Source of the DNA: an uncultured Eubacteriales bacterium | GTDB lineage: Bacteria > Bacillota > Clostridia > Oscillospirales > Oscillospiraceae | Direction of reading: 5' to 3' | Assembly (NCBI GenBank): GCA_900316745.1 | Contig: ONEB01000012.1 | Location: 1 to 64,000, forward strand | DNA length: 64,000 nucleotides | Part shown: piece after piece, positions 1-64,000 of the stretch | How positions within the stretch are numbered: the stretch's first letter is position 1 | Layout of the letters: each line of letters begins with the position of its first letter | The notes under the pieces: generated by a model | What the model was told of the DNA's origin: nothing | The model's input: only the letters and a program-made list of their open reading frames with translations | Database searches by the model: none | Translations under genes and position numbers: made by a program

Positions 1-143
1 TTCTCGGACTACTTCAACACAGCGAGCCGACCGGCCGCTTACGCCGCACCGCGGCCGTTTAGCTCCGCATCAGCGGCCGTTGGGCACCGCAATATGCAGG
101 GAAATCGATTATCCCTTGAAGGCATTTATTTAGTATTTATTTG

Positions 144-167
144 TCTGCGCATTTATGTGTAATATGT
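144..167. repeat. 24-bp repeat shared with 13222-13245
   Basis: These 24 bases recur at 13222-13245 with one mismatch. At the right-hand copy they encode, on the minus strand, the last residues (TYYT) and stop of a decayed gene. Here the minus strand again reads VTYYT-stop, so this is probably a fragment of the same gene family or a scar of recombination between two copies. Confidence 0.5.
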
Positions 168-260
168 TACCCGGTTCCGACAAAGCGAGTAGGATGTTGC
201 AAAATACAATATATCACTTTTTGTTTCTGTTATTCAAGTGGGCAAACCATGTTTTTGTAT

Positions 261-295
261 AATACGCATGGCGGCATGATGTGCGTATTTTTTTT
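261..295 (+). terminator. Rho-independent terminator-like hairpin
   Basis: AATACGCA (261-268) pairs with TGCGTATT (282-289) across a 13-base loop and is followed by an uninterrupted T run to 295. No intact upstream gene is visible, so it may be a relic. Confidence 0.55.
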
Positions 296-521
296 ACATT
301 TAATAAAAGGAGAGATACCCCATGTCCCACTTATAAAATAATTACTTTATCGCCACATCCGACAAAGTTGCTTCTTAAATGTTATTGCTGAAGAAATAAT
401 AACTACTTTGCACATTTGACTTACGCACTTTAAATCATTGCCGAGTCTAATGTATCGCGTTCCTACATTCCTTGAAACCATTGAAAACAATGATTTTCCC
501 AGTTCCCGAAGCCGCGCAGGC

Positions 522-714
522 AAGAAAAACCCGACCTTTCTTCCCGTTCACATGATAACGTTTCTACCGTAGAAGTCGAAATCAAGCGCCGGGAAAAAAG
601 GTCGGATTTTAGGTTTCTTGCGCGAAGAGATGAACTTGTATATTTAATTAATGAGGCAGCCGGAACAAGCATCCGATTCCAAATCAGCGCACTACTGAGT
701 AGTCGTATGTGAAG
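522..714 (+). repeat. Decayed coding repeat, copy 1 (partner 4201-4395)
   Basis: This stretch aligns over its whole length with 4201-4395, at roughly 70 percent identity by eye. The best shared blocks are a near-perfect inverted repeat around CCGACCTT / AAGGTCGG and the segment GAAGTCGAAA with its flanks. One plus frame stays open from about 500 to a stop at about 711 and reads like real protein, including VEVEIKRREK and LINEAAGTSIRF, but has no start codon. It is best described as the 3' remnant of an unidentified gene. The second copy carries a 1-base indel and internal stops. Confidence 0.55.
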
Positions 715-740
715 CTTTTATAAAGCTCCCAATATACGAA

Positions 741-3356
741 TCAAAGCTTAAATGAAAACGGTTGTTTTGTAAAGATGGATGCGTCTTTGTAATCTGCATT
801 ATTTCCGGTTGATTTGTATTTGACATAAATGTTATGGACAAAGCGCTCGTTTTCTGTATGCGGTGTTCGCTCCCTTAACAACTCGTCAATTAATCCCTCA
901 TCAATTTTCATCTCTGCTAAACGCTCTTTGGTAATACTATATCCATATTCTTGGCCTACAGATTCAGATATACAATCTGCTAAAAGACGATAAATATTAT
1001 GTTTGGAAACAATGCTGGCAATGTACTCCTTAAAAACTTCTTCAAGAGTAGGCGTTTTGTTTACCACTCGGATTAACCCTAAAATGTTTTTGTGCTGATA
1101 GTTTGCGTCAGAAAACAAATCAATGTGGTTTTCTAAAATGTATTGACACTTTAATTCTAACCGTTCTTTTGCGATAGTTATTTTATTAGAGAGAGTTTCA
1201 CTCACTTCATCGGTTTTTTCCAGCCAATAGATTATATTACTCAAGAAGAACAGAGTATTATATGACCTTAGAATGTAATCAATGCAGTTACTAAAATACT
1301 GATAATCAATACGTTCAAAAATCAGTGAGATGATGATTTCAGTTCTGGAACGGGCGTTGAGAACCATAAAATATAGAGTGTCATCAAAGATCCAGTATAA
1401 ATCGCAAAGGGCCTTGACAACAGGAGCGTATGCAGTGTGTTTAATTTGATCCATATGTATTTGGAGTAGATCGGCCCATTCCTTCTGGTCGTTAGGCTCA
1501 ACTTCAAGAACTGCTTTTTTAACAGCATGGTATATGCTATCCATGTTATCCAACTTGTTAATTGCAGTAATTAGATCTTTGATTTGTTTTCCTATCTCTA
1601 AGTATTCATTACTGCAGTACGAAAAATACAAGTCAAAATATTTTGCGCTACAAATTGACATTTGTCTTGCTTTTTCTTGGTAGATATCAGGGCTTCTGTC
1701 GTACTGGAGTTCTAAATCACGGCCTCTATTGAAATTGTCTACATATGGGAAAACGCTTGCTAAAAGCGGAAAAAATGATTTGCATTCTCTTTGCAATTTT
1801 GTTAAGAAAGCTTTTCCGCGTTTGTTGAAGCCATCTAAATCGATGCTGGTTCTCCAAACATCTTCATCATACAATCTATCATAACTGATAAAGAACTGCC
1901 TGTTCTCATAAATGCTGTTATATAGAGCAGGAGAGAAGAAGCGAATAATCTCAAGCGAAAACAGGTCTCTTTTCGAAAGATAATGATAGAATACGAATGT
2001 CGAATTAAATGTGGAATTAATAAAGCGTTTAAGGACTCTTAGGTTTTGGACATTTTCTGCTACTGTTTTCAGAGCAGGTTCATAATCATCTAACATACTT
2101 GTCTGTATTCCTGCTTTGACAAGAAGATTGTGAAGGCACTTAAAACAAACAAGGTTAATTTGACTGAGGCTGTACTGCGGGACAACGACAGATTGGTGAA
2201 TAACCTTGTCTGTAAAATGTGGGTCCAGCTGATGTGTATCTTTAAGGATGCTATTGATTCTATCTCTTTCATAAGCAAGAATATAGATTACATTTGGAAA
2301 ATCGAGATATGTCGCGATAAGCTTAAATAGAAACAGGATATTGTCAGAACTCGCTCTATCGATGTTATCTATAAAAATTGCGAATACCTTCCTGCTTTTT
2401 CTTAAATGAGCCTCTATTCGCGCCTTTGTTTCTTCTATAATCTCATAATCGTTTTTTTCAACCGAAGTAATGCCTCGTATTACATTGACTGCTACTGAAG
2501 GAGTTGAACCTGTTGCTGAAGACGTTAAAAGAGTTGATAAGAGACTTTTGGCTAAGCGCTTGTAGCGTGAAGGACTAAGCTTGATCCCGGTTGTGTCAAG
2601 GATAGTATCGAATAATGACAGCATTATTGCTTTTTGTGAGCCTAACATCCAGAAATCAAACTGATCAATGATTGTAATTCTTTCAGGATAATTGTTCTTC
2701 AATTCCAATTTGACAAGGTTCATGATTGTAGTTTTTCCACTGCCCCAATCACCTTCGAGCCCAATACAGAACGAATGACTGGATCTGTAGTTTGTGATGG
2801 ATTGAACAAGTTGGTTCACCAGAGCTTTTCTTTTAAGAAGATCATATGAAACGTCATGATCTGAGATTAAAACGGGCGAAGCCTGGGCAATTTCAAAATT
2901 GTTGTAGTATATGTCCTTTAGATCAAAAGCGGTATCCTTTTTGGTAGTAGTGCGTTGTGTTATTACGATTCTATAAACTAAAACAGCAACTAACAGGATG
3001 GAAATAATAAGGGCAACTATCGTTTTATAATGAAAAAAAGAAAATGAGATTAACCAATACACAAACAAGAAAGAACTTGTCCCTGTGAAAAAAACAATCA
3101 GTGTATCAATAAAAATAACAGTTTGAATCGTTAACAGGCGGAAAGGATGAACTGCAGCAACCGCAAAAACAGATACTAGAATAAGAGAGATCAATAATAC
3201 GCGCTGGATAAACAGTGGTAGAGACGCTATGAGATGTGAAGGATAGTCATAATAATCAACTATGAGTAAAAAAGATACAGCCACAATGATGAAAAACAAA
3301 GTAGCATATATAGACTGACAGCTTGTCAGATCCCGATAGTATGCCTTTAACCTCAT
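741..3356 (-). CDS. Membrane-anchored KAP-family P-loop NTPase
   Basis: The 871-residue protein starts at an ATG preceded by GAGG at 8-base spacing; a GTG three codons upstream is also possible. Four hydrophobic helices fill roughly residues 18-132, followed by a soluble KAP NTPase domain with Walker A GDWGSGKTT near residues 201-209 and a Walker B-like strand FAIFIDNID near 330. The long C-terminal part is helical and unrecognised. KAP NTPases include Kidins220/ARMS in animals and PifA of plasmid F, which excludes phage T7; bacterial members with membrane insertions between or before the motifs are common. The gene stands alone, is AT-rich and lies between two decayed repeats, which suggests acquisition by transfer. 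A defence role is inference only. Confidence 0.85.
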   Translation of the reverse strand: MRLKAYYRDLTSCQSIYATLFFIIVAVSFLLIVDYYDYPSHLIASLPLFIQRVLLISLILVSVFAVAAVHPFRLLTIQTVIFIDTLIVFFTGTSSFLFVYWLISFSFFHYKTIVALIISILLVAVLVYRIVITQRTTTKKDTAFDLKDIYYNNFEIAQASPVLISDHDVSYDLLKRKALVNQLVQSITNYRSSHSFCIGLEGDWGSGKTTIMNLVKLELKNNYPERITIIDQFDFWMLGSQKAIMLSLFDTILDTTGIKLSPSRYKRLAKSLLSTLLTSSATGSTPSVAVNVIRGITSVEKNDYEIIEETKARIEAHLRKSRKVFAIFIDNIDRASSDNILFLFKLIATYLDFPNVIYILAYERDRINSILKDTHQLDPHFTDKVIHQSVVVPQYSLSQINLVCFKCLHNLLVKAGIQTSMLDDYEPALKTVAENVQNLRVLKRFINSTFNSTFVFYHYLSKRDLFSLEIIRFFSPALYNSIYENRQFFISYDRLYDEDVWRTSIDLDGFNKRGKAFLTKLQRECKSFFPLLASVFPYVDNFNRGRDLELQYDRSPDIYQEKARQMSICSAKYFDLYFSYCSNEYLEIGKQIKDLITAINKLDNMDSIYHAVKKAVLEVEPNDQKEWADLLQIHMDQIKHTAYAPVVKALCDLYWIFDDTLYFMVLNARSRTEIIISLIFERIDYQYFSNCIDYILRSYNTLFFLSNIIYWLEKTDEVSETLSNKITIAKERLELKCQYILENHIDLFSDANYQHKNILGLIRVVNKTPTLEEVFKEYIASIVSKHNIYRLLADCISESVGQEYGYSITKERLAEMKIDEGLIDELLRERTPHTENERFVHNIYVKYKSTGNNADYKDASIFTKQPFSFKL

Positions 3357-3564
3357 ATTTTGCACCTCATTTTTTGGTAATCATCAATAAATACAGCTAC
3401 AACTTAAATGATAGCACGCTTGTAGAAATATATCAAACCATGCCCTCGCGAGCAAGAATTACAACAACCGTTGATAAATGTATGCAAACAATGAATAACA
3501 GATCAAACATAAAAGCCCTGAATGGTAACAGCGCTTCTTTGTTTGCACAATGCGTTTCTGTCGT

Positions 3565-4050
3565 TCAGAACAGATACTTCTGGCGCTGGAAGGCGTTCTT
3601 CTCTATCGCTAGGAACACCATCCCATCATCCTGCTGTGCATCTCGGGTGAAGCCCATGCGCTCTAGCGCTTCGAGGAGCTTTGTGTAGCGTCGATAAACC
3701 TTGACGGTCACGCAATCGAGTCCTGCGTTCTGAAACGCGTGGTCGAGCACCCTCAACATGGCGTATGTTGCGGTGCGCAGCAGGTTGTACTGCACCTCGC
3801 CGAGCATCAGATACAGCACCGCCGTGTTCTGCCCGCCGCGCATGAACCCGGCAACCCCCACAGGCGTCTCATATACTGTAATGAGAAAATCCTGCCGCCC
3901 CGGCTCCTCCGCGCATGTCTTGAACCACACCGTGAGCGCTCCTGCGTCCTGCGGCAGATCGTTCGGCGTCACCGCGCCGTCCGTGCGTCCGACCCACAGC
4001 TCTATCAGCGGCAGATGTCTGCGCTGGAGCCGCTCCGTCCATATATCCAT
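3565..4050 (-). CDS. GNAT-family N-acetyltransferase
   Basis: The 161-residue protein has the length and layout of a GNAT acetyltransferase: an N-terminal strand-helix part, a central strand pair around PVGVAGFMRGG, and a C-terminal helix-strand region ending LLEALERMGFTRD, typical of the acetyl-CoA-binding fold's last helix and strand. It would transfer an acetyl group from acetyl-CoA to an amine; the substrate cannot be read from sequence. A ribosome-binding site (AAAGGGGTG) precedes the start. The gene is more GC-rich than the neighbouring KAP gene and is transcribed separately, about 200 bases upstream of it. Confidence in the family is fair; it could be a divergent member. Confidence 0.7.
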   Translation of the reverse strand: MDIWTERLQRRHLPLIELWVGRTDGAVTPNDLPQDAGALTVWFKTCAEEPGRQDFLITVYETPVGVAGFMRGGQNTAVLYLMLGEVQYNLLRTATYAMLRVLDHAFQNAGLDCVTVKVYRRYTKLLEALERMGFTRDAQQDDGMVFLAIEKNAFQRQKYLF

Positions 4051-4200
4051 TGTTCAATTCACCCCTTTCACATCCCCGTGGCTTTATTCTACAAGGATTC
4101 TGTCGGATTGCAAGCACGGCAGCCCGGGACCGTGGATCCGTATCCAAAACAGCTCAACCCTTTGAGGTACGACTTTATCAATTATTGTATCCGTGTAGAT

Positions 4201-4395
4201 AAGAAAATCCGACCTTTCGCCCAACCACATGGTGTCGTTTCTATCGCAGAAGTCGAAACCAAACGTCGGGATAATAAGGTCGGATTTTGTGTTGTTTACG
4301 CAAAGAGTTGTTTTATAGATTTAAGAAATTGTGTCAGCCGGATCAAGCATCCGATTTCGAATCTGAGCAATGTTGAACCAGTCGTGTGTAAAGAA
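4201..4395 (+). pseudogene. Decayed coding repeat, copy 2 (partner 522-714)
   Basis: Homologous in the same orientation to 522-714. It keeps a perfect 13-bp inverted repeat (AAAATCCGACCTT / AAGGTCGGATTTT) and the peptide core VSIAEVETKRR. Relative to copy 1 it has an indel inside the second arm and in-frame stops further on, so it cannot make the same product. The 4051-4547 gap otherwise holds no convincing gene, although one plus frame remains open by chance. Confidence 0.55.
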
Positions 4396-4547
4396 CAAAT
4401 CGTTCACATTGACACCTTACTCAGACACTCCATAAGAATTTGGGTACAAGGCACAGCGCTTGTCAGCAATGCGTTCGAAGCCCTCTGCGTCACTACTAAG
4501 GGTATCACCAGTTATCCCGGTGCCTGTTGTGTAGAAGATTAAAACAA

Positions 4548-4730
4548 TTACGGCATTTCTATCTTTCCGTGCTGCTTTTCAAAGTCCTCAATGGCTTTGC
4601 GGATTAGATAGATCACTTCACCGTTAGCTGAGCGCCCCTCGTATCTAGAGATAAAGTGCAGTTTGTAATGCAGCTCGCTGTCAATGCGAAGTCCGAGGTG
4701 CTTGCCCTTTTCTTTTTTCAAAGCATCCAT
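4548..4730 (-). CDS. Arc-type ribbon-helix-helix DNA-binding protein
   Basis: This 60-residue protein has the Arc/MetJ pattern: a basic N-terminus, a short strand around residues 13-17 (LGLRI) and two helices (about 19-31 and 36-55) containing GRSANGEVIYLI, which matches the RSxNxEI motif of Arc-like proteins. Such proteins bind DNA as paired dimers through the N-terminal strand. GGAGGG lies 7 bases before the ATG. It is transcribed divergently from the gene at 4840, and the shared interval contains palindromes of the size expected for RHH operators, so it probably represses itself and perhaps its neighbour. It is not obviously followed by a toxin gene. Confidence 0.85.
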   Translation of the reverse strand: MDALKKEKGKHLGLRIDSELHYKLHFISRYEGRSANGEVIYLIRKAIEDFEKQHGKIEMP

Positions 4731-4741
4731 ACGACACCCTC

Positions 4742-4817
4742 CATGTACTTAATAGAAGATAACTTGAGTTTATTTCAAGTACATGATAGAATGTGCAATA
4801 TATACTTAATTTAAGTA
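4742..4817. promoter_or_regulatory. Palindromic operator cluster in the RHH/small-gene divergent promoter
   Basis: Three related elements occur in 76 bases: a perfect palindrome TACTTAATTTAAGTA (4803-4817), an inverted pair ACTTGA / TCAAGT (4762-4767 and 4775-4780), and outer arms CATGTACTT (4742-4750) and AAGTACATG (4777-4785). All share the half-site ACTTRA. This is what a ribbon-helix-helix regulator would be expected to bind; the protein-site link is inference from position. Confidence 0.6.
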
Positions 4818-4839
4818 CACTTTTTTGAAGGGTGAAGAT

Positions 4840-5151
4840 ATGGAAAAGAGAGGATCGGCTTATTTTGTTGCGTTTCCACGCACGATTGAGGATTTGATGG
4901 TGCCGCATTTAGTGGAACAGGAACGGCAGTATGAGATTATCCGCGTGGTGAAGCTGGCAAAAATCGACTACGAGAATTTTGTTGCGGATATGATCGTTGA
5001 GCGACAGTTCCTTGAGGACCATGTTGAACTCTTCGTAAAAGGAGAAGAATGGAAGTGCATTCTGGTGCGGCAAGAACGCCATTCTGACGGTGTTCTTGTC
5101 ATGCCAATGGACGGTGGCTATGTTGGATGGGCTGCCTACTATTGCGGATAA
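4840..5151 (+). CDS. Small protein of unknown function, divergent from RHH regulator
   Basis: The product is 103 residues, starting MEKRGSAYFVAF; an in-frame ATG five codons upstream lies too close to the operator palindrome and has a poorer ribosome-binding site. The protein is soluble, mixed alpha/beta and acidic in the middle (VERQFLEDHVELFVKGEEW), without signal peptide or membrane helix. I believe similar short proteins occur next to regulators in Oscillospiraceae, but I cannot name the family with confidence. Its position opposite an Arc-type repressor suggests shared control. A toxin/antitoxin reading is possible but unsupported by any catalytic motif. Confidence 0.65.
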   Translation: MEKRGSAYFVAFPRTIEDLMVPHLVEQERQYEIIRVVKLAKIDYENFVADMIVERQFLEDHVELFVKGEEWKCILVRQERHSDGVLVMPMDGGYVGWAAYYCG

Positions 5152-5488
5152 GAATGGATGTAAAAGATCTATAAACTGCTATTTACCTTTACAATTATAT
5201 CACTTGTGTACAGTATGTGTCAAAAAACAGGTCGGAGTTTGCAATCGTCGAAGCCTTGAAAGGCAAGCGCGGATACGCTATGATATTCTCGAAAGGCTTC
5301 CGGGAACAGGAACAGCTCGTCAGCAGATGATAGGATCAAAGCGGGTTTGCTGACTGTGAGAAGCAGTTCATCTCCAACAGTATGAGATATTAGGGATAGC
5401 TGTTGGCAAAGAAAAAAACAATCGAAGCGTTACACTTTGTCTGCTCAATTGTTTTAATTATATATACCAGAAAAATGGAGGCTCAGCT
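5152..5488. other. Intergenic region, probable decayed sequence
   Basis: There is no intact gene in this 337-base gap. One plus frame reads SKNRSEFAIVEALKGKRGYA before a stop near 5330 and looks protein-like but lacks a start, so it may be a gene remnant. The ribosome-binding site of the sigma-factor gene (ATGGAGG at about 5475-5481) lies at the right end. Confidence 0.35.
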
Positions 5489-6058
5489 ATGATCTCCCTC
5501 TTGATAGCACAGGTTGATGATCCGAGTGATCGCGAGTATTTGACATGGTTGTTCCAAGAATACCACCGCCTGATGTTCCACACGGCGCAGGAGTATGTTT
5601 CCGACCAATACGAGAAGGAAGAAATCGTTCAGGATAGTTTCGTGAAAATCATAGAGCACACTCGCAAAATCCGAAGTCTTGAGCGTTACGCTTTGCCGTT
5701 CTATCTTGTTATCATTGTCAGACATACGGCGATCAACCATCTGCGAAAAGCCAAAACCAGAAACCAGCATGTCTTCTTTGTAGAGAGTCATGATCTCGTT
5801 CAGGAACCGTCTGAGGAAGACGTTTCATTGGATGAATACGCGGAGCTGCTCGAACGGCGTGAGGCTGTCGATCGCTTGTGGTCGAAATTGAGCGAGTTGG
5901 ATCAGTATGTGCTCGGTGCTTACTATTTCGTCGGTCTGAAGACGGATGAGATCGCTGAGGCGCTGGGCTGCTCACAGGACGCGGTCAGAATGAAGCTGAG
6001 CCGTGCAAGGAAGCGTGCCCGGGAGATCTTGATAAAGGACGGTTTGGCATATGAGTGA
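5489..6058 (+). CDS. ECF-type sigma-70 family RNA polymerase sigma factor
   Basis: The 189-residue protein has the two-domain layout of extracytoplasmic-function sigma factors. Region 2 spans about residues 15-90, including YLTWLFQEYHRLMFHTA and the -10-binding stretch EKEEIVQDSFVKI. Region 4 spans about 130-182, with a helix-turn-helix around LKTDEIAEALGCSQDAVRMK. GGAGG lies about 7 bases before the ATG. It overlaps the next gene by 8 bases, so the two are co-translated, as expected for a sigma factor and its membrane-bound anti-sigma partner. It would direct transcription in response to a surface signal; the target genes are not identifiable here. Confidence 0.9.
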   Translation: MISLLIAQVDDPSDREYLTWLFQEYHRLMFHTAQEYVSDQYEKEEIVQDSFVKIIEHTRKIRSLERYALPFYLVIIVRHTAINHLRKAKTRNQHVFFVESHDLVQEPSEEDVSLDEYAELLERREAVDRLWSKLSELDQYVLGAYYFVGLKTDEIAEALGCSQDAVRMKLSRARKRAREILIKDGLAYE

Positions 6059-6797
6059 GACCAATCAAGTGTATGAGAACTTTGAAGATGCGATCTTCCG
6101 CCTTTTCATGGATCGCGTGGCAGTCGTTGAGGGTGAGCGGCTGTTTCACGAAAATGCGGAATTGAAGCGAGATCCCGATGCTGCTGTTCCGGAGAACGTG
6201 CAGAAGCGGTGCCTGAAGGCTGCGCTCTCACGCAGCAGTCGAAAGCTCGCCGGTAGAACGGCGCGGAAGGTCATACGTATTGCGGCGCTCGCCGCAGTGA
6301 TCGTATTGTTGCTTGGCGTGGTGGCGTTTGCGACGATTCCTTCCTTCCACGCTCGGATTCTGAATGTGTTTATGACGCACGAGGATACCACCGTCGATTG
6401 GGAGTTTGGCGGACAGCCTCCCGAATTAGATGAAGAGCCCGGCACATTCTCGGTCACAGTCCCGGATGGATATATCATGCGCAGACGAAGTGCCAATTCA
6501 GGAACTGAATATCGGCTTTATGCGCGTGGGAATAATCAGGAAGAAGAAATCCAAATCTCTATCGCCCGCATCAATGAGGGCACGAGAATATCCACCGATG
6601 CAGAAGACCTCGATTATTATGAGGAAATTACGGTTCACGGGAAATACCCCGGAATCATATCTGTTAAAGATGGATTCAGCGGCATCACCTGGGCTGACAC
6701 GGAACATGCGATCCATATTTCTATCTCTGCAAATGCACTTTCCAGAGACGAACTGATCGATCTCGCAGAAAGCGTGAAGTTTGAACAGACACAATAA
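6051..6797 (+). CDS. Membrane protein with DUF4367-like domain, probable anti-sigma factor
   Basis: The 248-residue protein has a cytoplasmic N-terminus of about 75 residues, one membrane helix (about 76-96, AAVIVLLLGVVAFATI) and an extracytoplasmic C-terminal domain with alternating strands (FSVTVPDGYIM, EEIQISIARI, ISVKDGFSGITWADTEHAIHI), the pattern of DUF4367 proteins. Its start lies inside the sigma-factor gene. In Clostridia this architecture regularly sits directly after an ECF sigma gene, and the N-terminal part is taken to bind the sigma factor. No zinc-binding anti-sigma HxxxCxxC motif is present, so the binding mode would differ from classical ZAS proteins. Confidence 0.8.
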   Translation: MSETNQVYENFEDAIFRLFMDRVAVVEGERLFHENAELKRDPDAAVPENVQKRCLKAALSRSSRKLAGRTARKVIRIAALAAVIVLLLGVVAFATIPSFHARILNVFMTHEDTTVDWEFGGQPPELDEEPGTFSVTVPDGYIMRRRSANSGTEYRLYARGNNQEEEIQISIARINEGTRISTDAEDLDYYEEITVHGKYPGIISVKDGFSGITWADTEHAIHISISANALSRDELIDLAESVKFEQTQ

Positions 6798-6804
6798 CAG
6801 TTCA

Positions 6805-6902
6805 GGGGATGGTTCTCTGTGTTGATAGATTCTCATGGACGACAACCAGCTTCCTGTTCCCTGGAATCCGTCGCAAGAATCATCGCACACAGAACCGTCC
6901 CC
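6805..6902. mobile_element. MITE/REP-like inverted repeat element
   Basis: GGGGATGGTTCTCTGTGT (6805-6822) and ACACAGAACCGTCCCC (6887-6902) are inverted copies of one another apart from a two-base insertion and one mismatch, enclosing about 65 bases. The GGGGACGGTTCT...GTGT termini resemble REP sequences that flank REP-associated tyrosine (Y1) transposases in Firmicutes; no transposase is present. A related single arm occurs at 12997-13017. The element separates the sigma operon from the next gene. Confidence 0.5.
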
Positions 6903-6935
6903 TGTGTTTTCCAAAGGAGGTCATCTTTCGATCAC

Positions 6936-7451
6936 ATGAAGCAAGAAGATGCTGTATATATTCCCGCAAACAAAAAATATCGATATTTGGCTGTTGTTTG
7001 CGTTCCGCTCGCCATTTACGGTTTTTTCCATATTCATGATTTTCGTTTTTATCGTACGGTATCCTCCATGTATTACATAGCGATTATGGCAATAGGTCTT
7101 CTGCTTTTAAGCGGGATTCGCTATAAGATTGACGCACAGGGCATTTCAAAAGTAGTCTATGGCGTAAGGATTAGATTTATTGCTTGGAACTCAGTTGAAG
7201 ATGTCCTCTGTTATCCGCTGTATAAAGACACCTCTTTTCAAGAAATCAGAAAAGTGGATATTCTGATTCGGCTGAAAGGATGCAGAGGAGAAATACCAAG
7301 TGCAGAAAGTGTGCGTCGCTTCCATGAACTCCATTCGAGAAAAACGCTATACATTGATCATGGAGATTATTCTAACGTATTTCGGAAGTATGCAAAAACA
7401 CAACTGCTTCCCGGATGGGCAGAGTCAGACGCCAGTTGGGACTGGAAATAG
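6936..7451 (+). CDS. Two-helix membrane protein with PH-like domain, paralog A
   Basis: The 171-residue product starts MKQEDAVYIPANKKY. AAAGGAGG lies 15 bases upstream, rather far, but the in-frame alternative at 6819 would lie inside the REP-like element. Two hydrophobic helices (about residues 16-33 and 45-62) precede a soluble domain beginning YKIDAQGISKVVYGVRIRF, then AWNSVEDVLC and KVDILIRLKG. The same order of motifs recurs in the gene at 10300 and more weakly in the one at 8779, so these are diverged paralogs. The fold resembles bacterial PH-like (bPH) proteins with a helical hairpin. Function is unknown. Confidence 0.65.
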   Translation: MKQEDAVYIPANKKYRYLAVVCVPLAIYGFFHIHDFRFYRTVSSMYYIAIMAIGLLLLSGIRYKIDAQGISKVVYGVRIRFIAWNSVEDVLCYPLYKDTSFQEIRKVDILIRLKGCRGEIPSAESVRRFHELHSRKTLYIDHGDYSNVFRKYAKTQLLPGWAESDASWDWK

Positions 7452-7607
7452 ATCAAAAATGAGCATAGATTTCTTCGAAAGTAAGCTCATGGAAAGAAGA
7501 GACATCAGAAGCCAAAATGAACTATAGAACGCATGGGAAGTAATAGCGGTGGTCTCTGTGCTTCCATGATCATCTCTGCTGGGGTCGTTTTGTGAGGTGA
7601 ACGTCAT

Positions 7608-8090
7608 TTGATAAAACGTATATTAAACTGCTCAATCGAAGAGTGTATTACTCGATTGCGAGCGTATAACGATTATAAAACCTCTGAAGGCGATCAGCGA
7701 ATTGCGGTTTCAGTTGTTATCTGTCATATGAATTTACCGATAGATTGTTCATTTCAACTCAAAATAGAAGACTCCAGATTCTTTATCAATCGACAACCGC
7801 AGATATTGTTAAAAGGGCATGTAGCAGGGCTATCTGACAACACAGCGCTGGTAGCTAAATTCGCATATTCAATTTGGGGTTATCTGCAGTTTCTGCTGTT
7901 GTGCCTGATTCCTGTAATTGCATTTTTTGCAAATCACAACAGTTTGAAATCAGCTTTTTCTGCGCTTACCGTTGTGATTCTCTTCATCATTGTTTATGAG
8001 CGCTATTCCAAGCAACACCGTAAGATATTGAAGCAAGCCATAGATAGCATTTTTGAGGAATGCATAGTCAATAAAACCGTTAACAGATAA
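7608..8090 (+). CDS. Membrane protein of unknown function
   Basis: The 160-residue product uses a TTG start with AGGTGA six bases upstream. About 75 N-terminal residues are soluble and beta-rich (RIAVSVVICHM, CSFQLKIEDSRFFI), followed by two membrane helices (about 84-104 and 112-130) and a short charged tail. I do not recognise the family. It belongs to the run of small membrane proteins between the REP-like element and the S-layer protein. The preceding 150-base gap contains no other gene. Confidence 0.55.
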   Translation: MIKRILNCSIEECITRLRAYNDYKTSEGDQRIAVSVVICHMNLPIDCSFQLKIEDSRFFINRQPQILLKGHVAGLSDNTALVAKFAYSIWGYLQFLLLCLIPVIAFFANHNSLKSAFSALTVVILFIIVYERYSKQHRKILKQAIDSIFEECIVNKTVNR

Positions 8091-8155
8091 AAGTCCTTGC
8101 AGATGCTACGCGCGAAAAACTGTATGACGGGTTATTGTCCCGAAAGAGAGGATTT

Positions 8156-8581
8156 ATGCGATATAATACTACAAAGAGAACTGCAGCACTTTTGCTCTGC
8201 GTGTTATGTGTTTTACTCCCTTCATGTAAATCCAGCAAAAAAGTGGATTACTATTCTGATCCGGATCATTACGTTACTGCTTCAGGAACAATCACATTTG
8301 TGAATTGCGACGAGGACAATGAAGTAGTTTATATCGGATTCTCGGACTTATCCCCCTCGTTCAGCGATTCGTGCTTCAAGATATCAGGTAAAAACTATGA
8401 GTTGATTCATGAAAACGGATTGCTTGAAGTGCTCCATCTGGGTCAACAGGTTACATTTATGTCTGCTCCAAAGTATTTCGGAGACGGATACGTCATGCCG
8501 ATCGTCTCGATTACGGTTGATGACAATACGTATCTCAACTTCGAAGAAGGTATGGCGAATTTGATATCAGATTTAAGCTGA
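8156..8581 (+). CDS. Small lipoprotein of unknown function
   Basis: The 141-residue protein starts MRYNTTKRTAALLLC with GAGAGGA just upstream. A basic N-terminus, a hydrophobic stretch and the lipobox-like LLPSC near residue 22 predict a lipidated, surface-anchored protein. The mature part is acidic and beta-rich (VTASGTITFVNC, NEVVYIGFSDL, QVTFMSAPKYFGDGYV), somewhat like small OB-fold lipoproteins, though I cannot assign a family. It sits among small membrane proteins of unknown role. Confidence 0.65.
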   Translation: MRYNTTKRTAALLLCVLCVLLPSCKSSKKVDYYSDPDHYVTASGTITFVNCDEDNEVVYIGFSDLSPSFSDSCFKISGKNYELIHENGLLEVLHLGQQVTFMSAPKYFGDGYVMPIVSITVDDNTYLNFEEGMANLISDLS

Positions 8582-8712
8582 AAGGATTACTCGTTTATCT
8601 GTTGACAATGCACAGATTTTTGTATTCACAAGTATAGTATAATAACATATGTAGGATCAAGCATAAGGAGAACAATCCGGAGCTTGATTCGAAAGTGGCA
8701 GAGGTACATTGT

Positions 8713-8742
8713 ATGGAGTATGATTATATGGAGTATGATTAT
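8713..8742 (+). repeat. Tandem 15-bp duplication
   Basis: ATGGAGTATGATTAT is present twice back to back, and in frame it would encode MEYDY twice before a stop at about 8755. The surrounding 8582-8778 gap contains no intact gene. A frame open from about 8637 (including NNPELDSKVAEVHC) runs into this repeat, which suggests a decayed coding end. Confidence 0.5.
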
Positions 8743-8778
8743 ATAGATAATAGATAATTTAATAAGTGAGGGAGTGCG

Positions 8779-9254
8779 ATGAGCAAAAAGTCTCTAATAA
8801 TAAAAATTGTCCTAATCGTTATAGTATCATAGCTATTTTCTACGCAGATGCCATTATTTCATACCCTAAGGACCTGATCGTTTGGTTGTTTGGGGCATTC
8901 GGAATAATCTGTAACGGGTTTGTTCTTGTTTGGGCAACAAAAGATTATCTGGTCGATGAAGTTGGGATAAGAGAACTGGGGTTCTTTGGTAAGGTCAAAC
9001 TGAAACAATTTCATTGGAGTGATTTTGCGTTTGTCGGAATATTGGATTTAAAAGCAAGATTCAGAGACGAATTGGAAGGCCATGCGATTGTGTGTGCGAC
9101 ATTTATCCCTAAAATGCGCTTTTCAAACAGCACGCAATATGTGTTGGGGAATAAAGGCGTGTTGAAATTCGAATACGATCCTGAGCTTTATGAAACAATT
9201 ATGAAGCTAAAGAATGCGAGTGACTTAAAAAATGAACTTTCTAACGAACCATAA
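8779..9254 (+). pseudogene. PH-like two-helix membrane protein, frameshifted paralog B
   Basis: The natural start is the ATG at 8779 with GTGAGGGAG upstream; it reads MSKKSLIIKIVLIVIVS and then hits TAG at about 8830. The reading frame that continues to 9254 is a different one, entered only through a GTG at 8766 that would give a polar, unlikely N-terminus. Joining the two frames near 8825 restores a first membrane helix, then a second (LIVWLFGAFGIICNGFVLVW) and a soluble part with VDEVGIRELGFFG and HWSDFAFVG, matching the order seen in the genes at 6936 and 10300. A single 1-base indel, either a true mutation or a sequencing error, explains this. Confidence 0.6.
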
Positions 9255-9642
9255 AAAGTCAATCATTGATGGGCTGGTCAGAGGAATGCTGTGGTGGATC
9301 ATTGTTGACTTCACTGTCTCGACCTATGCTGAGAAAAGCTCCGGATTGTACATCGCTGTCATAATCATATGCCTTGCTTTATCTACGGTCAGTGCAATCG
9401 TATCGCAGAAAAAGCAGCAGAAAATACTTGTTGATCCACTGATCAGCACACTGTGCCTGTTGTTATGCATTTTTGTCGATTCGGGGTTAAGGATTCTCCA
9501 TTATCATCTGTTCCTGTTTCCTGTACGGTTAATCCCTTCGGGGGAAAGCATCTTCGTCTTTTTAGGACCGGTGCTGTTTCTCGTCATTGATCTCTTAATT
9601 CGGCTTATTCTGATTGGAGTCAAAATCGTCGATCGAAGCTAA
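9232..9642 (+). CDS. Four-helix membrane protein of unknown function
   Basis: The 136-residue product overlaps the end of the preceding frame by 23 bases, so the two are translationally linked. It has about four hydrophobic segments (residues 16-32, 39-58, 70-89 and 107-130) and basic loops (KKSI, SQKKQQK), consistent with an integral membrane protein. No family is recognised. The overlap suggests it works with, or was immune-cluster-like baggage of, the PH-like gene. Confidence 0.5.
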   Translation: MNFLTNHKKSIIDGLVRGMLWWIIVDFTVSTYAEKSSGLYIAVIIICLALSTVSAIVSQKKQQKILVDPLISTLCLLLCIFVDSGLRILHYHLFLFPVRLIPSGESIFVFLGPVLFLVIDLLIRLILIGVKIVDRS

Positions 9643-9718
9643 CCACAGATTCATGATTCTCCTTTTGATATTCTTTGCGGGGTGTCAGGTCAGTTTTTCA
9701 CACAGGAGGTTGGTAACC

Positions 9719-10258
9719 ATGCTCCAACTATTAAATCAATTATTAGCCCAAAAACAATATGCCTGCTTTTATACCAACAAGGAAAAGACATCTTCATTTA
9801 TTTTCGGGCGAGTATTGGGGGTAAACGATAAACACATAGCTATCTATATGCTCTCCCCCGAAGGGCAATATGATGGACTCCTGATCAAACGCACGAGCAG
9901 CATCTATCGGGTTGACTGGGACGATCAATATACGCAGGAAATGATAGAAAAGATTAAACCCGATCAGCTGCCATCCCGTGAATTGGAACTGCGAGATGAT
10001 GCACTCATGAAATCGTTGCTTTCCTTCGCGAAAAACTCCAAAGAGATTGTGTCCATTGAACTGCTGGACAGCGGCTATGATGATATTGTAGGCTTCGTGG
10101 AACAAGTGCGTGATGAAACGTGCGTTATTCAGCAAATCAATTGTGATGGCCAAACAGACGGCCATAGTTTGCTGTTCATCGATGATATATCGCAGATCGA
10201 ATGTGAATCACAGGATGAAATCCGACTTCAAAAGCTGTTCCTTGCTGAGAATCGTTGA
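9719..10258 (+). CDS. Protein of unknown function with two tandem beta-barrel-like modules
   Basis: The 179-residue protein starts MLQLLNQLLAQKQY; AGGAGG lies nine bases upstream, which decides against an in-frame start at 9614. The sequence contains an internal duplication: FGRVLGVNDKHIAIYMLSPE with GQYDG and SSIYRVDWDDQY in the first half, and VGFVEQVRDETCVIQQINCD with GQTDG and DISQIECESQDE in the second. The shared scheme is G-x-V-x-x-V-x-D, then DG, then an SxI strand and a Leu helix. It is cytosolic, acidic and without catalytic motif. Similar proteins often act as small immunity or adaptor-like proteins in Firmicutes, but that is inference. Confidence 0.65.
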   Translation: MLQLLNQLLAQKQYACFYTNKEKTSSFIFGRVLGVNDKHIAIYMLSPEGQYDGLLIKRTSSIYRVDWDDQYTQEMIEKIKPDQLPSRELELRDDALMKSLLSFAKNSKEIVSIELLDSGYDDIVGFVEQVRDETCVIQQINCDGQTDGHSLLFIDDISQIECESQDEIRLQKLFLAENR

Positions 10259-10299
10259 CGGATTCAGCATTATCAAGACGGGACTCCAGGAGGTTACAT

Positions 10300-10770
10300 A
10301 TGGATCAACACAAGTCCGCCAAAATCAGGCCAAAACCGGAAGCGCTTCTTGCAGCGATCCTTTTGACGGCCTTGATGATTTATATATGCTTCGCAACTGA
10401 TGAATTTACGAACCATTGGATTGCAGCGCGGGTAGGATATATTGCGGCCTTTACGGGCTGGTTTTGGTGGCGTGGCGGTCATGCTTTGGTTCTTGATCAA
10501 GACGGGATCCACTCACAATATTTTGGAATAGAGTATCGCGTGGTACCCTGGGCTTCCGTTCAGGATGTGCTGTGTGACATCCGTTTTGCAGATGGACTGG
10601 CCTGCATGGACATTTTAGTTCGGTTGAAAGGTCTAAAATCAGCACCGCCTGATAAAAGTGATTTTGAGAGATACCACTTTTTTCATCCCTTCAGAACCTA
10701 TTTTATCGAGCAAGATGAATTAGAGAATTATGTGGCGATCATTTCAGCATATACCAAGATTACATATTGA
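10300..10770 (+). CDS. Two-helix membrane protein with PH-like domain, paralog C
   Basis: The 156-residue product starts MDQHKSAKIRP with CCAGGAGG seven bases upstream. Two membrane helices (about residues 15-33 and 42-60) are followed by a domain with LDQDGIHSQYFGIEYR, PWASVQDVLC and CMDILVRLKG. These blocks align with the gene at 6936 (GISKVVYGVRIRF, AWNSVEDVLC, VDILIRLKG), showing common descent. As in paralog A the domain ends with a helix after an aromatic-rich loop. The role is unknown; likely a membrane-anchored bPH-type protein. Confidence 0.65.
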   Translation: MDQHKSAKIRPKPEALLAAILLTALMIYICFATDEFTNHWIAARVGYIAAFTGWFWWRGGHALVLDQDGIHSQYFGIEYRVVPWASVQDVLCDIRFADGLACMDILVRLKGLKSAPPDKSDFERYHFFHPFRTYFIEQDELENYVAIISAYTKITY

Positions 10771-11094
10771 AGCGCAGAACATAGGTGTTGAAGAAATAAC
10801 ACCACAGGAATATGCCAATCCTTGTCTTTCTCTAATGTTTAATCACGAGTTGGAGATCTAGTCCTTCCTAGCAAATGTAACGGAAGCGGATGATGAGCTT
10901 TGGAGGAGCTTCTGCCCACGGCGTGATGGAGCACATTTGGTTGCAAGTAACGCAGGTATCGAATTGGAGCAGCCGGAATGTGCACAGTAAGAGTTGAGTT
11001 AATATCGGATCTGCAAGATTGGGAAAGCAGATGTACAGGATAATGAACAATTAACGGGACAAAGCAATCAACCAATTTCAAAAGGAGGTTCACC
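10771..11094 (+). other. Intergenic region with possible decayed reading frame
   Basis: No intact gene is present. One plus frame reads through this gap with a single TAG (10859-10861) and stops at 10988-10990, giving GVEEITPQEYANPCLSL before the stop and TEADDELWRSFC after it. The composition is protein-like, so it may be a decayed gene, but there is no homolog to test it against. AAAGGAGG at the right end belongs to the next gene. Confidence 0.3.
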
Positions 11095-12510
11095 ATGCGA
11101 TACAGAAAATGGCTCACGCTCCTGCTCAGCGTGATACTCATCGTTTCTCTGGCAATTCCCGTATTTGCCGAGGACGGCAGCGGCAAAATCGGGACGAACG
11201 CGTATTGGCGCTATGACAGCGCGACACAGACGCTCACGGTCTCCGGCAAAGGCGAGGTCAATGTGGACACGCACAGCCAGTCTCCCTGGAAGGAACACTA
11301 CTACGGAGACATCCGCCGAGTCGTCGTGCAGGAGGGGATCACGGCGCTGTACGGTGAGGTATTCTCCTATCTGCCGTATCTTGAGGAGATTCGTCTGCCC
11401 TCCACGCTCAAAGCCATGGGCGGAGACACATTCTGCCTCAGCGGAAACGGAAGTCTGGACATCGTTATCCCCGACAGCGTGACGGCGATCGGCAATGCAT
11501 TTCACGCGTCGCATATCCGCAGTATCAAACTCGGTAAAGGCATTACGGAGCTGGGGGAAAAGGCGTTCCTGGCTTCGACCGTCGTTTCGGTCGACCTGTG
11601 CAACGTGAAGAAGATTGGCGCAAGGGCTTTTTCCGAATGCAGCAATCTGAAGGACATTGATCTCTCCGGCGTAACGGAGATTGGCGGCGGCGCGTTCAGC
11701 TTCTGCGGCTCACTTACCTCGGCGGATATCCGCAATGTGACCATCCTCGAAAACTCTACATTCAATTCAACCTGGCTCGAACAGATTGTTCTGGGCAAAA
11801 ACCTGATCCAAAGCGGGACCATCTATGCCTACAATTTCAGCCGTGGTCACTTGAAGAGGGTCTACATCTACGGAACGCTTACCGAGTGGGACAAGCTCAT
11901 GGCGCGAAGCTCCAGGGACACGAACGAAGGGCTGTTTGATGCCCAGATCCTCCTGGTTACGTTTGGCGATGTCGCGCCCCTGCGGTGGTCGGCACCTGCG
12001 GTGTATCAGCTGGCGGAGGACGGAGTGCTGGGCGGCTACGGAGACGGCAGCTTCCGGCCGACAAATCAGGTCACACGCGCGGAATTTGCAAAGATGCTGA
12101 CTATGGTTCTCCCAAAGGACAAAACTGTACCCGCAACGTCGCGCAGCTTCCCGGATGTGAAGGAAAGCGCATGGTATGCGCAGTATGTGAAGACGCTTGC
12201 GGGTCGGGGTATTGTCAACGGCTTTGAAGATGGCACGTTCCGCCCCAACGCCCAGATTACCCGCCAGGATATGGCGACGATGATCGGGAGAATGGTCGAG
12301 CTGTACGGTCTGAATTTGCCTGAGAAGGCAAGCCCTGTTTCATTCAAGGATGCAGGCACTATCGCAGCATATGCAGCATCTGCTGTCTCACAGATGCAGC
12401 GCGTCGGGATCATCAACGGTTTTGAAGATCAGACCTTCCGTCCGAAGGAACACGCCTCGCGTGAGCAGACCGCACAGATGATCTACAATCTGTTGCAGGC
12501 AATGCAGTAA
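11095..12510 (+). CDS. Secreted leucine-rich-repeat protein with three S-layer homology domains
   Basis: The 471-residue protein starts with a signal peptide (MRYRKWLTLLLSVILIVSLA, cleavage near VFA-ED). Residues about 30-75 form a beta-rich start (WRYDSATQTLTVSGKGEV), then BspA-type LRR_5 repeats run to about 250 (KLGKGITELGEKAF, DLSGVTEIGGGAF). Three SLH domains follow: about 293-340 (LAEDGVLGGYGDGSFRP), 350-402 (AGRGIVNGFEDGTFRP) and 415-468 (QRVGIINGFEDQTFRP). SLH domains bind secondary cell-wall polymer, so the protein is displayed on the surface, where BspA repeats commonly mediate adhesion. AAAGGAGG precedes the start. It is more GC-rich than its neighbours. Confidence 0.9.
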   Translation: MRYRKWLTLLLSVILIVSLAIPVFAEDGSGKIGTNAYWRYDSATQTLTVSGKGEVNVDTHSQSPWKEHYYGDIRRVVVQEGITALYGEVFSYLPYLEEIRLPSTLKAMGGDTFCLSGNGSLDIVIPDSVTAIGNAFHASHIRSIKLGKGITELGEKAFLASTVVSVDLCNVKKIGARAFSECSNLKDIDLSGVTEIGGGAFSFCGSLTSADIRNVTILENSTFNSTWLEQIVLGKNLIQSGTIYAYNFSRGHLKRVYIYGTLTEWDKLMARSSRDTNEGLFDAQILLVTFGDVAPLRWSAPAVYQLAEDGVLGGYGDGSFRPTNQVTRAEFAKMLTMVLPKDKTVPATSRSFPDVKESAWYAQYVKTLAGRGIVNGFEDGTFRPNAQITRQDMATMIGRMVELYGLNLPEKASPVSFKDAGTIAAYAASAVSQMQRVGIINGFEDQTFRPKEHASREQTAQMIYNLLQAMQ

Positions 12511-12566
12511 GCCTGAAGTGATAATAACTGCACATAGAAATCTGACCGGACAATGGAGACGGAATA

Positions 12567-12980
12567 ATGAATGCGATTGTTGAAAGCACGTTATTTCTAA
12601 TACTCAGCATTGCACTTTTGGTTAGCATTGTTGTTCTTTGCTGGATTTTGATTGTTCAACTCGTCAGAACCAATCACATGGTAAACACCATGAAAACGAA
12701 TCCAGAGCTCACCACAAGAGTTCTGACTAGCAAACAATTCAAAACCCTTGCGGTCAGCACTCTTACCGCCTTCATCCTGCGGTTTCTCTGCATGTTGTTA
12801 TTTCATGTGTATCTAAGAGCATTGCCAAGCGGAGTTTACTCCGGCAACTCATATAGCTTCGTGTTTGAAATGCTGATTTACAAGTATCCATATTTTGTTC
12901 TGTTTCTTGGGTGCATTTTTGCGCTTTACCAAATCCGAGCGAATCTAAAGACGATAAAAAATAGGATCGGAGAAGTGTGA
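12567..12980 (+). CDS. Small membrane protein of unknown function
   Basis: The 137-residue protein has three likely membrane helices: about residues 7-31 (LFLILSIALLVSIVVLCWIL), 62-83 and 103-124. Its cytosolic loop is basic (TSKQFKT) and the tail is positively charged (KTIKNRIGEV). GGAGAC lies a few bases before the ATG. I do not recognise a family. It follows the S-layer protein by 56 bases and may be co-transcribed. Confidence 0.5.
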   Translation: MNAIVESTLFLILSIALLVSIVVLCWILIVQLVRTNHMVNTMKTNPELTTRVLTSKQFKTLAVSTLTAFILRFLCMLLFHVYLRALPSGVYSGNSYSFVFEMLIYKYPYFVLFLGCIFALYQIRANLKTIKNRIGEV

Positions 12981-13230
12981 TTACTGAGGTGACGCTGGGG
13001 GCGGTTCTCTGCGTTGACGAACTCTTTGTTGCATAGCCTGTCTTGTTAATCTGCTTCTATTTCAGACACATTTCGACAAACAACCAAGCCCAGCAGAGCC
13101 GCCTGAAGGCGGCAACTGCTGGGCTCATCTCTATATTCTGTTATGATAACTTCCAGTTTACCCGTACAACGTTATCCGGAACGGATAGTTTTACACCTTG
13201 ACACAAAATAGTTATGCAATGTCTGTGCAT
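12981..13230. other. Intergenic region with REP-like arm and hairpin
   Basis: GGGGGCGGTTCTCTGCGTTGA (12997-13017) is related to the left arm of the REP-like element at 6805. At 13093-13123 AGCCCAGCA / TGCTGGGCT and GCCGCC / GGCGGC form a strong nested hairpin without an obvious T run, so it is a weak terminator candidate. Nothing else is visible. Confidence 0.4.
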
Positions 13231-13690
13231 TTATGTGTAATATGTGATCTCGGCTAAACGAGATTGCGGCAATTGTCTGCGGTAGTCATTGTAGGCTTTT
13301 TTAATCTCCTCGTCTGTCGCGTCCGGGTGGTCGGCACGATACGAATCTTTGATGTACGACCTTACCTTTTCACGACTGATCGTGTCGGGCGCTTCTTCGC
13401 AAGTTGTACCCAGTATTCATTAATTGTGATGCCCATGTCCGCGCACAAATCATCCAGCATTTGCTTGCCATTCGGCAGCTCATAACCGGTCTTCGCTGAG
13501 GCAATCATTTCGTCGCATTCCTCCTGGGTAGCGGTTAGCCCGAGATCCTTGGCTTCCTCAAGAAGCATTCGGCCAATAAGAATGTTGCTGCATCTTCATG
13601 GTCTTTGACCTTAAACTGTTTAAACGAAATCGATGGAAGCGACACCGCTTGCTGCACTTGGTATTCCGCCTTTGAATCACTCCAGACGGA
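13231..13690 (-). pseudogene. Frameshifted remnant of a soluble helical protein
   Basis: Three minus-strand frames join into one protein-like sequence. The first part (AEYQVQQAVSLPSISFKQFK) runs to about 13575. It shifts to the frame containing LLEEAKDLGLTATQEECDEM and MLDDLCADMGITINEYW, then shifts again near 13385 to TISREKVRSYIKDSY and HPDATDEEIKKAYNDYRRQL, ending LAEITYYT-stop at 13231. At least two frameshifts and the missing N-terminus make it a pseudogene. The helical EEA...GITINEYW pattern recalls SurA-N-like chaperone/PPIase-type proteins of Clostridia, but this is only resemblance. Its extreme 3' end is repeated at 144-167. Confidence 0.6.
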
Positions 13691-13782
13691 TTAGAATATC
13701 CACTGTTTTAATCTTCTGATAAGAGTTTCCTTTACATGGTGAATTAACAATGCCGAATAGACATTTATCGGTGGATTCTCTA

Positions 13783-13811
13783 TTGACATTTAACTGTGCT
13801 ACTCATATAAT
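13783..13811 (+). promoter_or_regulatory. Sigma-A promoter of the YtrA-type operon
   Basis: TTGACA (13783-13788) and TATAAT (13806-13811) are perfect consensus hexamers with a 17-base spacer, placing the start of transcription near 13818, about 50 bases before the GntR gene. Confidence 0.85.
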
Positions 13812-13822
13812 ACAGTTAGAAA

Positions 13823-13842
13823 GTGTATTAGTTAACTAACAC
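13823..13842. promoter_or_regulatory. Candidate GntR/YtrA operator palindrome
   Basis: TTAGTTAACTAA (13828-13839) is a perfect 12-bp palindrome; GTG and CAC extend it almost symmetrically to 13823-13842. It lies just downstream of the predicted start site, where a bound repressor would block transcription. The first gene of the operon encodes a YtrA-type regulator, so autoregulation is likely (inference). Confidence 0.65.
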
Positions 13843-13867
13843 AGCTGAACGGGGGTTATCCGGATTC

Positions 13868-14248
13868 ATGATCTCCTTTGAGGAATTTGAAGCAGTCAAG
13901 GGCGTGCCCATATATATGCAGATTCTGCGGTACATCCAGCGTGGTGCCGCTGCGGGACGCATTCAGAACGGTGACGAACTCCCGTCCCGCCGTGTGCTTT
14001 CGGCGCTGCTGGGCGTAAATCCGAACACGGTGCAGAAGGCATACCGCCTTCTGGAGGAAAAAGGCCTCATCCGCTCCCACACGGGGGCAAAGAGCTATAT
14101 GGTGCTCGTGCCGGAGACCGTGGAGGTCATCCGCCGGGAACTGCTGGAAAACGATGTGCGTGCGCTCGTGATCGCTATGCGGCAGACAGGAGAGGAAAAG
14201 GACGATGCTCTCGCGTTAATCGCGCGGATCTGGGAGGAAGAAGCATGA
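13868..14248 (+). CDS. GntR-family (YtrA-type) transcriptional regulator
   Basis: The 126-residue protein has an N-terminal winged helix (residues about 10-78): GVPIYMQILRYIQRG, then ELPSRRVLSALLGVNPNTVQ and LLEEKGLIRSHTGAK. A short helical C-terminus of about 45 residues follows, too small for an effector domain. That size is diagnostic of the YtrA subfamily, which typically controls an ABC transporter encoded directly downstream and responds to cell-envelope-active compounds in Bacillus. Its stop overlaps the next start (ATGA). A strong promoter and palindromic operator lie upstream. Confidence 0.9.
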   Translation: MISFEEFEAVKGVPIYMQILRYIQRGAAAGRIQNGDELPSRRVLSALLGVNPNTVQKAYRLLEEKGLIRSHTGAKSYMVLVPETVEVIRRELLENDVRALVIAMRQTGEEKDDALALIARIWEEEA

Positions 14249-14943
14249 AGAGAGAAATTCTGTCTGTCTGGAGCCTTATGGCCAGGGCAACCATGCCGCT
14301 GACACTGCTGATATGCCTTCTTATTTCAGTGATCGAAGCGGTATTGTTTCCATTGCAAAGTTCAGGGGTGCAGCGGCTGGATACTGCCTTCACCGACTCT
14401 GCTGTGATGACGGTATTCGTGATCGCCATGGCAGCATTATATGCAGTCATGTGCCTGCATGGGACGCTTGGAACAAGAAACGCCATCCCTTTTGCACGTC
14501 TCGGCGTTTCGGATCGCGTGCGTTTTGTGGTTCTCGCTGTGCAGACGGCACTGTGCTTGTTGATTCTTTGGGCATGGCAAACCGGCGTTGCTTTTGCACT
14601 TGCTCTCTGGTGGGGACACGCGCACCCGGAGACCGTGGGGCAGCACACGCTGCTCGCGGCCTTCTACCGAGTAAGTTTTCTGCACGCATTGCTGCCGTTG
14701 GGTGACTGGTTGATGTGGGTACGGAATACGGTGCTGTGCGCGGCGCTTGGCCTTTGCGCGGCGAAGGCCGCATGCACGCGACACGCTGTGGGTCCGATGA
14801 TCGTCGGCGTTTTGGCAGCCCTCCTCTGGCCGACGGGCATCAGTTCGGGAATGTTCGTGCCGATCCAGATCGCGCTGCTTGCCGCCGCTGGTTGGTTCGC
14901 GTGGATGTTTGGAACGGAGGTACAGCATGAAACGGAATCTTGA
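14245..14943 (+). CDS. Integral membrane protein of YtrA-type ABC operon
   Basis: The 232-residue protein has about six hydrophobic segments, such as LTLLICLLISVIEAVLF, AVMTVFVIAMAALYAVMCLHG and RFVVLAVQTALCLLILWAW. It lacks an ATPase motif and is probably a permease subunit or accessory membrane component of the downstream ABC system. It overlaps the regulator gene by 4 bases and the next gene by 17, so the cluster is translationally coupled. No specific family can be named; YtrC/D-like membrane partners are equally diverse. Confidence 0.7.
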   Translation: MKREILSVWSLMARATMPLTLLICLLISVIEAVLFPLQSSGVQRLDTAFTDSAVMTVFVIAMAALYAVMCLHGTLGTRNAIPFARLGVSDRVRFVVLAVQTALCLLILWAWQTGVAFALALWWGHAHPETVGQHTLLAAFYRVSFLHALLPLGDWLMWVRNTVLCAALGLCAAKAACTRHAVGPMIVGVLAALLWPTGISSGMFVPIQIALLAAAGWFAWMFGTEVQHETES

Positions 14944-15406
14944 ACAGTGCGTGCCGCCCGGAGTGGACGGCAGGGGTGAAATCGGGACGATTTGGGTGCT
15001 TTGGATCCTCATTGCCGTGGAAGTGGTCTGGCGGGGGCTTGGCGTGTTTGTTCCCGAGCTGATCCGACTTAAGGGTCTGGGTTGCCCCATTGAGCCGTTC
15101 TTCCTCTATTTTTCTGGAACATGGTGGTTTGCCCCGGTTCTGATGATGCTGCCTGTGACCGTGATCATTGCGCTGCTCTTGCTTGCGGCCAAGGTGATTT
15201 CGCATTACCGGTATTACAGGCGGGGAGTGCGCGCTGACTATACCATGCGCCGTCTGCCCGATTGGCGAGAATACCATCGGCGTGCATTGGCGCTGCCGCT
15301 CTTCGGCCTTGTCGGCACGGTGCTTGTGTATCTGATCGCGCTTGGAGTCTGCATTGCCGTCTATTATCTGATTACGCCGGGGTGGATGGAGCCGCACTTG
15401 TTTTAG
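14927..15406 (+). CDS. Membrane protein of YtrA-type ABC operon
   Basis: The 159-residue product starts MKRNLEQCVPPG with GGAGG six bases upstream, inside the end of the preceding gene. It has three membrane helices (about residues 20-42, 62-86 and 122-148) and a basic loop YRYYRRGVRADYTMRRLPDW. It is probably a second membrane component working with the ATPase encoded next. Family unknown. Confidence 0.65.
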   Translation: MKRNLEQCVPPGVDGRGEIGTIWVLWILIAVEVVWRGLGVFVPELIRLKGLGCPIEPFFLYFSGTWWFAPVLMMLPVTVIIALLLLAAKVISHYRYYRRGVRADYTMRRLPDWREYHRRALALPLFGLVGTVLVYLIALGVCIAVYYLITPGWMEPHLF

Positions 15407-15437
15407 GAGTCACTGTATGTCGTTTAAGGAGAACACC

Positions 15438-16169
15438 ATGCTCGAAATCAAACATCTTTCTAAACGCTATGGCGCAAAAGAAGCGCTCAACGACATTTCC
15501 TTTACGCTGCCGCGGGGGCAGATCGTGGGGCTCTTCGGCGAAAACGGCGCGGGTAAGACCACGCTGATGAAGTGCATTCTCGGCCTTATGCGCTTTCAAG
15601 GTGCGATAACACTCGATGACGAGCCGATCACGCACAAAATCATCGCTCGCCTCTCCTTTGCCACGAGCGAGCACAGTTTTTTCCCTGCGCTGAACGCAAA
15701 GGAGCATCTTAGCTTCTATGCCGAGCACTTTGCGTGCTTCAACGAAAAGCGTTTTCACGCGCTTGTGGACTTTTTTGATCTGCCGGAGGATCGTCCCATC
15801 GGACGCTGCTCCACGGGCCAAAAAAACCAGTTTGAGGTCGTGCTTGCCCTTTCGCAGGGCGCGGACTACATTCTCATGGATGAACCCTTTGCGGGAAACG
15901 ATGTTTTCAACCGCGAGGATTTCTATAAGGTTCTGCTGGGACTTCTGACTGAGCGTGAAACCGTGATGCTCTCCACGCATCTGTTGGAGGAAGTCCAGAA
16001 CTTTGTCGGTCGTGCGCTGCTGCTGCATGAAGGGAAGCTCATCGACGATGTGGATCTCGGCGAGGCTGGGGATCGTGGTGAGAATCTCATGGGAATCGTG
16101 CGTCAGGCGTACAGCTACCGGGGCGACCGCGTACGGGAGGCTCTCAACGCGCTGGAAGGAGACGAGTGA
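15438..16169 (+). CDS. ABC transporter ATP-binding protein
   Basis: The 243-residue ATPase begins MLEIKHLSKRYGAKEAL with AAGGAG six bases upstream; an ATG seven codons earlier is also possible. It carries Walker A GENGAGKTT near residue 36, a Q-loop-like region around FATSEHSFFPAL, a degenerate signature CSTGQKNQ in place of LSGGQ, Walker B ILMDEPFAGND and the switch histidine in MLSTHLLEEV. The order and the YtrA-type regulator match the YtrB position of ytr operons. It presumably energises a transporter made of the two preceding membrane proteins; the substrate is unknown, with envelope-stress relief the best analogy. Confidence 0.88.
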   Translation: MLEIKHLSKRYGAKEALNDISFTLPRGQIVGLFGENGAGKTTLMKCILGLMRFQGAITLDDEPITHKIIARLSFATSEHSFFPALNAKEHLSFYAEHFACFNEKRFHALVDFFDLPEDRPIGRCSTGQKNQFEVVLALSQGADYILMDEPFAGNDVFNREDFYKVLLGLLTERETVMLSTHLLEEVQNFVGRALLLHEGKLIDDVDLGEAGDRGENLMGIVRQAYSYRGDRVREALNALEGDE

Positions 16170-16170
16170 G

Positions 16171-17550
16171 ATGCGTAAGTGGCGGCTTTTGACCGTGCTC
16201 CTCGCTGCGCTCGCTGTGACAGGACTGCTCATGGCAACACTGTGGATCTCTGGCGCGGGGAAATGTGTGACGTATGACGAGACAGTCCTGCAGGGAGACG
16301 CCTCGGCTTTTGCTGGCGTAACGATCCGGACAAGGAATCAGATGAGAGAATACGTGAATTGGGAGACAGAATACCGCCCTGGCACAGGAGAAACGCCGGA
16401 GACGAAGATGCGTTACAGGAGAGGCGACTGGCAGTACCGCGGGGAAGCAATCTTCTCCGTCCGCACGCCACTGCTGCCAATGACTAATGGCGCTGTCGAA
16501 GGTGTAGCGGATGAGATGGTTCGCGATGTGGCGTCTCGTGCGCCGGCGGACGTGCAGGAATACCAGGAACGGGTGCGCGCTGCAGATTATTATGATGTTT
16601 TTCCGATGCAGTATGTGTTTGATGAGTGTAATAACGTTGCACGCGGGCAGAGCTGGAAATTGAATGAGCTGCTGCAGATTCCTGTGCCGGAGGATCTGAC
16701 GCTGCTGGTCTCCATCTATTTTTACGGACATCCGAATCACGCCCGTTACAACTGCACCATAGATGCGGCGGAGGGTACAGTTCCGGAACTCGGCGTTTCA
16801 TTCGCAAAGCAAGAGAGCAAGAACGGCGGCGTCTACTGGTTCACATTGGACTGTTCACTGCCCGGGAATGGGACGCTCGACACCAGCCGGATCTCCGGCG
16901 GAACGGGCATTTTCCGTTTTGATACGGCAGAGAACACTGCGGAGACGGTCTATCCTTTCCCGGCCGAGACGAAGATTTGTGATCTATGGCTTTCAGAGGA
17001 CGAGAGCACGCTGTATCTGCTGCGCTCCCTCTCCGGGGTGCACACGCTTACGGCCCTCTCCGTGCCGGACATGACCGAAACGCAGGTGCTCACGCTTCCT
17101 ACCGCTGTAGACGCTGCGCTCACGACGCCATACCGACGGGATGGACTGTTGCTCGTGCCCGCCACGGACGGGACGCTTCTTGTGCTGACGAGGAATGCGG
17201 ACAACACATACACGTTGGAAAAGCAGATGAACGCTGCAGATGATCCTGCGCTTACGCAGACAGATTACATGGAGCCATGGGAGCAGATCACGGCGGATTA
17301 CTGGGACGGCAGACTGGCGCTGGTGCGGCTGCAATTTGCGGATGGGGATATAACGCAGGACATGGATCTTGTCATCTCCGTCTATGCTGAGGATGGCGCT
17401 CGAAGCACCATGGAAAGCCGATGCAGCCTGGGACAAGATAACGATCCGGAGCTTATGTTCCGGGAATATCATCACACGAATTATCCGCCAATCCAACCCG
17501 CATGGACCGACCCTGTGCAGGTTGAAATCGACAGGAATGAAATAGAATGA
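16171..17550 (+). CDS. Membrane-anchored extracytoplasmic protein of the ABC operon
   Basis: The 459-residue product starts MRKWRLLTVLLAALAVTGLL one base after the ATPase stop. A single N-terminal membrane helix or uncleaved signal (residues about 5-25) is followed by a large extracytoplasmic domain. Repeated strand-turn segments (FRFDTAENTAETVYPF, DLWLSEDESTLYLLRSL, DGLLLVPATDGTLLVLTR, WDGRLALVRLQF) suggest a beta-propeller-like fold. No enzyme motif is evident. Its position at the end of the operon fits a sensory or substrate-binding partner. The family is not recognised. Confidence 0.7.
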   Translation: MRKWRLLTVLLAALAVTGLLMATLWISGAGKCVTYDETVLQGDASAFAGVTIRTRNQMREYVNWETEYRPGTGETPETKMRYRRGDWQYRGEAIFSVRTPLLPMTNGAVEGVADEMVRDVASRAPADVQEYQERVRAADYYDVFPMQYVFDECNNVARGQSWKLNELLQIPVPEDLTLLVSIYFYGHPNHARYNCTIDAAEGTVPELGVSFAKQESKNGGVYWFTLDCSLPGNGTLDTSRISGGTGIFRFDTAENTAETVYPFPAETKICDLWLSEDESTLYLLRSLSGVHTLTALSVPDMTETQVLTLPTAVDAALTTPYRRDGLLLVPATDGTLLVLTRNADNTYTLEKQMNAADDPALTQTDYMEPWEQITADYWDGRLALVRLQFADGDITQDMDLVISVYAEDGARSTMESRCSLGQDNDPELMFREYHHTNYPPIQPAWTDPVQVEIDRNEIE

Positions 17551-17868
17551 ATCAATCACAGGGTAATTGCAGGGTAGGAAACACGCGGAATAATTGTCAA
17601 TTATTCTTGGCAGATTGTTGTCTTAGATTGATAGGATGAAGGCTTGCTGGCACAGTAACAAAAACAGAAGTCTCTATAATCTGTGACAAATACATGCCAA
17701 AAGGTTTTAACAGTTATAGCCTGGCAGGCTGAAAATTGCTCGGTTAATTGGTTAATTAGTATGCTTGGAGGGTGTGACAGTCGCCGTTCCACACGTATTC
17801 CACATGCTGGATTCTGAGCCTCTATTTCCAAGCAAAAGAAAAAACCTTGAAGTTGTGAAAACTTCAAG
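17551..17868. other. Intergenic region with AT-rich palindrome
   Basis: No gene is visible. GAATAATTG (17588-17596) and CAATTATTC (17598-17606) form a perfect 9-bp palindrome around one base, perhaps the operon's terminator or an operator. The right end contains the hairpin at 17842-17870, which before integration would have ended the tRNA-Pro transcript. Confidence 0.4.
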
Positions 17869-17870
17869 GT
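17842..17870 (-). terminator. Displaced tRNA-Pro terminator left of the integrated element
   Basis: AACCTTGAAGTT pairs perfectly with AACTTCAAGGTT around a 5-base loop, with A/T tracts on both sides. It corresponds in position and sequence to the hairpin at 23529-23553 beyond the other attachment repeat, so it was the original terminator of the tRNA-Pro gene before the element inserted. Confidence 0.7.
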
Positions 17871-17924
17871 TTTTTACTGGTCCGAGTGAGAAGATTCGAA
17901 CTTCCGGCCTCTTGAACCCCATTC
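17869..17924. repeat. Attachment repeat, left end (attL side)
   Basis: This 56-bp repeat contains the 3' 48 bases of a tRNA-Pro gene (minus strand), including the T-arm and acceptor 3' strand, cut off inside the anticodon stem. It is identical to 23555-23610. The tRNA piece here has no 5' half and is not functional. Confidence 0.9.
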
Positions 17925-17968
17925 ATATTCAATACGTTTTACATTTTTGAAAATTGTTTGAAAAAGTA

Positions 17969-17997
17969 TTGATAAATCAATGGTTTTGTGATATTAT
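17969..17997 (+). promoter_or_regulatory. Integrase promoter
   Basis: TTGATA (17969-17974) and TATTAT (17992-17997) have 17-base spacing and would start transcription near 18004. The leader contains three arm-type repeats, so integrase binding there could repress its own synthesis (inference). Confidence 0.65.
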
Positions 17998-18017
17998 CGT
18001 AATGTAAAGTTTTGGAG

Positions 18018-18060
18018 GGTAAACAACTTTTGAATAACTTTGTTTACCTTTTTGTTTACC
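18018..18060. promoter_or_regulatory. Arm-type integrase-binding repeats, left end
   Basis: The 9-mer TTGTTTACC occurs at 18040-18048 and 18052-18060, and inverted (GGTAAACAA) at 18018-18026. The same 9-mer occurs twice at 23470-23491 near the other end. Paired short direct repeats inside both ends of an integrated element are the usual binding sites of a tyrosine integrase arm-binding domain. Confidence 0.65.
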
Positions 18061-18088
18061 TTTTGCGATTGTATGGAGGTTTGAACTC

Positions 18089-19303
18089 ATGGCAAGTATT
18101 ACGCCGAAAACAGACAAGCAGGGCAATGTCATTAGCTATAAAATTCTTGTTTGCGTCGGACGCGACGAACACTATAAACAGATTTGGCGCACAAAGACGA
18201 TTAAGCGCCCTGAGGGCTTGACCCCGGCAAAAGAGCGCAAGGAAGTTGAACGCCTTGCCGACGCATGGGAGCAGGAACAGAAAGCCAATTATGAAAAGAG
18301 CAGAGACAAGCGAGACAAGACAAAAATCGCGTTTGCCGAGTTTGTCCGTTCCCATTGGTGGGCAGATCATGTCATGGACGGCTCACACACTCCTAGCAGC
18401 ATTTCATTCTACAAAAATATGTCCGATGATATTGTGTCCTATTTTGGAGAGAAAAAGAAGCTGAATGCAATCGACGCCGAGGCAGTAAAGCGATATATCA
18501 AGTATCTAAACACGGAAGCAACGACGCGCGGCGGCAAGCCTCTGAGCGCAACGACGATCGTTCGCCACTATCAGACCTTGCGGAATATTATCAATTATGC
18601 CGTGCGTTTCGGCTATCTGAAAGAAGATCCATGTAAGTATCTTTCTATAAAGGACAAGCCCCGGCAGGACAGCAAAGAAGTTGATTTTCTTTCACCGAAA
18701 GACGCGCAGCGCTTTATGACGGCGCTTGAAACAGAACCATTGTTCTGGCGGTGCTTCATGAATGTGCTGATTACTTGCGGACTCCGGCGCGGTGAGTGTA
18801 TCGGCTTGCAATGGGGAGATATTGACGGCGAGGCGCTGACGCTGACGGTATCGCGCAATGTCACGATCGACAAGGATTCCCCCGATAAAATCCATATCGG
18901 TGAAACGAAAGGAAAAGAAAGCCGCTCCGTTCCGCTGTCAGCCCGTGTGTATGGTTTGTTGATGGCGTTCAAACGGGAACAGGACGAAAAGTACAACGGT
19001 GTTTTACTCCCGAATGCGTATATCTTTTGCCGTGTAGATAATCCATACAAGCCCCAATATCCAACAGAGCCGACAAGGTGGCAATCCAAATTTGTGAAGC
19101 GTCACAAGCTGCCAAATGTCAGCCCCCATGATTTGCGGCACACGGCGGCAACGCTTGCGCTTGAAAGCGGTGCAGACCTAAAACAGGTGCAACAGCTTTT
19201 AGGGCATAAAGACCCGGCAACGACAATGAAGTTTTACGCCGGAGTTACAAAGGAAGCACAGCGCCGGACAGTTGAAGGAATAGAGAGTATTATAAACGGA
19301 TAA
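18089..19303 (+). CDS. Tyrosine recombinase (phage-type integrase)
   Basis: The 404-residue protein has the layout of Tn916/phage-type integrases. The N-terminal part (about 1-65) is arm-binding-like (NVISYKILVCVGRDEHYKQI), a SAM-like core-binding domain covers about 85-180, and the catalytic domain about 205-395. The catalytic residues are recognisable: Arg in CGLRRGECIGLQWGD, His-x-x-Arg in HDLRHTAATLALESG, the second His in LGHKDPATT and the nucleophile in MKFYAG. GGAGG lies 10 bases before the ATG. It would integrate and, with the excisionase, excise the element at the tRNA-Pro 3' part. Its own promoter and a strong terminator bracket it. Confidence 0.95.
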   Translation: MASITPKTDKQGNVISYKILVCVGRDEHYKQIWRTKTIKRPEGLTPAKERKEVERLADAWEQEQKANYEKSRDKRDKTKIAFAEFVRSHWWADHVMDGSHTPSSISFYKNMSDDIVSYFGEKKKLNAIDAEAVKRYIKYLNTEATTRGGKPLSATTIVRHYQTLRNIINYAVRFGYLKEDPCKYLSIKDKPRQDSKEVDFLSPKDAQRFMTALETEPLFWRCFMNVLITCGLRRGECIGLQWGDIDGEALTLTVSRNVTIDKDSPDKIHIGETKGKESRSVPLSARVYGLLMAFKREQDEKYNGVLLPNAYIFCRVDNPYKPQYPTEPTRWQSKFVKRHKLPNVSPHDLRHTAATLALESGADLKQVQQLLGHKDPATTMKFYAGVTKEAQRRTVEGIESIING

Positions 19304-19319
19304 CCTATATAAAGATGAT

Positions 19320-19349
19320 GGAGCGGCTACGATAGCCGCTCCAATTTTT
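19320..19349 (+). terminator. Terminator after integrase
   Basis: GGAGCGGCTA pairs perfectly with TAGCCGCTCC around a 3-base loop (19320-19342) and is followed by AATTTTTA. Confidence 0.85.
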
Positions 19350-19532
19350 ATGAACAATTTGTAAATTATTAATCACATCTCTCACACGCTCTTACATGCA
19401 CTCACTTCGGCACACAAACGCACATATTCAACACACGATATGAACTTGCACGGATTTACAACATATAGTACAATAAAAGCGCGGTACCGAAATAATAAAA
19501 CGCAAATTGATAATACGGAAGGTGGTAACAAG

Positions 19533-19718
19533 ATGCCTACATTCAAGACCATTCGACAGACTGCACGACATACTGGTTTGCCGGAACACCATTTGCGGCA
19601 GCTCGTGAAGCGTGGCGAGTGCCCCGGCTTTTATGCCGGAACGAGGTTTTATATTAACGTGGACGCGCTGACAGAACAGCTTGAACGAGTAAGCCGCTCG
19701 AACATGGAGGCGATTTGA
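19533..19718 (+). CDS. Excisionase-like helix-turn-helix protein
   Basis: The 61-residue protein starts MPTFKTIRQTARHTG with GGAAGGTGG upstream. It matches the MerR-like winged-helix DNA-binding fold of Xis/excisionase proteins: a first helix RQTARHTGLPEHHLRQLV, then a wing with GTRFYINVDAL and a final helix. Such proteins bind near attachment sites and direct the integrase towards excision; some act as repressors or replication accessory factors. Its TGA overlaps the ATG of the ATPase gene, so both are co-translated, which may point to a role in replication control too. Confidence 0.85.
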   Translation: MPTFKTIRQTARHTGLPEHHLRQLVKRGECPGFYAGTRFYINVDALTEQLERVSRSNMEAI

Positions 19719-20854
19719 TGCATTCCCTTGAACGACAGGGAGAGGGAGAGCAGGAAAAAGCATTTGAAGCTAGAGCGGCTGAGCAGTTTGGTGATAACGA
19801 AACGGTTTTCGTCTGGTATCCATATATCCCCGTTGGCGATTATACCGTTTTAATGGCTGACGGCGGCACAGGTAAAACAATCCTCTGTTGCGGAATTGCT
19901 GCCGCGATCAGCACAGGCGCAAAGCTGCCGGGGGATTGCAAGAGCAGAGCCGCCGAGCCTGTTTTGATTGTCAGCGCCGAGGACACCGGGGAACTGCTGA
20001 AACAGCGGCTTGATGAATCGGGCGCGGATTTGTCAAAGGTATTCATTCTTGACTGTCAAGCGAGCGAGGGATTGAACTTCACGGACGGTTATGATGCTTT
20101 TGTGGCGCTCATTCGTCGCTATGCTCCGGCGCTTGTGATTATTGACCCGTGGCATGCTTTTCTAGGCGCAGGCGTGGACATTAACCGTGTGAACGCTGTC
20201 CGTCCAGTCTTTCAAAGGCTTGCGAACATGGCGAAAGTCTGCAAATGCGGTTTGATTCTTGTCAGCCACGTTAACAAGCGAGCGCAGGGAGAGAACGCCA
20301 ACAACGCCGCCACAGGCAGCACCGATTTTATCAACGCTGCGCGTTCTGCAATGCGCGTGATTTTCAATGATGAACCGGGAGCGACAAGCAGCCGAATTGT
20401 GGTACACACGAAAAGCAACTACGCCGCGCCGGGAAAGTCCGTCAAGTATCAGATCACAGGCAACGGCGGCTTATTCTGGGATGGATTCAGCGAGATCACA
20501 CGAAAGACGCTAGAGGATGCCGCACGTTGGAGAAAAACAACGTATGAAGCCCTGCAAAGGCAGGACGCGCAGGACGTCACGAACCGCGCCTTGATTGCTG
20601 CTGTTTGTGAGTATGGCGTACCCGGTCAAACTGTTAATGTCTCATATGATCAAATGAAAGCCGATCACGGATCAGACATTTTTGATTGTATGCAGCCAAA
20701 ACGGGCGCTTGATGCAGTCTCTGGTGAATTGCGTGCTATTGGCTATTACGTCCAGACAGGGAAAACCGTCAGACATAACGGACGCACGAAAAACGGTTTT
20801 TCCGTACTGAAACAAGAGCGGCTGTCAGACGTTTTGGAGGGATTGCCCGAATGA
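19718..20854 (+). CDS. RepA-like AAA/RecA-fold ATPase
   Basis: The 378-residue protein carries Walker A ADGGTGKT (residues 47-54), Walker B ALVIIDPWHAF near 140, and a sensor-like stretch GLILVSHVNKRAQG near 180, as in AAA_25/RSF1010 RepA-type helicases. The C-terminal 100 residues look like a winged-helix region (VCEYGVPGQTVNVSYDQM). RepA-type hexameric ATPases unwind origins of small plasmids and many integrated elements. In this element it is probably the replication helicase or initiator, working with the repeats just downstream. The stop overlaps an ATG that opens only eleven codons. Confidence 0.85.
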   Translation: MHSLERQGEGEQEKAFEARAAEQFGDNETVFVWYPYIPVGDYTVLMADGGTGKTILCCGIAAAISTGAKLPGDCKSRAAEPVLIVSAEDTGELLKQRLDESGADLSKVFILDCQASEGLNFTDGYDAFVALIRRYAPALVIIDPWHAFLGAGVDINRVNAVRPVFQRLANMAKVCKCGLILVSHVNKRAQGENANNAATGSTDFINAARSAMRVIFNDEPGATSSRIVVHTKSNYAAPGKSVKYQITGNGGLFWDGFSEITRKTLEDAARWRKTTYEALQRQDAQDVTNRALIAAVCEYGVPGQTVNVSYDQMKADHGSDIFDCMQPKRALDAVSGELRAIGYYVQTGKTVRHNGRTKNGFSVLKQERLSDVLEGLPE

Positions 20855-20875
20855 CGGAAAGCCGCTCCAATACGA

Positions 20876-20992
20876 AAAATCTATAATTTCTGTTAGGATA
20901 TGTTTTTATAGATTTTATTGATTTCTTCTTTGAAAATGCGGAATGTCTATAAAATCTATAATTCCTACGGCTAGCAAAAATCATAGATTTGG
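20876..20992. repeat. Iteron-like cluster after the ATPase gene
   Basis: Variants of ATCTATAA or its complement occur five times in 117 bases: AAAATCTATAATTTC (20876-20890), TTTTTATAGATTTTA (20903-20917), GTCTATAAAATCTATAATTCC (20945-20965, two copies) and AATCATAGATTTGG (20979-20992). The AT-rich, repeated layout next to a RepA-like gene suggests a replication origin or multi-site operator; the intervening 146-base gap has no gene. Confidence 0.5.
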
Positions 20993-21000
20993 AGGGATTA

Positions 21001-21315
21001 ATGAAAAACAAAATCTGTTGTGTGCTCGCCCTGATAATGTTTTTATCATTGCTTGCAGGATGCAGCCAACGCGAAATACTACTACTAGATAACAATAACT
21101 TGAAGATTACGCGCACAGGCGCAATAACGACTATTACAGACAAAAACAGCGGCGAGGTGTACACGCTCCATAGCGTCCACAAACGCCATACAGAGGCGAA
21201 AACAGAGCCATATACAGCTATATCAACATCGACAATCAAAATTATCATCATCCCCGGCGGCTTTCAAGTTGTGTCTGGGAATACATCTTACACATTCACG
21301 AAACGGAGGTTTTGA
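21001..21315 (+). CDS. Small lipoprotein of the integrated element
   Basis: The 104-residue product starts MKNKICCVLALIMFLSLLAG with GGAGGG just upstream. The lipobox LLAGC places the lipidated cysteine at residue 21. The short mature part contains a beta-rich segment (LKITRTGAITTITD) and an Ile-rich strand (STIKIIIIPGGFQVV). Surface lipoproteins on phages and satellites often modify host susceptibility to superinfection, but nothing here proves that. The stop codon abuts the next ATG. Confidence 0.65.
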   Translation: MKNKICCVLALIMFLSLLAGCSQREILLLDNNNLKITRTGAITTITDKNSGEVYTLHSVHKRHTEAKTEPYTAISTSTIKIIIIPGGFQVVSGNTSYTFTKRRF

Positions 21316-21633
21316 ATGAACAGCGCATTTATTAGGAGCCATTGCGACGATAACGGTGAGCGCAGCTTTTCGATTCACTTCATTGTTGACGCAATCGGTC
21401 ACGATGAAGATGCCCCGGCGCTTTGTACTTTTTCATCGCTTGAGACGGCAGCTATGTTATGCAGATACATCAATGGCGGCAACATGGACAAGCAGGAGCG
21501 TGATTCTGTTTCGGTCGCGCTTATGGGTGAAGATAGAGCATACCGAAAGAAACGAAAGAAAGCAGTTGCAAAAGTAGGCAAAACCGCCACGAATGGAGGT
21601 GGTAACTGTGCCGACAAGTCCGGTCTATGCTGA
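21316..21633 (+). CDS. Small protein of the integrated element, unknown function
   Basis: The 105-residue product begins MNSAFIRSHCDDNGERSFSI, with GGAGG in the end of the preceding gene. The first 70 residues look folded (FIVDAIGHDEDAPALCTF, TAAMLCRYINGG); the tail is strongly basic (YRKKRKKAVAKVGK). It overlaps the next gene by 26 bases. No family recognised. Confidence 0.55.
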   Translation: MNSAFIRSHCDDNGERSFSIHFIVDAIGHDEDAPALCTFSSLETAAMLCRYINGGNMDKQERDSVSVALMGEDRAYRKKRKKAVAKVGKTATNGGGNCADKSGLC

Positions 21634-21982
21634 TGAAATTATCTTAGCCGCTCTTTTACAAGGTGGATCAATCAGAAAAGCAGCCGCCCTTGTTCCTTGC
21701 GGTGTCACAACCATTCGGGAGCGTTTGCGCAATGATGATTTTCGTCGGCAGTATGACGCGCTGAAAGGTGAACTGCTGCAAGAGGCGGCAGGGGAGCTTT
21801 CCGCAAAAATGGGAGCGGCTGTCGAGCGCTTGTCAGAGATCATGGATAATGCGGATAACTCCGCTGCTGTCCGTGTTCAGGCGGCTGGTGAACTACTCCG
21901 GCAGGGCTTGAAATATGTAGCAGTAGCAGAGATCGAGCGCCGTGTCACGGCCTTGGAGGCGGTGCAGGAGGGCGAACAATGA
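21608..21982 (+). CDS. Terminase-small-subunit-like helix-turn-helix protein
   Basis: The GTG start at 21608 has GGAGGT eight bases upstream, giving 124 residues; an in-frame ATG at 21593 would overlap that site. The N-terminal HTH (EIILAALLQGGSIRKAAAL, then TTIRERLRNDDFRRQY) is followed by long amphipathic helices (ELLQEAAGELSAKM, VRVQAAGELLRQGLKYV) and a C-terminal coiled coil RRVTALEA. This order is that of phage small terminase-type DNA-binding proteins, which choose DNA for packaging. In satellites such a subunit redirects a helper phage's terminase. An unrelated HTH role remains possible, since no large terminase is present. Confidence 0.6.
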   Translation: MPTSPVYADEIILAALLQGGSIRKAAALVPCGVTTIRERLRNDDFRRQYDALKGELLQEAAGELSAKMGAAVERLSEIMDNADNSAAVRVQAAGELLRQGLKYVAVAEIERRVTALEAVQEGEQ

Positions 21983-22230
21983 AAAGTGTATTGTCACGTC
22001 TGACGGCTTTGGAAAGCAAATATTTGCAAGAATCCCTAGTTGTGCTTGGCGAGGATCAAAACGGTGCTGTGTCAAGAATGACAGTACAGGCATTGATTGA
22101 TGGTGGATTCAGTTTCGTCAAAGTAATAAGGGGAAGCAGTTTGTCAGATTTGGACCTCTTGCTATCGGCATTTCATGCGCGAGTGTTACAGGATACGGAG
22201 AAAGGCGGCATTGAATGCAAGAACAAATAA
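21979..22230 (+). CDS. Small coiled-coil protein of the integrated element
   Basis: The 83-residue product starts MKSVLSRLTALESKY, overlapping the preceding gene by ATGA. The first 15 residues form a short coiled coil whose RLTALES motif is like the end of the preceding protein (RRVTALEA) and the start of the one at 22369 (KRVARLEA). The remainder (GAVSRMTVQALIDGGFSFVK) is small and mixed. Function unknown; hetero-oligomers through the shared motif are conceivable. Confidence 0.55.
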   Translation: MKSVLSRLTALESKYLQESLVVLGEDQNGAVSRMTVQALIDGGFSFVKVIRGSSLSDLDLLLSAFHARVLQDTEKGGIECKNK

Positions 22231-22382
22231 TCTATGACTGTATTGTTTCCGATAGACGAAAGAAGCGGATTTCAGTTGTATATGAACCGTACCCATCAAA
22301 AGAAGGTCAGCTTGAATGCGAACGCCTATGGAAACAGCTATGCGATTCTTCACGCAGGAGGTTGAGACGTGAGAAGCCTTGA
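22215..22382 (+). CDS. Very short gene of the integrated element
   Basis: This 55-codon frame starts MQEQIIYDCIVSDRRKKRI inside the end of the preceding gene and ends 14 bases inside the next. It is basic (C-terminus SRRRLRREKP). The overlap on both sides, the absence of other frames in the interval and the codon use support it as a real gene. No family recognised. Confidence 0.45.
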   Translation: MQEQIIYDCIVSDRRKKRISVVYEPYPSKEGQLECERLWKQLCDSSRRRLRREKP

Positions 22383-22653
22383 CAAGCGGGTTGCACGTTT
22401 GGAAGCGGCACGGCCACGGCTATTTGCCGATGTGCTTTCGCTGATAGCCCGTCATGCGTATTACGACGAAATAACGCCACAAGATCGAGCCCGATATTGT
22501 CAGTTTATCGGAGTCGAACAGAGAGCATTTGAAGGTGTAAACCAAATGGTTTTAGGTGATCAGCACATTATGCTTACAAAGTTTGACGCGCCATCGAGCG
22601 CGGAGCTTGAAGCAATCATCAACGAAGTGCAACATGAAGTTTTTAATAAATAA
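22369..22653 (+). CDS. Small acidic protein with N-terminal coiled coil
   Basis: The 94-residue product starts at GTG with AGGAGG eight bases upstream. It begins MRSLDKRVARLEAARPR and continues with helices (ADVLSLIARHAYYDEI, RARYCQFIGVEQRAFEGV) and an acidic C-terminus (SSAELEAIINEVQHEV). The N-terminal motif is shared with the two preceding proteins. Function unknown. Confidence 0.55.
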   Translation: MRSLDKRVARLEAARPRLFADVLSLIARHAYYDEITPQDRARYCQFIGVEQRAFEGVNQMVLGDQHIMLTKFDAPSSAELEAIINEVQHEVFNK

Positions 22654-22673
22654 TCACACGAAAGGACAAATAT

Positions 22674-23345
22674 ATGGATAGAACACGCATTTATTTTGAA
22701 CACGCCCGCGATTATCGGGCAAAACTTCGCGGCATTTGGGAAGAATACGGCAAAGCCGAGAAAGAGCTAGAGCCGTACAAGGGCAGCGCCGGATATAATA
22801 ACGATGTTGCCGAGGCAGCAAAAACCCGTGACGCCGCCATTACAAGCTTGCAAAATGAGTATAGAGAAAAATTCGATGTTGTTCTAAAGGGAATGCGGCA
22901 AAGCGCCACGAGTCGCCCGATGACTGCACCCACGCCCGAACAGCTTGCGCTGCTACAGGCGCTCAAAATGCGCGAAACAATCAGCCGAGATGAGCTTGAA
23001 CAGGCTGGGCGCACACTCAAAGACAGCTCCGTTTGTCTGAGTGTTCTGGATGAAATTGCAATGCGGCAGGGTTATGCCGGTCTCCGTTTTGGTGGGGAAT
23101 CCACCGCCGCGATTCTGGCACATGTCGACGAGCTTACCGCCTCTGCAAAAAAGCTTTGTGCCCTAAACAAGCCTGACAGTCGGCGCGAAATGGTTGCCCG
23201 AAAATCCATTTACAGCGTCGACCGCGATGATAATGCAATGTATAGTTTCAGCGTCGACCGCGATATTGACAGCATGACCGATTGCATGCGCCTTTTCGGC
23301 AGCGTGGGCGACATTGAAAGCTTTGCGGAAGCCGTAAACGAATAA
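22674..23345 (+). CDS. Helical protein of the integrated element, unknown function
   Basis: The 223-residue protein is preceded by GAAAGGAC. Residues 1-80 are a long charged helix pair (RAKLRGIWEEYGKAEKELEP, then RDAAITSLQNEYREKFDVVL). The centre is helical (EQLALLQALKMRETISRDEL), and the C-terminal part contains two similar segments, IYSVDRDDNAM and SFSVDRDIDSM. No signal, membrane helix or catalytic motif is seen. The size and composition recall scaffold or structural-accessory proteins of phages and satellites, but I cannot assign it. It is the last gene of the element and is followed by a hairpin. Confidence 0.6.
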   Translation: MDRTRIYFEHARDYRAKLRGIWEEYGKAEKELEPYKGSAGYNNDVAEAAKTRDAAITSLQNEYREKFDVVLKGMRQSATSRPMTAPTPEQLALLQALKMRETISRDELEQAGRTLKDSSVCLSVLDEIAMRQGYAGLRFGGESTAAILAHVDELTASAKKLCALNKPDSRREMVARKSIYSVDRDDNAMYSFSVDRDIDSMTDCMRLFGSVGDIESFAEAVNE

Positions 23346-23378
23346 TACTCTTTAGCCATATCCTTTCAAAAACGGGAA

Positions 23379-23410
23379 GTCCGTCCGGGAAACCGGGCGG
23401 GCTTTCTGTT
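23379..23410 (+). terminator. Terminator at end of element operon
   Basis: GTCCGTCCGG pairs with CCGGGCGGGC (two G-U pairs in RNA) around GAAA, followed by TTTCTGTT. Confidence 0.65.
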
Positions 23411-23469
23411 ATACAAAAAATGCCGCACGGAATACTCCGAGCGGCTAAAATAATACCCAAATTACGAAT

Positions 23470-23491
23470 TTGTTTACCTTTTTTGTTTACC
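23470..23491. promoter_or_regulatory. Arm-type integrase-binding repeats, right end
   Basis: TTGTTTACC occurs at 23470-23478 and 23483-23491, the same 9-mer as in the integrase leader. They lie 64-85 bases inside the right attachment repeat, a usual distance for arm sites. Confidence 0.65.
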
Positions 23492-23528
23492 CTTTAGCTT
23501 TTTGAGCGAAATAAGAGAAAAGAAAAAA

Positions 23529-23560
23529 GCCTTGAAACCGTTGAATTTCAAGGCTTTTTT
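23529..23560 (-). terminator. Element-supplied terminator of tRNA-Pro
   Basis: GCCTTGAAA and TTTCAAGGC form a 9-bp stem with T-rich sequence on both sides; in the minus direction it ends the tRNA-Pro transcript. It differs from the original at 17842-17870 but has the same design, so the element carries a replacement for the tRNA end plus its terminator. Confidence 0.7.
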
Positions 23561-23610
23561 ACTGGTCCGAGTGAGAAGATTCGAACTTCCGGCCTCTTGA
23601 ACCCCATTCA
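23555..23610. repeat. Attachment repeat, right end (attR side)
   Basis: Identical over 56 bp to 17869-17924. Here it completes an intact tRNA-Pro, so integration at this target does not destroy the tRNA. Confidence 0.9.
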
Positions 23611-23638
23611 AGCACGCTACCAACTGCGCTACACCCGG
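23563..23638 (-). tRNA. tRNA-Pro(GGG)
   Basis: The 76-base gene has acceptor CCGGGTG pairing with CACTCGG (one G-U), discriminator A and an encoded CCA. The D-arm is GCGCAGTTGGTAGCGTGC, the anticodon stem CTTGA/TCAAG has loop ATGGGGT giving anticodon GGG, and the T-loop is TTCGAAT. A C at position 1 is typical for tRNA-Pro. The 3' two-thirds overlaps the element's attachment repeat. Confidence 0.95.
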
Positions 23639-23661
23639 TCACCAATCTTTAGTGCTCAAAT

Positions 23662-23690
23662 AATATAGCACACCTTTCGGGAAAATGCAA
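23662..23690 (-). promoter_or_regulatory. tRNA-Pro promoter
   Basis: On the minus strand TTGCAT (23685-23690) and TATATT (23662-23667) have 17-base spacing, about 24 bases before the mature tRNA 5' end. Confidence 0.7.
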
Positions 23691-23750
23691 GACCTTTTTT
23701 ACGAAAATGTCAGGTTGTTTTGGCGCATTGCAAAAAATGTGAAATACGGC

Positions 23751-23779
23751 TTGTCAAACGCCTTGAAATCGTGTAGAAT
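23751..23779 (+). promoter_or_regulatory. efp promoter
   Basis: TTGTCA (23751-23756) and TAGAAT (23774-23779), spaced 17 bases, about 65 bases before the efp start. Confidence 0.65.
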
Positions 23780-23846
23780 ATCAAAGATGTACAATACCGC
23801 CTCTGGGCGGTCTGAACGGATAAATATTTTTTAGGAGGATCCTAAT

Positions 23847-24410
23847 ATGATCACAGCAGGCGATTTCAGAAACGGCGTGACTTTCGAGATGGACGGCCAG
23901 GTTATGCAGGTCGTTGAGTTCCAGCACGTCAAGCCCGGCAAGGGCGCGGCCTTTGTCCGCACCAAGATGAAGAACGTCATCACCGGCGCCGTGACCGAGA
24001 CTTCTTTCAACCCCACCGCGAAGTTTGAGGAAGCCACCATCGAGCGCATGACCATGGAGTACAGCTATCAGGACGGCAACCTGTACTATTTCATGAACCC
24101 CGAGACCTACGAGCTCGAGCCCATCGACGAGAGCGTGCTCTCCGACAACTTCAAGTTCGTCAAGGAGAACATGGAGTGCGTGATCTCCTCCTACAAGGGC
24201 AAGCCCTTCAACGTCGAGCCTCCCACGTTCGTCGTGCTCGAGGTCACCCAGACCGACCCCGGCTTCGCCGGCAACACCGCCACGAACGCCACCAAGCCCG
24301 CCACGCTCGAGACCGGCGCTGAGATTAAAGTGCCCCTGTTCATCTCCGAGGGCGAGCGCATCCGCGTCGACACGCGCACCGGCGAGTATCTGGAGCGCGC
24401 GAAGGACTGA
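23847..24410 (+). CDS. Translation elongation factor EF-P
   Basis: The 187-residue protein has the three beta-barrel domains and usual length of EF-P: KOW-like N domain about 1-65, the central OB domain about 68-130 and the C-terminal domain ending [19 protein letters not shown], which is the EF-P signature. EF-P enters the ribosomal E site and relieves stalling at consecutive prolines. The tip loop reads KPGKGAAF with Lys32 at the position modified in other bacteria. GGAGG precedes the ATG and the gene has its own promoter and a strong terminator. Confidence 0.97.
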
Positions 24411-24430
24411 TTCCTTTCCGACAAAGCAAA

Positions 24431-24463
24431 GACCGATGATCATTTTGATCATCGGTCTTTTTT
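24431..24463. terminator. Bidirectional terminator between efp and ABC operon
   Basis: GACCGATGATCA pairs perfectly with TGATCATCGGTC around TTT (24431-24457), followed by six T on the plus strand and A-rich sequence on the other side. The stop codon of the convergent ABC gene lies in the T tract. Confidence 0.9.
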
Positions 24464-26273
24464 ATCCGAGCACGGAGCTTGTGGCCTCGTCCTCGTACTG
24501 TCTGGTATACAGGCGGTAGTAGACGCCTTTGGCTTTCATAAGCGCTTCGTGCCTGCCCTGCTCGACGATCCTGCCGTCCTTGACGACGAGGATCACGTCC
24601 GCGTCGCGCACGGTGCTCAGCCGGTGGGCGATCACGATGGAGGTGCGCCCGCGGATGATCGTGTCGATGGCGGACTGGATCTTCTGCTCCGTGATCGTGT
24701 CCACGGAGGCCGTCGCCTCGTCGAGCACGAGGATCTTCGGATCGGCGAGGATCGCGCGGGCAAAGGAGATCAGCTGCTTTTCGCCGGTGGACAGCATGTC
24801 GCCGCCCTCGCCGACGTCGGTGTCGAGGCCGTTTTCAAGCTTTTCCACCACGCCCTTGGCGGAGACCAGCTCCAGCGCCCGGTCAATGTCCGCGTCGGTC
24901 GCGTTCGGGTTGCCGTAGAGGAGGTTTTCCCGGAGCGTGCCGGAGAACAGATGCGGCGTCTGCAATACGTAGCCGATCGCGCTGTGCAGCCAGAGCTGCG
25001 AGCGCTCTCTCGCGTCGCGTCCGTCGATGAGCACGCGCCCCTCGGTCGGCTCATAGAAGCGGCAGATGAGGTTCGCAAGCGTCGATTTGCCCGCGCCCGT
25101 CTCGCCCACGATGGCGAGATTCGTGCCGAACGGGATCTGGAGATCAAAGTGCTCCAGGATCTTCTCGTCCCCGTCGGGATACTGGAACGTCACGTTCTCG
25201 AACGTGATGTCGCCGCGGATCGGCTCCCAGTTTTCCGTCCTGGGCGTGAAGCTGTCGCCGTAGAGGGCGATCACGGCGTCGGTGTCTTTCACATCCGGCT
25301 CCGTGCTGAGCAGCTTCATCAGGCGCTCGATGTTCACCTGTGTCGTGATGAGGTCCGAGATCGCGTCCACGATCCAGCGGATCGGCTCCATGAGCCCCTG
25401 CGCGTAGGACATGAACATCGAGAACGTGCCGATCTGGGTCTTGGCGATCAAGCCGCCTTTCCATAGCACCACCGCGAGAGCGAGGGAGGAGGCAAAGTTC
25501 ATCGTCACGGCGAAGGCGCCGCGCAGCCGCGCTGCGCGCACCGACTTGCCGTACATGCGCGAGGTGTCCTTCACAAAGGCCTGCTGCATCGTGTCCTCGA
25601 TGACGAGCGTTTTGATCGTCCGCGCGCCGGTGATGCCCTCGTTGAAGTCGCCGGTGATCTCGGAGTTGATCTCGCGGATCTCGCGGTTGGCCTTGGTGAG
25701 CATCCTCTGGAAGATGGAGAAGAACAGGATCGCAAGCGGGAGCACGGCGACGACATACAGCGCGAGATGCGCGTCGATGGAGAACATGACGACGACGGCG
25801 CCTATGATATACGTGAGCTGGAACGTGCTGTCCAGCAGCGTCCAGGACATCATCTGCCCGATACGCTCCGTGTCGGACATGATGCGCGCGTGGATGTAGC
25901 CGACGCTGTTCTGGTTGAAGTAGGAGAACGACAGCGTCTGCAGATGACGGAACGCGGCGTTGCGGAGTTCCTTGTTCACGCCGACCTCGATCCGCATGCT
26001 GAGATAGAGCGCAAAATAGCTCACCAGCGCGCTGCCGCCGATCAAAAGCGCATAGAGCAGCACAAACGGTACGATCGTATCCAGCGTACCGCCGCCGATG
26101 AAATGGTTGAGTGCGTAGCGCTGGAACAGCGGCACGCCGATGTCCACCGCGCTGCCGACAAGACAGCCGAGGATCAGACCGATGAGCGGCTTTTTGTAGT
26201 TTTTCAGATAGGGGAGGACCTTGTTGAAGCCGAAGAAGCGAAGCCCCATCGGGTTTGCGCTGCTTTTCTTCAT
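24462..26273 (-). CDS. ABC exporter subunit (permease-ATPase), consensus-site half
   Basis: The 603-residue half-transporter has six membrane helices in residues about 25-320 and an ATPase domain from about 360: Walker A GETGAGKST, signature degenerated to LSTGEKQ, Walker B VLDEATASVD with the catalytic Glu, and H-loop IAHRLST. Its partner, encoded upstream with a 4-base overlap, has a normal signature but Asp instead of the catalytic Glu. This complementary degeneration is the hallmark of asymmetric heterodimeric exporters such as TM287/288 and BmrCD. The transporter probably exports lipids, drugs or peptides; substrate unknown. AGGAGG lies seven bases before the start. Confidence 0.93.
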   Translation of the reverse strand: MKKSSANPMGLRFFGFNKVLPYLKNYKKPLIGLILGCLVGSAVDIGVPLFQRYALNHFIGGGTLDTIVPFVLLYALLIGGSALVSYFALYLSMRIEVGVNKELRNAAFRHLQTLSFSYFNQNSVGYIHARIMSDTERIGQMMSWTLLDSTFQLTYIIGAVVVMFSIDAHLALYVVAVLPLAILFFSIFQRMLTKANREIREINSEITGDFNEGITGARTIKTLVIEDTMQQAFVKDTSRMYGKSVRAARLRGAFAVTMNFASSLALAVVLWKGGLIAKTQIGTFSMFMSYAQGLMEPIRWIVDAISDLITTQVNIERLMKLLSTEPDVKDTDAVIALYGDSFTPRTENWEPIRGDITFENVTFQYPDGDEKILEHFDLQIPFGTNLAIVGETGAGKSTLANLICRFYEPTEGRVLIDGRDARERSQLWLHSAIGYVLQTPHLFSGTLRENLLYGNPNATDADIDRALELVSAKGVVEKLENGLDTDVGEGGDMLSTGEKQLISFARAILADPKILVLDEATASVDTITEQKIQSAIDTIIRGRTSIVIAHRLSTVRDADVILVVKDGRIVEQGRHEALMKAKGVYYRLYTRQYEDEATSSVLG

Positions 26274-28099
26274 GCCGACACCTCCTCGTTCGATGCCGAC
26301 TGGATCTGGCAGATCTGCTGATAGACGCCGCCGGCGTTTTTCAGCGTCTCGTGTGTGCCCTGCTCCACGATGCGGCCGCGATCCAGAACGATGATCTGGT
26401 CGGCCTTGGAGAGCGTCGTGATGCGGTGGGAGATGAGGATGATCGAGGCGCTGCCGAAGCGCGCTTCGAGCGCGGCGCGGATCTTCGCGTCGGTCTCGGT
26501 GTCCACCGCGGAAAGGGAGTCGTCAAAGATGAGAATCGGCGTGTTCTGCGTGAGCGTGCGCGCAATGGCGGCGCGCTGCTTCTGCCCGCCGGAGAGCGTC
26601 ACGCCGCGCTCGCCCACAAAGGTGTCGTAGCCCTTGGCAAAGCTCTGCACCGTGTCGTCCAGGCAGGCGGCGCGGGCAGCGTCGCGGATGCGCTCGCGCG
26701 ACATGTCGCCGTCCGTGATGGCGATGTTCTCCGCGATCGTGCGGGAGAAGAGATACGGCTCCTGCAGCACCATGCCGATGTTCCGGCGCAGATGCGCGGT
26801 CTCAATGTCGCGGATATCCGTGCCGCCGATCGTGATGCGCCCGCCGCCCTCGGGGAGGTCATAGAGCTTGTCGAGCAGGAGCATGAGCGTGCTTTTGCCG
26901 CTGCCGGTGCCGCCGAGGATGCCGAGCGTCGTGCCCGCGGGGATCGTGCAGCAGACGTCCTGCAGCACTTCGCGCCCGCCGTCATAGCGGAAGGACACAT
27001 GGTCGAAGCAGATGTCGCCGTCCATCGGCGCTTTGAGCGCCTTGCCCTGCTCGCGCTCCTCCTCCGCTTTCATGATATAGGCGATGCGGCCCATGGACAC
27101 GCCGGCCTTGCTCATCTCGGCGATGATGCGGCCCAGCATGCGGATCGGCCAGATCATGATGCCGCCGTATGACAGGAAAGCGATGTATTCGCCTGCGGTC
27201 ATCTCGCCCCGGATGCACAGCACGGAGCCGAAAACCACGATCAGGAGGATCTGCAGACCGGACAGCACGTCGCCGACGCTCCAGAACTGGCTCATGGGGC
27301 GCGCGAGCTTCATCCACAGGGAAGTGTAGTATTCGTTCTGCGTTTCAAAGCGGTCGCGCTCGTACTTTTCGCGGCCGAACGCGCGCACGACCCGCACGCC
27401 GGTGAGATTTTCCTGCGCCATGGCGGAGAGCTTGCCCTCATTCTCGTCGCAGGCGAGAAAGGCAGAACCGATCCTGCGATGGAAGTACAGCGAACGCAGG
27501 ATGATGTACGGCACGGGGATCAGGGCGATCAGCGTCAGCTTCCAGTTCATCGAGAGCATGAACCCGATCGACAGAGCCAGCAGGATCACAATGCGGAAGA
27601 TGCTGGTCAGCTGTTCGGAGATGAAGCCCTTGAACGTCTGGATATCCGACGTGCAGCGCTGGATGATGTCGCCGGTGCGATGCTTGGCGTGCCACGCGTA
27701 GGGGAGGTGCTCGATGTGCCCGAAGAGCGCGTCGCGCATGGTCTTGGTCAGCTTTTCCGCGCCCTTGGTGTTGTATACGCGGAAGGCGTACTGCGCGATC
27801 ACCTTCACAGCCGCGACCGCGAGGATCGCAAGCGCGAAGATCCAGATGTGCTCGCCGAGATAGCGAAAGCCGCCGGCGCGCTCCACCATGCGCATGGCGA
27901 AAGCGGGGAGGTTTGCCTCCTTGCCGCCGAGGGCGTTGTCCACCGCGACGCGAACGATCTGCGGCGTGACAAGATCCGCGAGCGCAGCAATCGCGGCGGC
28001 AATCATGCTGATCACAAAGAACAGCTTGCTGCCGCGCAGAAACCGCCAGAGCAGTGTTCGGTTGTAGGCCTTCTCGGCCTTTGTCTTTTTCGTTTCCAT
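26270..28099 (-). CDS. ABC exporter subunit (permease-ATPase), degenerate-site half
   Basis: The 609-residue half-transporter has six membrane helices (about 20-310) and an ATPase domain from about 355: Walker A GGTGSGKST, canonical signature LSGGQKQR, and Walker B ILIFDDSLSAVD in which Asp replaces the catalytic Glu. The switch His is in ISHRITT. With the downstream gene it makes a heterodimer in which one ATP site is catalytically impaired, as known for TM287-type subunits. It follows the LOG-family gene by 7 bases, so the three minus-strand genes form one operon. Confidence 0.93.
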   Translation of the reverse strand: METKKTKAEKAYNRTLLWRFLRGSKLFFVISMIAAAIAALADLVTPQIVRVAVDNALGGKEANLPAFAMRMVERAGGFRYLGEHIWIFALAILAVAAVKVIAQYAFRVYNTKGAEKLTKTMRDALFGHIEHLPYAWHAKHRTGDIIQRCTSDIQTFKGFISEQLTSIFRIVILLALSIGFMLSMNWKLTLIALIPVPYIILRSLYFHRRIGSAFLACDENEGKLSAMAQENLTGVRVVRAFGREKYERDRFETQNEYYTSLWMKLARPMSQFWSVGDVLSGLQILLIVVFGSVLCIRGEMTAGEYIAFLSYGGIMIWPIRMLGRIIAEMSKAGVSMGRIAYIMKAEEEREQGKALKAPMDGDICFDHVSFRYDGGREVLQDVCCTIPAGTTLGILGGTGSGKSTLMLLLDKLYDLPEGGGRITIGGTDIRDIETAHLRRNIGMVLQEPYLFSRTIAENIAITDGDMSRERIRDAARAACLDDTVQSFAKGYDTFVGERGVTLSGGQKQRAAIARTLTQNTPILIFDDSLSAVDTETDAKIRAALEARFGSASIILISHRITTLSKADQIIVLDRGRIVEQGTHETLKNAGGVYQQICQIQSASNEEVSA

Positions 28100-28106
28100 A
28101 GTGCTG

Positions 28107-28622
28107 TTACAGTCCTAAGCTTTCCGGGGTCTCCACCCGGAACAAATCTTCTAATCTGGAGTAAAGAAATCCGCCGCGCTCCATCTGCTTCAGGCAGTCG
28201 AGCAGCCCGTCGAAAAATCCGTTCACATTATAGATCACGATCTTGCCGTGCAGCCGGTCGGAAGCCTTCATGGCGAGAATGCTGAACAGCTCATCCAGCG
28301 TCCCGATGCCGCCCGGCACGGCGATGAACATGTCCGAGAGCGCGATCATTTTGTCCTTGCGGTCGGAGAGCTCCTCCGTGCGGATGATCTCGTCGAGGTA
28401 GGGGTAGTTGTCTGTCTTTTCTTCCAGAAAGCGCGGCACGACGCCGATGATCTTCGCGCCCGCGTCGTGAAACCCGTCTGCGATATCGCCCATCAGCCCG
28501 CCGCCGTAAGCGCCGTAGACAAGCGTGTGCCCCTCTTGTCCGAGCTTCCGCCCGAGAGCATAGACGGCTTTGGAGTAGTGCTCTCCCACATCGCAGGACG
28601 CCGCAAACACACAGATCTTCAT
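28107..28622 (-). CDS. LOG-family protein (TIGR00730-type phosphoribohydrolase)
   Basis: The 171-residue protein starts MKICVFAASCDVGEHY with GGAGG eight bases upstream; a GTG three codons earlier is less likely. The motif PGGIGTLDELF is the PGGxGTxxE signature of LOG/lysine-decarboxylase-like proteins, and GAYGGGLMGDIADGF binds nucleotide. Members cleave nucleoside 5'-monophosphates to base and ribose 5-phosphate, as in cytokinin activation; the bacterial role is probably nucleotide salvage. It is the first gene of the operon with the exporter. Confidence 0.9.
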   Translation of the reverse strand: MKICVFAASCDVGEHYSKAVYALGRKLGQEGHTLVYGAYGGGLMGDIADGFHDAGAKIIGVVPRFLEEKTDNYPYLDEIIRTEELSDRKDKMIALSDMFIAVPGGIGTLDELFSILAMKASDRLHGKIVIYNVNGFFDGLLDCLKQMERGGFLYSRLEDLFRVETPESLGL

Positions 28623-28702
28623 CTTTCGCACCTCCGTTTTCCGGATGGATTGATTCTATCATATCCGCACGGCTTGCACAACACCCAAGTGCAGATACAG
28701 AA

Positions 28703-28732
28703 AAAACCACTTGCTTTTGAAGCAAGTGGTTT
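28703..28732 (-). terminator. tRNA-Leu terminator
   Basis: AACCACTTGCTT and its complement GCAAGTGGTT form a stem of about 11 bp directly after the tRNA-Leu 3' end; A-rich sequence on its left gives a U run on the minus transcript. Confidence 0.8.
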
Positions 28733-28733
28733 C

Positions 28734-28818
28734 TGGTGCGAGAGATGAGACTTGAACTCACACGTCGGTTGACACACGCCCCTCAAACGTGCCTGTCTAC
28801 CTATTCCAGCACTCTCGC
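28734..28818 (-). tRNA. tRNA-Leu(GAG)
   Basis: The 85-base gene has acceptor GCGAGAG paired with CTCTCGC, an encoded CCA, the long variable arm of class II tRNAs (GTGTGTCAACCGACG), T-arm with TTCAAGT and anticodon loop TTGAGGG giving GAG. Confidence 0.95.
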
Positions 28819-28846
28819 ATAAGCGCTCTTGTTAAGCGCAGGAATC

Positions 28847-28874
28847 ATTATAGCAGAAAAAAAGAAATTGTCAA
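28847..28874 (-). promoter_or_regulatory. tRNA-Leu promoter
   Basis: On the minus strand TTGACA (28869-28874) and TATAAT (28847-28852) are perfect hexamers with 16-base spacing. It overlaps the 3' end of the upstream glycosyltransferase gene. Confidence 0.8.
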
Positions 28875-30094
28875 CTGCTTTTTTCGTGTTTTTCTTTTCT
28901 GCATCGACCCAGCTCTTTGACGAGCAGCGCCGTGAGCCAGCCCAGCGCAAGGATCAGCACCAGCGCGCCGTGATCCATCGTGTGCAGGTAACGCATCTTG
29001 AGATAGGCGTGATAGCCGAGTAGGGAGGCGTATTCACATCCCAGCGCGATCGGCGCGAGCCACAGCTCCGTGCACGCAAGCACCAGCGTCATCATGTCCG
29101 CGCAGAAGAAGTAGCGCTCGTGCATGTGCGGCAGGAAAAACGGCACGGCAATGCTCATGATCACCGCGCACAGAAGCAGCGCACGGTTATTTGCGATGCT
29201 TCGGAAATACCAAACCACCACTGCCAGAAGCACGATCACGAGCGCCGCCGCGGCAATGCCCACGGCCGAAGCCGTCTGCGTGTTCGGAATGTAGCGGAAG
29301 AATGCAAAGATGGAAGGGGAATTGTAGTTTAAGCCTGCGCCGATGCTGTCCGTCTGCTGAAAGCCGACCGTGAGCGCGTCCCACAGTCCGCGCCCCGCGG
29401 CCACCGCCGGGAGCACCAGCACGATGTTCACCGCCGGGAACGCCGCAAGGTGATACCATTTTAATTTCTTCGCGATCCAGAAGAGCAGCAGCATCGGCAG
29501 CAGAAACACCGCCTGCAGCTTAAACGCAAAGGCAGCGCCCATCGCCGTGACGCCCGCCCACGGCCTGTCCGCCAGAATGAGCCACAGCCCCATCAGACAC
29601 AACGCGCTGTAAATGCTGTCGCACTGTCCCCAGAGCGCGCCGTTGAGCACCACGGTCGGCCAGAAGAGGACGAGGAAAAACGCCAGAAGCCGGCGCCAGA
29701 TCTTGTCAGTGAAGAGCCCCACGAGCTGCATCGCGCTCCATGCGAGCAGCAGATCGAAGAAGATGCTGATGAGCTTGATCCAGTAGAGATCCGGCATCTG
29801 CGCGCCGGAGAAGAGCGCCAGCAGCGTCAGATACGGCACATTATAATTCCCGACCGGCATGCCCAGCGCGTGCACGCCGCCGTTTGCGCGGAACCAGTCG
29901 ACCCAGACCGCGAGAAAATCCTGATAGTCGAGCGTCTCATAGCGCAGCAGGGCACCGCGCAGCGCGAGCGCCGCCGCCGTAAGCGCCGCCGCAATGAGCC
30001 ACACGCGCACGTTTTTCAGCACGCCGGAACCATACAGCAGCCCCAGCGCGCAGAGCGCCTCTACTATTAGAATTACAACGACAGAGAAGGGCAT
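28871..30094 (-). CDS. GT-C-type membrane glycosyltransferase
   Basis: Starting MPFSVVVILIVEALC with GGGAGG seven bases upstream, the product is 407 residues with about ten membrane helices. The first extracytoplasmic loop carries LDYQDFLAVWVDWFRANGG, an acidic loop as in GT-C enzymes. Later motifs GALWGQCDSIYSALCLMGLW, AFKLQAVFLLP and PHMHERYFF are typical of the GT87/mannosyltransferase-like polyprenyl-phosphate-sugar-dependent family. Such enzymes add sugars on the outer face of the membrane to glycolipids or wall polymers. The exact sugar and acceptor cannot be deduced. It is divergent from rpoB. Confidence 0.75.
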   Translation of the reverse strand: MPFSVVVILIVEALCALGLLYGSGVLKNVRVWLIAAALTAAALALRGALLRYETLDYQDFLAVWVDWFRANGGVHALGMPVGNYNVPYLTLLALFSGAQMPDLYWIKLISIFFDLLLAWSAMQLVGLFTDKIWRRLLAFFLVLFWPTVVLNGALWGQCDSIYSALCLMGLWLILADRPWAGVTAMGAAFAFKLQAVFLLPMLLLFWIAKKLKWYHLAAFPAVNIVLVLPAVAAGRGLWDALTVGFQQTDSIGAGLNYNSPSIFAFFRYIPNTQTASAVGIAAAALVIVLLAVVVWYFRSIANNRALLLCAVIMSIAVPFFLPHMHERYFFCADMMTLVLACTELWLAPIALGCEYASLLGYHAYLKMRYLHTMDHGALVLILALGWLTALLVKELGRCRKEKHEKSS

Positions 30095-30148
30095 TTTGCT
30101 TCCTCCCAAAAAAGGGGCAGACTTCAAACAAAAAAACGCAGTCGGCTA

Positions 30149-30178
30149 TTGACAACGCCGCCTGCGAGATGGTATAAT
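30149..30178 (+). promoter_or_regulatory. rpoBC promoter and leader
   Basis: TTGACA (30149-30154) and TATAAT (30173-30178) are perfect hexamers with an 18-base spacer, implying a leader of about 145 bases before rpoB. The leader contains a GGGG/CCCC hairpin near 30202-30218 but no recognised riboswitch or ribosomal-protein binding motif. Confidence 0.85.
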
Positions 30179-30329
30179 ATCTTGCTATGTCTTTAAGATG
30201 CAGGGGCAGATACCCCCAACATCATCTGTGCCTATTGTACAAGATGACGCATCAAAAAGCAACAGCATTTTGAAAGTTTTTATCAACTTAGCCGGGTGTT
30301 CAAAAATCCCAAGAAAAGGAGTGTTCGCT

Positions 30330-34049
<3,720 letters not shown>

Positions 34050-34052
34050 ACC

Positions 34053-37781
<3,729 letters not shown>

Positions 37782-37790
37782 ATCCAAAGC

Positions 37791-37826
37791 AAAAAATCCC
37801 GTCTGCATCATGCAGACGGGATTTTT
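37791..37826 (+). terminator. rpoBC terminator
   Basis: AAAAATCCCGTCTGCA and TGCAGACGGGATTTTT form a long perfect stem around TCA, with T tract included. It may also stop the convergent MBOAT gene. Confidence 0.92.
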
Positions 37827-37835
37827 GTTATGTGC

Positions 37836-39239
37836 TCAGAATCGGAAGTAGATGAACGGGTTGAAGCGCTCTGAGATCAGCGCGGCGACGCACACAGCGA
37901 GCAGCGCGATACACACGACGTTCAGCACCGCGACGCCCCATGCCGTTTCGTTCAGCCGCTCGATCGGCTTTTTCAGAACCGGGAACGAGAGCACCGCCGC
38001 GATCGGCAGCGCCGCGAGATACGGCAGCGCGTCCGTGTGGTACTGCGCGATCACCGCCCAGTCGGTCGCCCGGAACCGGAACAGGGTTTGCAGCGCTCGT
38101 CCGAGCGCCTGCATGTCCGTCCGGTCAAAGAGCACCCAGCCCAGCGTCACGAGCAGCATGGTCATCCCCCAGCGCAGCGTGCCGGGGAGCTTTTGCAGCA
38201 CAGGCTTCTCGAGCGCCTTTTCCAGCAGGAGCAGCACCGCATAGTAGAGCCCCCAGAGGACAAAGTTCCACGCCGCGCCGTGCCAGAGACCGGTCAGCGC
38301 CCAGACAACGAGGATGTTTCGCACCCACTTTGCCTTTGATGTGCGGTTGCCGCCGAGCGGGATGTAGACGTAGTCCCGGAACCACGTCGAGAGCGAGATA
38401 TGCCACCGCCGCCAGAACTCCGTGACGGAGCGGGATCGATACGGATAGTCGAAGTTTTCAGAGAAGCGGAAGCCGAAGAGCCGCCCCAGCCCGATCGCCA
38501 TGTCGCTGTATCCGGAAAAATCAAAATAGATCTGCAGCGTATAGCTCACGGCGGCAAGCCAGTAGGCGCCGGTGCCGAAGATTGCCGCGTCCCCGGCGTA
38601 GACGATCTCGGCGATGCGCGCCGCGCTGTTGGCAAGGAGCACCTTTTTCGCCAGACCCCGGATGAAGCGCCGCACGCCCGCGCCCGCGTCGTCCCAGGTT
38701 TCGGCGCGGCAGCGGAGGTCGTGTTCTACCGCTGCATAGCGGACGATCGGCCCCGCGATCAGCTGCGGGAAAAGGCTGACATACAGCAGCAGCTGCAGGA
38801 AGCTTCGCTGCAGACCGACCTTGCCGCGATAGAGGTCGATGTTGTAGGAGAGGATCTGGAACGTGTAAAAGCTGATGCCGATCGGAAGCGCGAGCGCCTC
38901 CACGTTTTTCAGCGCCGGAATGACGGGAGTGAGACTCTGGCACACGAAGCCGAGATACTTGAATACCGCGAGGTTTCCGAGCAGCAGCGCCGTTGTGACG
39001 CCGAGCGCCCGTTTTCTTCCGGAGACAGTCTTCTGCCGCTCCATCACGCGCGCGCCGACATAGCCCTCCAGCGCCGCGAGCAGCAGCAGGAGGATATACA
39101 CCGGCTCGCCCCACGCATAAAACAGCAACGAGGCGGCGAGCAGAACGCCGTTGCGCCAGATGCGGTTGGGAATGAGAAAATACAGCGCCGCCGTGATCGG
39201 CAGAAACGCAAACAGGAAGGTCAAACTGCTGAATACCAT
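37836..39239 (-). CDS. MBOAT-family membrane O-acyltransferase
   Basis: The 467-residue protein has 10-12 membrane helices and the AlgI/DltB-like MBOAT core. Its motifs include PIGISFYTFQILSYNIDLYRG, QLIAGPIVRY, SGYSDMAIGLGRLFGF and EFWRRWHISLSTWFRDYVYI, with the catalytic His region LTGLWHGAAWNFVLWG. Such proteins move acyl groups across the membrane to O-acylate polysaccharide. The next gene encodes a DHHW/AlgX-like partner, and the two are separated by only 3 bases, so they probably act together on a wall or extracellular glycan. Product identity is inferred from this pairing. Confidence 0.92.
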   Translation of the reverse strand: MVFSSLTFLFAFLPITAALYFLIPNRIWRNGVLLAASLLFYAWGEPVYILLLLLAALEGYVGARVMERQKTVSGRKRALGVTTALLLGNLAVFKYLGFVCQSLTPVIPALKNVEALALPIGISFYTFQILSYNIDLYRGKVGLQRSFLQLLLYVSLFPQLIAGPIVRYAAVEHDLRCRAETWDDAGAGVRRFIRGLAKKVLLANSAARIAEIVYAGDAAIFGTGAYWLAAVSYTLQIYFDFSGYSDMAIGLGRLFGFRFSENFDYPYRSRSVTEFWRRWHISLSTWFRDYVYIPLGGNRTSKAKWVRNILVVWALTGLWHGAAWNFVLWGLYYAVLLLLEKALEKPVLQKLPGTLRWGMTMLLVTLGWVLFDRTDMQALGRALQTLFRFRATDWAVIAQYHTDALPYLAALPIAAVLSFPVLKKPIERLNETAWGVAVLNVVCIALLAVCVAALISERFNPFIYFRF

Positions 39240-39242
39240 CGC

Positions 39243-40409
39243 TCAGCCCTCCGTATAGAACGCTTCGACCTTGAAATAGTCGAGATTGCCGATGAAAAGC
39301 ACCGTGTCGATGCCGTGCGCCTCCACATAGTCTGAAAACCGGAACGGCTTGCCCAGATCGTCCGCATAGCTGCGCAGATCCACAGCGCAGAGCGTCTCAT
39401 AGTGGGAGGCCAGGAGCTTGATAATCGCGTTGTCAAACGATTCCCCGAGCACAAGGATCTTTCCCGCGCCGGTGTTTTCAGTCCGGAAAATGACCTCGCC
39501 GTGATCGTCGCCGTACCAGCCGCTGTAAGAAACTGCGCCGTCGGCCTCCGCGTTCCACGGCTGCGTCTGCCGTCCATAGTCGGATGCGCGCGCGCCGTTG
39601 ATCGTGACGGTCATGGGTGGAAACGGGAAGCGGTATACCTCGAAGGCTTCAGAGAAATACGCGCCTGCGCCGCTCGTGATGGCCTTCGAGCCGCAGAACG
39701 TGTCCGTGATGCGCTCCGTGCCCTCCGGCAGGATGGGATCGGTTTTGCCCAGCAGCGTCAGCAGTCGGGTGTAGCCCTCGTAGGAGCCGACGCAGTTCCA
39801 GTGGTGGTCGGTCCGGTAAAAGCGCGCTCGAAAATCCGCAAAGCTGCGGACAGGGAAGACGGCCTTGTGATCCTCCGGCAGCCAGAGCCGGGAGAGCATC
39901 TCGTCGGAAAAGCCGGTCGGAGCGTTGGCTTCAAAGTCCATGTCGGTGTCCTTTTCGATGTAAAAGACATAGAAATCGAGCTCCGGGTGCGCACTGAGCA
40001 GCGCGTTTATGTTCTCCGCCCTGTGGGAGATCTCGCCGAGGAGGGGTTCGGGGAAGACCGGCGCATAGACGATATCGCCGTGATACAGCATCAGGTCCCG
40101 GAACTTGTAGTAGGCGTCGGGGCGGGCGGCGCTCTGCGCGGCGATCGCGCGGAAAACGAGCGCGTTCATCCCGCTCTGGTAGCGCTCCTCCAGTCTTTGC
40201 GCTGCCGGGAGCTGATCGTGCAGCGCCGTCTCCAGCGCGGTCTGATATTCACCGGAAACCGCCTCGGCGCCCGAGAACGCGGGCAGCGCGGCGGCAGGTC
40301 TGTTTTCGTAGTAATTCACGGCCTTGGGCTTCAAAACCGCAAGCGCCATCGCGGCAAGCAGCGCCGCAAGAATGCCCACGGCAAAAAGACCGTTGAGAAT
40401 GCGTTTCAT
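39243..40409 (-). CDS. DHHW-family (AlgX/AlgJ-like) polysaccharide acetylation protein
   Basis: The 388-residue product starts MKRILNGLFAVGILAALL with GAGGGA six bases upstream. One N-terminal membrane anchor (about 5-25) is followed by an extracytoplasmic SGNH-like domain with the family motif YRTDHHWNCVGSYEGY, and a late GESFDNAIIKLLASHYE resembling the catalytic Ser block. DHHW/AlgX-like proteins take the acetyl group from an MBOAT partner and transfer it to a glycan. It is the first gene of a two-gene operon with the MBOAT gene. Confidence 0.88.
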   Translation of the reverse strand: MKRILNGLFAVGILAALLAAMALAVLKPKAVNYYENRPAAALPAFSGAEAVSGEYQTALETALHDQLPAAQRLEERYQSGMNALVFRAIAAQSAARPDAYYKFRDLMLYHGDIVYAPVFPEPLLGEISHRAENINALLSAHPELDFYVFYIEKDTDMDFEANAPTGFSDEMLSRLWLPEDHKAVFPVRSFADFRARFYRTDHHWNCVGSYEGYTRLLTLLGKTDPILPEGTERITDTFCGSKAITSGAGAYFSEAFEVYRFPFPPMTVTINGARASDYGRQTQPWNAEADGAVSYSGWYGDDHGEVIFRTENTGAGKILVLGESFDNAIIKLLASHYETLCAVDLRSYADDLGKPFRFSDYVEAHGIDTVLFIGNLDYFKVEAFYTEG

Positions 40410-40444
40410 TCGGATCCCTCGTTTGAGACAGTCGATTCTCCGGT

Positions 40445-40473
40445 ATTGTATCATTCGCTCCACAGCGTGTCAA
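40445..40473 (-). promoter_or_regulatory. Promoter of the DHHW-MBOAT operon
   Basis: On the minus strand TTGACA (40468-40473) and TACAAT (40445-40450) have 17-base spacing, about 36 bases before the DHHW gene. It lies just beyond the terminator of the DtxR-family gene. Confidence 0.75.
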
Positions 40474-40477
40474 ATCA

Positions 40478-40512
40478 GCAAAAAGCCCTTTCCCGGCTTG
40501 GCGGGAAAGGGC
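40478..40512 (-). terminator. Terminator of the DtxR-family gene
   Basis: GCCCTTTCCCG (40485-40495) pairs perfectly with CGGGAAAGGGC (40502-40512); the minus transcript continues with a U run. Confidence 0.85.
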
Positions 40513-40530
40513 AGGCTTGGCGTTTCGGTG

Positions 40531-40899
40531 TTATTGCTCGCGGGTTACATGCTCTTTGATCTTGGCAAATGTCTCATCCGAGATGTCGTGCTCCACGCGG
40601 CAGGCGTCCTCCTCCGCGACGGCGGGATCGACGCCGATGGAGATCAGCAGCTGCGTGAGCACCGTGTGGCGCTCGTAGATCTTCTCCGCGACCTCGCGTC
40701 CGGCGTCCGTCAGGTACAGGAAGCCCTCGCGATCGACCGTGATATATTCGCCCTGCTTCAAGAGACTGACAGCGCGGCTGACGCTGGGCTTGGAATAGCC
40801 CATATAGTCCGCCACGTCGATCGAGCGGACATAACGCTGGCGCTGCGAGAGCACCAGAATCGTCTCCAGATACATTTCGCCGGATTCCTGCAGGCGCAT
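40531..40899 (-). CDS. DtxR-family iron-dependent transcriptional repressor
   Basis: The 122-residue protein has a winged helix (about 5-62, DVADYMGYSKPSVSRAVSLL) and the metal-binding dimerisation domain, but no SH3 domain. Metal ligands can be matched: Met9 in GEMYLETI, His78 in YERHTVL, and Cys100, Glu103, His104 in DACRVEHDISD. Cysteine at the first of these last positions is as in iron-responsive DtxR/IdeR, whereas manganese-responsive MntR has Glu. The gene is divergent from feoA across a palindrome of DtxR-box type, so it probably represses ferrous iron uptake and itself when iron is plentiful. Confidence 0.92.
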   Translation of the reverse strand: MRLQESGEMYLETILVLSQRQRYVRSIDVADYMGYSKPSVSRAVSLLKQGEYITVDREGFLYLTDAGREVAEKIYERHTVLTQLLISIGVDPAVAEEDACRVEHDISDETFAKIKEHVTREQ

Positions 40900-40996
40900 G
40901 AAAACTCATCCTTTCCAATTCCAACTGAATTTAATCTTAAAGTAGCATACAACGCGAAAAAAAGCAAGATTGCACGGTTATTTTGTGCAAAGGCGC

Positions 40997-41049
40997 TTGA
41001 CAAACGGGAAAAGATTGTATATAGTAATCACGGTTAGTCAATTCTAACC
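40997..41049 (+). promoter_or_regulatory. feo promoter with DtxR-box-like operator
   Basis: TTGACA (40997-41002) and TATAGT (41020-41025) are spaced 17 bases. Right after the -10 lies GGTTAGTCAATTCTAACC (41032-41049), an inverted repeat with 6-bp arms GGTTAG/CTAACC, the same arms as the DtxR/IdeR consensus box. A second inverted pair, AGTTAGC and GCTAACT, lies at about 41101-41107 and 41130-41136 in the long leader. Confidence 0.7.
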
Positions 41050-41161
41050 TCCGCGGCGTGCGCCGACGGAGGTCTGAGACTAACGCACTTTTTGACCAGC
41101 GAGTTAGCAAAGGCTCATTTAAATAAGCGACGCTAACTGTGTATGGGGAAGGAGAACAGCT

Positions 41162-41374
41162 ATGCTTCCGCTCACGCTTGCCAATGTCGGAGAGCCGAAA
41201 CTGATCGTCAGAGTCGGCGGTACGTCGGAGGTGCGCAGCCACCTGGCCGATCTCGGCTTTGTGGTCGGCACGCCCGTGACGGTGCTCAACACCATCAGCG
41301 GCAATGTCATTGTAAACGTCATGGAAACCCGCGTTGCGATCAGCAGGGAAATGGCACAGAAAATCTATGTCTGA
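41162..41374 (+). CDS. Ferrous iron transport protein A (FeoA), first copy
   Basis: The 70-residue SH3-like protein starts MLPLTLANVGEPKLIVRVGG, with the characteristic DLGFVVGTPVTVLN turn and a final ISREMAQKIYV. FeoA is a small cytosolic protein that associates with FeoB and is needed for ferrous iron uptake. Two consecutive feoA genes before feoB are common in Clostridia. GGAAGGAG lies before the ATG. Confidence 0.9.
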   Translation: MLPLTLANVGEPKLIVRVGGTSEVRSHLADLGFVVGTPVTVLNTISGNVIVNVMETRVAISREMAQKIYV

Positions 41375-41407
41375 CGCACGTTTTTCAAATGAAGGAGGAT
41401 ATGATAC

Positions 41408-41665
41408 ATGAAAACTTTGAAGCAGGCGAAAATCGGCGAAACCGTCAAGGTCGTCAAGCTTCATGGTGAGGGCGCCGTCAAACGCCGCATCATGGACATG
41501 GGCCTGACGAAGGGAACCGAGGTCTATGTCCGCAAGGTCGCGCCGCTTGGAGACCCAGTCGAGATCACGGTGCGCGGCTATGAGCTCAGCCTCCGCAAGG
41601 CGGACGCCGAGATGGTCGAAGTGACCGACGTCGAATCACAGACTGCAACAGAGATCGGAAAGTGA
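41408..41665 (+). CDS. Ferrous iron transport protein A (FeoA), second copy
   Basis: The 85-residue FeoA-domain protein has the core KRRIMDMGLTKGTEVYVRKV, PLGDPVEITVRGYELSLRK and DAEMVEV, with a short C-terminal tail. It is closer to the classical FeoA pattern than the first copy. GGAGGAT lies before the start. It is co-transcribed with the first feoA (33 bases upstream) and feoB (9 bases downstream). Confidence 0.93.
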   Translation: MKTLKQAKIGETVKVVKLHGEGAVKRRIMDMGLTKGTEVYVRKVAPLGDPVEITVRGYELSLRKADAEMVEVTDVESQTATEIGK

Positions 41666-41674
41666 GGAACCAAT

Positions 41675-43933
41675 ATGAATTTGCGTATTGCCCTTGCGGG
41701 CAACCCGAACAGCGGTAAAACCACACTGTTCAACGCGCTGACCGGTTCTGCCCAGTTCGTGGGCAACTGGCCTGGCGTCACGGTCGAGAAAAAGGAAGGC
41801 AGGCTGAAAAAGCACTCTGATGTGATCATCACCGACCTTCCGGGCATTTATTCGCTCTCTCCCTATACGCTGGAGGAGGTCGTTGCCCGTAACTATCTCA
41901 TTCAGGAGCGTCCCGACGCGATTTTGAACATCATCGACGGCACGAACCTCGAGCGCAACCTTTATCTCACGACCCAACTCGTGGAGATCGGCATCCCGGT
42001 CGTGGTTGCCGTGAACATGATGGACCTCGTGCATAAAAACGGCGATCAGGTCAAAATCTCCGCGCTCTCCAAGGAGCTCGGCTGCAAGGTCGTGGAGATC
42101 TCCGCGCTGAAAGGCACGGGCGTCATGGAGGCCGCCGAGGCCGCCATCAGCGCCGCTCAGTCCGCCAGGACCGTTCCCCAGCACACGTTCTCCGGCGTCG
42201 TCGAGCACGCCATCGCCCACATCGAAGAGGCGATTGTGCACGATCTGCCCGAGGAGCAGCAGCGCTGGTACGCCATCAAGGTCTTTGAAAACGACGACAA
42301 GGTTCTCCAGCAGCTGAAGCTCGATGACAAGACCCTCGCGCACGTCAAGGCCGATATCGAGGCCGCTGAGAAAGAGCTCGACGATGACGCCGAGAGCATC
42401 ATCACCAACGAGCGCTACAACTACATCGCCTCCATCATCGACAAGTGCTACAAGAAAAAGAACAAGGGCGCTCTGTCCACCTCCGATAAGATCGATAAGG
42501 TCGTCACGAACCGGTGGTTGGCGCTTCCCATCTTCGCCGTGGTCATGTGGCTCGTCTACTGGGTCGCGATGGGCCCGTTCGGCAGCTTCCTCACGGACTG
42601 GACGAACGACGTGCTCGGCGGCGCGTGGCTCACGGACGGCTCCCGCGCCATTCTCGAAGGCTGGGGCGTTTCCAGCTGGCTCGTCGGCCTCATCTCCGAC
42701 GGTATCTTCGCCGGCGTCGGCGCGGTGCTCGGCTTCGTGCCGCAGATGCTTGTCCTCTTCCTGTTCCTCTGCATCCTCGAGGACTGCGGCTACATGGCGC
42801 GTATCGCCTTTATCATGGACCGTATCTTCCGCAAGTTCGGCCTGTCCGGCAAGTCTTTCATCCCCATGCTCGTCGGCACCGGCTGCGGCGTGCCCGGCGT
42901 CATGGCCTCCCGTACCATCGAAAACGAGCGTGACCGCCGCATGACGGTCATGACCACCTGCTTCATCCCCTGCGGCGCAAAGATGCCCATCATCGGCCTT
43001 ATCGCGGGCGCGCTCTTCGGCGGCAGCGGCTTTGTCGCGGTCTCCGCCTACTTCATCGGCGTCGCCGCCATCATCGTCTCCGGCATCATGCTCAAGAAGA
43101 CGAAGATGTTCGCGGGCGATCCCGCTCCGTTCGTCATGGAGCTGCCTGCTTATCATGCTCCGTCCATCGGAAACGTCCTGCGCGGTACCTGGGAGCGCGG
43201 CTGGTCGTTTATTAAGCGCGCCGGCACCGTCATCGTCGTTGCCTCCATCATCATCTGGGCGCTTAGCAGCCTCGGCTCTGTCAACGGCAAGTTCGGCATG
43301 GTCGATGATCTCTATGCCGATGAAGCGCTCGTCACCGAGGAATATGTCCAGTCCGTCGCGGACAAGATGGACATTCCGTCCGACGAGGTCACCCCGATGG
43401 ATGATTCGATCCTCGCCTCTGTCGGCAACTTTGTTTCCCCGATTTTCAAGCCCCTGGGCTTCGGTTCCTGGAAGCCGACCGTCGCCACCGTGACCGGCCT
43501 TGTCGCGAAGGAGGAGGTCGTCGGCACCTTCGGCGTCCTGTATAACTACGAGGCTGAGACCGAAGAGGATGAGCTCGATGAAGAGGGCTCGCAGATCTGG
43601 CCAAACGTCAAGGCGGACTTCAGCAGCTTCTCCGGCGGCCACGGCAGGCTCGCGGCCTATGCCTTCATGATCTTCAACCTCCTGTGCGCGCCTTGCTTCG
43701 CGGCTATGGGCGCGATTAAGCGCGAGATGAACAACCGCAAGTGGACCTGGTTTGCCATCGGTTACATGTGCGCGTTCGCGTACGTTGTGGGTCTCATCGT
43801 GTATCAGCTCGGACTGCTCTTCACGGGCGGTACGCAGATCGTGGGCCTCGTCATTGCGCTCGCGCTGCTCGCGTGCATCCTCTTCCAGCTCTTCCGCCCC
43901 TACAAGGAGGCGCAGAAGCTGACGGTTGAGTAA
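41675..43933 (+). CDS. Ferrous iron transporter FeoB
   Basis: The 752-residue protein has the N-terminal G domain (about 1-165) with G1 GNPNSGKTT, G3 DLPGIYSLSPYTLEE and G4 NMMD. A helical GDI-like domain follows to about 275, then about ten membrane helices carrying Gate motifs with conserved cysteines (GTGCGVPGVMASRT, TTCFIPCGAKMPII, LLCAPCFAAMGA). FeoB imports Fe2+ and its G domain gates or drives transport. An acidic insertion near residues 625-645 (AETEEDELDEEGS) lies in an extracytoplasmic loop. Part of the feoA-feoA-feoB-Cys-rich operon. Confidence 0.97.
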   Translation: MNLRIALAGNPNSGKTTLFNALTGSAQFVGNWPGVTVEKKEGRLKKHSDVIITDLPGIYSLSPYTLEEVVARNYLIQERPDAILNIIDGTNLERNLYLTTQLVEIGIPVVVAVNMMDLVHKNGDQVKISALSKELGCKVVEISALKGTGVMEAAEAAISAAQSARTVPQHTFSGVVEHAIAHIEEAIVHDLPEEQQRWYAIKVFENDDKVLQQLKLDDKTLAHVKADIEAAEKELDDDAESIITNERYNYIASIIDKCYKKKNKGALSTSDKIDKVVTNRWLALPIFAVVMWLVYWVAMGPFGSFLTDWTNDVLGGAWLTDGSRAILEGWGVSSWLVGLISDGIFAGVGAVLGFVPQMLVLFLFLCILEDCGYMARIAFIMDRIFRKFGLSGKSFIPMLVGTGCGVPGVMASRTIENERDRRMTVMTTCFIPCGAKMPIIGLIAGALFGGSGFVAVSAYFIGVAAIIVSGIMLKKTKMFAGDPAPFVMELPAYHAPSIGNVLRGTWERGWSFIKRAGTVIVVASIIIWALSSLGSVNGKFGMVDDLYADEALVTEEYVQSVADKMDIPSDEVTPMDDSILASVGNFVSPIFKPLGFGSWKPTVATVTGLVAKEEVVGTFGVLYNYEAETEEDELDEEGSQIWPNVKADFSSFSGGHGRLAAYAFMIFNLLCAPCFAAMGAIKREMNNRKWTWFAIGYMCAFAYVVGLIVYQLGLLFTGGTQIVGLVIALALLACILFQLFRPYKEAQKLTVE

Positions 43934-43964
43934 CAACCATCCATTCAGAAAGGAGGGACCTTCC

Positions 43965-44135
43965 ATGCTGACATGGCTTGCATCACATATCATTGATATC
44001 TTGCTCATTCTGGTTGTGCTGCTGGTTGTCGTTTTCATCGTGCGCGGCATGATCCGGGATAAAAAGGCAGGGAAATCCTCCTGCGGCGGCAACTGCAGCT
44101 CGTGCGGCTGCAGCTGCAGCCGGAGCTGCAGGTGA
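43965..44135 (+). CDS. FeoB-associated Cys-rich membrane protein
   Basis: The 56-residue product starts MLTWLASHIIDILLILVVLL with AGGAGGG nine bases upstream. One membrane helix is followed by a basic stretch (RGMIRDKKAGK) and a cysteine cluster CGGNCSSCGCSCSRSC, as in the FeoB-associated Cys-rich family, which occurs next to feoB in Firmicutes and is thought to help handle iron at the membrane. It ends the Feo gene set. Confidence 0.9.
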   Translation: MLTWLASHIIDILLILVVLLVVVFIVRGMIRDKKAGKSSCGGNCSSCGCSCSRSCR

Positions 44136-44167
44136 GCACGCAGGGACGGCGGGAGCATGGCGCGCTC

Positions 44168-44524
44168 ATGGTCACGGAGCGCTTGTGCTTAAACTCCCGT
44201 CAGGAGGAGCTGGCAGAAAACGTTCAAGCGTATCTTCTTGCGCATCTGGATCGTCATGTTACGATCGATCAGCTCTCTGCGCAGTTTCATGTCTCTGCCA
44301 CGACCGTGAAGAGCAGCTTCAAGGCCGTCTGCGGCACATCGATTTATGCCTTCACCAAGCAGCAGAAGATGTATGCCGCGGCAGAGCTGCTGCGCACGGG
44401 AGATTCCACCGTGCTCGAGATCGCGGGGCGCTTCGGCTATGACAACGCCAGCAAATTCGCCGGCGCCTTCCGCAGCGTCATGGGCGTCACGCCCAACGAA
44501 TACCGCTCGAAACATCGAGCATGA
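44168..44524 (+). CDS. AraC-family HTH regulator, single-domain
   Basis: The 118-residue product starts MVTERLCLNSRQEELAENVQ; starts further upstream would overlap the preceding gene. It consists of only the AraC DNA-binding domain with its two HTH motifs: ITIDQLSAQFHVSATTVKSSF and EIAGRFGYDNASKFAGAFR, followed by the typical GVTPNEYR end. Stand-alone AraC domains lack an effector domain and are controlled by abundance or partners. Its place after the feo genes suggests co-transcription and a role in iron or redox adaptation (inference). Confidence 0.88.
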   Translation: MVTERLCLNSRQEELAENVQAYLLAHLDRHVTIDQLSAQFHVSATTVKSSFKAVCGTSIYAFTKQQKMYAAAELLRTGDSTVLEIAGRFGYDNASKFAGAFRSVMGVTPNEYRSKHRA

Positions 44525-44528
44525 CAGC

Positions 44529-44558
44529 AAAAAACCGCAGGTTTCTCCTGCGGTTTTT
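44529..44558. terminator. Bidirectional terminator between AraC and S-layer genes
   Basis: AAAAACCGCAGG and CCTGCGGTTTTT form a perfect 12-bp stem around TTTCT, with A and T tracts for both directions. Confidence 0.9.
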
Positions 44559-44566
44559 GCTGCTTG

Positions 44567-45481
44567 TCATGCGGCGTCCATGGCGTTGACGATCATCTGC
44601 GCTGCCTCCGCTCTTGTGAGCGCTGCCTCGGGGTCTGCGCCGCTGGGATAAACACTCGCCTGCGTCAGACGCGCGACGGACTGCGCCGCCCATGCGGGAA
44701 CGGCATCGGAGACCGTGATGGTGCTCGCCTCGGCTGCTGCGGCAGGGGAGAGCGTGCGGTCGAGCATCACGGCAGCCTCCGCGCGCGTGATGGCGCGCTC
44801 GGCGTCAAACACCGTGGCGCTGCCCGTGGCGTAGCCCTGCACGCTGCCGCAGAGCACGCCGGTGGAGACATAGCCCTTGCTCCAGGCAGGAATGGCGCTG
44901 TCGTCTCCGAAGCCTGTGGCACGCACGCCCTGCAGAACGGGCGTGTCCGCTGCGGCAAGGCACATGGCGAGAAACGCGCCGCGCGTCATCGCCTCGTCCG
45001 GACGAAAGAGCGCCGTGCCCGCGACGGTTTCACCGCTGTAAACGCCCGCCTCGGCGAGCCGCGTCGCGGCGTAAGCCTCCGCGCGCCCCTGCATGTCGGC
45101 GTAGTTGGCAGCGGTCTTCTGCTTTTCGATGCTGATGATCACGGTCGCCTCGTCGGATTCGTTGCCGCTCGCGTCGATCGCCTTGTAGCCGAAGTAATCC
45201 TTGCCCTTTTTGCCCTCGCCGGGCGTGTAAACAAACGCCCCGCCGGGCTCAATCTCCACCGTGCCCTTCATCGGCTCCGTCGTGAGCGCGAATGTCACGG
45301 GCTCGCCCTCGGGATCGGTCGCCGTGAGCTGTCCGCCGAGAGACGTCTCGCGGTACGTTCTGAGCTCAAAGTGCTCTGCCTCCGGCGCGCCGGTCTGCTC
45401 GCCGCCGGACGCCGCGAGCACGGGCGTGAGCGCGGCGCAGAGCGTCAGCACAAGCACGAGTGCCATAAGCTTCTTTTTCAT
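44567..45481 (-). CDS. Secreted cadherin-like/S-layer homology protein
   Basis: The 304-residue product starts MKKKLMALVLVLTLCAALTP with GGAGG seven bases upstream, and the signal peptide is probably cut after VLA. Residues about 35-115 form an Ig/cadherin-like repeat (LTATDPEGEPVTFALTTEP, GGAFVYTPGEGKKGKDYFGY, DASGNESDEATVIISI). Three SLH-like domains follow (about 130-180, 190-245 and 250-300), recognisable by FRPDEAMTRGAFLAM and FDAERAITRAEAAVML; the last is the least canonical. The protein would be non-covalently anchored to the wall. It resembles the protein at 11095 only in the SLH part. Confidence 0.88.
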   Translation of the reverse strand: MKKKLMALVLVLTLCAALTPVLAASGGEQTGAPEAEHFELRTYRETSLGGQLTATDPEGEPVTFALTTEPMKGTVEIEPGGAFVYTPGEGKKGKDYFGYKAIDASGNESDEATVIISIEKQKTAANYADMQGRAEAYAATRLAEAGVYSGETVAGTALFRPDEAMTRGAFLAMCLAAADTPVLQGVRATGFGDDSAIPAWSKGYVSTGVLCGSVQGYATGSATVFDAERAITRAEAAVMLDRTLSPAAAAEASTITVSDAVPAWAAQSVARLTQASVYPSGADPEAALTRAEAAQMIVNAMDAA

Positions 45482-45554
45482 GCAAAAACCTCCATGCAAT
45501 CTCAGGATGCTCCTAGTTTGCACGGAGGTTTTCGTGTTTATACCTGTTTTGCGG

Positions 45555-48479
45555 TTACTCGGTACGAAGCGCCACAACGGGATCTTTGTTCGCGGCGTAG
45601 CGCGAGGGAATCAGACCCGCGATAAACGTAAGTCCCATGCTGATCAGCACCAGCAGAATGCCGCCAAGCAGCGGCAGCCGCGCGCTCAGATTCGGAATAC
45701 CCGTCAGGTGATGCACGATCAGATTGATCGGGATCAGCAGCAGCAGCGCGACCAGAATGCCGATGGCGCCGGCTGCAAAGCCCTCGATGAGTGTTTCGGC
45801 GTTGAAGACGTGGGAGATGTCCTTCTTGCTCGCACCGATGGAGCGGAGGATGCCGATCTCCTTGGTGCGCTCCAGAACGGAGATGTATGTGATGATGCCG
45901 ATCATGATGGAGCTCACGACCAGCGAAATCGCGACAAATGCGATCAGCACATAGCTGATGGCGTTGATGATCGTCGTGATGCTGCTCATCAGCAGCGCCA
46001 CATAGTCCGTGTAGGAAATGCGGTCGTCCTCGCCGACGCTCGCGTTGTAGCGGTCGATGCCCGCGGCGATCTGGTCCTTGTCGGCAAAGGCCTTGGCGAA
46101 GATGTTGATCCTGCTCGGATGATCGATCTGCACATAGCCCAGCTTTTTCAGGTTCAGCTCATAGCTCGAAGTCGCCTCGTCGGAGTTCATGTAATTGTTG
46201 TAAATGTACTCGTACTGCTCCGGGGAGAGCGGCATCTCGCGCAGCTCCTGCGTGCTCATGGGCTGATAGATCTGGCGCACCTGGTCTTTGTACTGCTGCG
46301 TCATCGCCTCGCGCAGAGATACCGTCGCGTAGTTTTCGAGCGTCTCATCGTCCATCGCGTCAATCATGTCGCTGATGCGCTGCTGCTCGGCGGGGTCGGC
46401 GCTCGCGAGCGCCGCGGATTTGATGGACTCGCGGTCGAGGCTGACCTCCTGCGCCTGCATCAGCTCGTCGATCTTGACGCTGGAGGGGGTAGACTGCGCG
46501 TCAACGAGGAGACTGTGCAGCGCCTCGTCGCCGAGGGAATTGATATACGCCTTTACCTGCTCCTGCAGCGTGGCGTTCTCGTCGCCCTCAAAGACCTGCG
46601 GGAAGCGCTCGCCCGTGAACACGTCCACCTCGGGATGCGCGACCTGCTGGGCGATGATGTCCTGCTGCGCGGCTCGGTCGATGGCAAAGCGCGTCAGCGC
46701 GCTCGTGTAGCCTACGGCGCTCTGTGTCGCGGTGTTGGTGCGGTCGGAGGGGCGCACGATGCCGACGATCTTCAGCGGAATGCCGATGTCAGGGGAGTTG
46801 TAGAGGAAGCTCATCCCCGCTTCGCTCTCGGTCAGGTCGGTGTATTTGCCGGTGTTCTCGTCAAGCTCATAGTGCTCGCTCGGCAGGATCACCTTGAAGC
46901 GCAGGTTGCACAGCTGCTCATAGCTCCAGCTGCGGGTCTCGTTTTCCACCTCTTTGCCGCTCATGCTGGAGAGCATCGCGCTCGCCATCTCGCGCTGCGA
47001 CTGCAGACCCAGCGCGTAGAGCGTGAGATCGGAGATCTCGTTGTTCTCGTCCACGATCAGCACGACCTCATCGTAGTTCTGCGGCCAGCTGCCGTAGAGC
47101 ACGTCGAACTGCTCCTTCGTCGTCTCGCTCATCAGCGCGTCGCCCTCGCCGGGGATCAGCTCCTGCCAGACGTTGAAGCCGGTGAAGAACTGGCTGTTCA
47201 TGGAGAAGTAGCTCTCATAGTCGCCGCCGTACATGGATTCCATGATGCCCTCGAGCATCTCGGCGGCGTCACACTTAACAACATAGCCGTCCTCGTCCGT
47301 GGTGTACACGGCAAAGCCCATGTCATAGCCGTACTGGATGGCGCTGATGTAATCGTGCATGCCGTTGCTCTCGTCCTCGAGATAGGCCTTGAACGCGGTG
47401 AGGTTGTTCACCTGCGTGTCCATGCTCGTGAGAGAGTTCATCATGTCGCCCATGACCTCGTTGGCATAGACACGCCCGTCCGGGCGGGTCCGGTTGGCCT
47501 GGTTTTCGCCGACCTGCGCAAAGGTCTGCATCATCGCGCCGAGATCCATGGCCTCGGCCTCGATCGTGAGGGGATAGGACGAGAGCGTGTCCTCCTGCAC
47601 GTCGTCGATGTAGCGCTGGATGCCGTTGGAGAGCGAGAGGATCAGCGCAATGCCAATGATGCCGATGGAGCCGGCGAAAGCCGTTAAGAGTGTCCGGCCC
47701 TTTTTCGTCATGAGGTTTGTCAGCGACAGGCTCAGCGCCGTTTTGAAGCTCATGGAGGGCTTGCCGGATTTCGACGGCGCGCGCGGCGCCTCGGCGCTCA
47801 CCGTAAAGGGCGCGGAGTCGCCGGTCACTCTGCCGTCCAGGAGCCGGATCGTGCGCGTGGCGTAGGTTTGCGCCAGATCCGGGTTGTGCGTGACCATGAT
47901 GATCAGGCGGTCGCGGCTGATCTCTTTCAGGATCTCCATGATCTGCACACTCGTCTCGGAGTCGAGGGCACCCGTTGGCTCGTCGGCGAGGAGAATGTCG
48001 GGGTCGTTTACGAGCGCGCGGGCGATGGCGACGCGCTGCATCTGGCCGCCGGACATCTGGTTCGGCTTTTTGTCGAGCTGGTCGCCCAGACCGACTTTCT
48101 GCAGAACCTCCGTGGCGCGCCGTTTGCGCTCCTCAGGCGCGACGCCCGAGAGCGTCAGCGCGAGCTCCACGTTCTGCAGCACCGTCTGGTGCGGGATCAG
48201 GTTGTAGCTCTGGAACACAAAGCCGATCGAGTGGTTGCGGTAGGTGTCCCAGTCGCGGTCGGAAAAGTCTTTCGTCGAGCGGCCGTTGATGACGAGGTCG
48301 CCCGAGGTATAGCGGTCGAGACCGCCGATGATGTTCAGCAGCGTCGTCTTGCCGCAGCCGGACTGGCCGAGGATCGCCACAAACTCACTCTCACGGAACG
48401 AGAGCGATACGCCCTTGAGCGCGTGCACGACCGAGCCGCCCGCGTCATAGTCCTTTACAATGTTTTTCAGTTGCAGCAT
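45555..48479 (-). CDS. MacB-like ABC transporter, fused ATPase and permease
   Basis: The 974-residue product starts MLQLKNIVKDYDAGGSVVHA. The N-terminal ATPase (about 1-225) has Walker A GQSGCGKTT, signature MSGGQMQRV, Walker B ILLADEPTGALD and MVTHNPDL. A first membrane helix lies near 265-285, a very large extracytoplasmic domain covers about 300-800, and three helices close the protein (AISYVLIAFVAISLVVSS, GFAAGAIGILVALLLLIPI, GGILLVLISMGLTFIAGL). This FtsX-like topology is the type VII ABC (MacB) architecture, which works as a mechanotransmitter rather than moving substrate through the membrane. The size of the outer domain is notable. Confidence 0.93.
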   Translation of the reverse strand: MLQLKNIVKDYDAGGSVVHALKGVSLSFRESEFVAILGQSGCGKTTLLNIIGGLDRYTSGDLVINGRSTKDFSDRDWDTYRNHSIGFVFQSYNLIPHQTVLQNVELALTLSGVAPEERKRRATEVLQKVGLGDQLDKKPNQMSGGQMQRVAIARALVNDPDILLADEPTGALDSETSVQIMEILKEISRDRLIIMVTHNPDLAQTYATRTIRLLDGRVTGDSAPFTVSAEAPRAPSKSGKPSMSFKTALSLSLTNLMTKKGRTLLTAFAGSIGIIGIALILSLSNGIQRYIDDVQEDTLSSYPLTIEAEAMDLGAMMQTFAQVGENQANRTRPDGRVYANEVMGDMMNSLTSMDTQVNNLTAFKAYLEDESNGMHDYISAIQYGYDMGFAVYTTDEDGYVVKCDAAEMLEGIMESMYGGDYESYFSMNSQFFTGFNVWQELIPGEGDALMSETTKEQFDVLYGSWPQNYDEVVLIVDENNEISDLTLYALGLQSQREMASAMLSSMSGKEVENETRSWSYEQLCNLRFKVILPSEHYELDENTGKYTDLTESEAGMSFLYNSPDIGIPLKIVGIVRPSDRTNTATQSAVGYTSALTRFAIDRAAQQDIIAQQVAHPEVDVFTGERFPQVFEGDENATLQEQVKAYINSLGDEALHSLLVDAQSTPSSVKIDELMQAQEVSLDRESIKSAALASADPAEQQRISDMIDAMDDETLENYATVSLREAMTQQYKDQVRQIYQPMSTQELREMPLSPEQYEYIYNNYMNSDEATSSYELNLKKLGYVQIDHPSRINIFAKAFADKDQIAAGIDRYNASVGEDDRISYTDYVALLMSSITTIINAISYVLIAFVAISLVVSSIMIGIITYISVLERTKEIGILRSIGASKKDISHVFNAETLIEGFAAGAIGILVALLLLIPINLIVHHLTGIPNLSARLPLLGGILLVLISMGLTFIAGLIPSRYAANKDPVVALRTE

Positions 48480-48596
48480 GCGTCGGATCATTCCTTATTA
48501 TAATAAACATCAGATAGATTGTATGATATGCTTTTTTTACGCCATCGTCAAGGGACATACAGTCGCAAAAACGAAGTATTTACCGATTATTCACAG

Positions 48597-48627
48597 TTAA
48601 AAAACCGGAGCGCATGCTGCGCTCCGG
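48597..48627 (-). terminator. Terminator of the MBL-fold gene
   Basis: CCGGAGCGCA and TGCGCTCCGG form a perfect 10-bp stem around TGC; the minus transcript continues with six U. Confidence 0.88.
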
Positions 48628-48644
48628 CGGGATCGGAAGCTCTC

Positions 48645-49277
48645 TTATTTCGGCGCTTTGAGGATGGCGACGTGCTTTTCGGTGTCCGGGTTAAGCGTCA
48701 TCCTGTTCGTCTCGTATTCGATGACGGGGCAGACGCCGTTTTCACTGAAGTAGCTGGAGAAGTGCTCCACCGGCCACAGTCTCCAGTTTGCGTGTCCCTC
48801 TGCTTTATAGTGCATGGGGATGATCACGCGCGGCTGCAGCGACTCGCACTGGCGCACCGCTTCCTCAGGCTCCCAGACGAGGATGCCGCCCGTCGGGATC
48901 ATCACAGCGTCGAGATCCTTCAAAGCTTTTTTCTGATCGGGCAGCAGCGGCCCGCCCTGATCGCCGAAGTGCGCCACGCGCAGACCGTTTGCCTCGATGA
49001 GGAAGATCGTGTTGGGTCCGCGCAGCCTGCCGCGCGCAAAGTCGTGCGCGCCCTCAAATTCCGTGATCGTGAACGGGGAGGTGCGCCCCGAGCGCAGGCG
49101 CACGCATTCGCGCCCGTTGTGGTCGCGGTGCTCATGCGTCACGAGCACCTCGTCCGCCGCGAGATCGAGATCGGGAAACGCCGTGCCGATGCTGCCGGCC
49201 TGAAAGGGATCGATCACAATGTGGTAGTCCTGCTCCACAAGCTCAAAGCAGGAATGTCCGTGCCAGATAATTTCCAT
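48645..49277 (-). CDS. MBL-fold metal-dependent hydrolase
   Basis: The 210-residue product starts MEIIWHGHSCFELVEQDY with GGAG seven bases upstream. The metallo-beta-lactamase motif is THEHRDHNG (HxHxDH), with HFGDQGG and a later IPMHYKAEGH supplying further metal ligands. Overall it resembles the UPF0173/UlaG-like branch of the superfamily, which includes lactonases, nucleases and proteins of unknown activity. A specific substrate cannot be given. It is monocistronic. Confidence 0.88.
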   Translation of the reverse strand: MEIIWHGHSCFELVEQDYHIVIDPFQAGSIGTAFPDLDLAADEVLVTHEHRDHNGRECVRLRSGRTSPFTITEFEGAHDFARGRLRGPNTIFLIEANGLRVAHFGDQGGPLLPDQKKALKDLDAVMIPTGGILVWEPEEAVRQCESLQPRVIIPMHYKAEGHANWRLWPVEHFSSYFSENGVCPVIEYETNRMTLNPDTEKHVAILKAPK

Positions 49278-49363
49278 GGTAATCTCCATCCTGTAAAGTA
49301 ATTTTGTCTCATTTTACCCGTTTGTTGCTGTTTTGTCAATCTGTTTTCAAGGAAAGCAAACAG

Positions 49364-49392
49364 TTGTCAAACCGCGGCAAATCATGTATAAT
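49364..49392 (+). promoter_or_regulatory. pcrA promoter abutting the start codon
   Basis: TTGTCA (49364-49369) and TATAAT (49387-49392) have 17-base spacing. The expected transcription start (about 49398-49401) coincides with the first ATG codons of pcrA, and there is no ribosome-binding site, so the transcript may be leaderless. Confidence 0.7.
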
Positions 49393-49400
49393 ACATGGTT

Positions 49401-51803
49401 ATGGAACATGCTATTGAAAAACGATATATCGAAGCGCGCAGACGCTTCATCGAGGCCGAATTCATGCGCCTCAATCCCATGCAGCGCAAGGCCGTTATGA
49501 CGACCGAGGGGCCCCTGCTCCTGCTCGCGGGCGCGGGCAGCGGCAAGACGACGGTGCTCATCCATCGTGTCGCGAATCTTCTGCGGTTCGGCCGCGCGTC
49601 CGACACCGACGAGATTGCTCCCGACGCGGACGAGAGCGAAATCGCGCTCTTTGACCGCTGCGCGGGACACCCGAACGATCCGGACTACGCCCTCGCCTGT
49701 GAAAAGGCGGTCTACGGGCGCGTAGACCCGTGGCGGATCATTGCCATCACGTTCACCAACAAGGCGGCGGGCGAGCTGAAGGATCGCCTGGAAGCGATGC
49801 TCGGCCCTGCGGCGAACGATATCTGGGCGGCGACGTTTCACTCCGCGTGCGTGCGCATCCTGCGCCGGGACTGCGAGCGGCTGGGCTATCCGTCAAGCTT
49901 CACGATCTATGACACGTCTGACAGCCAGTCCGTCATGAAGCACATCTTAAAGGACATGAACCTCGACGAGAAGGCCTACCCCTACCGCGCCATGCTCGCC
50001 GAGATCAGCGCCGCCAAGGACGCCGAGGTTACGCCAGAGAAGTACATCGCGCAGGCCAAGGCCATGGGAGATATCCGCCGCACGAAGATCGGCGAGATCT
50101 ACGCCGAGTACTGGCGGCGCCTGTTCTCCGCCGGCGCGATGGATTTTGACGATATCATCTTCAACACCGTCAAGCTCCTCTCGGACTTTGAGGACGTGCG
50201 CGAATACTGGGAGCGCAAATTCCAGTATGTGCTCATCGACGAATATCAGGATACGAACAACCTCCAGTACCGTCTCGCGGCGCTGCTCGCGGGCGGCTGG
50301 GGGAACATCTGCGTGGTCGGCGACGATGACCAGAGCATCTATAAATTCCGCGGTGCGACGATCGAGAATATCCTGAATTTTGAACAGCAATACAAGAACG
50401 CCCGCACGATCCGGCTCGAGCAGAACTACCGCAGCACGGGTCACATCCTGAACGCCGCGAACCATGTCATCGCCAACAACATGGGGCGCAAGGGGAAAAC
50501 CCTCTGGACGAACGCGGACAACGGCGACCCGCTCACGCTCTACCTGGCGCAGAACGAGCACGACGAGGCGCAGTTCGTCGCCATGCAGATCATGGACGAT
50601 TTCGGCAGAGGCGGGGCGTTTCGCGACCACGCGATCCTGTACCGCATGAACGCGCAGTCCAACCAACTGGAGTATGCCTTCAAGCGCAGCGGCGTCCCGT
50701 ACCGCATCATCGGCGGCACGCGCTTTTTCGACCGCGCCGAGGTCAAGGACATGCTGGCCTATCTCTGCGTCATTCAGGCGCCGGAGGACGATCTGCGCGT
50801 GCAGCGCATCATCAACAATCCGCCGCGCGGCATCGGCGCCAAGAGCGTGGATACCGCCATGGGCATCGCTGCGGAGGAACATGTCCCGCTGCTGGAGGTC
50901 TGCGCGCGTGCCGAGGACTATCCCGCCCTGCAGCGCGCGAGCTTCCGCCTGCGCCAGTTCGCCGCGCTCATGGACGAGCTGCGCGCCGCCTCCATGCTCA
51001 TGCCGCCGGACGAGCTGTATGACCTCGTCATCGAGCGCACGGGCTATGTCAAGGCGCTGGAGGAGAAGAACACGCAGGAGAACACCGCGCGCATCGAAAA
51101 CGTGCAGGAGCTCAAAACGAACATCGTCAACTACCTCAAGGAGGAACCCGAGGGCAATCTCGCGGGCTTCCTCGACGAGGTCGCGCTCTATACCGACATC
51201 GACAACTATGACCGCGAGGCCGACTGCGTCACGATGATGACCATGCACGCGGCGAAAGGTCTGGAATTTCCGACCGTCTTCGTCGTCGGCTGCGAGGAGG
51301 GCATTTTCCCCGGCCTGCGCGCCATCGGCGAGCAGGCGGAGATGGAAGAGGAGCGCCGCCTCTGCTACGTCGCGCTCACGCGCGCGAAGAAGCACCTCTT
51401 CCTGACGTGCGCGAGGCAGCGTATGCTCTTCGGCCGCACGACGGCAAACCGCATCTCCCGCTTCGTGGAGGAAATTCCCGAGGACGACATCGTGAAAAAG
51501 GGCGTCACGCGCGGTTACGGCTATTCCGAGCCCACGAGCCAGCAGCGTGAGTATCAGCAGTATGTCGAGCGCCAGCCGCGCAGGACGCATGTCGTCACAG
51601 CGCCGGCGCGCACCGCGCCCAAGCCTGCGGAGAAGCCCGCCTTTGCGCTGGGCGATCACGTCAAGCACCGCGCGTTCGGCTCCGGCGTCATCACGAAGGT
51701 CACGCCCATGGGCGGCGACGCGCTTCTGGAAATCGAATTTGAATCCGCCGGGCGCAAACGTCTGATGCTCCGCGCGGCAGGACAGTTTATGGTGAAAGAA
51801 TAA
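49401..51803 (+). CDS. UvrD/PcrA-type ATP-dependent DNA helicase
   Basis: The roughly 800-residue protein carries the SF1A helicase motifs in order: Q motif LNPMQRKAVMTTEGPLLLLA, motif I AGAGSGKTT, Ia ITFTNKAAGELKDRL, II IDEYQDTNNLQYRL, III VVGDDDQSIYKFRGA, IV IRLEQNYRSTGHIL, V MTMHAAKGLEFPTVFVVG and VI RRLCYVALTRAKKHLFL. PcrA unwinds 3'-5', removes RecA from DNA and helps repair and replication. The C-terminal 60 residues form a Tudor-like domain (ALGDHVKHRAFGSGVITKV) known to contact RNA polymerase. Starts at 49395 and 49401 are both possible. A phosphatase gene follows by one base. Confidence 0.95.
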   Translation: MEHAIEKRYIEARRRFIEAEFMRLNPMQRKAVMTTEGPLLLLAGAGSGKTTVLIHRVANLLRFGRASDTDEIAPDADESEIALFDRCAGHPNDPDYALACEKAVYGRVDPWRIIAITFTNKAAGELKDRLEAMLGPAANDIWAATFHSACVRILRRDCERLGYPSSFTIYDTSDSQSVMKHILKDMNLDEKAYPYRAMLAEISAAKDAEVTPEKYIAQAKAMGDIRRTKIGEIYAEYWRRLFSAGAMDFDDIIFNTVKLLSDFEDVREYWERKFQYVLIDEYQDTNNLQYRLAALLAGGWGNICVVGDDDQSIYKFRGATIENILNFEQQYKNARTIRLEQNYRSTGHILNAANHVIANNMGRKGKTLWTNADNGDPLTLYLAQNEHDEAQFVAMQIMDDFGRGGAFRDHAILYRMNAQSNQLEYAFKRSGVPYRIIGGTRFFDRAEVKDMLAYLCVIQAPEDDLRVQRIINNPPRGIGAKSVDTAMGIAAEEHVPLLEVCARAEDYPALQRASFRLRQFAALMDELRAASMLMPPDELYDLVIERTGYVKALEEKNTQENTARIENVQELKTNIVNYLKEEPEGNLAGFLDEVALYTDIDNYDREADCVTMMTMHAAKGLEFPTVFVVGCEEGIFPGLRAIGEQAEMEEERRLCYVALTRAKKHLFLTCARQRMLFGRTTANRISRFVEEIPEDDIVKKGVTRGYGYSEPTSQQREYQQYVERQPRRTHVVTAPARTAPKPAEKPAFALGDHVKHRAFGSGVITKVTPMGGDALLEIEFESAGRKRLMLRAAGQFMVKE

Positions 51804-51804
51804 G

Positions 51805-52452
51805 ATGCGTTATACCACAGTTTTATTTGATCTCGACGGCACGCTGCTCGATACGCTGGATGATCTGACGGACGCCGTCAACCGCACGCTCTCGCGCTGC
51901 GGTCTGCCGCAGCGCGACAGACGCGAGGTGCGCTCCTTTCTCGGCAACGGCGCGCGCTACCTGATGGAGCATGCCGCGCCCGGCGTCGCAGGGGAGCGGT
52001 TCGAGCAGCTTCTGCGCGACTATAAGGCGGACTATGACGCAAACTGCCGCGTCAAGACCGCGCCCTATCCCGGCATCGACGCGCTGCTCCGGGCGCTCCG
52101 GGCGGCGGGCTGCCGCACCGGCATCATCTCGAACAAGCCCGACTCCGCCGTGCAGCCCCTGTATGAAGCGTTTTTCGCCGACACGATGGATACCGCCGTC
52201 GGCGAGCGGGAGGGCATCCGCCGCAAGCCCGCGCCGGACACCGTCCTTGCCGCCATGGAGCGGCTCGGCGCCGCGGCGGAGCAGACGCTCTATGTCGGCG
52301 ACTCCGAGGTGGATATTCGAACGGCGCAAAACGCCGGCGTGGATTGCGCGAGCGTGACCTGGGGCTTTCGCGACCCCGAGGAGCTGAAAAGGAGCGGCGC
52401 GCAAATGCTCTTTGATACGGCAGAGGCGCTGCAGGCATATCTGCTGTCCTGA
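51805..52452 (+). CDS. HAD-family phosphatase, phosphoglycolate-phosphatase-like
   Basis: The 215-residue protein has motif I FDLDGTLLDTLDDLTDAVN, motif II IISNKPDS, a lysine in RRKPAPDT and motif III YVGDSEVDIRTAQNAG, with a helical cap between residues 20-80. This is the Gph/PGP pattern: hydrolysis of 2-phosphoglycolate or a related small phosphate, often linked to repair of oxidative DNA damage. It follows pcrA with one base between. Confidence 0.9.
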   Translation: MRYTTVLFDLDGTLLDTLDDLTDAVNRTLSRCGLPQRDRREVRSFLGNGARYLMEHAAPGVAGERFEQLLRDYKADYDANCRVKTAPYPGIDALLRALRAAGCRTGIISNKPDSAVQPLYEAFFADTMDTAVGEREGIRRKPAPDTVLAAMERLGAAAEQTLYVGDSEVDIRTAQNAGVDCASVTWGFRDPEELKRSGAQMLFDTAEALQAYLLS

Positions 52453-52465
52453 CGGAGGAGACCCT

Positions 52466-53299
52466 ATGAACCCGAAGCCGAAAATCATCGCCCTCGATCT
52501 CGACGGGACGATGCTCACCTACGAAAAGAAAATCACCCCGCGCACCTACGCCGCGCTCGAAAAGGCCGCCGCGCAGGGTCACTATGTCGTGCCCGCGACG
52601 GGGCGCGCCCTCCACGCGCTGCCGGACGCGGTGAAAGCGCTGCCGTTCGTGCACTATGCCATCACGATCAACGGCGCGTGCGTCTCCGATACCCACACGG
52701 GCGAAAAGCTCCTGCGCTGCGAGATCGAGCGCGACCGCGCCCTTGAAATCATGGAGTTTGCGAAGAACTATGACTGCATGTACGACTGCTACTGGAATGA
52801 CGCGGGCTGGTCGGAGCGCGCGTTTTTAGAGCGCATCGACTACTACAATCAGGACGAGGCCGTGCGCAGGCTCATCCTGCAGACGCGCCGCCCGGTGGAC
52901 GACCTGTTCCACAAGGTGCGCACCGAAATGGACACCGTGCAGAAAGTGCAGCTGTGCTTTCGTGAGATCCCCGAGCGCAACGCCGCGTGGATGGATATCG
53001 TCACCGCGTTTCCGGACATTGCGGCGACGGCGTCGTTTCAGAACAATCTGGAGCTGAACCACAAGATGGCGACCAAGGGCAACGCCCTGCGCTTTCTGGC
53101 GCGCAGGCTCGGCGTCTCGGAGCGCGACACCATCGCGTTCGGCGACAGCAGCAATGACCTCTCCATGCTCCAGTCGGCGGGCATGGGCGTCGCCATGGGC
53201 AACGCCTCCGAGGCGGTCAAGGCGATCAGCAGGGCGGTCACGGACACGAATGAGAACGACGGCGTCGCCGTCTATCTGGAGGAACATGTGCTGACCTGA
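52466..53299 (+). CDS. Cof-type HAD-IIB family hydrolase
   Basis: The 277-residue product starts MNPKPKIIALDLDGTMLTY with GGAGGAG before the ATG. Motif I is LDLDGTML, motif II ATGRALHAL, and motif IV IAFGDSSNDLSMLQSAGMGV; the C2 cap occupies about residues 85-190. These Cof/YbiV-like enzymes dephosphorylate sugar phosphates and other small metabolites. It is transcribed with the preceding phosphatase. Confidence 0.92.
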   Translation: MNPKPKIIALDLDGTMLTYEKKITPRTYAALEKAAAQGHYVVPATGRALHALPDAVKALPFVHYAITINGACVSDTHTGEKLLRCEIERDRALEIMEFAKNYDCMYDCYWNDAGWSERAFLERIDYYNQDEAVRRLILQTRRPVDDLFHKVRTEMDTVQKVQLCFREIPERNAAWMDIVTAFPDIAATASFQNNLELNHKMATKGNALRFLARRLGVSERDTIAFGDSSNDLSMLQSAGMGVAMGNASEAVKAISRAVTDTNENDGVAVYLEEHVLT

Positions 53300-53383
53300 G
53301 CCTGCCGGATTTTTCGATTGACTAAAATTCATTGTTCATGTACAATATTCATTTAGATCAAACACAGCGGGGAGGCGCCGAAC

Positions 53384-54187
53384 ATGCCCGTGTTTCAACC
53401 GAATACGGCGATCTCGCATGCCTACGCGCTGATTTGCGCGGACGAGGCGCAGCGTGCGCGCGAGACGACGGAGCTGGCAGCCGCCATGCTCTGCACGTCT
53501 GACGGCGTGCGTCCCTGCCGCGTCTGCCGCGACTGTAAGAAGGTCTTTCGCGGCGTCCATCCGGACGTGATCTGTACCGACCCGACCGGCAACGCCAAAA
53601 CCGCCGCGATCAAGGTCGATCAGGTGCGCGAGATCATTGCGACGGCGCATCTTGTCCCCAGCGAAGGGAAAAGTAAGGTGTATGTTCTGCGCAGTGCGGA
53701 CAAGATGAATCCGCAGGCGCAAAACGCGCTCTTAAAGCTCCTGGAGGAGCCGCCGAGCAGCGCGTGCTTCATTTTGGCTGCTGAAAACGCGGCGGCGCTC
53801 CTGCCCACGGTGCGCTCGCGCTGCGAGCTTTTGCAGCAGAACGCGGAAGCAAGCCCGATCCCCGAAGCGGCGCTCACGCAGGCGCATGCGTATATCGCTG
53901 CGCTCAGCAGCGGCAGCCGCGCCAGGCTCGTCCGCTGGTGCAATGACCGCGAGAAGGACGACTACGACGCCGTCCGCGCACTCTTTGATGCGCTGCGACA
54001 GCTCTGCGCCGCGTCTCTGGCGGGGGAGAGCACCCTGCCGGACGAGACCGCTTATGCGCTTTTGGAGCGGCTGGATCAATGTCAGCTGTACCTGAAAGCG
54101 AACGTGGGCTTAAAGCATATCTTTGGACTGCTCTCCCTGCCGTGCGGCCCGGGAGACGACGAAACAGAATTGAGGAAAAGCCATTGA
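53384..54187 (+). CDS. DNA polymerase III subunit delta' (HolB-like)
   Basis: The 267-residue protein has the clamp-loader features of delta': a zinc-type module CRVCRDCKKVFRGVHPDVIC, the strand-helix VDQVREIIATAHLVPSEGKS, KVYVLRSADKMNPQAQNALLKLLEEPPS and FILAAENAAALLPTVRSRC. The Walker A segment is missing (ISHAYALICADEAQRARET occupies its place), which is acceptable for delta', which need not bind ATP. It is shorter than the usual 300-330 residues. GGGGAGG lies before the ATG. Its last codons overlap the start of ricT (TTGA), a gene pair conserved in Firmicutes. Confidence 0.88.
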   Translation: MPVFQPNTAISHAYALICADEAQRARETTELAAAMLCTSDGVRPCRVCRDCKKVFRGVHPDVICTDPTGNAKTAAIKVDQVREIIATAHLVPSEGKSKVYVLRSADKMNPQAQNALLKLLEEPPSSACFILAAENAAALLPTVRSRCELLQQNAEASPIPEAALTQAHAYIAALSSGSRARLVRWCNDREKDDYDAVRALFDALRQLCAASLAGESTLPDETAYALLERLDQCQLYLKANVGLKHIFGLLSLPCGPGDDETELRKSH

Positions 54188-55485
54188 CAGAAGTAATCAG
54201 TGTCAAATTCAAAAATCACGGGAAGAATTATTACTTCGATCCCTGCGGCGTTCCCGTCGAGACGGGTGCGACCGTCATTGTCAACACCGCGCGCGGGCTT
54301 GAGGCGGCGCAGTGCGTGAAAGGCAATCACGAGGTCGAGGACAGCGAGGTCGTGCAGCCTCTGCGCACGCTTGCCCGTATCGCGACCGAGGCGGATATGC
54401 GCGTGCTGGACATCAACGCCAAGCGCGAGCAGGAGGCGCTCGTCATCTGCAGGGAGAAGATCCAGGAGCACGGACTTGATATGAAGCTCGTGGATGTGGA
54501 GTGCAGCTTTGAGGGCAATAAGATTCTCTTTTTCTTCACGTCTGACGGGCGCGTGGATTTCCGCGAGCTCGTGAAGGATCTTGCCTCCGTGTTCCGCAGC
54601 CGCATCGAGCTTCGGCAGATCGGCGTGCGCGACGAGGCGAAGATGCTCGGCGGCATCGGCATCTGCGGCCGCCCGTATTGCTGCAACCAGTTCCTCACGG
54701 ACTTCCATCCCGTGTCCACCAAGATGGCAAAGGTGCAGTCCATGAGCCTGAACCCCGCCAAGATCTCCGGCGCCTGCGGCCGCCTTATGTGCTGCCTGCG
54801 CTATGAGCAGCAGGCCTATGAGGAGCTCGTCAAGGCAGTACCGAAAGTCGGCGCGTTCGTCGAGACGCCCGCGGGCTACGGCGTTGTCACGAGCGTGAAC
54901 ATCCTGCGCTCGTCCCTGAAGGTGAAGCTCGACGGCGACGGCGATCCCGTGATCAAAAACTATCAGGCGGATGAGATTGCGGTCATCCCCGGCGGCAGAC
55001 CGAAGCCCGGCGAGCCGCTGCCCCAGCTTTTGAAAGACCGTCCGAAGCCCGTGCGCGAGCCGGAAGAGCCGGAGGACGACTGGATCGCGCCGAGCCTCTT
55101 CGGCGAGGAGCCGGAAGCGCCGGCCGAGCAGCCGCAGAAGAAAAAGCGCTCCCGCCGTTCCCGCGGCGGCAGAAAGTCCGGCGACGCCGCGCAGCAGCCG
55201 AAGCAGGACGCGCCCGTTAAGGAGAAGAGCGAAAAGGCGGAGCCTGCGGAGAAATCCGAAAAGAGTGAAAAGCCTGCCGGCGCCAAGCGCTCCCACCGCG
55301 GCGGAAGACGCCACCGCTCGGCAAACAAGAATCCGAACGCCGCGCAGCAGCCCAAGGAGCCCGCGCAGCCGAAAGCACCTGCCGAGCAGGGCGCGAAAAA
55401 GCCCGAGGGCAGCCGCCGCCCCCGCCGCAAGCGCTCCCACCGCCCCAAGGGCGACCAGCCGAAGGGCGAGGCAAAGTCTGAATAA
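54184..55485 (+). CDS. PSP1-domain protein RicT/YaaT with basic tail
   Basis: The TTG start at 54184 overlaps the holB stop and has GAGGAAA upstream, giving 433 residues. The first 270 form the PSP1 protein RicT: ISVKFKNHGKNYYFDPCGVP, then RIELRQIGVRDEAKMLGGIG, and the cysteine block GRPYCCNQFL with CGRLMCCLRYEQQ. In Bacillus, RicT works with RicA and RicF in an iron-sulfur complex that guides RNase Y and affects sporulation and competence. Residues about 300-433 are a low-complexity Lys/Arg/Pro/Glu tail (KKKRSRRSRGGRK, KRSHRGGRRHRSANK), likely disordered and RNA-binding, absent from the short Bacillus protein. Confidence 0.92.
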   Translation: MTEVISVKFKNHGKNYYFDPCGVPVETGATVIVNTARGLEAAQCVKGNHEVEDSEVVQPLRTLARIATEADMRVLDINAKREQEALVICREKIQEHGLDMKLVDVECSFEGNKILFFFTSDGRVDFRELVKDLASVFRSRIELRQIGVRDEAKMLGGIGICGRPYCCNQFLTDFHPVSTKMAKVQSMSLNPAKISGACGRLMCCLRYEQQAYEELVKAVPKVGAFVETPAGYGVVTSVNILRSSLKVKLDGDGDPVIKNYQADEIAVIPGGRPKPGEPLPQLLKDRPKPVREPEEPEDDWIAPSLFGEEPEAPAEQPQKKKRSRRSRGGRKSGDAAQQPKQDAPVKEKSEKAEPAEKSEKSEKPAGAKRSHRGGRRHRSANKNPNAAQQPKEPAQPKAPAEQGAKKPEGSRRPRRKRSHRPKGDQPKGEAKSE

Positions 55486-55490
55486 ACGCA

Positions 55491-55527
55491 AAAAGCGAAA
55501 GGCACAAGTTGCCTTTCACTTTTTTTA
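55491..55527 (+). terminator. Terminator after ricT
   Basis: GAAAGGCA (55497-55504) and TGCCTTTC (55510-55517), extended by AAAAG / CTTTTT, form a stem followed by seven T. Confidence 0.88.
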
Positions 55528-55629
55528 CAAATTCTCCCTTTTCGTGTATCATGTCCACATGGAAAAGATCCTCGTATTTCAGAAATCAAACGGGCGAAGT
55601 GCGAGGTTCTGAGCGTTGAGCAAAGAAGT

Positions 55630-55866
55630 GTGAACAAGGTTGTAAAGAGCGCAAAGCTGCTGCTGCCGAGCATGTCTGAGCAGGAAATGTCCTTTTTTAT
55701 GGAGCAGTTCTGCAGGTGTACATTTGGCGCTGTCAGCTATCGGATTGCAGTACAGGTGAGCGAACGCAGTTCCCGCGGCTATTCCCTCTGCCCGCGCTGC
55801 CGGAGGTCTATCGAGAGAGACTATCAGTCATACTGCGCCTGCTGCGGACAACATTTCGCCTGGTGA
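55630..55866 (+). CDS. Small zinc-ribbon protein of unknown function
   Basis: The 78-residue protein (GTG start at 55630; ATG at 55672 is an alternative) is helical at its N-terminus (MSEQEMSFFMEQFCRC) and ends with a zinc ribbon CPRCRRSIERDYQSYCACCG. Similar short proteins are, to my recollection, found in mobile regions of Clostridia, but I cannot name a family. No strong ribosome-binding site is visible, so translation is uncertain. Confidence 0.5.
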   Translation: MNKVVKSAKLLLPSMSEQEMSFFMEQFCRCTFGAVSYRIAVQVSERSSRGYSLCPRCRRSIERDYQSYCACCGQHFAW

Positions 55867-55937
55867 TATGCGCGCACATTCATGCGCGATCGCGCTCTTC
55901 TGCCTGCCGCATACGCTGCGGCAGATTGAAAAATTTC

Positions 55938-56137
55938 GCTCACGCGAAATTTGGTGTCCGTGGGTTCAAATCCATCTAAAACATGAAAACAGAGCCCACG
56001 CCAAAAGGCGCAGGCTCTGCTTTGGTGCTCCAGCGGGGATTCGAACCCCGGAAGTCGCCGCTGCGCGGCGGACTTCCGTCTGATCCGCTTCGCTCAAAAA
56101 CGCTTCGCGTTTGGTGTCCGTGGGTTCGAATCCGAAT
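55938..56137. repeat. Duplicated terminator/tRNA debris
   Basis: Two homologous units precede the intact tRNA-Lys. Unit 1 (from about 55938) and unit 2 (from about 56092) both contain a short AT/GC hairpin, then GGTGTCCGTGGGTTCRAATCC, then a Lys-tRNA-type terminator stem. Unit 1 ends in a 30-base tRNA-Lys 3' end (56023-56052). Between the units, GGAAGTC-GCCGC and GCGGC-GGACTTCC (56051-56075) form a stable hairpin. The arrangement looks like tandem duplication followed by deletion, or scars of elements that integrated in the tRNA. Confidence 0.6.
56023..56052 (-). pseudogene. Truncated tRNA-Lys 3' end
   Basis: These 30 bases are identical to the last 30 of the intact tRNA-Lys (56182-56211), including CCA and T-arm, but the rest is replaced by an unrelated hairpin. 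Confidence 0.8.
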
Positions 56138-56141
56138 AAAC

Positions 56142-56180
56142 ATAAAAACAGAGCCTCTGCCAAAAGGCAAAGGCTCTGCT
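56142..56180 (-). terminator. tRNA array terminator
   Basis: CAGAGCCT-TGCC and GGCA-AGGCTCTG form a stem around AAAA directly after the tRNA-Lys 3' end, with a U run on the minus transcript. A copy with sequence changes lies at about 55988-56020. Confidence 0.8.
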
Positions 56181-56181
56181 T

Positions 56182-56257
56182 TGGTGCTCCAGCGGGGATT
56201 CGAACCCCGGACACCCTGCTTAAAAGGCAGGTGCTCTGCCGACTGAGCTACTGGGGC
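56182..56257 (-). tRNA. tRNA-Lys(TTT)
   Basis: The 76-base gene has anticodon stem CCTGC/GCAGG with loop CTTTTAA giving TTT, T-loop TTCGAAT and encoded CCA. The acceptor GCCCCAG pairs with CTGGAGC except for a C-A mismatch at position 3:70. It is the last tRNA of a four-gene minus-strand array. Confidence 0.93.
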
Positions 56258-56278
56258 AAAAGCACTGTTCAAAAGAAC

Positions 56279-56307
56279 CAAAACAAAAGCTTGTCTTTTG
56301 TTTTGGA
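56279..56307. terminator. Perfect hairpin between tRNA-Gln and tRNA-Lys
   Basis: CCAAAACAAAAG and CTTTTGTTTTGG form a perfect 12-bp stem around CTTGT. The flanking sequence lacks a good U run, so it may be a processing or partial-termination signal. Confidence 0.45.
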
Positions 56308-56312
56308 AAGGA

Positions 56313-56390
56313 GGATTGGGGGCGCGGATACGAAGCCGGTGGGTACAGGCGAAGCCTTTACCCAGCTGCGAAGTGGAGCAAGCCCAATCC
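56313..56390 (-). other. Unexplained structured insert in tRNA array
   Basis: GGATTGGG (56313-56320) and CCCAATCC (56383-56390) form a perfect 8-bp outer stem. Inside, GGGTA-AGGC and GCCT-TACCC (56341-56363) form a hairpin with loop GAA. It is neither a tRNA nor a plain terminator and may be a small RNA or a non-autonomous insertion. Confidence 0.4.
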
Positions 56391-56394
56391 GACG

Positions 56395-56468
56395 TGGCTG
56401 GGACGGCGGGACTCGAACCCACAATATCAGAGTCAAAGTCTGGTGTGTTACCGTTACACTACGTCCCA
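56395..56468 (-). tRNA. tRNA-Gln(TTG)
   Basis: The 74-base gene has acceptor TGGGACG/CGTCCCA, discriminator G, encoded CCA, anticodon loop CTTTGAC giving TTG and T-loop TTCGAGT. U at position 1 with the paired A is typical of tRNA-Gln. Confidence 0.94.
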
Positions 56469-56516
56469 CCGTGCAATGGAAAATGGGGACTGGGATAATC
56501 CCAATCCCCGTTTTTG

Positions 56517-56592
56517 TGGGGTGGGTAAAGGGGCTCGAACCCTCGACACCCGGAACCACAATCCGGTGCTCTGCCAACTGAGCTATACCCAC
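56517..56592 (-). tRNA. tRNA-His(GTG)
   Basis: The 76-base gene has acceptor GTGGGTA/TACCCAC, C at the discriminator and an extra genomic G just before the 5' end (56593), both hallmarks of tRNA-His. The anticodon loop TTGTGGT gives GTG; CCA is encoded. Confidence 0.94.
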
Positions 56593-56600
56593 CATATAAA

Positions 56601-56677
<77 letters not shown>

Positions 56678-56733
56678 ATATCGAAACCCCGAAAAGTATT
56701 GAAATTCAATACCCTCTCTCTAGCGGCTTTGCT

Positions 56734-56762
56734 ATTATAACGTATGGGTAGAAAAAAATCAA
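56734..56762 (-). promoter_or_regulatory. tRNA array promoter
   Basis: On the minus strand TTGATT (56757-56762) and TATAAT (56734-56739) have 17-base spacing. A perfect palindrome GTATTGAAATTCAATAC (56697-56713) lies between the promoter and tRNA-Arg and may aid processing. Confidence 0.75.
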
Positions 56763-56801
56763 GACTTTTTTTCGGATTCTCAGTATTTTTAATCGGATTC
56801 A

Positions 56802-56839
56802 TGCTCCCCCGCGAAACAGCGCTGTTTTGCGGGGGAGCA
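56802..56839 (-). terminator. Hairpin after the DUF1846 gene
   Basis: TGCTCCCCCGC and GCGGGGGAGCA, extended by AACAGC/GCTGTT, form a very stable stem right after the stop codon; the U run is weak. Confidence 0.6.
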
Positions 56840-56844
56840 AACGG

Positions 56845-58329
56845 TTATTTGTGGAAAAGCTTCTTGTTCTGGAAGCGCGGCTCATAGGTGATGTTGACCT
56901 TGAGCTTGCGGAATACGTTTTCGTCCACATGGGAGAGAATGACCGTGGAGTGCGCCTCACAGCCGGCGAGCTTCTCCAGCTGCTGCATGGCGATCTCGGC
57001 CTTGGGATCGGTCGCGGCGCAGATCGTAAGGGCGATGAGCACCTCGTCGGTGTGCAGGCGCGGGTTGTGGTTGCCCAGGTGCGCGATCTTCAGATGCTGG
57101 ATCGGCTCAATGATCTCGCGGGAGATGAGCGTCACGCTGCGGTCGATTTCGCCCAGATGCTTCAGCGCGTTTAAAAGGCACGCGGCGGACGCGCCCAGCA
57201 GATCGGAGGTCTTGCCCGTGATAACCGCGCCGTCCGGCAGCTCCACCGCCACGGCGGGGTTTCCGGTCTCTTCGGCGCGGCGGAGCGCGGCGGCGATCAC
57301 CGGACGCTCGTCGGTCGTAATGTCGAGCTGACTCATCAGAAGCTCCTGCTTGTGCACTTCGGCGCTCGTGCACAGACCGCGGCGCATCTGGCAGGCGGTG
57401 TCATAATAGCGGCGGATGATCTCACGGCGTGCGGCAACGCGGCACGCGGCGTCGTCAGAGATGCAGTTTCCGGCCATGTTCACGCCCATATCCGTGGGGC
57501 TCTTGTAGGGAGACTTGCCGTAAATGCGCTCGAACATCGCGTTCAGCACCGGGAAGATCTCCACGTCGCGGTTGTAGTTCACGGTCGTCACGCCGTAGGC
57601 CTCAAGGTGGTAGGGGTCAATCATGTTCACATCGTCGAGATCGACGGTCGCGGCCTCGTAGGCGACGTTTACGGGATGGTGCAGCGGGAGATTCCAGATC
57701 GGGAACGTCTCGAACTTGGCATAGCCCGCGCGGACGCCGCGCTTGTGCTCATGATAGAGCTGGCTGAGGCAGGTCGCCATCTTGCCGCTGCCGGGACCGG
57801 GCGCGGTCACGACGACGAGCGAACGGCTCGTCTCGATGAAGTCGTTTCTGCCAAAGCCCTCGTCGCTCACGATCAGAGGAATGTCAGAGGGGTAGTCGGG
57901 AATGATGTAGTGGCGATAGACGCGGATGCCGAGCTGCTCCAGGCGCTGCTGGAATTTCTCCGCTGCGCGCTGGGCGCGGAAGTGCGTGATCACGACGCTG
58001 CCGACATAGAGCCCGCAGCCCTTGAACGCGTCGATCAGACGCAGCGTATCGTCGTCGTAGGTGATGCCGAGGTCGCCGCGGCGCTTGCTGCGCTCGATGT
58101 CGTCGGCGGAGATCGCGATGATGATCTCGGCGTCGTCCTTCATCTGCATCAGCATCTTCACTTTGCTGTCTGGCTGGAAGCCCGGGAGCACGCGCGAGGC
58201 GTGGTAATCGTCAAAAAGCTTGCCGCCGAACTCCAGATACAGCTTGCCGCCGAAGTATTCGATCCGCTCGCGGATCTTCTCCGACTGCATCTGCACGTAT
58301 TTTTCGTTGTCAAATCCCAACTGCTGCAT
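56845..58329 (-). CDS. DUF1846 family protein
   Basis: The 494-residue protein has the length and sequence of the DUF1846 family, beginning MQQLGFDNEKYVQMQSEKIR, with IEYFGGKLYLEFGGKLFDDY and VLPGFQPDSKVKML. A P-loop-like VVTAPGPGSGKMATCLSQLYH sits near residue 170, and DMGVNMAGNCISDD near 275. Family members are widespread in Firmicutes and fold as nucleotide-binding two-domain proteins, but their function has not been established to my knowledge. GGAGAG lies before the ATG. Monocistronic. Confidence 0.92.
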   Translation of the reverse strand: MQQLGFDNEKYVQMQSEKIRERIEYFGGKLYLEFGGKLFDDYHASRVLPGFQPDSKVKMLMQMKDDAEIIIAISADDIERSKRRGDLGITYDDDTLRLIDAFKGCGLYVGSVVITHFRAQRAAEKFQQRLEQLGIRVYRHYIIPDYPSDIPLIVSDEGFGRNDFIETSRSLVVVTAPGPGSGKMATCLSQLYHEHKRGVRAGYAKFETFPIWNLPLHHPVNVAYEAATVDLDDVNMIDPYHLEAYGVTTVNYNRDVEIFPVLNAMFERIYGKSPYKSPTDMGVNMAGNCISDDAACRVAARREIIRRYYDTACQMRRGLCTSAEVHKQELLMSQLDITTDERPVIAAALRRAEETGNPAVAVELPDGAVITGKTSDLLGASAACLLNALKHLGEIDRSVTLISREIIEPIQHLKIAHLGNHNPRLHTDEVLIALTICAATDPKAEIAMQQLEKLAGCEAHSTVILSHVDENVFRKLKVNITYEPRFQNKKLFHK

Positions 58330-58426
58330 GTCGCTCTCCTCTTTGTCCCAAATGGTACGATAATCTAAACAAGTAATTATTCTACATCAATTCTTGCCTG
58401 ATGGCAACAGAAAATTCGACCGATCT

Positions 58427-59257
58427 TTATCGCTTCAGCGTTTTGAGCAGCCGGATCTCCTCGGCGTAGCCCGCGTCGTCGTTCGGCGTCTCCAGAATGA
58501 ACGGGAGCTGACGCAAAGCCGGGTGATTGATGATGCGCGCAATGGCCTGAAGCGGCAGCTCGCCCTCCGTGATCCGCGCGTGGCGATCCTTGTGCGAGCC
58601 GATGGGATTTTTGCTGTTGTTCAGGTGTACGGCGTGCAGGCGGTCGAGCCCGACGATGCTGTCAAACTGTGTCAGCACGCCGTCCAGATCGTTCACGATG
58701 TCATAGCCCGCGTCCCAGACATGGCAGGTGTCGAGGCAGACGCCGAGCTTTTCCTGCAGCTGAACGCCGTCGATGATCGCGCGCAGCTCTTCAAACCGCC
58801 CGCCGACCTCGCTGCCCTTGCCGGCCATCGTCTCCAGCAGCACCGTCGTCGTCATCTCGGGGAAGAGCGATTCATTCAGCACCGCGATGATCTTCTCAAT
58901 GCCGATCGGGATGCCCTGCCCGACGTGGCTGCCGGGGTGGAAGTTATAAAACTGCCCCGGCGTGAGCTCCATCCGCTGCAAATCTTCGCGCATGGCAAGC
59001 CGCGCGAACTCCTGCACATGCGGCTTTTCAGCGCACGGGTTCATCGTGTAGGGCGCGTGCGCCACGAGCAGGTCAATGTCCTCTGCGCTGCAGAGGGCCA
59101 AGAACGCCCTGGCGTCGGCGGGATCCGCCGCCTTTGCGCTGCCGCCGCGCGGGTTGCGCGTGAAAAACGCGAGCGTGTTCGCGCCGAGCGCGACAGCGCG
59201 CTGTCCCATGGCGAGATAGCCGCCCGCCGAGGAAATGTGGCATCCGATTCGAAACAT
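58427..59257 (-). CDS. Deoxyribonuclease IV (apurinic endonuclease Nfo)
   Basis: The 276-residue TIM-barrel protein has the AP endonuclease 2 signature: start MFRIGCHISSAGGYLAMGQR, FYNFHPGSHVG, VLLETMAGKGSEVG, GVCLDTCHVWDAGYDI, HLNNSKNPIGSHKDRHARIT and LPFILETPND. The His, Asp and Glu residues in these motifs bind three zinc ions. The enzyme cuts DNA at abasic sites in base-excision repair. A GAGAGG-type ribosome-binding site precedes the start. It is divergent from the metallopeptidase gene at 59330. Confidence 0.96.
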   Translation of the reverse strand: MFRIGCHISSAGGYLAMGQRAVALGANTLAFFTRNPRGGSAKAADPADARAFLALCSAEDIDLLVAHAPYTMNPCAEKPHVQEFARLAMREDLQRMELTPGQFYNFHPGSHVGQGIPIGIEKIIAVLNESLFPEMTTTVLLETMAGKGSEVGGRFEELRAIIDGVQLQEKLGVCLDTCHVWDAGYDIVNDLDGVLTQFDSIVGLDRLHAVHLNNSKNPIGSHKDRHARITEGELPLQAIARIINHPALRQLPFILETPNDDAGYAEEIRLLKTLKR

Positions 59258-59329
59258 GGCTGTACCTCTCTTGCCTGTGTGTGTTATAATGAATTATTAT
59301 AACGAAATTTCGACCGAAAGGGAAGAGCC

Positions 59330-59842
59330 ATGACGGAATTCAGGATCATCCGTTCCGACCGCCGCACGCTGGCGCTGCAGGTGAAAGACGGCGAGGTGCT
59401 TGTGCGCGCGCCGCGCCGCGTGACGGAGGCGCAGATTCAGGCATTCGTAGCCGCGCACGAGGCGTGGATCGCCTCGACGCTTGAAAAGCAGCAGCGCCGC
59501 GCAGCCTTGCACCCGGAGCCGACGCAGGCCGAGCGAGCGGCGTATATCCAAAAGGCGAAAGCGATCCTCCCGGAGCGTGTGGCGCATTACAGCCGGATCA
59601 TGGGGCTTTCGCCGACGAGCATCCGCATCACGAGCGCGAAGACACGCTTCGGCAGCTGCGGCAGCAACGGACATATCTGCTTTTCCTGGCGGCTGATGCA
59701 GTACCCGCCGGAGGCAATCGATTATGTCGTCGTCCATGAGCTCGCGCACTTGAAGCATTTGAACCACAGCCCGGCATTTCACGTGCTCGTCGCTAGCGTC
59801 CTGCCGGATCACAGGCAGAGAAGAGCGCTGCTGCGGCGATGA
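59330..59842 (+). CDS. YgjP-like metallopeptidase-domain protein (DUF45)
   Basis: The 170-residue protein has a beta-rich N-terminus (FRIIRSDRRTLALQVKDGEV) and a C-terminal metallopeptidase region with RITSAKTRFGSCGSNGHICF and the HExxH-type motif VVHELAHLKHLNHSPAFH, third ligand downstream. This is the YgjP/M48-related DUF45 family; substrates are unknown. GGGAAGAG precedes the ATG. It overlaps a frame that runs into the phospholipase gene, but that gene has its own start. Confidence 0.9.
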   Translation: MTEFRIIRSDRRTLALQVKDGEVLVRAPRRVTEAQIQAFVAAHEAWIASTLEKQQRRAALHPEPTQAERAAYIQKAKAILPERVAHYSRIMGLSPTSIRITSAKTRFGSCGSNGHICFSWRLMQYPPEAIDYVVVHELAHLKHLNHSPAFHVLVASVLPDHRQRRALLRR

Positions 59843-59913
59843 AGCAGACGCCTGCAAGGGACGGCGTCCTCGACGTCCCGTTTTTCGGATCAGATCAGAA
59901 AGGAGAAAGATTT

Positions 59914-61176
59914 ATGAAATTTGGCATTGCGCTCGCGGGCGGCGGCTCGAAGGGCGCTTATGAGATGGGCGTCTGGCAGGCGCTGCGGGAGCTGGACGTG
60001 TCGTATGACATCGTCACCGGCACCTCGATCGGCGCGGTGAACGGCGTGCTCATGGTGCAGAACGACTATGATCTCGCGCTGGACCTCTGGAGCACGACCA
60101 CCGCCGAGACCATCATGAAAAACGGCTTGAATCTCAAGCACGACATGGAATATTACTTTGAAAACCGCGACCAGCTGCTCTCCTTTGCAAAGGGCTATGC
60201 GGCCTCGCACGGCGCGGACATTTCGCCCTACATCGAAAAGCTGCACAAATACATCCGCCCGGAGGCGTTCTTCACCTCTCCGGTCGATTACGCCGTCGTC
60301 GCGGCGCGCTTTCCCGGCATGCAGTATACCGAGGTGCGCAAGGCGGATATGCAGCCGGATACGATCTGGCAGTGGGTGCTCGCCTCCAGCTCCTGCTTTC
60401 CCGTGTTCCCGATCTGCGAGATTGACGGGCAGAGCTACATCGACGGCGGGTACACGGACAATCTCCCGATCAGCGCGGCGTTCCGCATGGGCGCCGAGCG
60501 CGTGATTGCCGTGGCGCTCAAGCAGGGCGTGTTTGAAAAGAAATACGCAAACCACCCGCTCGTCACCTGCATCGAGCCCTCGCGCCCGCTCGGCGGCTTC
60601 ATGGATTTTGAGCGCGAGATCCTGGACAAGAACCTCGCCCTCGGCTATACCGACGCCATGAAGACGATGGGGCGCTATTACGGGCGCGTCTATGCGTTCC
60701 GACCCGGCGGCAGGGAGGTGCTGCGCGAGTATATGCGCGACTACTTCCTGTGGCTTTTGCGCTGGGAGCTCACGCCGCCGACCTCGCGCGTGGAATCCAT
60801 GCTCGACCGTGTGCGCGGTGAAATGCCGGTCACGGACCGCATCCTTGCCGATCGCACGGATGACCCGCTCACGCTCGCCTGCATGACGATGGATTACATC
60901 ATGGAGGCGCTCGGCTATGCGCACGAGGAGGCCTACGATGTTCGCGCGCTCCTGCCGGAGCTGCATGCCGCGCTGATGGCGGATGAGCTCCCGCCGGCGC
61001 TGGAGAATGCGCGCGCGCTGAGCGTGACGCTTGAAAAGAACGGACTCAGCGCCGTGCTCGCCAAGGCGGGGACAAAGCGCGACAGCGATGAATTTCTTAT
61101 CGCGACGGTCATGCTCTATCTGCGCCGGAAGTTTGTGCCGGATGAGACGGCAGCGCCGGAGACGGCGGAGGTCTGA
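59914..61176 (+). CDS. Patatin-like phospholipase
   Basis: The 420-residue product starts MKFGIALAGGGSKGAYEMGV with AAAGGAG eight bases upstream. The oxyanion loop GGGSKGAYEMG, the nucleophile motif GTSIGAVNG (GxSxG) and the catalytic Asp in DGGYTDNLP define the patatin family. Residues after about 260 form a C-terminal helical region. It would hydrolyse acyl esters of membrane lipids. No signal peptide is present, so it acts inside the cell unless exported otherwise. Confidence 0.93.
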   Translation: MKFGIALAGGGSKGAYEMGVWQALRELDVSYDIVTGTSIGAVNGVLMVQNDYDLALDLWSTTTAETIMKNGLNLKHDMEYYFENRDQLLSFAKGYAASHGADISPYIEKLHKYIRPEAFFTSPVDYAVVAARFPGMQYTEVRKADMQPDTIWQWVLASSSCFPVFPICEIDGQSYIDGGYTDNLPISAAFRMGAERVIAVALKQGVFEKKYANHPLVTCIEPSRPLGGFMDFEREILDKNLALGYTDAMKTMGRYYGRVYAFRPGGREVLREYMRDYFLWLLRWELTPPTSRVESMLDRVRGEMPVTDRILADRTDDPLTLACMTMDYIMEALGYAHEEAYDVRALLPELHAALMADELPPALENARALSVTLEKNGLSAVLAKAGTKRDSDEFLIATVMLYLRRKFVPDETAAPETAEV

Positions 61177-61199
61177 GCGGAAAAACAAGGAAAAAAGTG

Positions 61200-61228
61200 T
61201 TGCAAGCATGTCCATCGTGGGCTATAAT
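61200..61228 (+). promoter_or_regulatory. prfC promoter
   Basis: TTGCAA (61200-61205) and TATAAT (61223-61228) have 17-base spacing; the start of transcription would be near 61235. Confidence 0.75.
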
Positions 61229-61268
61229 AACATAGTTTGAAATCTATTTGGAATGGACGGAATCACTT

Positions 61269-62861
61269 ATGAACTCGAATCAGGAGATCGAACGTCGGCG
61301 GACGTTTGCCATCATCTCGCACCCGGACGCCGGCAAGACCACACTGACGGAAAAATTCCTGCTCTACGGCGGGGCGATCCAGCTGGCGGGCTCGGTCAAG
61401 GGCAAGGCGACCGCGCGCCACGCCGTATCCGACTGGATGGAGCTGGAAAAGCAGCGCGGCATCTCCATCACGTCCTCGGTCATGCAGTTTGAGTACGAGG
61501 GCTTCTGCATCAATATCCTCGACACCCCGGGACACCAGGACTTTTCCGAGGACACCTACCGCACGCTCATGGCGGCGGACAGCGCCGTCATGGTCATCGA
61601 CGCCGCCAAGGGCATCGAGCCGCAGACGCGCAAGCTCTTCAAGATCTGCGCCATGCGCCACATCCCGATTTTTACCTTTATCAACAAGCTCGACCGTGAG
61701 GCGCGCGATCCCTTTGAGCTGATGGAGGAACTCGAAAACGAGTTCGGCATCGGCACCTATCCCGTCAACTGGCCCATCGGCTGCGGCGTGGACTTCAAGG
61801 GCGTGTTCGACCGCGACCGCCGCGAGATCCTCGCGTTTCAGGACTACCACCGCGGCCAGAACAAGATCAAGCCCATCGAGTGCGACCTCGACGACGTGGA
61901 GACGCTCGATGCGCTGATCGGTCAGCGCATGCGCGCAAAGCTGCAGGAGGACATCGAGCTGCTCGACGGCGCGGGCTATGAGTTCGATCTCGCCGACGTG
62001 CGCGCGGGCGCGCTCAGTCCCGTGTTCTTCGGCTCCGCGCTCACAAACTTCGGCGTCGAGCCGTTTCTGGAAAACTTCCTGCGCATGACGACGCCGCCGC
62101 TCCCGCGCCAGACCGCCGAGGATGAGGTCGATCCGTTTGCGCCGGAGTTCTCCGCCTTCGTATTCAAGATCCAGGCGAACATGAACAAGGCGCACCGCGA
62201 CCGCATCGCCTTCATGCGCATCTGCTCGGGCACGTTCAAGCGCGACCGCGAGTATTTCCATGTGCAGGGCGGCAAGATGATCAAGCTCGCCCAGCCGCAG
62301 CAGATGATGGCGCAGGAGCGCGCGATCATCAACGAGGCGTTCGCGGGCGATATCATCGGCGTATTCGATCCCGGCATCTTTTCCATCGGTGACACGGTCT
62401 GCGACCCGAAGATGAAGGTGCGCTTCGAGGGCATCCCGACGTTTGCGCCCGAGCACTTCTCCGTCATCTCGCAGGTCGACACCATGAAGCGCAAGCAGTT
62501 TACCAAGGGCGTCACGCAGATTGCACAGGAGGGCGCGATCCAGATGTTCCACGCTCCCAACTCCGGCATGGAGGAGATCATCGTCGGCGCCGTCGGCGTG
62601 CTGCAGTTTGAGGTGCTGGAATACCGCCTGAAGAACGAATACAACTGCGATATCCGCCGCCGCGATCTGAGCTATTCCTATATCCGCTGGATCGAGCAGA
62701 CGCCAAAAAAGCCGGACGAGCTGAACCTCGCCTCCGACACGCGCTGGGTGCAGGATTTCCAGGGAAAAGACCTGCTGCTGTTCAATAATGAGTGGAGCAT
62801 CCGCTGGGTGGAGCAGAAAAACGAGGGACTGGAGCTCTCGGAGTTCAGCCGCAACTGGTAA
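61269..62861 (+). CDS. Peptide chain release factor 3 (RF3)
   Basis: Starting at the ATG at 61269, the product is 530 residues, the usual RF3 length; a TTG seven codons upstream is less likely. GTPase motifs are SHPDAGKTTLTEK (G1), RGISITSSVMQFEY (G2), DTPGHQDFSEDTYR (G3) and FINKLDR (G4). Later RF3-specific segments include HFQGGKM-like YFHVQGGKMIKLAQPQQMMA and VVGQLQFEVL-like VGAVGVLQFEVLEYRL. RF3 uses GTP to remove RF1 and RF2 after termination. The ribosome-binding site is weak. A promoter lies just upstream. Confidence 0.95.
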   Translation: MNSNQEIERRRTFAIISHPDAGKTTLTEKFLLYGGAIQLAGSVKGKATARHAVSDWMELEKQRGISITSSVMQFEYEGFCINILDTPGHQDFSEDTYRTLMAADSAVMVIDAAKGIEPQTRKLFKICAMRHIPIFTFINKLDREARDPFELMEELENEFGIGTYPVNWPIGCGVDFKGVFDRDRREILAFQDYHRGQNKIKPIECDLDDVETLDALIGQRMRAKLQEDIELLDGAGYEFDLADVRAGALSPVFFGSALTNFGVEPFLENFLRMTTPPLPRQTAEDEVDPFAPEFSAFVFKIQANMNKAHRDRIAFMRICSGTFKRDREYFHVQGGKMIKLAQPQQMMAQERAIINEAFAGDIIGVFDPGIFSIGDTVCDPKMKVRFEGIPTFAPEHFSVISQVDTMKRKQFTKGVTQIAQEGAIQMFHAPNSGMEEIIVGAVGVLQFEVLEYRLKNEYNCDIRRRDLSYSYIRWIEQTPKKPDELNLASDTRWVQDFQGKDLLLFNNEWSIRWVEQKNEGLELSEFSRNW

Positions 62862-62907
62862 TCAAGTCATACCGTTCATAGAAAAAAAAGAAAGAGGAGG
62901 TATCACC

Positions 62908-63900
62908 ATGAACTGCCCGAAATGCGGCGCGCCGCTGCGTGAAAACGCCGTGTTCTGCACCGCCTGCGGCACGAGAGTCGCCGAGACGCCGCAGCAGCCC
63001 TCGCGCCTGAAATCCACGATGCCGCTGGATGGTCAGAGCGCGCCGAAAGCAGAAGCCCCCGCCGCGCAGCCGGAGCAGACGCCGGTCAGATCTGCGGCTC
63101 CCGAGGCCCCTGCCGCCGCGCCGGTCGTGACCGAGCCGCCCGTGAAGCCGACAAAGCCCGCTAAGAAAAAGAAAGGGCCGTCCAAATTCGTCACCGTCCT
63201 GCATCACATCCGCGCCTACCTCGCGGTGATCCTCGCGGTTTTGAGCATTGTGCTGCTCTTCCTGCCGTGGATCAACGCGGCGATGGAGGTCACGATCGAA
63301 GACGTCAAGGTTCGCAACTCGAAGCAGGATCTCACGTTCGGCGACATTGACGCCGATAATGAGCTGTCCATCCTGGATATTCTCCGCGTTGAGGAGGCGA
63401 CCGACGTTCTGGATCTCACCCTGGACGACGACGAAGCCGCCGCCGCTCTGAAAGAGCAGGGCAAGAGCGCCAGAGAGCGCATCAACGAGTTCATCGGCGT
63501 GACGAAGGACATTGAGATTACCAAGGGCTTCAAGCTGCCGACCGGCGTCGTCGCCGCGGCGCCGCAGCTCATGTGCGTTCTGCTCATGCTGATCTGCTTT
63601 GTCATCGGCGTGATCCGTGTGTTCGCGGCCGAGACGCTGGAGGACGGCTCGCCCAGAACCGGCTGGCTGAAAGCCGGCGGCATCATCGGCATCGTCATGT
63701 CTGTTCTCACGGCGGTCGAAGTCTTTGCGATCAACCAGTTCTATGACCGCGTCGTGGACGGGATCGAATCGTTCCATGGTGATCTGGAGCTGAGCGTGCG
63801 CCTGCTTTTCGGCTTCGCGCTGTTTGTGATCGTCTGCGTCGCGCTCACGCTTCTCGCCACCCACTGGGGCGGGAAGAAAAAGACGGAAGAGACTGCCTGA
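62908..63900 (+). CDS. Zinc-ribbon membrane protein of unknown function
   Basis: The 330-residue product starts MNCPKCGAPLRENAVFCTAC with GAGGAGG eight bases upstream. A zinc ribbon (CPKC...CTAC) is followed by a Pro/Ala-rich linker to about residue 85, then a membrane helix near 100-120 (AYLAVILAVLSIVLLFLPW), an extracytoplasmic domain (VEVTIEDVKVRNSKQDLTF-like, acidic) and three helices at the C-terminus (APQLMCVLLMLICFVIGVI, GGIIGIVMSVLTAVEVFAI, LLFGFALFVIVCVALTLLA). Zinc-ribbon membrane proteins of this plan are common in Clostridia; function is unknown. Confidence 0.8.
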   Translation: MNCPKCGAPLRENAVFCTACGTRVAETPQQPSRLKSTMPLDGQSAPKAEAPAAQPEQTPVRSAAPEAPAAAPVVTEPPVKPTKPAKKKKGPSKFVTVLHHIRAYLAVILAVLSIVLLFLPWINAAMEVTIEDVKVRNSKQDLTFGDIDADNELSILDILRVEEATDVLDLTLDDDEAAAALKEQGKSARERINEFIGVTKDIEITKGFKLPTGVVAAAPQLMCVLLMLICFVIGVIRVFAAETLEDGSPRTGWLKAGGIIGIVMSVLTAVEVFAINQFYDRVVDGIESFHGDLELSVRLLFGFALFVIVCVALTLLATHWGGKKKTEETA

Positions 63901-63944
63901 ACTTCAATCAAAAACGGCGCGTTGCAAAATAGCGCGCAAAAGAA

Positions 63945-63989
63945 AAGCACCAGTTAGGTCCAAAAGGACTTGGCTGGTGCTCCTTTTTG
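63945..63989 (+). terminator. Terminator of the zinc-ribbon gene
   Basis: AGCACCAG and CTGGTGCT form the outer stem and GGTCC/GGACT the inner stem around AAAA, followed by CCTTTTT. Confidence 0.85.
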
Positions 63990-64000
63990 CGTTAAGCTGT

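Follow-up and report, generated by a model that had tools for sequence, protein, structure and literature searches.

A compact, probably PICI-like phage satellite at a tRNA-Pro gene of an uncultured Oscillospiraceae bacterium

In the 64,000-nucleotide stretch of DNA that was analysed here (hereafter the window), a unit of 5.7 kb sits at a tRNA-Pro(GGG) gene, and the question is what kind of mobile element it is. Our reading is that it is, with good probability, a compact PICI-like phage satellite. It seems to be able to excise, to replicate and to offer its DNA to the motor of another phage, and it seems to build no particle of its own.

Limits, recombination genes and candidate origin

The element is bounded by exact direct repeats of 56 bp, whose starts lie 5,685 bp apart (Table 1). 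The preliminary description was right about these perfect repeats, but its start at 17869 is one base early. Since the intact tRNA-Pro(GGG) gene lies on the minus strand at 23563-23638, the right repeat contains the 48 bases of its 3' end, and the claim that this copy completes the tRNA is borne out, with Rfam in agreement. A chance origin of the repeats and the layout is not a sensible alternative, since 56 exact bases end inside a tRNA gene and the layout recurs in 11 related elements. The GC content is 0.476 in the element vs 0.555 in the window. Each junction has a long hairpin as terminator of the tRNA; upon integration, the element would bring a substitute, so that the tRNA gene would keep one. 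In four genomes of the same genus (L078-L081), tRNA-Pro(GGG) has no partner repeat of at least 14 bp in the stretch read. These are no strict empty sites, since the flanks do not share synteny with the window, and for L079 no more than about 1.1 kb is seen on one side.

Table 1. Features of the element and its junctions (positions in the window)
Feature	Position	Strand	Basis or remark
tRNA terminator hairpin, host-side, left junction	17839..17875	-	16-bp stem
Left attachment repeat, tRNA-Pro 3' end (partial)	17870..17925	.	exact 56-bp match to 23555-23610
Doubled repeat, left; putative integrase arm sites	18039..18064	+	TTTGTTTACCTTTT x2; pattern scan
Tyrosine integrase, 404 aa	18089..19303	+	Phage_integrase 8.1e-27; phrog_1 4.3e-70
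Terminator-like hairpin behind int	19319..19343	.	scored on both strands
Excisionase-like HTH protein, 61 aa	19533..19718	+	HTH_17 2.2e-4 (below cut-off); phrog_66 excisionase 4.8e-4
RepA-like AAA_25 ATPase, 378 aa; putative initiator/helicase	19718..20854	+	AAA_25 3.7e-26
Six-iteron array, putative replication origin	20877..20990	.	sites co-vary across five elements
Small predicted lipoprotein, 104 aa	21001..21315	+	lipobox LLAGC spotted by eye; homologues in 5 other loci
o5, 105 aa, ahead of terS	21316..21633	+	5e-51 to L075; weak matches in L069, L095
Terminase small subunit (TerS), 124 aa, GTG start; C-terminal RVTALE	21608..21982	+	profiles and gene context
o7, 83 aa, N-terminal RLTALE motif	21979..22230	+	homologue comparison, motif count
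o8, 55-aa ORF, weakly supported as gene	22215..22382	+	ORF list
o9, 94 aa, N-terminal RVARLE motif	22369..22653	+	homologue comparison, motif count
o10, 223 aa	22674..23345	+	same place as 180-220 aa protein of relatives
Doubled repeat, right; putative integrase arm sites	23469..23495	+	pattern scan
tRNA-Pro terminator hairpin, element-supplied	23523..23560	-	17-bp stem
Right attachment repeat	23555..23610	.	exact 56-bp match to left copy
tRNA-Pro(GGG), intact	23563..23638	-	Rfam tRNA match at 23566-23638

An integrase and an excisionase-like protein had been proposed. The former is a clear match, but the latter is weak on its own (PF12728: E 2.2e-4, 21.8 bits with a cut-off of 27); its homologues adjoin int in relatives. 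Inside each end of the element, a 14-bp repeat occurs doubled. Such sites are found only 4 times in 64 kb at up to 2 mismatches, and their inner words are common to all 11 elements tested; they might well serve as integrase arm sites.

The RepA-like ATPase of the preliminary description is confirmed by a clear AAA_25 match. In PDB it matches RSF1010 RepA and nothing else at E 0.1 (1g8y; weak, E 0.019), a search of IMG/VR gave no relative, and none of the ten element proteins matches a DUF3987/DUF5906 primase at E 1. The six repeats behind repA vary in concert among five elements: with six sites per element picked by eye from the alignment, agreement is 6.9 of 8 bases within an element vs 5.3 between elements, which was reached in 0 of 20,000 shuffles. 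This concert probably marks a replication origin. A pattern search of 400 genomes returned four exact matches, namely the elements of the window, L062, L063 and L064 from which the pattern itself had been drawn, and two one-mismatch matches without RepA or iterons (6 genomes matched vs 4 for the reversed-pattern control). This search adds nothing, and therefore the case for an origin is the concert of the sites itself.

The terminase small subunit, the small ORFs and a shared motif

The protein called terminase-small-like before is only a weak match on its own (phrog_2538, E 0.0016), but family profile and gene context back its assignment as TerS. phrog_2538, annotated as terminase small subunit, matches 11 of 13 family members, and the best PDB profile matches are two small terminase subunits, both weak (E 0.01 and 0.048). 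A profile made without the window and L075 finds one match among the 1,132 ORFs of the window, which is TerS (E 4.8e-36). A relative overlaps the start of TerL in MT836267 and another lies one gene ahead of TerL in bajarodcaudo virus 2; both marks of the phrog_2538 family, profile match and a place before TerL in phage records, are thus present. In the phage collection 27 records match, 24 of them named Streptococcus. Streptococcus satellite phages make up 18 of the best 20 of these 27, and all Streptococcus records among the matches listed (18) are satellite phages. The TerS call gains in firmness from the two phage records in which relatives lie at TerL or beside it, and from the prevalence of streptococcal satellites among the matches. 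L075 TerS and alignment A4 had no relative in IMG/VR. The records MT837364, MT837714 and MT836267 are marked UNVERIFIED, of faecal origin from Mexico, and probably stem from the virus-like-particle study PMC8361208, although no matching accession was seen in the portion of that paper considered.

The 21 TerS loci include 12 with tRNA-overlapping repeats. These twelve elements span 5.27-9.9 kb and occupy seven kinds of tRNA gene; TerL was not seen in 11 of them, and ten TerL-less relatives carry a similarly reduced gene set between their attachment repeats. Within 40 kb of TerS, TerL was present in one of 20 genomes and absent from 19, where some contigs end sooner. Models for capsid and portal found neither within 40 kb of TerS in the 20 genomes (nearest 43 kb, in G202). 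However, these models miss other families and overlooked the capsid and portal that the host cluster described below does have; therefore, the absence in relatives also rests on gene lists, examined by eye as far as they were shown. With the TerS profile and context, the streptococcal satellite matches and the 19 of 20 genomes that show no TerL closer to TerS than 40 kb, the term phage-satellite-like appears well chosen.

The ten element proteins gave no structural or lysis match (Pfam, PHROGs, NCBIfam), and neither capsid, portal, TerL, relaxase nor repressor was matched among them. The earlier statement that structural, packaging and conjugation genes are lacking therefore holds for the structural and, with no relaxase, for the conjugation genes, but not for packaging, since TerS is a packaging gene; TerL is missing.

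Instead of the five small unknown genes reported before, we count six further ORFs, of which one has 223 aa and the others have up to 105 aa, and the 55-aa ORF (o8) is weakly supported, with no homologue among the related loci compared. For o10, a profile of six positional counterparts misses the window protein at E 1, the phage collection yields no match at E 0.1, PHROGs and PDB yield nothing usable, and phmmer gives a weak link to a truncated L068 protein. Since o10 is absent from the matches of the counterpart profile, we claim only that it occupies the same place.

A striking feature of the small proteins is the RLxxLE motif. It is present at the end of TerS and stands at the start of 16 of the 48 genes counted downstream of it, vs 0 of 160 flanking genes. 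The corresponding Fisher p of 7e-12 overstates the case by far, since the motif was chosen afterwards and the counted genes are partly homologous; the twelfth element (L125) is outside the count. The motif also opens one TerL (L090), and a small protein of the RLxxLE type sits between TerS and TerL in the tailed phage bajarodcaudo virus 2. The match of TerS tail and small proteins within vs between elements is not significant (permutation p 0.08); that of TerS and TerL gives p 0.019 in a small sample of 6 pairs, in which the L094 tail is read beyond the stop. We propose that RLxxLE might be a shared terminase-docking helix.

Proposed life cycle, candidate helper and rival explanations

From the gene content, the following life cycle may be drawn up. 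Integrase and Xis would excise the element from tRNA-Pro at the 56-bp core, via the doubled arm sites on both flanks. RepA would unwind or initiate at the six-iteron origin behind its own gene, and a circle or concatemer would multiply. TerS would mark element DNA for TerL and the procapsid of a helper; a large helper head would take up concatemers, a small one single units. o7 and o9, with a motif like that of the TerS tail, probably bind the joint between TerS and TerL, where they would link the element to the helper motor as adaptors or else block helper DNA packaging.

A candidate helper exists in the host genome itself. Contig C26 carries a compact short-tailed capsid cluster of about 11.5 kb, in which TerL is an open ORF of 485 aa with a P22-like portal behind it. 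Capsid, internal virion protein, lysis genes and a CI-like repressor are present as well; no integrase was seen with the cluster. The RLxxLE motif is absent, by eye, from the start of its TerL. A homologous cluster with portal and capsid occurs in one of 19 other satellite-bearing genomes (25 TerL neighbourhoods). By description, the cluster holds the same kinds of genes as FpGTA I of Faecalibacterium (about 10.5 kb; TerL, portal, capsid and short-tailed phage proteins; PMC12946183, as far as its text was available), from which it differs in the CI-like repressor. It is a doubtful suggestion that the element is a satellite of such gene-transfer-agent-like particles, its 5-7 kb tuned to the small heads of a domesticated capsid cluster and its packaging made specific by TerS docking via the RLxxLE helix. 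The C26 gene set without a seen integrase would suit this, as would the GTA-like packaging of 4.6-8.9 kb reported for gut Clostridia (PMC12946183, in part), which is near the 5.3-9.9 kb of the elements; the single homologous cluster among 19 other genomes and the TerL start without the motif speak against it. If true, unspecific packaging of host DNA would have become specific packaging of a satellite.

Several other explanations have to be weighed against a PICI-like satellite. Ppi of SaPI blocks helper DNA packaging, and o7 and o9, instead of being adaptors, might likewise be interference factors that bind TerS or TerL of the helper and stop its packaging; the element would still be a satellite. 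The motif common to the TerS tail and the L090 TerL start fits this, and satellites can limit helper replication (PMC13376191, in the part considered). However, self-interference is unlikely in bajarodcaudo virus 2, where such a protein sits between the two terminase genes, and PADLOC gave no defence match for the ten element proteins. We therefore consider interference possible, but rather unlikely.

Another unlikely reading is a small integrative element whose transfer depends on conjugation or on nothing but unspecific packaging into capsids; TerS would then be a relic or would regulate by binding DNA. Some TerS family members do match HTH models. The portion of PMC12946183 considered reports a prominent role of generalised transduction and GTA-like packaging for Oscillospiraceae and Ruminococcaceae, so that passive travel is conceivable. 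However, TerS is retained across elements that occupy seven kinds of tRNA gene. It also has no match at E 0.01 in a collection of 72,556 plasmid records, and none of the ten proteins matches a relaxase; on these two grounds we find no support for the minimal mobilisable element of the preliminary description. A conjugative or mobilisable element was rejected for want of a relaxase. The least probable explanation, and a very improbable one, is a decayed prophage remnant. An integrase, an excisionase-like protein and a TerS without TerL or capsid could be what is left of a phage, but the main ORFs are open, the gene order is compact, the 56-bp repeats are exact, and both the putative origin and a similarly reduced set recur in relatives (ten of them TerL-less). 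A decayed prophage was rejected on the open ORFs and the same kind of set in relatives.

An element of 5-6 kb that brings its own TerS is close to the smallest gene set that could exploit a phage motor. In gut Clostridia, capsid-borne DNA transfer is reported to be common (PMC12946183, in part). The copying of such elements could be tested through the co-varying iterons and their packaging through the RLxxLE motif, and the host capsid cluster provides a named helper candidate.

Comparison with known systems

Four features of PICIs are present in the element, namely an integrase with attL/attR direct repeats, the lack of structural and lysis genes, a packaging gene (TerS in Gram-positive PICIs) and, judged from sequence, a replication gene with its own origin (repA and the six-iteron array). 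A divergently transcribed Stl-type master repressor is a hallmark of Gram-positive PICIs. A divergent repressor was seen by eye in several relatives; the window element lacks this feature, as no repressor was found among its 10 proteins or in a Pfam scan of 6 minus-strand ORFs. The element integrase runs in the same direction as the other genes, which is not so in the relatives read. Both observations speak against the satellite reading. With 5,685 bp, the element also falls outside the 7-20 kb given for phage satellites in the part of PMC13376191 considered.

In a literature search no description of this compact group was found, with subscription literature mostly outside its coverage; the main text of PMC12946183 does not contain the word "satellite". 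Among the closest known systems are Gram-positive PICIs (SaPI type) and the streptococcal satellite phages (Javan), which share genes for integration, excision, replication and packaging as well as attachment repeats, and lack structural genes. Over 88-93% of its length, the element TerS shows 31-34% identity to its counterparts in the 18 listed Javan records. However, these records measure 8.4-18.1 kb vs 5.7 kb, the element differs from both groups in its collinear integrase and in the repressor, and Javan586 has an annotated DNA primase where the element has a RepA-type ATPase.

PICMIs of Vibrionaceae resemble the element in size, with about 6 kb each and about 49 kb for 8 copies. They likewise have a minimal gene set, built in their case on integrase, AlpA and a replication gene, and lack a capsid-remodelling gene (PMC10803314, in the part considered, as for all statements on PICMIs). 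Their AlpA regulator is defined there by PF05930 or PF12728, the latter of which the excisionase-like protein matches below the cut-off. They adjoin fis and carry a DUF3987/DUF5906 primase, in contrast to tRNA-Pro, the AAA_25 RepA and TerS; in that main text "terminase" is absent and "terS" occurs once. Gram-negative and helper-embedded PICIs (PMC10111431, in part) share an origin downstream of the replication gene and mostly unidirectional genes, and in the helper-embedded ones attP is also flanked on either side by a doubled motif. The element differs from them by its attachment site, by the presence of TerS and by the lack of a primase match. Its ATPase is about 100 aa longer than RSF1010 RepA, shows weak sequence similarity to it and has its own six-iteron array directly downstream. 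The new family that had been suggested is fair as the name of a compact group, but this group belongs among the PICI-like satellites as a variant and forms no kind of its own.

Ends, gene content and putative origin

An exact 56-bp repeat flanks the unit at both ends (5,685 bp start-to-start). Its right copy falls within an intact tRNA-Pro(GGG) gene, which places the element on the gene's 3' side. At both junctions a hairpin terminator reads out of the tRNA, with a 16-bp stem on the left and a 17-bp stem on the right. The sequences of the two hairpins differ: the element has brought in a tRNA terminator of its own. Just inside both ends there is a doubled 14-bp repeat, which is found nowhere else in the window at up to two mismatches. 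The two inner flanks have direct words in common, 10 to 31 bases long, in all 11 elements tested, i.e. the 12 with resolved ends except L071 (shuffle p ≤ 0.005 in eight elements, 0.02-0.05 in three), and these repeats would fit arm sites of a tyrosine integrase. A partial copy of the attachment core (97% over 61 bases) on contig C13 of the same genome has its own terminator-like hairpin; no tRNA gene was found there, and the copy is probably either a relic or one end of a further element.

The integrase gene is followed, all on the plus strand, by xis (excisionase-like), repA, a lipoprotein gene, o5, terS (terminase small subunit), o7, o8, o9 and o10. None of the ten element proteins matched a repressor, large terminase subunit (TerL), portal, capsid, tail, lysis or relaxase family, none of the six minus-strand ORFs scanned had a Pfam match at E 0.1, and no defence family was matched in the element. 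A second RepA-like ATPase (29% identical) is encoded on contig C21 of the same genome; no other element genes were found near it in the stretch read.

Directly behind repA, an 8-bp motif is repeated six times on the two sides of a conserved spacer, its successive orientations being forward, reverse, reverse, forward, forward and reverse. Five elements have this layout in common, while the motif itself varies: it is ATCTATAA in the window element and in L001 (from a Ruminococcaceae bacterium), whereas locus L062 carries variants of ATCTATAA, L063 carries GTTTATGA and L064 carries GTACATGA. The sites, taken from the alignment by eye, agree at 6.9 of 8 bases within an element versus 5.3 between elements, a value reached in none of 20,000 shuffles. 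Such co-changing sites would be the mark of an origin following its binding protein and point to a putative origin behind repA. Searching 400 genomes with a spacer pattern derived from these elements revealed no new member.

Coordinates of the element and of the related features
Feature	Location	Strand	Remark
Repeat-bounded unit	17870-23610
int	18089-19303	+	terminator-like hairpin directly after
tRNA-Pro(GGG)	23563-23638	-	contains right repeat copy
Partial attachment core	C13:93838-93898 (L077 9795-9899)
RepA-like ATPase	C21:209323-210033 (L003/L076)
Capsid-forming cluster	C26, about 121,690-133,180 (L145 17691-19501, L146 1-10181)
tRNA-Thr element, same-genus genome	L078 517-6272		5.7 kb; integrase and xis
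RelB/RelE-like pairs	L072 13417-13948, L073 1336-1867		by eye
TerS and late-gene-like region	L082 (MT837364) 1921-6736

TerS and the family of compact tRNA elements

The predicted identity of TerS is firmed up by three tests, namely the family matches of its relatives, a profile and the gene context. The window protein alone matches the terminase small subunit family phrog_2538 weakly (E 0.0016); 11 of 13 aligned relatives match this family, the best at 2.8e-8. A profile built without the window protein and its closest relative picks the TerS ORF, and no other, among the 1,132 ORFs of the window (E 4.8e-36). In the phage record MT836267 (L090) the TerS homologue and the beginning of TerL overlap. 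Bajarodcaudo virus 2, a tailed phage with a circular record of 30.7 kb, has the homologue one gene ahead of its annotated large terminase. The phage collection contains 27 records matching TerS, of which 24 begin with Streptococcus, and all 18 Streptococcus records among the matches listed are Javan-series satellite phages. The plasmid collection gave no TerS match.

Within this bacterial order, the TerS profile detects 27 of 394 genomes at E 0.001, 19 of them at ≤ 4e-20, and across the phylum 7 of 378 at E 1e-10, each time including the host genome. We read 21 loci, i.e. these 19 plus L001 and L075, the latter having come up in the RepA search. In the 12 with resolved ends (in several of the other nine, a contig ends), TerS is enclosed by a tRNA-overlapping direct repeat (≥ 14 bp). 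The sites are tRNA-Pro (window element, 5.69 kb), tRNA-Ser (6.16 and 6.92 kb), tRNA-Ala (5.27 kb), tRNA-Thr (5.81, 6.30, 6.30 and 7.93 kb), tRNA-Arg (6.84 kb), tRNA-Leu (6.69 kb) and tRNA-Met (9.54 and 9.9 kb). TerL occurs within 40 kb of TerS in one of 20 genomes, in the 9.54-kb Met element (L125), L001 having been searched solely by phmmer with one TerL. HK97 capsid (PF05065) and Phage_portal (PF04860), two models not covering all families, were matched within this distance in none of the 20.

Read by eye, the relatives listed commonly carry int and an HTH repressor-like gene on one strand and, on the opposite strand, genes for a small protein, xis, a replication protein of varying type, TerS, RLxxLE proteins and a 180-220 aa protein. 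In contrast, the integrase gene of the window element is collinear with the other genes, and no repressor was found. By eye, two tRNA-Thr elements contain a RelB/RelE-like toxin-antitoxin pair, and in the L078 element no TerS of this family was found. A sister group (L090, 11.5 kb; L094-L097; L125) possesses TerS, TerL and an o10-like protein; none of the ten L090 proteins scanned matched a capsid family. A whole terminase without capsid would be unusual in a satellite.

In L075, from the same genus, the block that begins with the lipoprotein gene and runs through o7 is nearly the same as in the window element (82.8% DNA identity over 1,108 columns), but its RepA is merely 30% identical, its integrase is different and its site is tRNA-Ser. 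L001 shares RepA (79%) and the origin (74.6% DNA identity over 1,175 columns) and has less in common outside these parts. Integration, replication and packaging parts appear to be swapped separately among the elements.

Three human faecal records of the phage collection, all unannotated and from Mexico, also contain TerS relatives; the window TerS detected two of them and that of L082 one. MT837714 contains xis, TerS and an o10-like protein, with no phrog_2 match in 6.3 kb. These records would fit the description of a virus-like-particle study in which about 28% bacterial reads were removed (PMC8361208). In L082, itself a faecal record from this set, TerS and o10-like genes are followed directly (by eye) by tail chaperone-like and tape measure-like genes; either a satellite has settled among the late genes of a phage, or the assembly is mixed.

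Proposed docking motif and candidate helper

An RLxxLE motif, scored in 11 elements as [RKQ][LIVM]xx[LI][EQ] within the first 16 residues, is present in 16 of 48 genes downstream of TerS, with at least one such gene in 10 of the 11 elements. It is absent from 160 element-flanking genes (55 of them below 130 aa) and from 74 other element genes. The nominal p of 7e-12 is far too small, since homologous genes are among those counted and the motif had been picked after the fact. The C-terminal end of TerS carries the motif in 16 of 18 TerS-only cases scored, versus one of six with adjacent TerL. In L090 it is also found at the TerL start, and in bajarodcaudo virus 2 the matching form KLKKLE opens an 80-aa protein encoded between the two terminase subunits. 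It is common for the tail of a TerS to bind TerL. Together with the motif at the TerS tail and at the L090 TerL start, this suggests reading o7 and o9 as docking proteins, which would dock at the TerS-TerL joint. TerS tails and partner starts reach a mean score of 23.4, far above the control segments (about 11.6); their likeness is not significantly greater within than between elements (p 0.08), and for the TerS-TerL pairs (n=6) p is 0.019.

Contig C26 of the host genome contains a compact capsid-forming cluster of a CI-like repressor, TerL (an open 485-aa ORF), a P22-like portal, capsid, internal virion protein, amidase and holin, with no integrase within it by eye. It might be a GTA-like or domesticated prophage cluster and a possible helper. 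In a survey of 25 TerL neighbourhoods (weakest TerL matches left out), homologues of its TerL, portal and capsid occur together in one of the 19 other satellite-bearing genomes (G641). The cluster is therefore a candidate helper in this host rather than for the elements at large.

Comparison with known systems

By description, the C26 cluster resembles in make-up the 10.5-kb gene-transfer-agent operon of Faecalibacterium, whose particles contain 8.4-8.9 kb; 4.6 kb is reported for Ruminococcus callidus (PMC12946183).

The gene set of the element fits, as judged from sequence, PICI-like satellites (phage-inducible chromosomal islands). However, a divergent repressor was looked for and not found, and at 5,685 bp the element is smaller than the usual PICI size of at least 7 kb. 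On account of these two traits, we describe it as working like a PICI without classing it as one. In size and economy it is similar to the PICMIs, minimal satellites of Vibrionaceae, but differs from them, as described in PMC10803314, in site, primase and TerS. We regard the element as a predicted PICI-like satellite and a variant of known satellites.
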